From contig JAGXKM010000014.1 in NCBI GenBank assembly GCA_018335275.1, positions 1 through 35,494 of the forward strand: a DNA stretch of 35,494 nt. The letters run 5' to 3'. Of the stretch, positions 1-35,494 are shown piece by piece. The translations under genes and the position numbers were made by a program. The DNA comes from Anaerolineales bacterium. Its GTDB lineage: Bacteria; Chloroflexota; Anaerolineae; Anaerolineales; UBA11858. Numbering within the stretch: position 1 is the stretch's first letter; the number at the start of each line of letters is the position of its first letter. The notes under the pieces are model-generated. The model searched no databases. It was given only the letters and a program-made list of their open reading frames with translations, and was not told the origin of the DNA.

Positions 1-197
1 AAGTTCCCTGAAGTTTTTCCCTTATGCCAAAGTTCCTCCCGGCTCCGGCTCCAGAAGTGGGCCTGGCCTGTTTCCAGGGTGCGTTGAAAGGCTTCCTCAT
101 TCATCCAGGCGACCATCAGGACCTGCCTTGTCTCAGCATCCTGGAGCACTGCCGGGATGAGGCCTTTGGTGTTGTAGTTGAGCTGAATCTCGGCCAT
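1..197 (-). CDS. hisI: Phosphoribosyl-AMP cyclohydrolase, N-terminal part (truncated by window edge; possibly HisI or HisIE)
   Basis: Own reverse-strand translation: [65 protein letters not shown]; matches the PRA-CH signature ([16 protein letters not shown]). Missing from ORF track because it runs off the edge. Confidence 0.95.
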
Positions 198-207
198 TGT
201 GTCCTCC

Positions 208-1722
208 TTAATGCCGGAAGTGGCGGGTATGGGTGAAGAGCATGGCTAAACCCCGGGCGTCTGCTTCAGCGATCACGTCCGGATCCCGGATGGATCCCCC
301 AGGTTGGACGACGGCGGTCACGCCCAATTCGTGCGCCAGCTGGATGCCGTCGGGGAAAGGGAAAAATGCATCGCTGGCTAAAACCGCTCCCTGGGCTCGA
401 TCACCCGCGCGCAGCCCGGCCATGCGCACGCAGTCCGCGCGGTTGGGCTGACCGCCTCCAATCCCCACCGTGAACCGCTTGCTGCCTTCGATCCTGGCCA
501 GGAGTACAGCATTGGATTTGACATCCATCACTGCCTGCCAACCAAATTTGAGGGCAGCCAATTCCTGAGGTGTAGGCTCTCTCTCTGTGATAACTGTCCA
601 GCGTGGTGATTCCCCGGGGTCCCCGGTATCAGCTTCCTGCTCAAGGTATCCACCTGGTATCGTACGCAGTTCCCGGCCGGGAAGGGGTTTCTCCAGCGGG
701 GCTTTGATCAGACGCAGGTTTCCCTGTTGGGAAAGCGGTTCGAGGGTTGGAGGAGAGAAGCCGGGCGCGATCAAGCATTCCAGGAACATATCACCCAACC
801 TATCCACAAAGGCAGGTGTGATGGTCCGGTTGCTGGCGATCACGCTGCCAAAGGCGGAGGTGGGATCGCTGGCAAGGGCAAGGCGCAGGGCTTCTGCTGG
901 TGAATCAGCTTCCGCCACGCCGCACGGGCTGGTATGTTTGACGACGGCAGCCGCAGGGCCTTCAAAACGGCGCACGCAGCGCCAGGCCCCTTCCAGATCT
1001 AACAAATTGTTATAGGAGAGGGCTTTTCCCTGCAGTAAAGTCCCGTGAAATGGTTTTCCTCCCGGTTTCCGGGCATAAAAAGTCGCTTCCTGGTGGGGGT
1101 TTTCACCATATCGAAGTCTTTGGGCTGGGTGAAGGACATGAGTCTTTTCCCGCGGAGTCACGGTGTGTTCTGTGAAGTAACGGGAAATGGCCTGGTCGTA
1201 AGCAGCGGTGGTCGCAAAGGCTTTGTAAGCCATCTCCAGCCGGTAGCCCTTCTTGTCCAGGACGGAAAGGTCGGTAGGGTAATCATCCGGGTCGCTGAGG
1301 ACGGTCACGCGGGTGTAATTTTTTGCTGCGGCGCGCAGCAGCGCTGCTCCGCCGATGTCGATGAACTCCAGGATTTCATCCTCCGAGAGATCGACCCGGT
1401 CGATCATCTCTTGAAACGGGTAAAGGTTGACTACCACCAGGTCGATTCTCGGCCATCCCCGTTCAGTAAGCTGAGCTAAGGCTTCCTCCCTGTCTGGGGC
1501 CAGGATGCCAGCATGGATTGCAGGGTGAAGGGTTTTTACCCGCCCCTCAAACCATTCCCGTTCGCCGGTGATCTCTCGGACCGGAATGACTTCCACCCCG
1601 CCTTTTTCAAGCTCCTGGGCGGTGCCCCCGCTGGCGATCAACTGCCAATCTTCTTCGTGCAAACGGCGTCCCAGCGGGAGTAGCTTTCGCTTATCCCACA
1701 CGGATAATAAGGCTGTTTTCAT
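208..1722 (-). CDS. purH: Bifunctional AICAR formyltransferase / IMP cyclohydrolase
   Basis: 504 aa; N-terminal MGS-like IMPCH ([23 protein letters not shown]) and C-terminal AICARFT ([26 protein letters not shown]). Confidence 0.97.
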
Positions 1723-2522
1723 GATTGAAGCTCCTCAATTTGTTCGCGGTCCATATCTATCCCCACCGGGCGGATGGGGATTCCCTGAGAAAGCAGGTGC
1801 CGTTTTACCTCACCGATGGTCAGCACATCATCGTGGAAGAGCGATGCTGCCAGGGCAGCGTCGGCCTCACCGGTCGTCACAGCTTCGGCAAAGTGTCCCA
1901 CATTCCCCGCTCCTCCGCTGGCGATGACAGGGACATCGACAGCTGCAGCCACGGTCCGGGTCAGCTCCAGGTCGTATCCTGCGAGAGTGCCATCACGGTC
2001 CATGCTTGTGAGCAAAATCTCGCCGGCGCCGTGTTCTACCCCGCGCCGGGCCCAATCCACCGCGTCCATGCCTGTCGCCTGCCGTCCGCCGTAGATATAT
2101 ACCTCCCAGGACCCATCGTCCTTACCTTTGGCATCTATGGCCAACACCACGCACTGGCTGCCAAAGCGCCGGGCGCCATCACTGAGTATCGTGGGGTCTT
2201 TGACCGCCGCGGAGTTGATGCTGATTTTATCCGCGCCCGCCCGGAGGATGACGCGCATATCATCCGCTCCCCGGATGCCGCCGCCTACCGTCAGGGGCAG
2301 GAAGACCTGATCGGCGACCTGCCTGACCATCCCGGCCACGATGTCTCGCTTTTCATGGCTGGCGGTGATATCCAGAAAGACCAGTTCGTCCGCTCCCATT
2401 TGATCATATATTCTGGCCTGTTCTACCGGGTCGCCGGCGTCCCGGATATTCACGAAATTGACCCCTTTGACCACCCGGCCCTGATCGATATCCAGGCAGG
2501 GGATAATCCGTTTGGCTAGCAT
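1719..2522 (-). CDS. hisF: Imidazole glycerol phosphate synthase cyclase subunit
   Basis: [37 protein letters not shown]-barrel HisF motifs ([19 protein letters not shown]). Confidence 0.97.
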
Positions 2523-3269
2523 TTAATGCCCTCCTCGATTGAACTTTAATGCCCGGGCCAAATCCAGCTCCTTTTCATAAAGGGCCCGGCCGATGATCAC
2601 GCCCCACAGCCCAGCGTCTCGCGCAGCGCGGATGTCATCCAGGGAAGCAACGCCCCCGGCTGCGATGACGTTCAACACGGTTTCTTCCTGGAAAATACGA
2701 GCCGCTTCCACATTCAGGCCCTTTCCTACCCCGTCCCGGGTGATGTCGGTGTACACGGACCATTCCAGCCCTCTTTTCCGCAGCATCCGACCAAAACCCA
2801 GGGGCTCAAGTGCGGTGCCTTCTGTCCAACCTTGCACCCGGATTTTGCCTCCCCGGGCATCCACCCCGACCACAATCCGGTCGCTTCCATAATGAACAAG
2901 GGCCCACTCAACCAGTTCTGGGTTTTGGGCGGCAGCCGTGCCCAGGATCACTCTCTGGATCCCCAGGGAAAGCAGTCTGTCAATGTCCTCCCGGGAGCGA
3001 ATCCCGCCGCCCAGTTGGACTTTGGCTCCAGCCTGGTGCGCTTCCTTAACGATTTTTTGTATACCGTCCTGATTCGGGTTGTCTTCCTCCCCGAAAGCGC
3101 CGTCCAGGTTGACCACATGAAGCCACTGAGCGCCTTGTTTTAACCATTGTCGGGCAATAATACCCGGATGGTGATCATAGGTGGTCTGGTGGTCAGGGTC
3201 TCCCTGCCGCAGGCGCACCACCTGGCCGCCGCGCAGGTCAATGGCTGGGAATACGTTAAAATCTGTCAT
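2523..3269 (-). CDS. hisA: ProFAR isomerase
   Basis: FPAIDLRGGQVVRLRQGDPDHQTTY, LGGGIRS, TDITRDG, AAGGVAS. Confidence 0.96.
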   Translation of the reverse strand: MTDFNVFPAIDLRGGQVVRLRQGDPDHQTTYDHHPGIIARQWLKQGAQWLHVVNLDGAFGEEDNPNQDGIQKIVKEAHQAGAKVQLGGGIRSREDIDRLLSLGIQRVILGTAAAQNPELVEWALVHYGSDRIVVGVDARGGKIRVQGWTEGTALEPLGFGRMLRKRGLEWSVYTDITRDGVGKGLNVEAARIFQEETVLNVIAAGGVASLDDIRAARDAGLWGVIIGRALYEKELDLARALKFNRGGH

Positions 3270-3290
3270 CGGTTCTCATTTTACGATCAC

Positions 3291-3899
3291 TCAGCAGCGC
3301 TGGACGAAATTTTTCAGCATCGCCAGGCCTACTTGCTGGCTTTTTTCAGGGTGAAACTGGACCCCATACAGGTTCCCGCGCTGGACGATGGATGCATATT
3401 GGTCCCCATACTCTGTGACCGCCAGGACATCCTCTTCGCGAGTGGGGGCGCAGAAATAGGTGTGGTTGAAATATGTGTAACTTCCCGCGGGGATATTTCC
3501 CAGGAGCTCGCTCTGCCGGAGAGGTTGGATCTGGTTCCAGCCGGTATGAGGGACCGTCAGCTCCCCTTCAGGAAAACGGACGACCCGTCCGGGGAGCAGG
3601 CCCAACCCGGGGTGTTCCCCGTGTTCCTCGCTGAGATCAAAAAGCATTTGCATGCCGACACAGATCCCCAGCAGCGGCGTGCCAGCCTTTACAGCTTCCA
3701 TCAGCGGGTTTTCCAGATTCCTGCTCAGCAGACCTTGCATGGCGTCTGCGAACGCCCCTACACCGGGCAGGACTAACTTATCTGCCTGCCTTATGTGATC
3801 CGGATCCCTGGTAAGGTTCACATCTGCCCCCGCCGCTGTGAGGGCCTTTTCCACCGAGCGCAGGTTTCCCACGCCGTGATCGATCAAGGCAATCTTCAT
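3291..3899 (-). CDS. hisH: Imidazole glycerol phosphate synthase glutaminase subunit
   Basis: MKIALIDHGVGNLRSVEKAL; class I glutaminase nucleophile GICVGMQ; FHPEKS. The ORF-track start (3905) is a TTG; ATG at 3899 has an AGGAG upstream. Confidence 0.96.
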   Translation of the reverse strand: MKIALIDHGVGNLRSVEKALTAAGADVNLTRDPDHIRQADKLVLPGVGAFADAMQGLLSRNLENPLMEAVKAGTPLLGICVGMQMLFDLSEEHGEHPGLGLLPGRVVRFPEGELTVPHTGWNQIQPLRQSELLGNIPAGSYTYFNHTYFCAPTREEDVLAVTEYGDQYASIVQRGNLYGVQFHPEKSQQVGLAMLKNFVQRC

Positions 3900-3908
3900 C
3901 CTCAACTC

Positions 3909-4496
3909 CTATAAGGTACCCTTTGTGCTTGGAACTTGTCCCCCCCGCCGCTCGTCGGGTCGGCAGGCTGCATCCAGGGCCCGTCCTAAAGCTTTGAATA
4001 AGGCTTCTGCTTTGTGATGGTCGTCCTTTCCATATAACATGCGGGCGTGCAGGTTGCAGCGGGCGGTGACCGCAAAGGATTCCAGAAAATGGGAGAAAAG
4101 GCTGGTGGCGATCCCGCCCACTTGTGGCCCGTTCCACTCGATCTGGATCACGCTGTAGGGGCGGCCGGAGAGATCTACAGCGATCTGGACCAGGGCCTCA
4201 TCCATGGGGACGAGCGCCGATCCCATGCGGGTGATCCCTATCCGCTCTTTCAGGGCCTGGTCGAAAGCCTGGCCCAGGGCCAGGGCGCAGTCTTCCACGG
4301 TGTGGTGTTCGTCGACTTCAAGATCGCCGCGGGCGCTCAGTTCGAGGTCAAAGTTTCCGTGCACCGCCAGGTGGGTGAGCATGTGGTCCAGGAAACCTAT
4401 CCCTGTATCGATCTCTGCCTGTCCGTTTCCGTCCAGATTAAGCTTGAGGGTGATTTCAGTTTCCGCGGTCTTGCGTTGAATGGTTGCTTTTCGCAT
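3909..4496 (-). CDS. hisB: Imidazoleglycerol-phosphate dehydratase
   Basis: [50 protein letters not shown]. Confidence 0.97.
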
Positions 4497-4522
4497 GGGA
4501 GCCTCACTTTATCGTTTTCTGG

Positions 4523-5620
4523 TTAGAGTTTCCGCAGGGCCTGGATCAGGGTCTCGGTGTCGGATGGCTTGCCGACGCTGATCCGGATGTGGTCATCCAG
4601 CCCGGGTTTATTGAAGTACCGGATCAGGATTCCCTGCTGGGACAAGCGTTCTTTGACCTGTCCGGCATCCCGTCCTTTCACACGGCAGAGGATAAAATTT
4701 GCCCGGGAGGGGTAGGGGGCCAGCCAGGGTACCTCCCGCAGATTCTTGTCCAGCCTTTCCCGTTCAGCAATGATTGCCTGGGTTTGTTCCTTGAGCTGGT
4801 CCCGGTGCCTTAATGTGGCCCTGGCTGCTGCAGCGCCAGCAGCATTAACATTATACGGCTGTTTGATTTTCCAGAGGGCCGGGGTGATCCAGGCCGGGAA
4901 GATCCCGTAACCCACCCGGAGTCCGGCCAGGCCGCCCCACTTGCTGAAGGTACGCAGCACGATCAGGTTTTTATAAGACTCGGTCAAAGGTATGGCGCTG
5001 GTCCCTTCAGGCGCGAAAGCGATGTAGGCTTCATCGACCACAACCAGGAGGGGTAGCTCCAGCAGGCGCTCCAATGCAGCCCGCGACAGCAGGCCGCCAT
5101 CGGGGTTGTTAGGAGAGGCCAGGAAGAGCAGTTTGGGATGATAGACCTGGACTGCGTCTTCAATGGCCGGAAGGTCAAGAGAGAAGTCCTTCTTTCTGGG
5201 CACCTTCAGGGTGCGGGCAGCGTTGACGTCCGCGTCAAAGGCATACATGCTGAAGGTGGGGGGGCAATCCAGGATGAGATCATCCGGATCAAGCGTCACG
5301 CGTAGGATGAGATCGATCAATTCGTCCGCCCCGGCTCCGGCCAGGATCCTCTCCGCCGGGATATTGTGGACCCGGGACAGATCCTGGCGCAGATAGCGAG
5401 ATTCCGGGTCAGGGTAAATATGGAGGGAGGAAAAATCGTTCAGGGCTTCTTTCGCCTGGGGAAGGGGACCGTATGGGTTCTCATTGGCATCCAATTTGAT
5501 CAGTTCGTCTTCCGGGATCCCCAGGCGTTCGGAAAGGACATCAAAAGGGTGAATAGGCTGGTAGGGCGGCATATCCTGGATGTGGTCCCGGAGCAGGGTG
5601 CGGGGATTGAATGTGTTCAT
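4523..5620 (-). CDS. hisC: Histidinol-phosphate aminotransferase
   Basis: Fold-type I PLP aminotransferase: KLDANENPYGP, SPNNPDG, VDEAYIAF, RTFSKWGGLAGLRVGY. Confidence 0.95.
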   Translation of the reverse strand: MNTFNPRTLLRDHIQDMPPYQPIHPFDVLSERLGIPEDELIKLDANENPYGPLPQAKEALNDFSSLHIYPDPESRYLRQDLSRVHNIPAERILAGAGADELIDLILRVTLDPDDLILDCPPTFSMYAFDADVNAARTLKVPRKKDFSLDLPAIEDAVQVYHPKLLFLASPNNPDGGLLSRAALERLLELPLLVVVDEAYIAFAPEGTSAIPLTESYKNLIVLRTFSKWGGLAGLRVGYGIFPAWITPALWKIKQPYNVNAAGAAAARATLRHRDQLKEQTQAIIAERERLDKNLREVPWLAPYPSRANFILCRVKGRDAGQVKERLSQQGILIRYFNKPGLDDHIRISVGKPSDTETLIQALRKL

Positions 5621-6930
5621 GATTCACTCCTGAAATCTGCGCTGGCAGCGTGCGCGGTGAGGGATTCCACTCTGGCAATTAGGGCTGCGGTGGGGCTGAG
5701 GTCTTTCCCGGTGTCCGGATCAAGGGCCACCATGCTGCTGATTTTGACGAAATCCATCACGTTCAGGGGGGAAGCAAAGCGAGCGGTCCCTCCCGTGGGC
5801 ATGATGTGGCTGGGGCCGGCCACATAATCTCCCAGGACCTCAAAGGAGTGGTCGCCCAGGAAAAATCCTCCCGCGTTGTTGATCTTTTCCGCCAGACCAA
5901 CAGGGTCTTTCACCGCCAGGCAGAGGTGTTCAGCGGCATAATCATCTGCCAGCTTTGCGGCGGTCTTCAGGTCAGGCGTGATCACCGCTCCACCTTTGTT
6001 TTCCAGGGACTGGAGGATGATCTCAACCCGGGACAGTGTTTCAACCTGCTGGGCCACTTCCCGCTGCACAGCCAGGGCCAGCTTCCGGGAGGGTGTGAGG
6101 AGGATGGCGCTGGCCAGCACGTCGTGTTCTGCCTGGGCCAGCAGGTCGCTGGCTACCCATTCAGGGTTGGCGCTCTCATCGGCGATGACCATGGTTTCCG
6201 TGGGACCGGCCAGGCCGTCCAGGCCCACGATCCCATAGGCCTGCTGCTTGGCGATGGTCACGAAGAGGTTGCCGGCGCCGACGATTTTATCCACCTTGGG
6301 CACGCTTTCCGTGCCGAAGGTCATGGCGGCGATGGCCTGGGCGCCGCCGATTTGATAGACCTCTTCTATTCCGCACAACTGGGCGGAAGCCAGGATGGTG
6401 GGATCCGGGTTGGGCGGGGTGGTGACGATGACTCGTTTCACCCCTGCCACCTGGGCAGGGATGACGGACATCAGCAGAGAGGAGGGCAGAGGTGCGGTCC
6501 CACCCGGCACGTAAACCCCCGCCCGCTGCACCGGGGTCACCCGTTGGCCGAGGCTGCCCCCCATATCCGTTGTAGTCCAATCCGGCAGGGGCTGGCGCTG
6601 GTGAAAATCGCGGATGCGCTCCACAGCGGTGTCCAGGGCATCCTTTATATCTTCTGGTAGGTGCCGGTAAGCATCTTCCAGTTCTTCCGCAGGAATCAAA
6701 AATGTGTCCAGGTCTGTGTGATCCAGAACCTGGGACCACCTTTGGAGGGCGGCATCCCCTTCGTCGCGCACGGAAGCCATAATCTGTCCCACAGCCTGGG
6801 TTGGGCTGACCCCATTTCCGAAGATTTCTTCCACGCCGCGTTTGATTTTTTCCGGGACCTGTTGGGTGTTGAGAGGCTGGCGCTTTAAGATAGTTTTTTT
6901 TGCAGTATCTACGTCATAAAGTTTCAACAT
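5617..6930 (-). CDS. hisD: Histidinol dehydrogenase
   Basis: YVPGGTAPLPSSLLMSVIPAQVAGV, AGPTETMVIAD, DYVAGPSHIMPTGGTARF. Likely start is MLKLYDVDTA (6930), not the 7011 start in the track. Confidence 0.96.
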   Translation of the reverse strand: MLKLYDVDTAKKTILKRQPLNTQQVPEKIKRGVEEIFGNGVSPTQAVGQIMASVRDEGDAALQRWSQVLDHTDLDTFLIPAEELEDAYRHLPEDIKDALDTAVERIRDFHQRQPLPDWTTTDMGGSLGQRVTPVQRAGVYVPGGTAPLPSSLLMSVIPAQVAGVKRVIVTTPPNPDPTILASAQLCGIEEVYQIGGAQAIAAMTFGTESVPKVDKIVGAGNLFVTIAKQQAYGIVGLDGLAGPTETMVIADESANPEWVASDLLAQAEHDVLASAILLTPSRKLALAVQREVAQQVETLSRVEIILQSLENKGGAVITPDLKTAAKLADDYAAEHLCLAVKDPVGLAEKINNAGGFFLGDHSFEVLGDYVAGPSHIMPTGGTARFASPLNVMDFVKISSMVALDPDTGKDLSPTAALIARVESLTAHAASADFRSES

Positions 6931-7960
6931 CGGAGTTATCTCCCGCGAATTGGGTCGGATTTTTATCAAGGGCATCCAGCATGGCTTTGTAGGCGTCCGG
7001 CTCTTCCTCAAAGATATATTTCACGGAGGTGACAACCACGCCGCTGCCTCCGATGGCGCGCAGTTCACTGATCGCCTGGGCGAGCTGGTCTTTACGGACC
7101 ACAATATGTACCGCGTACCAGCCCCCGTCCTTCCTCGTCATCACCTGAGAGATAGTCGGGCCCTGCAGGCCGCCTATGACCTGCTGGGTTTGCATCTTCT
7201 CAGCGATGGCCCGCGGGGATTCTCCCCGCATGTTGGCAAACACAGCCACGTTATTTTTTGCCCTCAAATGGGCGACGATGAATTCCAAAAGCTGGCGAGC
7301 CACATCCAACGCCTCCGGTCTTGTTTCCAGGGCTGGGCGGTGAGCGACCAGACAGGCCTGTGAGGAGAGGATTTCCCCGTCCTGCAGCGGTTTGAGGTGA
7401 TTGGCCCGCATAGTTGTCCCTGTGGAAACCAGGTCGACGATCAAGTCAGTGTGGCCGATGAGGGGGGCGATTTCCAGGGTACCTTCCGCGGAGATGTAAT
7501 CCACATCTTCCAGTCCATGTTCCTGGAAGAATGTCTGGGTCAGATGGGGAAATTTGGTGGCCACTCGCAGATCTTCGTTTTCGCGCTCCTGTAAGGTTTC
7601 CAGGTCCCTCATGGTGTTAATATCTTCCCAGGCTTCGGGGACGATCACATTCAGGGTGCATTGACCGTAACCCAGCTCCTGATGGAGGGGCAGGATGCGG
7701 TCATTAATACCCCCTTGCTCAGAGACCATGTCCCATCCTGTGATCCCGAAATCAACGGTGCCGTCGTGCACGCTGACCGCGATGTCCCCTGCCCTTTGGA
7801 AAAGGACTGTCACCCCGGGTAAGCTGGGGATGGAGGCCTGAAACTGGCGGGGGTTGGGTTTATATACCTGTAATCCAGCTTTGGCTAACAGGTCCAGGGT
7901 GTCATCAGCTAAGCGCCCTTTACTGGGCAGGGCAAGCCGGATTTCTTGTCTTTGCGGCAT
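6914..7960 (-). CDS. hisG: ATP phosphoribosyltransferase, long form with C-terminal regulatory domain
   Basis: 348 aa: IRLALPSKGRLADDTLDLL, DFGITGWDMV, DLIVDLVSTGTTMRAN; C-terminal extension expected for long HisG. Confidence 0.95.
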   Translation of the reverse strand: MPQRQEIRLALPSKGRLADDTLDLLAKAGLQVYKPNPRQFQASIPSLPGVTVLFQRAGDIAVSVHDGTVDFGITGWDMVSEQGGINDRILPLHQELGYGQCTLNVIVPEAWEDINTMRDLETLQERENEDLRVATKFPHLTQTFFQEHGLEDVDYISAEGTLEIAPLIGHTDLIVDLVSTGTTMRANHLKPLQDGEILSSQACLVAHRPALETRPEALDVARQLLEFIVAHLRAKNNVAVFANMRGESPRAIAEKMQTQQVIGGLQGPTISQVMTRKDGGWYAVHIVVRKDQLAQAISELRAIGGSGVVVTSVKYIFEEEPDAYKAMLDALDKNPTQFAGDNSDVETL

Positions 7961-7982
7961 AATTTCTCCTTGATTTGTGGTT

Positions 7983-8016
7983 AAAAATAAAAAGCGCCCT
8001 CCTCGCGGAGGACGCT
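7983..8016 (-). terminator. Intrinsic terminator in the hisG leader (attenuator candidate)
   Basis: Minus strand AGCGTCCTCC-GCGA-GGAGGGCGCT-TTTTATTTTT: 10-bp stem (one G.U), GNRA tetraloop, U-rich tract, about 20 nt before hisG ATG. Confidence 0.9.
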
Positions 8017-8044
8017 GTGTGGAGCAATGTGGTTGCTTACCAGT

Positions 8045-8125
8045 CTACTTAAGCACGTCCTGTCCGGTCGGAGCCGCCGGGGTGTAAGCATGATTATGGT
8101 GGGACGTGTGCACCTGATAGTTCAT
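8045..8125 (-). CDS. Putative histidine leader peptide, 26 aa
   Basis: ATG..TAG on minus strand: MNYQVHTSHHNHAYTPAAPTGQDVLK; 4 His within residues 6-12; lies between a promoter and an intrinsic terminator ahead of hisG. Confidence 0.8.
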   Translation of the reverse strand: MNYQVHTSHHNHAYTPAAPTGQDVLK

Positions 8126-8135
8126 AATTGCTGGC

Positions 8136-8164
8136 ATTCTAACACGGACCCGGTGGGCTGTAAA
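8136..8164 (-). promoter_or_regulatory. Putative housekeeping-sigma promoter of the his operon
   Basis: Minus strand TTTACA (8164-8159), 17-bp spacer, TAGAAT (8141-8136). Confidence 0.7.
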
Positions 8165-8203
8165 GAGGTTTTCCTAAATTAAGAAACAGTGGGCCAATCG
8201 CTG

Positions 8204-9241
8204 TTAAGTTTTGGATCCAGAAGCTGTGTCCAGCAGCGACAGGGGCTTTTGGTTTCCGCCTGCGGCCCGGAACAGGCTGATCAGAAAATAAACAGCTCCA
8301 ACCACGGCCGCCGGCAGGCCAAATAGGATGTGGGAATGGATATGCCAGCCCAGCAGGATGAACAGGCCGTAGGCCGCGGAGGCGTTGAAGGGAATGAGCA
8401 GCAGCAGGGGCAGATTCACCACCTGCGGCTTAACCGTAAATGCAGGCCACGGCCGGTCAGAGGGGGCTCTCCGGCGGTGGCTGGAAAGGGCCCACCAGCA
8501 TAAGCTGAGCAGCAGGGGCAGGAGGAGAGCGGCCAAGGGGAGGGGAATGACCGCGTTGAACAGATAGCTGAAACTCAGCAGCAAACCCATGGGGATCAGC
8601 AGCCAAAGGGAGGGTTGAAAGGGTTTGTTTGACCATTGGCCCAGCAGCCAGTAAGCCGGCAGCAGGGGAAAGGAAGCGATCATGCTGAACAAAACAAATT
8701 TAGCTGGGGATTGTATCAAACCCAGATCGGTGATGGGCCACAGCACCCATAATCCCCAGGTCAGGCCCAGGATGGAGAAATACAGGGTGTTTTTCCCTGG
8801 TTTCCCTTCCGCCAGGCGGCGTGGAAGCCAGTACAGGCCGAGGACTACATCCACCGGTGCGTGCCAGGCCAGGGCAGTAAAGCTGATCGAGAAGGGTATG
8901 CTTTCATAGAAGGTAGCCACCACCATTCCCTCCAGCATCCAACCGTACGCGGCACCGGCCAGGAACAGGGCAGGAAACGACCGGATCTGGAAGTGCTCGA
9001 TCAGACTGAATAGCAGGTAGGCCATCAGACTGTAGATCAGGAAAAGCTGAACCAGTTCTCCAACGGAGGCCGGAGGCAGACCGGGATTGGTGGTCTGTCC
9101 GTAAAAGGCGAATTCGGAAAAGTATGTCAGGATGTATCCACCAGCCAGCGAGCGAAGCATTGTCTGTAAAAAACTCATGGTTGATATGTTGATTCCTCCA
9201 GGGCCATTTGGAATTGGAAATGTCAAAACCCTCATGTTCAA
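8204..9241 (-). CDS. Multi-pass membrane protein, related to 9248-10258 and 11498-12547 (start uncertain, possibly 9178)
   Basis: Strongly hydrophobic; motifs FSE, GAAYGWMLEGMVVATFYE, WHA shared with two neighbouring ORFs. Confidence 0.8.
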   Translation of the reverse strand: MNMRVLTFPIPNGPGGINISTMSFLQTMLRSLAGGYILTYFSEFAFYGQTTNPGLPPASVGELVQLFLIYSLMAYLLFSLIEHFQIRSFPALFLAGAAYGWMLEGMVVATFYESIPFSISFTALAWHAPVDVVLGLYWLPRRLAEGKPGKNTLYFSILGLTWGLWVLWPITDLGLIQSPAKFVLFSMIASFPLLPAYWLLGQWSNKPFQPSLWLLIPMGLLLSFSYLFNAVIPLPLAALLLPLLLSLCWWALSSHRRRAPSDRPWPAFTVKPQVVNLPLLLLIPFNASAAYGLFILLGWHIHSHILFGLPAAVVGAVYFLISLFRAAGGNQKPLSLLDTASGSKT

Positions 9242-9247
9242 AACCGT

Positions 9248-10258
9248 TCAGGATGGATTTTTGGGCCTGTTGATAATATTCCTTCCCACAGCCCACAGGT
9301 AAGCTGCACCGCCGATCAGCGCCTGGAAAAAAGGTGTAGATTCATTGATTAATTCCGGTATATAGTCTCCTGAAGAGTGGATGTACGCCAGCCAGTACAC
9401 CAACGAGGCGGCTGCGGGCATAGCCAGCAGCGGCAGCGTTTCATGGAGCCTGATCCTACCTCCCAATTTTTCCAATATCGAGCTGGTGGGTTGCTTTCTG
9501 CGCTGAATCTCCAGGGGCAGGAGAACGAGTCCCAGCAGCACGATTAGCTTGATAATGGCCAGCGGTTGAACAGGGATGACCACCAGGCCAAACAAACCCG
9601 TCAGGGTAAGGAGCAAAATTCCTTTCTCCGGACCGGAAAGCCGGAACGTGGTTTTCCAGCAACCCCTACCCAGTAGCCAGTGAACGAGCATCAAAATCAA
9701 AGTGAAGTACAACGTGTAGAGGGTGAATTCCTGCGGCGGCCATTTCCCGGGGCGGACCGGTTCGCCAGCCCTGGCCAGGGCTTCAAACTCGGCGATATTT
9801 TCTGGCAGCCATTGGGTAAGGGACCATAAACCCCAGAATAATCCCAACAATAAGGAGGCTGTTAGCAGTTTCTGCCAGCGCTTTTTAACCAGCCAGTCGC
9901 GGAGCAAATACCAGCCGAAGAACATGCCGAGTAAACCGTGCCAGCCGATGAAATACGCCGGCATCACGGGGTCAAGTAAGCCGGCTTCGTAGATCACGGG
10001 CGTGAGGATTCCCTCGACGCAGAAAGCATACAGGGCGCCTATCAGCACCATACCGGAATGGTCCCTGACCCGGAAAAAGTGGACAGCCCACAGACAGGCT
10101 GCTGCAGGAACCGCGTAGTACAGGACTAGGCCCAGCAGCTCGTAACCCTGCATGTACCAGTATGCTTTCTCGGAGAAGATGGTCAGCACGGTGGAAGTCA
10201 GCAAGACAAAGATCAACCGCCGGACGATCCTGAGGAAACCAGAATAAAAATTGTTCAT
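9248..10258 (-). CDS. Multi-pass membrane protein, paralogue of flanking ORFs
   Basis: 336 aa hydrophobic; motifs FSE, GALYAFCVEGILTPVIYE, WHG. Confidence 0.85.
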   Translation of the reverse strand: MNNFYSGFLRIVRRLIFVLLTSTVLTIFSEKAYWYMQGYELLGLVLYYAVPAAACLWAVHFFRVRDHSGMVLIGALYAFCVEGILTPVIYEAGLLDPVMPAYFIGWHGLLGMFFGWYLLRDWLVKKRWQKLLTASLLLGLFWGLWSLTQWLPENIAEFEALARAGEPVRPGKWPPQEFTLYTLYFTLILMLVHWLLGRGCWKTTFRLSGPEKGILLLTLTGLFGLVVIPVQPLAIIKLIVLLGLVLLPLEIQRRKQPTSSILEKLGGRIRLHETLPLLAMPAAASLVYWLAYIHSSGDYIPELINESTPFFQALIGGAAYLWAVGRNIINRPKNPS

Positions 10259-10386
10259 TGTTTGTTATTCCTGAAAATCGTCGAGATTGCAAAGGGAAAT
10301 TAGCCTCAGCCTGATGTTCAGGGAGTACCGAACATATCCTCCTCTGGCCAGGGTGAGAGCTGAGCGGCCTGAACTTACCCACATTT

Positions 10387-11505
10387 TTACTCCCAACCCC
10401 GGGCAGCTGCTTCCTGCTTGAAGATCTGGTAGCCGGGTTTGTTTTTCCCTTTCCCGGGGTACGTGCGCAGTCCCAGGGTGCGCAAAAATTCCCCGAAGGC
10501 CCGGTTGGAAAGGCCGTAATACTGAGTCAGTTCCTTTACGGAGGAACCGGATAAATCCGAAAGCCAGGAGTAGGAGAGCAGGGTGATTTGCTCCGCGTGC
10601 TCATCCCAGGCTGAGAACATATGCCGGATGAATTCGGCCTGATTTTGGGGGCTGCTGCCGTTGGCTTCTCCCGAGGGATATCCGATTTCCGTGATCTGAA
10701 TTTCCCGGTCTGGATAGGCTTCGACCAGACGCTGAAAATCCGATTGGATTACCCCCGGTTCCCTGACGGAGAAATCGTCCTGCAGCGGGTAGTAGGTGGT
10801 CATGATCACATCGCTGGATTGGTTGAGCGATCGGGCGAATCTGGCGGAGGGTCCGAGCAGCCCTACGAACTGGACCTTGGTCCCGACCGGGACCCCGGGC
10901 CACAGTGAGCGGGCGTGGTCCGCCCCGGCGGCGTAAAAGGTCTGATAGGCCGCCCAGGCATCGGGACCTGCGCCTAACACACCGTCAATTTCGTTGCCGA
11001 TGGCCAGCGAGGTCAGCTCCAGGCCGGGGATCTGCGTGGCGATATCATCCAGCAGGTCCTGAAAACGAGCAATCACCTCGGGGTGATCAAGGGGTTTTCC
11101 CTGCAGATCCTGGGGAAGGCGGATTTCCGTGGTGTCCAGCACCGCGATCACCAGCGATAAACGGAATCCCTGGGCTGGGTAGTAGTCATTGGCGATGGCC
11201 AGCCAGTTGGGCTCGGGGTTAAAGACCCCGGGAGCGGGTTCCAGTTCATCCCAAAACACAGAAAGGCGGATGGATTCCGCCCCCAGCTGGCGGGCGTGTT
11301 CAATGGCCTGATCGTAATCGCCGTTCTGGGACGGGTTGACGTCTAGCTCCAGGGTCCGCTCACCCTTGGGTAGGGTCTGCTGGCTGATTGCGGTGTCCTG
11401 TTCGGGAGGGATGGTAGCGCTTATCTTCTCCCCGGATTCACCGCAGGCCAGGACAGACAGCAGCAGGGCGGAGAGAAATAACAAATATCGAGATGTCTTA
11501 GGCAT
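10387..11505 (-). CDS. Lipoprotein with GH-A clan (TIM-barrel) glycosidase-like domain
   Basis: Signal peptide with lipobox (LLSVLAC); IRLSVFWDELEPAPG, AIGNEIDG (acid/base NE-type motif) and QITEIGYPSG (nucleophile-type E). Likely start MPKTSRYLLF at 11505, overlapping the upstream stop by 8 nt. Confidence 0.82.
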   Translation of the reverse strand: MPKTSRYLLFLSALLLSVLACGESGEKISATIPPEQDTAISQQTLPKGERTLELDVNPSQNGDYDQAIEHARQLGAESIRLSVFWDELEPAPGVFNPEPNWLAIANDYYPAQGFRLSLVIAVLDTTEIRLPQDLQGKPLDHPEVIARFQDLLDDIATQIPGLELTSLAIGNEIDGVLGAGPDAWAAYQTFYAAGADHARSLWPGVPVGTKVQFVGLLGPSARFARSLNQSSDVIMTTYYPLQDDFSVREPGVIQSDFQRLVEAYPDREIQITEIGYPSGEANGSSPQNQAEFIRHMFSAWDEHAEQITLLSYSWLSDLSGSSVKELTQYYGLSNRAFGEFLRTLGLRTYPGKGKNKPGYQIFKQEAAARGWE

Positions 11506-12547
11506 AGTTTTCTTTTTTCGAAGGGGAAGGTTTTTGAAAGGTGAGTTGGACGGCTCTCGCAAACATGATCAGGCTGAAAAGGATGCCTCCGAACCAGCTG
11601 GCCAGGGCCAGGGGTTCAGCGACGGGGGCCAGCAGCAGTTCCCCGCTGACCGCTGCCAGAGGGAAGACCCCGGCCAATACCAGCCAGAATCCATCCGGAA
11701 ATTTCTCCGAAACTGGAGTCCGGGGCCCATTTTGCGGTTTCGATCCTGGTTTCAGACTCTGCCAGAGCAGGAAGAAGGAGAGAGCGTACAGCAGCCAAAT
11801 CAGGCCCTGGCCGACCAGGCCGGGTACGGCTTCCGGGCGCATCACAACGCCCATGATCAGGTAGAGCAGGGCGGTGGGGATGAGCAGCAGGCGAAATTCC
11901 TTTTTATCCGGCAGCAGCTCGGGCATGGTGTAGGTCCGATCCCGGGTTACCCGCTGCCAGACCAGGACCAGGCCGAGCAACACCGCGGTGGTGGAAAGGC
12001 CGGAAAGCAGGGACTGATCGGCGGAAGGTGAATTTATGCTCTGAAAGACACCGCCGAAGATCACCAGTCCGACCAGGCCCCGGCGGCTGTTCAGCAGCCG
12101 GCCGACAGCGCCGGGAAGGCTCTGGCCGAGAGCCCGGGAGCGGGTGAACAACTTTTCTGCGATCAGCAGGGGAATGATGAAGGAGAACCAGGCATGCCAC
12201 CAGAGCACCAGCACCAGGGTTTCAATGGGGGCCACGCCGCCGATGATCAGGGCCGCGCCCCAGGGCGGTTCCCAGAGCACTTTGGTCAGATAGGCTTCGT
12301 AGAGGCCGAAGAGCATCCCGGCGAAGATCAGGCTGGGAAATCGCGGCCGCGGCGTCAGGTAAACAAGATGGGCGAGGACCAGAATGTGCAGGCCGTAAAG
12401 CGGGACCACCACCAGCAGACCCCAGGCGTGGAAGAAGGGGAACATGTCGGCACCGGAAAAAACCTCGGCGAAGAAGGTGGAGAAAGCGGCCAGGATCATC
12501 CAGAAGAGGGCTTTGTGCTTCCAGGGGATGGGATTTGTATCTTGCAT
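11498..12547 (-). CDS. Multi-pass membrane protein, paralogue of the 8204 and 9248 ORFs
   Basis: 349 aa hydrophobic; FAE, GMLFGLYEAYLTKVLWE, WWHA motif series. Confidence 0.85.
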   Translation of the reverse strand: MQDTNPIPWKHKALFWMILAAFSTFFAEVFSGADMFPFFHAWGLLVVVPLYGLHILVLAHLVYLTPRPRFPSLIFAGMLFGLYEAYLTKVLWEPPWGAALIIGGVAPIETLVLVLWWHAWFSFIIPLLIAEKLFTRSRALGQSLPGAVGRLLNSRRGLVGLVIFGGVFQSINSPSADQSLLSGLSTTAVLLGLVLVWQRVTRDRTYTMPELLPDKKEFRLLLIPTALLYLIMGVVMRPEAVPGLVGQGLIWLLYALSFFLLWQSLKPGSKPQNGPRTPVSEKFPDGFWLVLAGVFPLAAVSGELLLAPVAEPLALASWFGGILFSLIMFARAVQLTFQKPSPSKKENYA

Positions 12548-12632
12548 CAGGGGACCTCAACATTCTCCTCCCCGGGGTTGGCTGGATCCATTCCAGGGAG
12601 AAAGTAAAGATGGTTGGCTTGTGTTCTATGTA

Positions 12633-12663
12633 GTACTACCTGAATATATGGAAAAAGTTGCAC
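12633..12663 (-). promoter_or_regulatory. Putative ECF-sigma promoter of the membrane protein / glycosidase cluster
   Basis: Minus strand GTGCAACTTTTTC (12663-12651), 11-nt gap, GTAGTAC (12639-12633); same 13-mer occurs upstream of the ECF sigma gene. Confidence 0.6.
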
Positions 12664-12683
12664 TCGGGGAGAAAAATCTTCCT

Positions 12684-12719
12684 GAAATAAAAATCCCAGC
12701 CTTGGATGACAAGGCTGGG
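12684..12719 (-). terminator. Intrinsic terminator of the sigma/anti-sigma operon
   Basis: Minus strand CCCAGCCTTG-TCATC-CAAGGCTGGG-ATTTTTATTT: perfect 10-bp stem and U-rich tail. Confidence 0.9.
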
Positions 12720-12746
12720 TGTAGAGTGGAGATGAGAAAATACGGG

Positions 12747-13235
12747 TTATCCTTCGGATTCCGAACCTTGTTGGGGTGTGAAGAAAGAAAGGATAGCAGC
12801 GCCGAAGCCCCGGAAGCTGAGGTATGGGAAGAGCAGGAACCAACCAATGATAGGGGTCAGGCTGGCCAAGATGACCACCGTGCTTCCCCAGATGAGTTGG
12901 AGTGGGGCATTTTTTGCAGGGAGCAGGCGGGTGCCTACCAGCTGGGATAAAGCGCCTAATCCCATCATCAAACCTACCAGAAACGCGCCGCTGATGGCGA
13001 AAGAGAGGATGAAGAACGGGCTGAATGCATCGCCCACAGCCAGGGATCCGAGGGTGAGCGCGGAGGCGAATAACGTATTGACCAGGCCCAACCAAAATGA
13101 GCGTCCGGGCTGCGTCTGGACGGTGATTTGGATCCGGTCCAAGCGCCGGGGAAAAAGCAGGCGCATGATCAAAAAGAGGGCGATGATTGTCACTGCAGAA
13201 AACAGAATGAGGACTATCAGAGCGAGTGTTTCCAT
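12747..13235 (-). CDS. Small integral membrane protein in sigma/anti-sigma operon
   Basis: 162 aa, about 4-5 hydrophobic segments; between anti-sigma gene and terminator. Confidence 0.75.
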   Translation of the reverse strand: METLALIVLILFSAVTIIALFLIMRLLFPRRLDRIQITVQTQPGRSFWLGLVNTLFASALTLGSLAVGDAFSPFFILSFAISGAFLVGLMMGLGALSQLVGTRLLPAKNAPLQLIWGSTVVILASLTPIIGWFLLFPYLSFRGFGAAILSFFTPQQGSESEG

Positions 13236-13264
13236 GGTTGATCTCCTGTTTTTAATGTCTGAAA

Positions 13265-13867
13265 TTACAGGTTGAGCTCCCTCCTGAGGAGCAGTGTATT
13301 TCCGAGGATGCCCAGCAGGGCAGCGGCCAGGAATAGGATCCAGAGGGGAATGAAATGAAAGTCTGGGACTGAGAAACGGGAATATGCGTTTAACATTTGC
13401 TCAAAGAAAGTTTGTAGACCCTGTATCTGCGCCTGGAGCCCGGCTGTCATGTTTAGTATGTTGACCTGGAGAACTGATCCCCAGTTTATCAGAGAGATTT
13501 TCATACTCTGGAAGAGGGGAAGGGTGAGGAGGATGGGAAGGGTCAGGGCCAGCAGGACGACGGCTGCAGCAGCCTGGGCAGCCGTTATCCAGGGTAAAGC
13601 TGGAATAACATCCCTTTCCGCTTTTAGAGATCGAAGGACAGGGGTGGCGAGGTCAACGTCCAGGGCAAGATCAGGCAGTTCGTCCAACGCTGTAAACGTG
13701 GATTGAAGTTCCTGCAGTCGGACCTGGCAGCGGTTACAAGTTTCCAGGTGATTCTCCACAGTCTTGATCTCCATCGCTGTAAGTTCTCCGTCCAGGTAAG
13801 CATGGAGGATATTTTCTTGGAGGTGATCGTCTTCCAGGAGTGTTTCTGGGGTGTTATGTTCCTTCAT
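13265..13867 (-). CDS. Anti-sigma factor with zinc-finger (ZAS) domain and two TM segments
   Basis: HAYLDGELTAMEIKTVENHLETCNRCQ (HxxxCxxC ZAS motif); TM segments around PWITAAQAAAAVVLLALTLPILLTL and PLWILFLAAALLGILGNTLLL; overlaps the sigma gene. Confidence 0.92.
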   Translation of the reverse strand: MKEHNTPETLLEDDHLQENILHAYLDGELTAMEIKTVENHLETCNRCQVRLQELQSTFTALDELPDLALDVDLATPVLRSLKAERDVIPALPWITAAQAAAAVVLLALTLPILLTLPLFQSMKISLINWGSVLQVNILNMTAGLQAQIQGLQTFFEQMLNAYSRFSVPDFHFIPLWILFLAAALLGILGNTLLLRRELNL

Positions 13868-14408
13868 ATTTCCTCAGCAGTTCTGCTAATTTGTTCCGGG
13901 CGCGGTACAGATGACTGCGCACGGTGTTGAGGGGGATCCCAAGCTCATCCGCCATTTCTTGGTAGGTCAGATCTTGAAAGTGCCGGAGCTCGATGGCCAC
14001 CCGGTGGTGAGGGGGCAGCTGCCACAGGGCCTGGTATATTCGTTCCTGGCGCTCATTCTTGATCAGCCACGCCTCGGGTGTTTTTCCTCCCCCGCCTTTG
14101 GGGATGTCGTGTTCGTCCAGCAAAGGCATACTGGGCAGTCGGGATTGGTTCAAATGGTTGTAGCATAAGTTAGCAGCTACCGTCCGGACCCAAGGGCCAA
14201 AAGGACGCTCCATGTCGAAGCTGTCCAGGTGGTGATAAGCGCGGAGGAAGGTGTCCTGGGTGAGGTCCTCGGCGTCGCGGCGGTTCCCCAGGACCCGGTA
14301 GCAGACGCTGAAAACTGAGGATTGATATTCTCGAACCAGGTCGCCGTAGGCCTCCAAATCACCCTGCAAAGTTTGGTTGACGAGATCGCGATCTGACGAT
14401 TCAGCCAT
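13854..14408 (-). CDS. RNA polymerase sigma factor, ECF subfamily
   Basis: Sigma-70 region 2 (YRVLGNRRDAEDLTQDTFLRAYHHLDSF, WVRTVAANLCYNHL) and region 4 (HHRVAIELRHFQDLTYQEMADELGIPLNTVRSHLYRARNKL). Confidence 0.96.
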   Translation of the reverse strand: MAESSDRDLVNQTLQGDLEAYGDLVREYQSSVFSVCYRVLGNRRDAEDLTQDTFLRAYHHLDSFDMERPFGPWVRTVAANLCYNHLNQSRLPSMPLLDEHDIPKGGGGKTPEAWLIKNERQERIYQALWQLPPHHRVAIELRHFQDLTYQEMADELGIPLNTVRSHLYRARNKLAELLRKYEGT

Positions 14409-14417
14409 GTCTGTATT

Positions 14418-14449
14418 GTATTACAGGAGAAGGGCTGAAAAAGTTGCAC
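14418..14449 (-). promoter_or_regulatory. Putative autoregulated ECF-sigma promoter
   Basis: Minus strand GTGCAACTTTTTC (14449-14437), 12-nt gap, GTAATAC (14424-14418), just upstream of the sigma ATG (14408). Confidence 0.6.
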
Positions 14450-14474
14450 CCTTTTCGTTAAATTTTCTCATTCC

Positions 14475-14503
14475 TTGTCCCCCTTTGAGCCGGGTGCTAT
14501 AAT
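14475..14503 (+). promoter_or_regulatory. Putative promoter of tRNA-Arg
   Basis: TTGTCC - 17 bp - TATAAT, ending about 18 nt before the tRNA. Confidence 0.7.
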
Positions 14504-14521
14504 TTCGGTGGTAAATATCAA

Positions 14522-14596
14522 GCCCCGGTGGCTCAATCTGGATAGAGCAAGGCTCTCCTAAAGCCTAGGTTGTGGGTTCGAATCCCGCCCGGGGCA
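14522..14596 (+). tRNA. tRNA-Arg (anticodon CCT); 3' CCA not encoded
   Basis: Cloverleaf by eye: acceptor GCCCCGG/CCGGGGC, D-stem GCTC/GAGC, anticodon stem AGGCT/AGCCT with loop CTCCTAA, T-stem GTGGG-TTCGAAT-CCCGC (one G.T wobble). Confidence 0.93.
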
Positions 14597-14607
14597 CTTT
14601 GATCATC

Positions 14608-14629
14608 ACCGCCGGACGGCGGTTTTTTT
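14608..14629 (+). terminator. Intrinsic terminator after tRNA-Arg
   Basis: ACCGCC-GGAC-GGCGGT followed by TTTTTT. Confidence 0.85.
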
Positions 14630-14674
14630 ATGGGATATAAACTTTATAAAAGCGGGTGTACTATCACACAGTCC

Positions 14675-15313
14675 ATGTTTAAATCGATTCGTTGGAAAAC
14701 TTTTCCGCGTGATTTTTTTATCGCCCAGGCCGGGTTTGCCCTTTTCGGGGTGGCGATCGCGCTTATCATCCAGGCCAACTTGGGCACCGGCGCCTGGGGC
14801 GTGCTGACGGTGGCGTTGGCGGATCTCACCAGCACCACACCGGGGATGATGATCATCCTCAGCGGATTGCTGGCCCTGATCCTGGCCATGCTTTTAGGGG
14901 AAAAGATTGGATGGGGGACCGTGAGCAACATGTTGTTTGTCGGCCCCTGGGTGGATTTCTTCCTGATTTTCATCCCCAGTGTGGAAAGCAATCTCCCGCT
15001 GCAGGTGGCGATGCTTTTGGTTTCGATCGCCTTGGTCGGCTTGGCCAGCGCTGTTTACATCAGCGTGGATGCCGGGGCTGGGCCGCGGGACAGCTTAATG
15101 CTGGCTGTGAGCCGCAGATTACAGTGGAGTGTGCAGCGCTCCCGGGCTGCCATTGAACTTGTGGTCGTTCTTGTTGGCTGGCGGCTGGAGGGTCCAGTGG
15201 GCGTGGGCACGCTGGTTTTTGCCCTTCTGGTGGGTCCTGCAGTGCAGTTTGGATTTAAACTGCTCAACGTGCAGCCTCACAAACCGCTGCCTGATGTGGA
15301 ATTGGGAGGTTGA
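14675..15313 (+). CDS. YczE/YitT-like integral membrane protein
   Basis: FALFGVAIALIIQANLGTGAWGVLTVAL... VYISVDAGAGPRDSLMLAVSRR typical of YczE/YyaS/YitT-like proteins; start chosen at MFKSIRWK, downstream of the tRNA terminator. Confidence 0.8.
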   Translation: MFKSIRWKTFPRDFFIAQAGFALFGVAIALIIQANLGTGAWGVLTVALADLTSTTPGMMIILSGLLALILAMLLGEKIGWGTVSNMLFVGPWVDFFLIFIPSVESNLPLQVAMLLVSIALVGLASAVYISVDAGAGPRDSLMLAVSRRLQWSVQRSRAAIELVVVLVGWRLEGPVGVGTLVFALLVGPAVQFGFKLLNVQPHKPLPDVELGG

Positions 15314-15423
15314 CATTTTCCATTTCAGGACTTTGCCTCTTTGACATTTTCTGTCTCTTAAGAAATTAACATTTTGATCCGCCCGCTTCACTGTCTAATT
15401 TTTTCTGATGTGAGGGTGATTAT

Positions 15424-15452
15424 TTGACTTTTCGGGGGAAGATTTCTATACT
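15424..15452 (+). promoter_or_regulatory. Putative promoter for the GNAT gene
   Basis: TTGACT - 17 bp - TATACT. Confidence 0.65.
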
Positions 15453-15536
15453 CAAATCAAGGTTTGTGGGGATTCGATAATTAAGAAATATATCTGATTT
15501 TAATTGGAAGGAAATACGAGGGAGAGCGGAAATCAT

Positions 15537-16052
15537 ATGGCTGTCCGCCAAGCAGGACCATCTGATGCGGGGAGAATAGCCAGGATCCATGTCAGCTCCT
15601 GGCAGGCGGCCTACCGGGGGATCCTCCCCGATCATACCCTGGACAACCTTTCCGTGAATCGGTCCGAGAAACATTGGGAAAAGCAGTTGCGCGAGAATGA
15701 CGCTCATATTCTGGTCTATGAGCGCGAGGGCAGCAATTTGGGTTTTATCAAGTTCGGATCCAGCCGGGATGAGGGCGCGGATGAAGAGGAAGTGGGGGAA
15801 ATCTACTCTGTGTATCTGGACCCAGGGGAATACCGGAAAGGGTATGGATCGAAATTGACATCGGCAGCGCTCAAGGTGTTAGGAGAAGAGGGCTATTCTG
15901 AGATCACGCTCTGGGTGTTGAAAGAAAACGATCAAGCTCGGGGGTTTTACGAGGCGATGGGGTTTGAGCCTGACGGGTCCGAAAAGGTGGAAACATGGCG
16001 GGATGGGACAAAGCTGCATGAAATACTCTACCGTCTGATCCTGAGAGGGTAA
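15537..16052 (+). CDS. GNAT family N-acetyltransferase
   Basis: AVRQAGPSDAGRIARIHVSSWQAAYRGILPD; YLDPGEYRKGYGSKLTSAAL acetyl-CoA motif; RGFYEAMGFEPDG. Confidence 0.9.
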   Translation: MAVRQAGPSDAGRIARIHVSSWQAAYRGILPDHTLDNLSVNRSEKHWEKQLRENDAHILVYEREGSNLGFIKFGSSRDEGADEEEVGEIYSVYLDPGEYRKGYGSKLTSAALKVLGEEGYSEITLWVLKENDQARGFYEAMGFEPDGSEKVETWRDGTKLHEILYRLILRG

Positions 16053-16481
16053 ATACAGAGGGCAAAGACCAAATTTTCTAGGAAATACCCCGAGATTCCT
16101 TCTGAGCGCCGTATTTGTGAATTTTTTCCCTTGTCAATTCTTCCCACCTTAAGTTTTAATAGTGTTTGCTCCTTTCTCCTTGCGCGTCTGATTCCGCAGT
16201 GATCGTCCGGCACGCGAATGGGGGAAGGAGGTGTTTTTCTGAACAGAATACATTTCCATTTCTCTTATCCAGGGTTGGAGGTCCGCTCTAAGGCGGATCC
16301 GGATTGCATACCCGTGTCTGCTGATGAAGATCACATCCAATAGCACGCATTTTGCACTGGTGAGAGAGTGAGATGTATTACATAATATTTTTGGCATTAT
16401 TCATCGAGTCACTAGAGATGTTGACTGCATGACAGAATGAAATGATCGCTTAACAGTCCAGCGATAAAAGGAGAAGAGGTT

Positions 16482-17054
16482 ATGGCACAATTGACGGAGA
16501 TCCGCTGGCACGGGCGCGGCGGGCAGGGTGTGGTCACAGCGGGAAAATTATTGGCTGAAGCCGCATTAGGAACAGATCAATATTTTCAAGCTTTTCCGGA
16601 TTACGGCCCGGAACGTATGGGAGCTCCCATTCGGGCTTTCACACGCCTCAGTGATGAACCCATCACGATTCACTCACAGGTTGAAACACCCAATGTAGTT
16701 TTGGTCCTTGACCCTACGCTATTAGGGACCGTACCCGTGGCTGAAGGGCTTGCGGAGGATGGTGTTTTGGTTGTCAACACAGCCTTGAGTCCGGAAGAAG
16801 TCCGGGACATCACAGGCTTTAAAACAGGAAAGATCTACACGGTGGATGCCAGCCATATTGCCATCGAAGAGATGGGGCGTGAGATCACGAACACGCCGAT
16901 GCTGGGCGCGCTGGTAGAAGCCACCGGTTTGGTAAGTTTGGATGCCCTGGAAAGTGAACTCCAGGCCTGGTTTGAGGAAAAAATCTCAGAAAAAGCCATC
17001 CAGGCCAACATCCGGGCTATGAAGCGCTCTGCACAAGAGGTGGTAGAAGGTTAA
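16482..17054 (+). CDS. porG: 2-oxoacid:ferredoxin oxidoreductase gamma subunit
   Basis: IRWHGRGGQGVVTAGKLLAEAAL; FPDYGPERMGAPIRAFTRLSD. Confidence 0.92.
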   Translation: MAQLTEIRWHGRGGQGVVTAGKLLAEAALGTDQYFQAFPDYGPERMGAPIRAFTRLSDEPITIHSQVETPNVVLVLDPTLLGTVPVAEGLAEDGVLVVNTALSPEEVRDITGFKTGKIYTVDASHIAIEEMGREITNTPMLGALVEATGLVSLDALESELQAWFEEKISEKAIQANIRAMKRSAQEVVEG

Positions 17055-17128
17055 TTCACACAGGACATAGAATCGATCACTGCACTTGCACGTAGTGAAC
17101 AGATCAATCGACAAGGAGTAAGTGTCTG

Positions 17129-17494
17129 ATGACAGAAATGAAAGGATGGAAAGAGATTCCCATTGGGGGGATGATCTTAGATGCGGGAAACTCAGAAGCG
17201 TACAACACCGGTGATTGGAGGGCTTTTCGCCCGGTTCCCGGGGAAGCTGAGTGCACGAATTGCATGTTATGCTGGTTGAACTGTCCCGATTCCAGCATTT
17301 TGGTGGATGCCGAAAATGAAGAGATGACCGGTTTTGATCTCAAACACTGCAAAGGCTGTGGAATCTGCGCTGCGGTTTGCCCGGTAAATGCCGGGGTGAT
17401 CAGGAGGGCGGAGGGGGAAGTAGAGAAAGATGATCCACGGCTCTGCATTCGCATGGTTGAGGAAGGAAAATTCCAGGAGGTTGGAAATGAGTAA
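17129..17494 (+). CDS. porD: 2-oxoacid:ferredoxin oxidoreductase delta subunit (2x[4Fe-4S])
   Basis: CTNCMLCWLNCP and CKGCGICAAVCP ferredoxin motifs; position in operon. Confidence 0.92.
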   Translation: MTEMKGWKEIPIGGMILDAGNSEAYNTGDWRAFRPVPGEAECTNCMLCWLNCPDSSILVDAENEEMTGFDLKHCKGCGICAAVCPVNAGVIRRAEGEVEKDDPRLCIRMVEEGKFQEVGNE

Positions 17495-18674
17495 GTTTGA
17501 AGCGCTAACTGGAAACGCAGCTGTGTCCAATGCAATGCGCCAGATAAACCCGGATGTGGTCGCTGCTTATCCGATCACACCTCAAACGGACACCGTGCAG
17601 ACTTTTTCTGAGTTCGTGGCGGATGGTCTGGTGGATACGGAGTTCGTGACGGTGGAAAGTGAACACAGCGCAATGAGCGCCTGTGTGGGCGCTTCAGCGG
17701 CTGGGGCCCGGGTGATGACTGCGACCTCCGCAAATGGGCTGGCGTTGATGTGGGAGATCATATACATCGCGGCTTCCAACCGCTGCCCGATCGTGATGAG
17801 CCTGGTCAACCGCGCTCTCTCTGCGCCCATCAATATCCACTGTGATCATTCCGATGTGATGGGCATGCGGGACAGCGGTTGGATCATTCTCATGTCCGAA
17901 AACGGTCAGGAAGCCTACGATAATATCATCCAGGCGATTCGGATTGGCGAACACCCGGATGTTCTGCTTCCGGTCGCGGTCTGCCAGGATGGTTTCATCA
18001 CCAGCCATTCCTTGGAACGGGTGGAGCTTTTTGAAGACGGTGAAGTGCAGGATTTTGTAGGCACACACGAACCCCAGTGGCCGCTGCTCGATGTGGAAGA
18101 TCCCAAGACGTACGGCCCGCTGGATTTTTATGATTACTACTACGAGCACAAGCGCCAGCAGGTGGAAGCGATGGAAAAAGCCCACGGCGTGATCCGGGAA
18201 GTAACCCAGGAGTTTAATGACAGGTTTGGACGCGAATACGGCCTTTTTGAAGCATACCGCATGGACGATGCTGAGGTGGCCGTGATCGCTGCCAACTCGA
18301 CGGCAGGCACAGCGAAGACCGCGGTCGACAATCTTCGGGATCAAGGTCTCAAAGCTGGCCTGCTCAAACTGCGGGTCTTCCGCCCTTTCCCGGGGCAGGA
18401 GTTAGCGGAAGCGCTGCGCGGCGTAAGCGCTGTTGCTGTCATGGACCGGGCGATTTCCTTCGGTTCAATGGACAACGCTGGCCCGCTTTTCTCAGAGGTG
18501 GTATCAGCGCTGACGTTGAACGACGTGCATGTGCCCATTGCCGATTATGTGTACGGTCTGGGGGGGCGGGACATTCGTCCTGGTGAGATTGAGAACGTTT
18601 ACCAAGAGGCCTTCCAGATGGCTGAAAATGGGAAAGTGGAGCGCAGGGTTCGGTACCTGGGTGTGCGAGAGTGA
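17487..18674 (+). CDS. porA: 2-oxoacid:ferredoxin oxidoreductase alpha subunit
   Basis: MSKFEALTGNAAVSNAMRQINPDVVAAYPITPQTDTVQTFSEF; start set at 17487, 8-nt overlap with porD. Confidence 0.93.
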   Translation: MSKFEALTGNAAVSNAMRQINPDVVAAYPITPQTDTVQTFSEFVADGLVDTEFVTVESEHSAMSACVGASAAGARVMTATSANGLALMWEIIYIAASNRCPIVMSLVNRALSAPINIHCDHSDVMGMRDSGWIILMSENGQEAYDNIIQAIRIGEHPDVLLPVAVCQDGFITSHSLERVELFEDGEVQDFVGTHEPQWPLLDVEDPKTYGPLDFYDYYYEHKRQQVEAMEKAHGVIREVTQEFNDRFGREYGLFEAYRMDDAEVAVIAANSTAGTAKTAVDNLRDQGLKAGLLKLRVFRPFPGQELAEALRGVSAVAVMDRAISFGSMDNAGPLFSEVVSALTLNDVHVPIADYVYGLGGRDIRPGEIENVYQEAFQMAENGKVERRVRYLGVRE

Positions 18675-18684
18675 GGAGTAAATC

Positions 18685-19620
18685 ATGGTAACCAAATTAA
18701 CACCAAAAGAACTAGCGAAGAAAGAAGAACGCCTGGCGCCCGGGCACCGTTTATGCGCGGGCTGCGGAGCAGCGATCGTCGTCCGCCAGATGCTGGCAGC
18801 GATTGATGAGCCGGTTGTGCTGGCAAATGCCACAGGCTGCCTGGAGGTGGCGACGACTATTTATCCGTATTCCTCCTGGCGTGTGCCCTGGATCCATAAT
18901 GCGTTTGAGAACGCGGCTTCGACGATGAGTGGAGTAGAGGCGGCGTACCGGAGCATGGTCCGGCAGGGGAAACTGGAAGAGAAGGATGTCAAATTTATCG
19001 CCTACGGCGGCGACGGGGGAACCTACGACATCGGCATCCAGGCCCTGTCAGGCGCGGTGGAGCGCGGGCACCAGTTCCTGTATGTGTGCTATGACAATGG
19101 GGCATACATGAACACCGGGATCCAGCGTTCCAGCGCCACGCCTTTCGGGGCCCACACGACCACATCCCCAGCGGGAAAGGTCATCCCTGGCAAGCAGCAA
19201 TTTCGTAAGGATTTGACCAAGGTCATGGCTGCCCACGATATCCCCTACGTGGCCCAGGCCGCTCCCAGCAAATGGCGGGATTTGATGCAGAAGACGCGCA
19301 AAGCGGTCAACTGCGGAGGACCGGCGTTCATGAACGTGCTCGCCTCCTGCAACCGGGGCTGGCGGCACGAGACGGATGAGACGATTGAGGTCACCCAGTT
19401 AGCGGTAGATTCCTGTTTCTGGCCGCTTTATGAGGTGGAGAACGGCGAGTGGAGCCTGACTTACAAGCCGCGAAAGAAGGTTCCCGTAAAAAAATGGTTG
19501 GAACGCCAGGGTCGGTTCAGTCACCTTTTTAGAGATGAAAATCGGCACATGATTGACGAGATGCAAGAAGAGGTCGATCGCCGCTGGGAGAAACTTCTGG
19601 AACGCTGCGGAGAGGGCTAA
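18685..19620 (+). CDS. porB: 2-oxoacid:ferredoxin oxidoreductase beta subunit (TPP-binding)
   Basis: APGHRLCAGCGAAIVVRQ, YGGDGGTYDIGIQALSGAVERG, YDNGAYMNTGIQRSSATPFGA. Confidence 0.95.
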   Translation: MVTKLTPKELAKKEERLAPGHRLCAGCGAAIVVRQMLAAIDEPVVLANATGCLEVATTIYPYSSWRVPWIHNAFENAASTMSGVEAAYRSMVRQGKLEEKDVKFIAYGGDGGTYDIGIQALSGAVERGHQFLYVCYDNGAYMNTGIQRSSATPFGAHTTTSPAGKVIPGKQQFRKDLTKVMAAHDIPYVAQAAPSKWRDLMQKTRKAVNCGGPAFMNVLASCNRGWRHETDETIEVTQLAVDSCFWPLYEVENGEWSLTYKPRKKVPVKKWLERQGRFSHLFRDENRHMIDEMQEEVDRRWEKLLERCGEG

Positions 19621-19643
19621 GAATCTACCCTGATGAAAAATCT

Positions 19644-19678
19644 CACCCCGTAATCCACAAGGAATACGGGGTGTTTTT
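19644..19678 (+). terminator. Intrinsic terminator after por operon
   Basis: CACCCCGTA ... TACGGGGTG stem followed by TTTTT. Confidence 0.9.
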
Positions 19679-19978
19679 ATGTCAGGAGGCGGAATGTATA
19701 ACGCCAAATGTATCGTAGTATCCGATTTGATCTATAGATAAAATACCTATCCTTGATTATTCTAGATTGAGAAGAAATGCAAAAAGAAATAAATGGAGTC
19801 TGATTATTGAGAGAATTGTTTTGGGGAACGACCGAGCAATATGTCCGGGTATTCCATTTTATAAAAATTTTCCCCTGTTAAAAACTCAAGAAGGTAGGAT
19901 TCACTATACTTTTCTTTTCGTTGATTAAATGTATGTTGATTTGAATGAATCCAACAATAAACAAGAAAGAGGAGAATA

Positions 19979-21556
19979 ATGTTTGTGAAAAGAATGTTGA
20001 AAAACCAAGGAAAGACTCTTGCCGCCAGTGTGATCTTGGTGATCCTTCTCACCCTGGGCTTGACAGCGGGTTGTTCTGCGCTGAGGACGGATACGCTGAC
20101 ACCCACAGCAGCCCCTCGTCAGCCGTTTTCAGCCCGCTCAGAAAGCGAGGATGGAGCGGTTGTCTTCTGGGAAGGGTATACTGACGGCTACCAACCGGGT
20201 GAAGGATCATCCTTTGAGGTCCAGCTCAAGAATAACACCGAACAACCCTGGAAGGGGCGCTTCTGCCTGCAGCTTTTATCCCCGGATTCGGCCCTGGTGA
20301 TCCAGACACTGGCCCAAGAGGAGATTAATCTGGAGTCGGGGGTAGGTTTCTCTGATGAACTCACCGTGACGATGCCGGAAACGCTGGATCGAGGCGGCTA
20401 CCATTTATCCATGGTTGTGCGTCGACCAAGCGGACCGATGGTGGACATGATCCCCATCCAGGTAGGCAGCACTGACGCGGTACTTGAAGACATCACACAA
20501 GAGGACATGGATGCCGCTTTAGAAGCCTGTCCCCCTGTGGAGGGAGCAGGTCAAGAGGTGCTGGTGGAACAGGCTGTGAGCGATTTGTCACAGCGTCGCG
20601 AGGTTGATCTCGAAGAGATTGAGGTCAAAAGCGTGGAAGCCACGGAGTTCTCCGATGCAAGCCTTGGTGTGCCTGAGCCGGGGAAATCTTACGCGCAGGT
20701 CATCACGCCAGGCTACATCATTCAACTGGAAATCGAAGGTAAAACATACCGTTATCACGCCAGCCAGTCTCGCGTGGTCTTTGTGCCAGAAGAAGGCACG
20801 CCGACAGCTCCCTCCCCCACACCTACAGTGGAGGACGAGGGGGCGATTGAGATCCCGGAAGCGGGATCAGTGACCACCTTACCCTTGCATATCATGGCTT
20901 ATGTTGGGGAGCCTGGGATGGAAATGAAGACCGTTCTGCGCTGGGAAGACGGGACCGAACTCAGCCAAACCTTTACCACCCTGGAAAGTCCAGAAGGGGA
21001 AGGTCTGTTAATGGAAAGTCTGGATTGGCAGACGGAATCCACACCTCCGCAGCCTGAGACGGACCAGGCCACTCTCATCCTCCAAACCTCATCCGGAGAG
21101 ATCGTGGATGAAGCTCCGCTGACGGTTCTTGGAGCTGATCACCCCCAGACCCGCTTGATTGACCTGTATTGGCTGCTTGGCGAGGAATTAGAAAGTGAAC
21201 AGCGGCGGGTCGTGGATACAGGGAGTGTCGAATCAACAGCTGTCAAGGAGCTGTTGTGGGGACCCCCACCACGCAACTTGGCGGGTTTTCAGACTGCAAT
21301 TCCCACCCCGGAGGATGTACTCGGCTACCCCGGCAGGGGGGAGGACTGGGGATCCCGGGTGAGAATGCTGGGCCTGACCATCGAGGAGGGGACAGCGCGG
21401 GTTAACTTCTCGCAGGAAATGAGAGCGTATGGAGGTGGGTCGGCGAGAGTGCAATCCATCCGCCAGCAGATCATCCGCACCCTGGCCCAGTTTGACTCCG
21501 TAGATACCATTGTGATTGCGGTGGAGGGCGAGACAGAAGGCGTCCTGCAGCCTTAA
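19979..21556 (+). CDS. GerMN-domain lipoprotein
   Basis: Signal peptide and lipobox (LGLTAGCSA); C-terminal GerMN-type segment (LIDLYWLLGEELESEQRRV...AVKELLWGPP...GTARVNFSQEM). Confidence 0.82.
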   Translation: MFVKRMLKNQGKTLAASVILVILLTLGLTAGCSALRTDTLTPTAAPRQPFSARSESEDGAVVFWEGYTDGYQPGEGSSFEVQLKNNTEQPWKGRFCLQLLSPDSALVIQTLAQEEINLESGVGFSDELTVTMPETLDRGGYHLSMVVRRPSGPMVDMIPIQVGSTDAVLEDITQEDMDAALEACPPVEGAGQEVLVEQAVSDLSQRREVDLEEIEVKSVEATEFSDASLGVPEPGKSYAQVITPGYIIQLEIEGKTYRYHASQSRVVFVPEEGTPTAPSPTPTVEDEGAIEIPEAGSVTTLPLHIMAYVGEPGMEMKTVLRWEDGTELSQTFTTLESPEGEGLLMESLDWQTESTPPQPETDQATLILQTSSGEIVDEAPLTVLGADHPQTRLIDLYWLLGEELESEQRRVVDTGSVESTAVKELLWGPPPRNLAGFQTAIPTPEDVLGYPGRGEDWGSRVRMLGLTIEEGTARVNFSQEMRAYGGGSARVQSIRQQIIRTLAQFDSVDTIVIAVEGETEGVLQP

Positions 21557-21742
21557 TTGAAAAATCGACATCCGGGGAAAAAGGTCGATCTTTCCCGGAT
21601 GTCCCCTTGGCGGCTGAATCCGTGATGCGCTTTGCGGGCAGGATGGGCCTCAGCTCTGCACTTGCTACGAAATACCGCGGACGGAGTTTGCCACCTTTGT
21701 GGTCAGAGGGCTGGTATCTGCGGCCAGGTGAAGGATTTTGGT

Positions 21743-22513
21743 CTATGCCAGGTTCTGACTTAAGATCTTCCTGGTTTCAGCGTACCCAGCTTGAATTAAA
21801 GCTCCTGTCTGGTGGGTGCTGATTAAAGAGAAAGAGGCCAGATCCGGGGCGATCACCAGGTCCGCATCTTTCGTACGCAGCCTGGTCGCGGTTTCAATAG
21901 TGAAGTAAAACGAACGCAGGAGGACATCGATGACGTTTTCTGGTTTGTCCCGGGTGGATCCGGATCCTAATGCCACCCCGATGAGAAAATTCGCGCCTAA
22001 ATCGCGCAGGGGTGAAATGGGTACGTTTTCCACAATCCCACCATCCACGAGTAGCCTTTCTTGTATTTGAATGGGTTCAAAGATGCCGGGTACACAGGTG
22101 CTGGCCATGACGGCATTGGATACATCCCCGTTTTTTAAGATGACTTTTTGGCCTTTGGATATGTCAGTGGCAACCATGGCCAAGGGAATCTTTGCTTCTT
22201 CAAAACTCACTTCCCCCAGATTTTGGGTGATGAGATCTCCCAGTTTCTTATTCGAGAGGACGGCATATTGAGAAAGGGATAATTCGGAGGCGTTGAGCCA
22301 GTTCAAATCTGTGAGAACTCCCTCAATGTCCTGCCAATCTTTCTCGAAGGCGAATAAAGATGCGATTAAGGCTCCTATGCTTGTTCCGGCGACAGCGTGA
22401 ATGGATACATTCAACTCATTCAAGGCTTTCAGAACGCCGATGTGAGCTGCGCCCAGCACCCCTCCGCCTCCCAGCGCTAAACCTACCTTTTTCTCCTGGA
22501 GGGATATTTTCAT
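21743..22513 (-). CDS. Patatin-like phospholipase (RssA-like)
   Basis: VGLALGGGGVLGAAHIGVLKAL, GTSIGALIAS (GXSXG), LLVDGGIVENVPI (DGG). Start at MKISLQEKK; track start is 22546. Confidence 0.92.
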   Translation of the reverse strand: MKISLQEKKVGLALGGGGVLGAAHIGVLKALNELNVSIHAVAGTSIGALIASLFAFEKDWQDIEGVLTDLNWLNASELSLSQYAVLSNKKLGDLITQNLGEVSFEEAKIPLAMVATDISKGQKVILKNGDVSNAVMASTCVPGIFEPIQIQERLLVDGGIVENVPISPLRDLGANFLIGVALGSGSTRDKPENVIDVLLRSFYFTIETATRLRTKDADLVIAPDLASFSLISTHQTGALIQAGYAETRKILSQNLA

Positions 22514-22725
22514 GAGATGATAAGCTCCATGGGGATCGTATTTCACATTGAAACCAGCTAGTAAGAATCCAATTTGTTCTTCTCTGTGAATCTGATTCTA
22601 CAATGGTGAACAGGTTTGGAAAAAATTTTCAGAGTGCTGAGCGGAGGGTAACCTCCCCTGCATTTGATTATACATTACAGGGGAATGGATAAGTTATTTA
22701 CAAGTTGGAGGGATTATATAACATC

Positions 22726-23499
22726 ATGGAATACTTAAATGTGTTTGGAGAAAGGGTGCCTGGAATTGGGTTGGGGACATGGAAAATGCGCGGAGATGAC
22801 TGCCGCCGGAGCGTGCGCAGCGCACTTGAAATGGGCTACCGGCATATTGACACCGCGGAGTTATATAACAATGAGAGGGAGGTCGGGCAGGCGATAAAGG
22901 AATCAGGTGTGGACCGGGAAGACATTTTTCTGGTCTCCAAAGCCTGGAGCAATCACCTGGGGGAGGAATCGATCCAGCGGGCTTGCGAGGGCAGCTTGGG
23001 GAGATTGGGACTGGAATATATCGATCTGTACCTTGTTCACCGACCTAACGTGTCCGTGCCATTGGAAGAAACCACAGCTGGGTTAGAGGGGCTGATGGAG
23101 ACCGGAAAAATCCGGGCCATGGGGGTGAGCAATTTCTCGGTGTCCCAGCTGGATCGGACCAGGTCCGCCGCCTCGAAACCCGTCTTCACGAATCAGGTGG
23201 AATACCATCCCTTTTATAATCAGGACGAGGTGCTGGCTTACTGCCAGAAGCACAAGCTGGCTCTGACAGCTTACAGCCCTTTGGATCGGGGGCGGGTGAT
23301 GCGAAATAAAACCCTGCAAGAAATTGGGAAACGGTACGAAAAGGACCCGGCTCAGGTGGCTTTGCGCTGGCTGATCCAGCAGGATTCCGTGGTTACCATC
23401 CCAAAAGCATCTTCAGAATCTCACCAGCAGGCGAATCTACAGGTTTTTGATTTTCAGTTGACCGCTGAAGAAATGGAAAAGATCAGGGATCTCCGTTGA
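22726..23499 (+). CDS. Aldo/keto reductase
   Basis: VPGIGLGTWKMRGDD, MGYRHIDTAELYNNEREVGQAIKESG, DLYLVHRPN, MGVSNFS, NQVEYHPF, IPKASSESHQQAN. Confidence 0.95.
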   Translation: MEYLNVFGERVPGIGLGTWKMRGDDCRRSVRSALEMGYRHIDTAELYNNEREVGQAIKESGVDREDIFLVSKAWSNHLGEESIQRACEGSLGRLGLEYIDLYLVHRPNVSVPLEETTAGLEGLMETGKIRAMGVSNFSVSQLDRTRSAASKPVFTNQVEYHPFYNQDEVLAYCQKHKLALTAYSPLDRGRVMRNKTLQEIGKRYEKDPAQVALRWLIQQDSVVTIPKASSESHQQANLQVFDFQLTAEEMEKIRDLR

Positions 23500-23539
23500 G
23501 GGGATCCCGGGTGTGTAATGAATATTCAGAAAGAAACTA

Positions 23540-23577
23540 ATAAAACCAGCTGAGGTCCTTGAGCAGCGGGTTTTTAT
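23540..23577 (+). terminator. Probable intrinsic terminator after aldo/keto reductase
   Basis: AAACCAGCTG ... GCAGCGGGTTTTTA, stem with one mismatch and a T run. Confidence 0.65.
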
Positions 23578-23761
23578 TGATAAATGTCAGGGGGATTTCT
23601 CAGATTCCGATAGTTGGATTATGTATAATCGAGTCAGGCATCATCTTGCTTGTCAGGAAGTGGTTGGTGGGAGGCTTCCAAACATGAATGACTTTTTATC
23701 TTTCAATTTGGCGAGTAAACATGGATTTCGTGGTGAAAATTAGCGATAAAAGGAAACAATA

Positions 23762-24808
23762 ATGGCTGGTATCAAGGATATCTTTTGGCATCCCAAGGAA
23801 CATCGCCCTCGTGCCTTTTGGCGTTTATTTTGCCAGATCCTGGTCCTTATTCCCATCTTGTTATTTTTCGGGATAGCCTTTGGATTCTGCACCTACTGGT
23901 TTTTGATCTCGCAGGGTAGTGTCAACCCAGAGGCTATGTCTGATCCCGGTCTGGTCCAGTCTCAAATCATGAATAATCCCTTTCTACTTATTCTCACTTA
24001 TGCCTGGTTGGCGCCCTCCGTGGTGATCAGTATCTGGCTCTCCGGTCGTTTTCTCGACCGCAGGCCTTTTGCGGATTTTGGCTTTCATTTCGATAAGGAT
24101 TGGTGGTGGGATTTTGCGTTCGGGCTTTTTCTGGGTGGTTTCTTGATGGGGATTGCCTTTTTGGTGGAGTGGCTGGCTGGCTGGGTTGTTGTCACAGGGA
24201 CATTTGTGACCCAGTTTCCAGATCTCGGTTTTGGACTTGCTCTGATCCTCCCTCTGTTTCTTTTTTTGATGGTCGGCTTTTATGAGGAATTATTCAGCCG
24301 TGGATACCAATTAAAAAATCTGGCCGAGGGGCTCCGGGGAGAGTTGCTTGGTTCACGTGGGGCGGTAATCATCGCCGTTCTTTTCTCCTCGGGGATCTTT
24401 GGCGTGCTGCACTCCACCAACCCAAATGCTACACTTTTCAGCACCCTGAATATATGCTTGGCCGGGGTTTTATTATCCACGGGGTATATATTGACTGGAG
24501 AATTAGCCATCCCCATTGGACTCCATATCACCTGGAATTTTTTCCAGGGAAATGTGTTCGGTTTTCCGGTCAGCGGGGCAAATTTCCGCTCGGCGACATT
24601 TATCGCCATCCACCAGAGGGGGCCTGATCTCTGGACGGGGGGTGCCTTCGGCCCGGAAGGTGGTTTACTTGGAGTAGGGATGATGATAGCAGGCATGGTG
24701 CTTACCGTATTCTGGGTTCGTTTCAGGAGAGGGAAGGCGGACTTTTACCTGCCTTTGGCTGAGCCGCCCGCCCACAACATGGAAGAGGAAGAACCAACTC
24801 ATGGATGA
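23762..24808 (+). CDS. CPBP family intramembrane glutamic endopeptidase (CAAX-like)
   Basis: YEELFSRGYQLKNLAEGL (EExxxR), FGVLHSTNP, HITWNFFQGNVFGF. Confidence 0.92.
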   Translation: MAGIKDIFWHPKEHRPRAFWRLFCQILVLIPILLFFGIAFGFCTYWFLISQGSVNPEAMSDPGLVQSQIMNNPFLLILTYAWLAPSVVISIWLSGRFLDRRPFADFGFHFDKDWWWDFAFGLFLGGFLMGIAFLVEWLAGWVVVTGTFVTQFPDLGFGLALILPLFLFLMVGFYEELFSRGYQLKNLAEGLRGELLGSRGAVIIAVLFSSGIFGVLHSTNPNATLFSTLNICLAGVLLSTGYILTGELAIPIGLHITWNFFQGNVFGFPVSGANFRSATFIAIHQRGPDLWTGGAFGPEGGLLGVGMMIAGMVLTVFWVRFRRGKADFYLPLAEPPAHNMEEEEPTHG

Positions 24809-25331
24809 TTCGCATCGATCTCGAGACGTTAAAATCGTCCCCGCTGAGCGAGATCAAAGGAAGATCATGGAACGCCTCTTCCAACTCTACCTGCACGATT
24901 TTAGTCAATTTGTGGATCTTGAAATCGATGACAGAGGTCGTTTTGAATATCCCTCCCTGGCCGTGTATTGGCAGGAGCTGGATCGTTGCCCTTATTTCAT
25001 TGAAATGGAAGGAAAATTGGCAGGTTTTGTGTTGATCAAGAAGGAGGCGGAGAATGGCGATGATCATCAGGTTTTCGATATCGCGGAATTCTTTGTGCTC
25101 CGCGGCTATCGCCGCCAGGGGGTTGGCACGCAAAGCGCCCATGCGATATGGGACCGCTTTCCAGGCAGGTGGGTCGTTCGGGTCACGAAGGCGAATAAAC
25201 CTGCGGTGCAGTTTTGGGAGCAGGCTGTCAAGAAATATACGGGAGGGGATTTCCGGCAGCAGCAGGTCACGAAGGATGATTACAGCTGGCTATTTTTCCA
25301 TTTTTCCAATCTGAGTAAAGAAAAACCATAG
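24801..25331 (+). CDS. GNAT family N-acetyltransferase
   Basis: IAEFFVLRGYRRQGVGTQSAHAIWDRFPGRWVVRVTKANKPAVQFWEQAV; 8-nt overlap with upstream CPBP ORF. Confidence 0.88.
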   Translation: MDDSHRSRDVKIVPAERDQRKIMERLFQLYLHDFSQFVDLEIDDRGRFEYPSLAVYWQELDRCPYFIEMEGKLAGFVLIKKEAENGDDHQVFDIAEFFVLRGYRRQGVGTQSAHAIWDRFPGRWVVRVTKANKPAVQFWEQAVKKYTGGDFRQQQVTKDDYSWLFFHFSNLSKEKP

Positions 25332-25552
25332 ACCAAAAAACTTGGCGAGTGGTTTTAGATTCGGACTGATCTCGAACCTTGATCATGTTTTGATTAAGTC
25401 CAAAGGCTGGTGATTTTCCTTTTTCTCCATAGGATTGGTTTCTACATCAATCTATGGGGGACAGGTAGGGAAATACCAAGTATAATTCATGCATCGGAGA
25501 TGGATCATGCGCCCTTTGGTTATCATCAGGAATCTCTGACAGGTACATACAT

Positions 25553-26296
25553 ATGAATAGCAAACTTTGGAATATCTTCCTTGCAGCAAGCTTGACAGCT
25601 GTAGCGACAGGGTTAGGTGCCCTTCCGTTCTTGTTCATCCAGCGCATCAGCAGGAGGTGGTTGAGCATTTTCCACGCTGCTGCTGGGGGGCTGATGTTAG
25701 GAGCCAGCCACAGCCTGATCCAAGAGGGCACCAGGATTAATCCGGGGAGGGCGTTTTTTGGTATTCTTTTGGGCTTAGGTTTGATTGTGGTCGCGAATCG
25801 TCTCATCCGCCGTCAGGGGGATATGGATGTCGCTGAACTCGCTGGAGCGGATGCCCGGAAAGCCTTGTTGATCCTGGGTGTGATGACCGCGCATTCCTTT
25901 GCGGAAGGGGTCGGGGTTGGGGTTTCTTACGGCGACAGTGATAAATTGGGCATATTTGTCACCGCTGCGATTGCCATTCACAATATCCCTGAGGGATTAG
26001 CCATCAGCCTGGTGCTTATCCCGCGCGGCACACCAATTTGGAAATCCTCGGGTTGGAGCATTTTCACCAGTTTGCCGCAGCCTTTAATGGCCATCCCCGC
26101 ATTTTTATTTGTGCTGGCCTTTGAGCCATTTCTACCCGTTGGGCTGGGATTGGCAGCAGGGGCGATGATCTGGATGGTCTTCGCAGAATTGCTTCCAGAT
26201 GCGCTGGAAGAAGCGTCCGGCCCTGAAGTGGGTATCGCGGTCACAGTGGCCTTTGCAGCGTTGCTAGCATTCCAGGAATACGTACTCCATTTATAA
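25553..26296 (+). CDS. ZIP family metal transporter
   Basis: HSFAEGVGVGVSYG and AIHNIPEGLAISLVLIPRG (ZIP TM4/TM5 signatures). Confidence 0.92.
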   Translation: MNSKLWNIFLAASLTAVATGLGALPFLFIQRISRRWLSIFHAAAGGLMLGASHSLIQEGTRINPGRAFFGILLGLGLIVVANRLIRRQGDMDVAELAGADARKALLILGVMTAHSFAEGVGVGVSYGDSDKLGIFVTAAIAIHNIPEGLAISLVLIPRGTPIWKSSGWSIFTSLPQPLMAIPAFLFVLAFEPFLPVGLGLAAGAMIWMVFAELLPDALEEASGPEVGIAVTVAFAALLAFQEYVLHL

Positions 26297-26407
26297 TGAT
26301 CGATATTCTTTTGATGAGTATTTGCGGAAAAACCAGCCGGTTTTCGGACTCATATGCTGGTTTCAGCCAGGTTTTTTTGGAGTATCCATGTCGGTCGTGA
26401 GGTGACC

Positions 26408-27061
26408 ATGAAAACAATTCAATGGGTATGGCGCTTGGTTGTTTTACTGATTCTGGTGGTGATTGGGGTGATCCTGGTGGACACCATCCGGGGCGCCTTT
26501 GATTCGCAGTTGGGAACCATTCGTGAGGCTCAAAGTAACATCTCCACTCAGGTCGCTGTTGTCCTGAACCCCACGCCTACCATCATCCCTGATCCAGTGA
26601 CTATCATCCATGAGGTGAGGTCCTTGGCTCGTCTGGAGACCATGAAGTTCAGCGTGGAAAAAATCATCACCGCGGAAACCAGGCAGGGCGCTTTTGAGTG
26701 GCTGTTGGGAGATAAACTTATTTTCGTCGCCCATGGGGAGGTGATTGCCGGGGTTGACCTGAACGAATTGGACGCCGAAGATCTGAATGTGAAAAACGGT
26801 GTTCTATATGTCAACCTCCCGGATCCAGAGATCTTTGTCACGGTGGTAGACAATGAACAATCCTATGTGTATGATCGGGATACCGGGCTGTTCACAAAAG
26901 GTGAGGTGAATCTGGAGACGGAGGCGCGTCGGGCAGCGGAGCGTGAAATTAGGGAGGGGGCTTTGGAGGACAGGATTTTAGAGCTGGCCGGGCAAAACGC
27001 GGAACATTTCTTGGACCGTCTTTTCCGGGACTTGGGTTTCCCTGAGGTGATCTTTCAATAA
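26408..27061 (+). CDS. DUF4230 domain protein
   Basis: N-terminal TM, SLARLETMKFSVEKIITAET...VAHGEVIAGVDLNEL...VNLPDPEIF pattern. Confidence 0.8.
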   Translation: MKTIQWVWRLVVLLILVVIGVILVDTIRGAFDSQLGTIREAQSNISTQVAVVLNPTPTIIPDPVTIIHEVRSLARLETMKFSVEKIITAETRQGAFEWLLGDKLIFVAHGEVIAGVDLNELDAEDLNVKNGVLYVNLPDPEIFVTVVDNEQSYVYDRDTGLFTKGEVNLETEARRAAEREIREGALEDRILELAGQNAEHFLDRLFRDLGFPEVIFQ

Positions 27062-27227
27062 TTCACAAGGGATATTTGAAGAATCAATTGGGGCTCCTCG
27101 TGAGACATGGTTGAAATTGTTGTACAATACTATTGTCTGAGAGTGAGAACACGCACAGAAAAGAATGTTTTCGTCGATGATCTTCAATCTTCAGGATGAC
27201 GAAGGATGAGGTGCCCTTCCCAGAATT

Positions 27228-28847
27228 ATGTCAGGTGAAGATCTGCTTGAGTTAAAAGATGTCGCTTTTCGCTACCGGGATAGAGAAGAGCAGGCGATCC
27301 GCCAGATTTCCTTTTCGGTAGAGGAGGGGGAAGTTTTCCTGATAGCGGGAGCCAGTGGATGTGGAAAGACGACGCTGATCAGGACGATCAATGGTTTGAT
27401 TCCCAGGAGTTACAAGGGGGAGTTGTCCGGGGAAGTCCTTTTGTACGGGGAAAACCCGCAGGATTGGCCGCTGTCCAAAATATCTCAGCGAGTAGCTACT
27501 GTCTTACAAGATCCGGAACGGCAAATATTGGGCACGAAAGTCCTCAATGAAGTGGCTTTTGGCTTGGAAAATTTAGGCAGGCCCCGTGATGAGATCTATG
27601 CCCGGGTGGACCAAGCGCTGAAGCAGTTGGGCATCCTCCATCTGCGGGAACGGGAGACGTTTAACCTTTCGGGCGGTGAGAAGCAGAAGGTGGCATTAGC
27701 AGGTGTATTAGCCATGGAACCAAGCATTTTACTGTTAGACGAACCGTTAGCGAGCTTGGATCCAGTCAGCGCCCAAGATACCTTAACGGCGGTCAGGGAA
27801 CTCGCTGATCAAGGGATGACGGTGTTGATGGTTGAGCACCGGGTGGAAGATGTTCTCGGTATCGACCCTGATCGGGTTTTATTCATGCATGACGGGGAAA
27901 TCCGTTACTTGGGCAACCCGGAGGGGTTAATTAAGGCAGTCAACTACCATGAAGTCAAACTCCCTGCAGAAATGATCATCGAGCGCGCAAAGCAAAACCC
28001 ACCACCCTCTGAACTGGAAATCCTCCCCGGCGTGACCCTGGATGACGGGAAACCGGAATCCCTCGTGCGATTCCAGGGCGTTGATTTCAGTTATGAGAAG
28101 GAAACAGAGGTCCTGCACAATATCGAGCTCACCATTGATCGTGGAGATGTGATCGCCGTGCTGGGACCTAATGGGGCCGGCAAGACGACCTTCGTCAAGC
28201 ATGCCATTGGATTATTGGAACCCGCATCCGGTGATGTCTTCATCGAAGGGGTAAACACTAAAAAAGCATCGGTAGCTGAGATCGCAGGGACGCTGGGATA
28301 TGTCTTTCAAAGCCCCAGCCACATGTTGTTCGCTCCCACCGTGTATAAGGAATTATCGTTTGGGCCCAAGAACCTTGGTCATTCCCCTGAGGAGATAGAA
28401 AAGGAGGTGAAAGAAGCATTAGAAATTGTCAATTTAGAAGCGAAAGAGGATGATCCCCCCTTGTCGCTTTCCTTCGGCCAGCAGAAGCGGGTCAGCATCG
28501 CGTCCATTTTAGCCATGCGCTCCCGGATTTTGGTTATGGATGAACCCAATGCCGGGCAGGATTACGAAAATTATATGAATTTCATGGACTCAATCTTACA
28601 GATGCCCGGATTTGAATCCATTCTTTTCGTCACGCACGATGTGGATTTGGCGCTCATTTATGCCAACCGGGTCATTTTAATGGCTGATGGCTCCATTCAG
28701 GCGGACGGTCCGCCCCGGGACGTGTTGTCGGATCTTGATCTCTTGCGTTCATGCAATCTGATCCCGACCTCGCTTCTCACGGCGAACTTAGAACGCTTTG
28801 AAAAGCTAGATCGCTTCCAACGGGCTGAAGCGCTGGCACATGTTTAG
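27228..28847 (+). CDS. Energy-coupling factor transporter ATPase, two fused ABC domains
   Basis: Two Walker A (GASGCGKTT, GPNGAGKTT), signatures LSGGEKQKVALA and LSFGQQKRVSIA, two Walker B (ILLLDEP, ILVMDEP). Confidence 0.95.
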   Translation: MSGEDLLELKDVAFRYRDREEQAIRQISFSVEEGEVFLIAGASGCGKTTLIRTINGLIPRSYKGELSGEVLLYGENPQDWPLSKISQRVATVLQDPERQILGTKVLNEVAFGLENLGRPRDEIYARVDQALKQLGILHLRERETFNLSGGEKQKVALAGVLAMEPSILLLDEPLASLDPVSAQDTLTAVRELADQGMTVLMVEHRVEDVLGIDPDRVLFMHDGEIRYLGNPEGLIKAVNYHEVKLPAEMIIERAKQNPPPSELEILPGVTLDDGKPESLVRFQGVDFSYEKETEVLHNIELTIDRGDVIAVLGPNGAGKTTFVKHAIGLLEPASGDVFIEGVNTKKASVAEIAGTLGYVFQSPSHMLFAPTVYKELSFGPKNLGHSPEEIEKEVKEALEIVNLEAKEDDPPLSLSFGQQKRVSIASILAMRSRILVMDEPNAGQDYENYMNFMDSILQMPGFESILFVTHDVDLALIYANRVILMADGSIQADGPPRDVLSDLDLLRSCNLIPTSLLTANLERFEKLDRFQRAEALAHV

Positions 28848-28913
28848 GGTCATCCGTCTCACCTGGAGAGGTGAGAAGATGTGGATCACGAGTAGTTATC
28901 GATGGAGGTAAAG

Positions 28914-29852
28914 ATGGATAAAAGACTGCAGTCGATTCTGTGGACGCTCATCGCTGTTCTTGTCGTCTTCCTACTGCTCATTTATGTGGGCGGCAATGTC
29001 CTTGGTGTCGAGCGCTTGCAGACGGGTGAGAACCCCGTTTTGCGGTTTGTGTTTGTGATCATTGGTCTGCTGTTGACATTCCTGGTTTACTATTTGACCC
29101 GAGGAAATGAGGCCTGGAAAGTGGGCACCCGGGAAGTGGTGTGGATGGCCATCGGTGCTGCCTTATATGCTGTGTTCTCCTGGTTGTTCAACGGTACCGT
29201 CTTCGTCGTGCCTTCCCTCAGTCAGGTGTCCCTGCGTCCGGCGATCGCCATTCCTATGTTCTTCGGCTACGCATTTGGGCCGGTGGTAGGCTTCTTCTCC
29301 GGCGCGGTGGGCAATATGTTTGGAGACGCGTTGACCGGCTTTGGGCTTTCCCCGCAATGGAGTTTGGGGAACGGACTGGTGGGTTTCGTGGCCGGGATGG
29401 CCGTGCTTTATAAGAACAAGAAGAAAAGCATGAACTCCGCGTTATGGATCAGCGGCGTGCTTTCCGCTGTAGCTGTAGTGCTCTTCTTCCTGAATCGGAA
29501 CATGGAAAATATGATGTTCTTTGCCCCTGAGGAGGGCATCTTCGGCGATGCCACCATCTCCATGTTCGCTGGGATTTCCATTATCGTTGGCTTCCTCCTG
29601 GTGCTCATCGTCCGCTTCGCATTTGGAGAGAACATCGACATCGCTGCTGCGGTGTCCTGGAGCATGTTGGGGAACATCGTCGGCATTGGATTTGCCGCTA
29701 TTTCCGATATCTGGATCAACGGCTTCTCACCTGAAGCCGCGATCGTGGGTGAGTTCTTGCCCGCAGCGGGTCCCAACCTGATCTTTGCGGCAATTCTCGT
29801 TCCACTCCTGGTGGCGGCGTACGATGCCGTCCAAACGCAGTCGGGCCGCTGA
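28914..29852 (+). CDS. ECF transporter S component, UPF0397-like, with extra hydrophobic segments
   Basis: VWMAIGAALYAVFSWL...RPAIAIPMFFGYAFGPVVGFFSGAVGNMFGDALTG...WSLGNGLVGFVAGM; GGAGGT ribosome-binding site before ATG 28914. Confidence 0.85.
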   Translation: MDKRLQSILWTLIAVLVVFLLLIYVGGNVLGVERLQTGENPVLRFVFVIIGLLLTFLVYYLTRGNEAWKVGTREVVWMAIGAALYAVFSWLFNGTVFVVPSLSQVSLRPAIAIPMFFGYAFGPVVGFFSGAVGNMFGDALTGFGLSPQWSLGNGLVGFVAGMAVLYKNKKKSMNSALWISGVLSAVAVVLFFLNRNMENMMFFAPEEGIFGDATISMFAGISIIVGFLLVLIVRFAFGENIDIAAAVSWSMLGNIVGIGFAAISDIWINGFSPEAAIVGEFLPAAGPNLIFAAILVPLLVAAYDAVQTQSGR

Positions 29853-29866
29853 TCGTCACCTAACTT

Positions 29867-29896
29867 GGGTCAGGGGTCGGATCCGACCCCTGACCC
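29867..29896. repeat. 30-bp perfect palindrome between ECF S and T genes
   Basis: GGGTCAGGGGTCGGATCCGACCCCTGACCC, centred between 29881 and 29882. Confidence 0.95.
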
Positions 29897-29913
29897 CTTT
29901 GAAAAGAAAACCT

Positions 29914-30786
29914 ATGCTTGTATCCTGGCGATACCGCGATCGAAAATCACTCATCCAATGGTTTGACCCCCGGGCCTGGCTGATTTTTTACGGCTGCTTC
30001 CTGGCCACCACCCTCTTTTTCTGGGATGTCCGTTTTTTAGCGCCCCTGATGGTCATTTCTCTGATCGTCTTATTCACGTCTGGTGTGACATGGCGGGAGA
30101 TACGCAGGGCGTTTCTATTCATCATCGGCTTTGTGTTCTTTTTTGCCATTTTGACCTTTTTGACGGGCCGGGGGGGAGTTGAGGTGTATGAGCAGGAGCA
30201 TCTGGTTCGAAAGTTGGCAGCCCCTTTCACGATTTTTGGCTGGCGTCCAACTTTAAAAGTGACGGTAGAAAGGATATTTTTTGCGGGAAGTCAGTTTGTG
30301 CGGGTGTTCAGCATTGCGGTGATGACCATCTTGATTCCATACACGCTTAACCCAGCACTCTATGGGGTCACCTTTAAAGGGTTAGGGCTGCCGGATAAAA
30401 TCGCCTACGCCATGGACTTGACCATGCGTTTCATCCCCACCTTCGGGCGCGATTTTCAACTGACCATGGATGCTCAGAAAGCGCGCGGGTATGAGCTGGA
30501 AAAAATTGAGGGGGGATTAATCGCTCAGGTGCGCAAGCTGGGCCCCATCATTGTCCCGGTCACCATTCACGCCATCATCAGCAGTGAGGACATCATCGAC
30601 GCCATGGACCTGCGCGCGTTTGGCGTGGGCCCCCGGACCTGGCTGCAAGAGCTCCACTATCAGACTAAAGACAAGATTTTGATTGGTTTTGGGGTTTTCA
30701 TGCTGGTGACAGCCGTGGTCATCCTCTTTTTGGGATACGGGGATTTCTGGGTCCCTGAGGCTCTCATTCAGAGTCTCGCCAAATGA
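29914..30786 (+). CDS. ECF transporter T component (EcfT/CbiQ-like)
   Basis: LNPALYGVTFKGLGLPDKIAYAMDLTMRFIPTFGRDFQLTMDAQKARGYELE (RARGx-type coupling motif), AMDLRAFG; start set at MLVSWRYRDR. Confidence 0.9.
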   Translation: MLVSWRYRDRKSLIQWFDPRAWLIFYGCFLATTLFFWDVRFLAPLMVISLIVLFTSGVTWREIRRAFLFIIGFVFFFAILTFLTGRGGVEVYEQEHLVRKLAAPFTIFGWRPTLKVTVERIFFAGSQFVRVFSIAVMTILIPYTLNPALYGVTFKGLGLPDKIAYAMDLTMRFIPTFGRDFQLTMDAQKARGYELEKIEGGLIAQVRKLGPIIVPVTIHAIISSEDIIDAMDLRAFGVGPRTWLQELHYQTKDKILIGFGVFMLVTAVVILFLGYGDFWVPEALIQSLAK

Positions 30787-30826
30787 AGGAAGGAATCATC
30801 AGCAGTTCTTGCGAGTCTGTTACCTG

Positions 30827-30860
30827 ACACACATCATTCCGGTGTGTGTTTTTAATTTTT
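30827..30860 (+). terminator. Probable intrinsic terminator after ECF operon
   Basis: ACACACA-TCATTCCGG-TGTGTGT followed by TTTTAATTTTTT. Confidence 0.7.
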
Positions 30861-32222
30861 TGGAACCACGTAAAGCCCCGGGTCCTTGAGTAAGTAGACC
30901 ACAGCTTGGGGGTTTTCTTTCAGGTAGGTGGTCAGGAAAGTTTGCAGCGCTTTTTGGGGATCTATCGCCTGGGGAAGGGGATCCAGGCGGTACACATCAC
31001 GCAGCGTTTTCGGATCCATTTCGCTGAGTATTTTAATTCTTCCCTCTCCCAGAGATTTTAGAATTCTTAATATATCCACAGGTTTTTGGTTGCCGATGTG
31101 GAAGGTTTCCACGCTGCATGTATGCTCGATCACCCACTTGAGGGCCTGATCTATGGGAAGGTCTCGGACGGCTTCCATGGAGTCTTTGTATCCCTCTGAT
31201 CCGACCCCATCATAGCAGGGGGCGAGAAGACAGATAGTCCCTCCGGGTTTCCGGGCTGCGTTCCAGGCCGCGTTGATCCCTTTTCCTGCTTGATAAAGGT
31301 TGATACCCCGATCACTCATGGGAATGATGACCAAATCCCCGGGTTCTTGGACCTGAACGACCCTTCTTTTTTCTAACCTTTCTTTTGCTGTCTCATGCAA
31401 GGTGAGGATGTCTCCCGCGTTCAGATATGTGATTTCCCCGTGATCGAGAATGGCGTCAATACAAAAGATAGGGACGTATTCTTGAAGCTTCTCAGCCATC
31501 TCTTTCATGTCTGAGATGACCGGATTGCCCTCCGTGTTCCCCAACCGGCAGGCAGGCTTAAAACCCTGATCCTTGTCAAACATTTGAGGATGGTTGGTGT
31601 TGGTGGTCATCCGTCCTGCTATACCGGGAAAAAGCTGTTTCACTGTCCCGGCTACTCCCGCGAAATAGTGGTATTCGGAATCTGTGATGGGGATCAATAA
31701 GCTTCCCTGAAAAGCTGATCGGTTGATGGTAATCGGGGTTCCTCGCCTGGTTTCCCCCAAAGACTTCAGGTTTTGGGAGTCGTCATGGATGAGAATCCTC
31801 CCCTTTAAGCGCTGGAACAAAAGGGAGCCAAGGATTTGCTCCTGGATTTCCCTTTCGGTGGGTGGACGGTGCGTGCCGCTGGCGACCAGGAGGCGGATAT
31901 CCTCCTCTTTCACGCCGCATTCTCCGGTAAGGTAATCAAGCACAAGGGGATGAATGCGTTTAGTGTGGGCATTGGGGCGGGTATTGTCGTCGGTGAGGAT
32001 GAGGATCTTCCTGCCGGACCCCCGGTGGTATTTTTCGACCATATCTTTCAAAGGAGGTGCATTCGCGGGCTGCTCCAGGCATTGGGTAAGATCCTTTTCC
32101 AGGGAGTTGACTTCCGATTTAATAGCTGGAGTATCTATGATCTGGATTTTGTCATTCCCCATGGGAAGGCTCAACTCAAGAGTGGACTGTCCATACGGAA
32201 TTTGAATGGGTTCAGCATGCAT
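30852..32222 (-). CDS. larA: LarA-like (DUF2088) nickel-pincer-dependent racemase family protein
   Basis: TDDNTRPNAHTKRIHPLVLDYL, VASGTHRPPTEREI, YHYFAGVAGTVKQLFPGIAG, followed by NTNHP. Confidence 0.88.
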   Translation of the reverse strand: MHAEPIQIPYGQSTLELSLPMGNDKIQIIDTPAIKSEVNSLEKDLTQCLEQPANAPPLKDMVEKYHRGSGRKILILTDDNTRPNAHTKRIHPLVLDYLTGECGVKEEDIRLLVASGTHRPPTEREIQEQILGSLLFQRLKGRILIHDDSQNLKSLGETRRGTPITINRSAFQGSLLIPITDSEYHYFAGVAGTVKQLFPGIAGRMTTNTNHPQMFDKDQGFKPACRLGNTEGNPVISDMKEMAEKLQEYVPIFCIDAILDHGEITYLNAGDILTLHETAKERLEKRRVVQVQEPGDLVIIPMSDRGINLYQAGKGINAAWNAARKPGGTICLLAPCYDGVGSEGYKDSMEAVRDLPIDQALKWVIEHTCSVETFHIGNQKPVDILRILKSLGEGRIKILSEMDPKTLRDVYRLDPLPQAIDPQKALQTFLTTYLKENPQAVVYLLKDPGLYVVPKN

Positions 32223-32231
32223 AGGAATCTT

Positions 32232-32867
32232 TTATCCTTGATTTTTTCTATGAACGTGATCTGATGGATCTTTCAGATTTTTAGCGATGGCTGCTGCTTT
32301 CCGAAATTCTTCTGGTGTGTTTAGATTCCAAAAAGTGTATTCATTGGAGGTAATTTGACCCGTTTCTGTCGGGCTCAATATGCGCACATCCCCTTGATCA
32401 TGCCAGGAAACCATACGCCACTGATCTCGTTCAAGGGCTTCTTTTACCAGGGGAAGACAGGTTTGTCGGCGATACACCGCATGCAAGGGTTCGGGGCCGC
32501 CCTCTGTGCTGGGAAGGACAGCATCAGCACCCGTTTCCTGAAGGACCCCCTCCAGGTGCAGGGTCAAGGTGGGGCTGGCAAAAGGCATATCACAGGCGAC
32601 CAATCCAACATGGGGATGGGATGAGATTTTTAAAGCTGTGTATAAGCCGCCCAAAGCTCCGCGGTTTGGGATGACATCCGTGTGGAGAGGTGCGCCCAGA
32701 AACTGGTAATCTTCAGGGTTATTGGTGATCACCCATACTTCATCACCCAGAGGGGAGAATTTTTCATGGATGTGTTTGATCAAAGGACGACCATTAAAAT
32801 CTCGGAGAGCTTTATCCTCGCCCATCCGCGTGGACTTGCCCCCGGACTGGATAATCATGGATAACAT
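32232..32867 (-). CDS. mobA: Molybdenum cofactor guanylyltransferase
   Basis: MIIQSGGKSTRMGEDKALRDFNGRPLIKHI, NRGALGGLYTAL, ACDMPFASP. Confidence 0.88.
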   Translation of the reverse strand: MLSMIIQSGGKSTRMGEDKALRDFNGRPLIKHIHEKFSPLGDEVWVITNNPEDYQFLGAPLHTDVIPNRGALGGLYTALKISSHPHVGLVACDMPFASPTLTLHLEGVLQETGADAVLPSTEGGPEPLHAVYRRQTCLPLVKEALERDQWRMVSWHDQGDVRILSPTETGQITSNEYTFWNLNTPEEFRKAAAIAKNLKDPSDHVHRKNQG

Positions 32868-32928
32868 ATCAAGATTATAACCAAGCGTGTTTAATCCTGG
32901 TTAAGTAGATGCTGAGGATGGTATCGAC

Positions 32929-33939
32929 TCATGTAGAATCACGTTCGATTTGTGCTCGAACCACGTATTGATCGACACCTCCAAAACGATATTTATAACC
33001 CTCATCTCCCCGCATGAAGTCCAGTGAAACCCGCCCCTTGGATATTGCCCATCGGATCAGATAACTAAGCAGGACCCACCCTGGGGAGATATTTTCAAAG
33101 ATAGGATTGAGGCCTGAATTATAGATCCAAAGACGATTATCATAATCAAAATTCAGGTAACCGGCCGCTTTTTTACCTCCAACAGTGAGAAATGCAAGCT
33201 GGATCCAGCCTTCCTGAAAGGCTACATGGACCGTTTTTCTCAGTTGAGACTTCATGATATCAGTCAGGAAATCCGCTTTTTCAGGGTGGTAAGCCATAAG
33301 TTTTAGGAAGTCATCCATTTCTCTGTCGAGTTGATCTTCCTCTTCCACGATGTACCAGTTCAAGGGCAAGAAATATCCTTCAGCCCGCCGCAGCTTCCGT
33401 TCAATTTCGTGCTGGTTTTTACTATCCAAACCCTGGAGGTATTCCTCCCAGCTGCCTGGTAAGCTGAGACAAGGAGCGGGCTGGATGACTTCATCCTCGT
33501 ACGTCCAGTCCCTTGCGAAAGCTGCCTCTCTGATTCTGGGAAGAGAAGGGGAATTCTTCCTGAGGTTGTATAAATCCAAAGTCTCCCATTCAGATGAGTG
33601 CTCCTGGAGGTAATTGAATAAGTTTCCGATGAAGGCATCCGATAAGTGGGGAGGTACGATCAGATCAAGATAATCTGAGATCTCATAACTCCCGATGAAC
33701 AACAGCGTTTTCTCATGAATGAAGAGGGGAGCGATTCCCTGAAGTTGATTTTGATCCCGGGCGGTGAGGATGAATAATTCCGCCCTCTCCCATTCACCTC
33801 CACCTAATGTCTGCCACCAACAAGAGAGGTATTCGTGCCGTAGAAATGGCACGTGACTTGCACTTTTCGAAAGCAGATCATTCCAGTCCTTTTCTAATTT
33901 TTGGAAAGCGTTTAGGTCCTGTATGAGTTCCAGCTGCAT
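32929..33939 (-). CDS. CelD/BcsL-type GNAT-fold acyltransferase
   Basis: FLRHEYLSCWWQTLGGG...LQGIAPLFI...DYLDLIVPP...KAAGYLNFDYDNRLWIYNSGLNPIFENISPGWVLLSYLIRWAISKGRVSLDFMRGDEGYKYRFG. Confidence 0.85.
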   Translation of the reverse strand: MQLELIQDLNAFQKLEKDWNDLLSKSASHVPFLRHEYLSCWWQTLGGGEWERAELFILTARDQNQLQGIAPLFIHEKTLLFIGSYEISDYLDLIVPPHLSDAFIGNLFNYLQEHSSEWETLDLYNLRKNSPSLPRIREAAFARDWTYEDEVIQPAPCLSLPGSWEEYLQGLDSKNQHEIERKLRRAEGYFLPLNWYIVEEEDQLDREMDDFLKLMAYHPEKADFLTDIMKSQLRKTVHVAFQEGWIQLAFLTVGGKKAAGYLNFDYDNRLWIYNSGLNPIFENISPGWVLLSYLIRWAISKGRVSLDFMRGDEGYKYRFGGVDQYVVRAQIERDST

Positions 33940-34032
33940 GATTGTCCTTGTTTTGGGTATGGATGATGCTGAAAATCATTTTACCAGTATAATAAGAGCA
34001 AATTGACTGTTTCTAGGAAGAGTTAACGGGTT

Positions 34033-35494
34033 ATGCCTGAAACGTTTGATCTCACGATACTGCCCATCTACCAGAGGGGAGGTGAAATCCTTCCCGATAT
34101 GCCGGGTTTACATGTAGCCCATCCGCCGAGAGGGGCCGCTCGGCGGCGCTCCTCGGAGAGCCTGATCTTGCATCTTAGCATGGTGGGGAACGCACCTCTC
34201 TCATTAAAAGCCTCCCAGCAAATCCTCAAAAAGCTTTCTGATGTTTTTTATCAAACACAGGGAGCGACAACCTCCGCTTTGCGTGAAGTGTCAGAAACGC
34301 TCAATCAATATCTTCACGATCGAAATTTGCGAGGAGCTTCGCAGGGGATGCGGGGAATCGGTTTATTGACTCAATGCGTGCTTCGCTCCGAGAAATTGAT
34401 CATCGCTCAAAGCGGGGGCTCCCATATTTTTATCATCTCTCCCGATCAGGTTAAGGAGATGCATGATACGGACCTCTCAGGTCCGGGCTTGGGAGCGGGG
34501 CGTGTTCCCAAGGTGCGGTATTATCAAAAAAACATAGATCGTAATGATCTAGTGCTTATCACCCCTCAACCTCCCAGTCCTTGGTCTGAGACGACCTTGA
34601 GAAATTTGTATCGCATGAACATGAAAAGCATCTACCACCGCCTTGTGCACCGGGCGGAAGATGATCTTAATGTGCTTTTGCTTGTTCCCCAGGAGGGGGC
34701 TGGGAAAATGAAAGTCCTCCGACCGGTCTTTGAAGAAGAGCAGGAAGGGGAAGTTTTAAGCGACGAACTCCCCCAGGAAACAGGGGGTCCACAACAGCTG
34801 GCGAGTGAAGATGAACATCCTATTCCTCAAAAGGCAGGTGAAAGGGTACCGGATTCCATTGATCAAGAACGTAAATCTGAGCCCATCTCCAGAGCAGAAA
34901 GTTCTCAAACAATGGATTCAGAACAGGTGGCAATGGAGCAGCCTGCGCTAAGCGAAGGAAGGGAGAAAAGCCCCGCCGGGTGGGTTGCAAGAGTGGCTGA
35001 TTTGCCTCTGTGGTCGATTCTGGGGGCCATGGCCAAATCTGTTGGTAATGCGCTGCAGGTGGTCTGGAACTCCGCCTTGACCCTGATTGGGCGCATGCTT
35101 CCGGATGAGAAATATCTTGATTTCCCTTCCTGGGTCTTGGGCCTGATCGCGGTCATGATCCCCGTCATGGTCATCACCTTTGGGAGCGTGATATACATTC
35201 GGAGGGGGAGGAACCGTTTGTATCATGAGACATACCAGGAGGCCAAATCCCTGGTCCAGATGGCGGAGAAGACGCAGGATCCGGAAGAACATTATCAAAC
35301 CCTGACCGCCGCCTTAGAGACCATTGAGCAGGCGCGTGGATACCGAGAAACGGAGGAAGTGGAGGATCTCCTCAGCCAGGTCCGTTCGGAGCTTGACACC
35401 CTGAATCAGATCATGCGTTTGGAATTTGAGCCCCTTTTCAGTCATGGATTGGGTGCAGATGTGACGATCTCTGAGATTGTGGTTACAGCCTGGA
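34033..35494 (+). CDS. Membrane protein with degenerate PP2C-like N-terminal domain, one TM segment and truncated C-terminal domain
   Basis: Own translation from ATG 34033, open to window end: MPETFDLTILPIYQRGGEILPDMPGLHVAHPP...LLTQCVLRSEKLIIAQSGGSHIFIIS...NDLVLITPQPPSP...TM FPSWVLGLIAVMIPVMVITFGSVIYIRRGRNR. Missing from track because it has no stop in the window. Confidence 0.75.
   Translation, partial: MPETFDLTILPIYQRGGEILPDMPGLHVAHPPRGAARRRSSESLILHLSMVGNAPLSLKASQQILKKLSDVFYQTQGATTSALREVSETLNQYLHDRNLRGASQGMRGIGLLTQCVLRSEKLIIAQSGGSHIFIISPDQVKEMHDTDLSGPGLGAGRVPKVRYYQKNIDRNDLVLITPQPPSPWSETTLRNLYRMNMKSIYHRLVHRAEDDLNVLLLVPQEGAGKMKVLRPVFEEEQEGEVLSDELPQETGGPQQLASEDEHPIPQKAGERVPDSIDQERKSEPISRAESSQTMDSEQVAMEQPALSEGREKSPAGWVARVADLPLWSILGAMAKSVGNALQVVWNSALTLIGRMLPDEKYLDFPSWVLGLIAVMIPVMVITFGSVIYIRRGRNRLYHETYQEAKSLVQMAEKTQDPEEHYQTLTAALETIEQARGYRETEEVEDLLSQVRSELDTLNQIMRLEFEPLFSHGLGADVTISEIVVTAW

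Follow-up and report, generated by a model that had tools for sequence, protein, structure and literature searches.

What controls a histidine operon whose first gene lies behind a short, His-rich reading frame and a terminator? This question is raised by a stretch of 35,494 nucleotides from an Anaerolineales bacterium, referred to here as the window, in which the operon hisGDCBHAF-purH follows such a leader (Table 1). A first-pass annotation had described a promoter, a 26-codon ORF in which codons 6, 9, 10 and 12 encode His, a terminator and hisG, all of which are present in the sequence as claimed, and had read the arrangement as ribosome-mediated transcription attenuation. This reading is supported by the conservation of the His ORF together with the terminator and by an antiterminator pairing that is specific to each genome. 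We therefore regard the element, with a probability of about 0.93, as a ribosome-mediated transcription attenuator of hisGDCBHAF-purH that responds to histidyl-tRNA supply.

Results

Architecture of the leader region

The promoter upstream of the leader ORF has 10 of 12 consensus matches in a consensus scan, with TG ahead of the -10 box, which ends 10 nt upstream of the leader ATG. From the promoter position we infer a transcription start only ~3-4 nt ahead of this ATG, a feature absent from the earlier account, and a predicted 5' UTR of that length leaves no room for a Shine-Dalgarno site. The amino acid whose codons are repeated in the leader, histidine, is the operon's own end product. The terminator (8016-7993) consists of 10 pairs, one of them G-U, with a GCGA loop and a T5AT5 run counting the last stem T. 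The pairing proposed between AGGACG (8061-8056) and CGTCCT (8014-8009) is confirmed at these coordinates, and the complementarities GCTTAC/GTAAGC and AGCAA/TTGCT were also found in the sequence. Missing from the earlier description was a 1:2 helix between CACGTCC (8108-8102) and GGACGTG (8060-8054); with it, the classical set of four segments is complete.

Upstream of the his promoter, at 8204-12547 on the minus strand, lie three similar membrane-protein-like ORFs of 336-349 aa (8204-9241, 9248-10258 and 11498-12547); the two of them that were scanned gave no Pfam match.

Table 1. Features of the his leader and operon in the window.
Feature	Position	Strand	Details
Promoter	8136-8164	-	-35 TTTACA (8164-8159), 17-nt spacer, extended -10 TGTTAGAAT (TGn), TAGAAT (8141-8136)
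Predicted transcription start	~8129	-	Inferred from promoter position
Leader peptide ORF	8045-8125	-	26 codons + TAG, MNYQVHTSHHNHAYTPAAPTGQDVLK, no Shine-Dalgarno site
Regulatory His codons	8090-8110	-	Codons 6 (8110-8108), 9 (8101-8099), 10 (8098-8096) and 12 (8092-8090)
Segment 1 (CACGTCC)	8102-8108	-	Overlaps codons 6-8; partner GGACGTG 8060-8054
Segment 2 (AGGACGTG)	8054-8061	-	Codons 22-24, ends directly before leader stop; pairs with segment 1 or 3
Segment 3 (AGCGTCCTCC)	8007-8016	-	Terminator 5' arm; CGTCCT 8014-8009 pairs with segment 2 (antiterminator)
Segment 4 (GGAGGGCGCT) and U tract	7983-8002	-	Segment 4 8002-7993, U tract 7992-7983; intrinsic terminator 3:4
hisG ribosome binding site and spacer	7961-7971	-	AAGGAG (7971-7966); from sequence
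hisG, ATP phosphoribosyltransferase, long form	6914-7960	-	ATG 7960; Pfam HisG + HisG_C
hisD, aminotransferase (hisC), hisB, hisH, hisA, hisF, purH	208-6930	-	Remaining operon; gene list + Pfam

Conservation of the leader in Anaerolineae

Taken singly, the window offers little statistical weight: the fold of 8130-7961 on the minus strand has a z of -2.2 against shuffles, 4 of 200 of which fold equally well, and promoter- and terminator-like matches in the consensus scans occur about as often as expected when taken alone. Both measures are weak by themselves and were given no weight. We searched for HisG in 101 relatives, in 249 genomes of the class and in 251 of the phylum, and then inspected the upstream DNA. 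The first-pass annotation had named homologous hisG leaders without a His-rich ORF or terminator as evidence that would count against it. Among the 49 Anaerolineales hisG loci with usable upstream sequence, which come from the set of 101 relatives, there are 45 where hisG is preceded by a short ORF containing three or more His codons in a cluster, and a terminator was called in 44 of these 45; in the remaining one (L050) a hairpin and U run are visible that the scan did not call. A further 17 leader loci belong to other Anaerolineae families. Outside the order, L066 has only a bulged hairpin, uncalled by the scan, and L137 shows TGTTACACT, then MLFVTDHHHTLTTVE, then a terminator; the latter was initially set aside because the scan chose a start too far upstream, was recognised on re-reading and is excluded from the statistics. 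Together with five leaders from the named collection (L005, L006, L007, L009 and L012) and three more from the order (L078, L079 and L084), the total is 70.

Another 93 Chloroflexota hisG loci, each with at least 300 nt of upstream sequence and including family f25 of the same class as well as the other classes sampled, gave no instance of the full element. It is because of this conservation, 70 leaders at hisG loci of the class against 0 at these 93 other loci, that the element stands beyond chance, which confirms that the leader observation is real and far from coincidental. The suspicion that the attenuator might be lineage-specific is likewise upheld in this sample, where the full element was not found outside the class Anaerolineae, and the enterobacterial model RF00514 found no match in the window region (E up to 10) or in 20 related loci (E up to 1).

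In the homologous leaders, 3-7 His codons are clustered where the window has its own, and beyond this cluster neither the sequence nor the length of the peptide (mostly 13-31 aa) is conserved. Matches to the conserved segment-2 motif in the 101 relatives fall at hisG leaders, bar two that lie away from hisG, inside genes, and were dismissed as chance. Short His-containing ORFs at L069, L111 and L125 were rejected on inspection, having no called terminator and surroundings that are not leader-like.

Four Anaerolineales hisG loci have no leader (L037, L038, L045 and L060). At L037 and L045, hisG lies directly behind another long reading frame with neither leader nor terminator, and the operon there therefore appears to be under another promoter. 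At L060, hisG is preceded by a box resembling an extended -10 and a hairpin resembling a terminator, but a His ORF could not be recognised; this may be what is left of a decayed leader. In a quick 60-row HisG tree, leader presence requires 7 changes, compared with 14 when the labels are shuffled, a pattern compatible with an early gain followed by several losses; a single origin would be plausible rather than demonstrated, as many inner branches of the tree are weak. None of 19 Anaerolineales trpE loci has a convincing Trp-rich leader, and leader-peptide control is therefore no general habit of the order.

The operon itself is unevenly distributed in the window's genus. In ten genomes (G000-G009, 84-93% complete), hisB (PF00475) was found in two, G000 and G004, which are also the two where hisG was found; histidine auxotrophy may prevail in the genus, or the his operon may be patchily kept or gained. 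The window's own genome (G000, 89% complete) gave no match for trpE (PF04715) or HMGL-like (PF00682) although the his operon is present; over trpE, leuA (HMGL-like) and ilvB (TPP-enzyme), the searches of this genome returned nothing or one borderline match. The organism may be auxotrophic for several amino acids yet retain histidine synthesis.

Co-evolution of the alternative pairings

Since segment length differs too widely between leaders for a single alignment, we used a swap test, which requires none: duplex energies of segments from the same genome were compared with those of segments exchanged between genomes, for 66 leaders with a called terminator. Segment 1 was taken as everything up to the last clustered His codon, segment 2 as the sequence from there to the terminator, segment 3 as the terminator 5' arm plus loop and segment 4 as the 3' arm. 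The mean energy for 2:3 was -15.4 kcal/mol for own partners against -12.2 kcal/mol for swapped ones (z -10.1, n=66), and for 1:2 it was -23.4 against -18.8 kcal/mol (z -11.3, n=66), while the control pair 1:4 gave a z of 0.5 (n=66). With only one leader per family (n=20), the z values were -5.9 for 2:3 and -5.6 for 1:2, compared with -0.8 and 0.3 for the controls 1:4 and 1:3, and base-shuffled segments gave the same outcome as genome swaps. A compensating change can be seen by eye in L039, which has TCTTGCC/GGCAAGA where L004 and L024 show TCCTGCC/GGCAGGA. The predicted, mutually exclusive 1:2 and 2:3 pairings are thus genome-specific, i.e. co-evolving, by the measure of duplex energy, and the covarying antiterminator pairs expected across related hisG leaders are borne out.

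Folding and ribosome geometry

In the full, ribosome-free window RNA the 1:2 helix has a probability of 0.92. In nascent RNA ending in segment 3, the 2:3 helix reaches 0.93-0.98, both with no ribosome and with one stalled at codons 6-12, whereas a ribosome placed at the leader stop codon in a constrained fold blocks 2:3. Folding with alternative structures, which had been put forward as a check, upholds the antiterminator in nascent RNA and not at equilibrium: once segment 4 is present, the terminator dominates the window folds in every ribosome state, stalled included. Because it prevails even over a stalled ribosome, antitermination must be kinetic, as it is in the classical attenuator model. 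As long as segment 4 has not been synthesised, the window folds prefer 2:3 to 1:2 even when no ribosome is present, and the prediction that an untranslated leader would terminate strongly is therefore not certain.

In 64 of 65 leaders, 9 nt or more separate the last His codon from the 2:3 helix that follows it, the median distance being 20 nt. The centre of this helix lies at a median of 9.5 nt before the stop codon (65 leaders; window value -10.5). These median positions match what stalled and released ribosomes require, and the window itself shows both. The centre falls inside -20 to +16 of the stop codon in 47 of the 65 leaders and outside it in 18, so that the release step fits the homologues unequally.

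A probably leaderless reading frame

All 69 leaders tested have a TAnnnT-like -10 box whose end lies 6-11 nt upstream of the leader start codon, and no SD-like motif is found at -18 to -3 of any of these 69 starts; ahead of the hisG start, by comparison, such a motif is present in 57 of 69 leader loci. A -10 score of at least 6, on a scale with a maximum of 8, is reached at 57 of 69 leader starts, compared with 6 of the 448 remaining ATGs of these regions. This comparison is biased toward a leaderless outcome, in that the -10 score was one of the criteria by which the start was picked from the in-frame candidates. At most loci the chosen start is simply the ATG near the His cluster; those at L007, L033, L058 and L087, among others, are doubtful. 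Given this spacing and the missing SD, the leader ORF is probably leaderless. Leaderless genes in Chloroflexi are reported to amount to a few percent (PMC3160421).

Discussion

We propose that the element would work as follows. RNA polymerase would initiate ~3-4 nt ahead of the leader ATG and the ribosome would start on the leaderless ORF. When charged tRNA-His is scarce, the ribosome would stall at His codons 6-12 and cover segment 1, allowing the 2:3 antiterminator to form and transcription to proceed into hisG. With ample histidine it would reach the stop codon and cover segment 2, whereupon 3:4 would form and terminate transcription.

Could the same features arise without translation of the leader? 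The His-rich frame might be untranslated and the hairpin a plain terminator, or part of a riboswitch or T-box type RNA that reads histidine or tRNA-His directly. The intrinsic terminators are indeed conserved, as this view would expect, yet in-frame His clusters right behind the -10 box in 69 loci would be pointless for a ligand-binding RNA, and the antiterminator partner lies at the ORF end in most leaders. Neither the scan of the window at gathering score nor that of the leader region, run at E up to 10, gave a match to the T-box covariance model or to a riboswitch. We consider this explanation improbable. Even if the frame is translated, the peptide could be the point of it: His-rich peptides can bind metals, and the ORF might encode a small functional protein, for example a metal-binding one, with an ordinary terminator behind it. 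Against this, the peptide is unconserved in length and sequence outside the His cluster whereas the RNA pairing is preserved, and the ORF occurs at hisG and not at trpE or the other places tested, which makes a protein function scarcely credible. A further alternative is control at the level of translation: instead of acting on transcription, the leader peptide would govern whether the hisG ribosome binding site is accessible. Some attenuators are known to be of this type (PMC9413887), and the hisG SD is strong. The window hairpin, however, has a U tract that ends at 7983, ahead of the SD that starts at 7971, and at L017, L018, L021 and L046 the leader stop lies 129-185 nt from hisG with the terminator between them; this arrangement, too, is very improbable. 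Transcription attenuation by a translating ribosome is the reading that we retain.

A broader version of this reading is that the class Anaerolineae possesses an ancient His attenuator that is always leaderless, in which the loading of a ribosome onto a bare 5' AUG contributes to the switch's timing; this would make it a variant distinct from his attenuators whose leaders carry a ribosome binding site. We lean only slightly towards this version. If the start is regularly leaderless, these leaders would provide a natural test set for transcription-translation coupling without a ribosome binding site, and the ~70 divergent leaders supply co-evolving antiterminators.

The closest known counterpart is the enterobacterial his attenuator (RF00514), which shares the His-codon leader peptide, the 1:2, 2:3 and 3:4 alternatives and the terminator before hisG. 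The Anaerolineae leaders differ from it in sequence, structure and lineage (Chloroflexota): their start codon follows the -10 box at a distance of 6-11 nt and lacks an SD, and the Rfam His_leader model RF00514 matches neither the window region (E up to 10) nor 20 related loci (E up to 1). His-leader attenuators have been described in Proteobacteria and Firmicutes (PMC9413887; PMC2965389), in the latter as predicted leaders of the Bacillus cereus group, Peptostreptococcaceae and Erysipelotrichales (PMC9413887) and as leaders of hisZ and hisS* (PMC2965389), and a conference paper on Actinobacteria is cited in PMC4833913. The Firmicutes leaders likewise have clustered His codons, a terminator and antiterminator before his genes and no RF00514 match in the phylum; they belong to a different phylum, and a leaderless start is not described in the accessible parts of these sources. 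An Rfam motif survey that included five Chloroflexi genomes gives, in the part available, no His leader for the phylum (PMC3766115), and the accessible portion of the open-access literature on Chloroflexi, Chloroflexota and Anaerolineae yielded no attenuator of the phylum, though priority is not certain. Within the bounds of that literature, our analysis extends leader-peptide attenuation of his operons to the Chloroflexota.

For the start itself, the nearest parallel is the ilvBNC attenuator of Corynebacterium glutamicum, whose leader is translated without a ribosome binding site, forms three alternative hairpins and has a transcription start one nucleotide from its start codon (PMC11857589, citing Morbach et al. 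2000); that system concerns branched-chain amino acids in Actinobacteria, whereas here the amino acid is histidine. What we describe is most probably the classical His attenuator mechanism, in a lineage where the element seems to be undescribed. Its most distinctive trait is the probably leaderless ORF.
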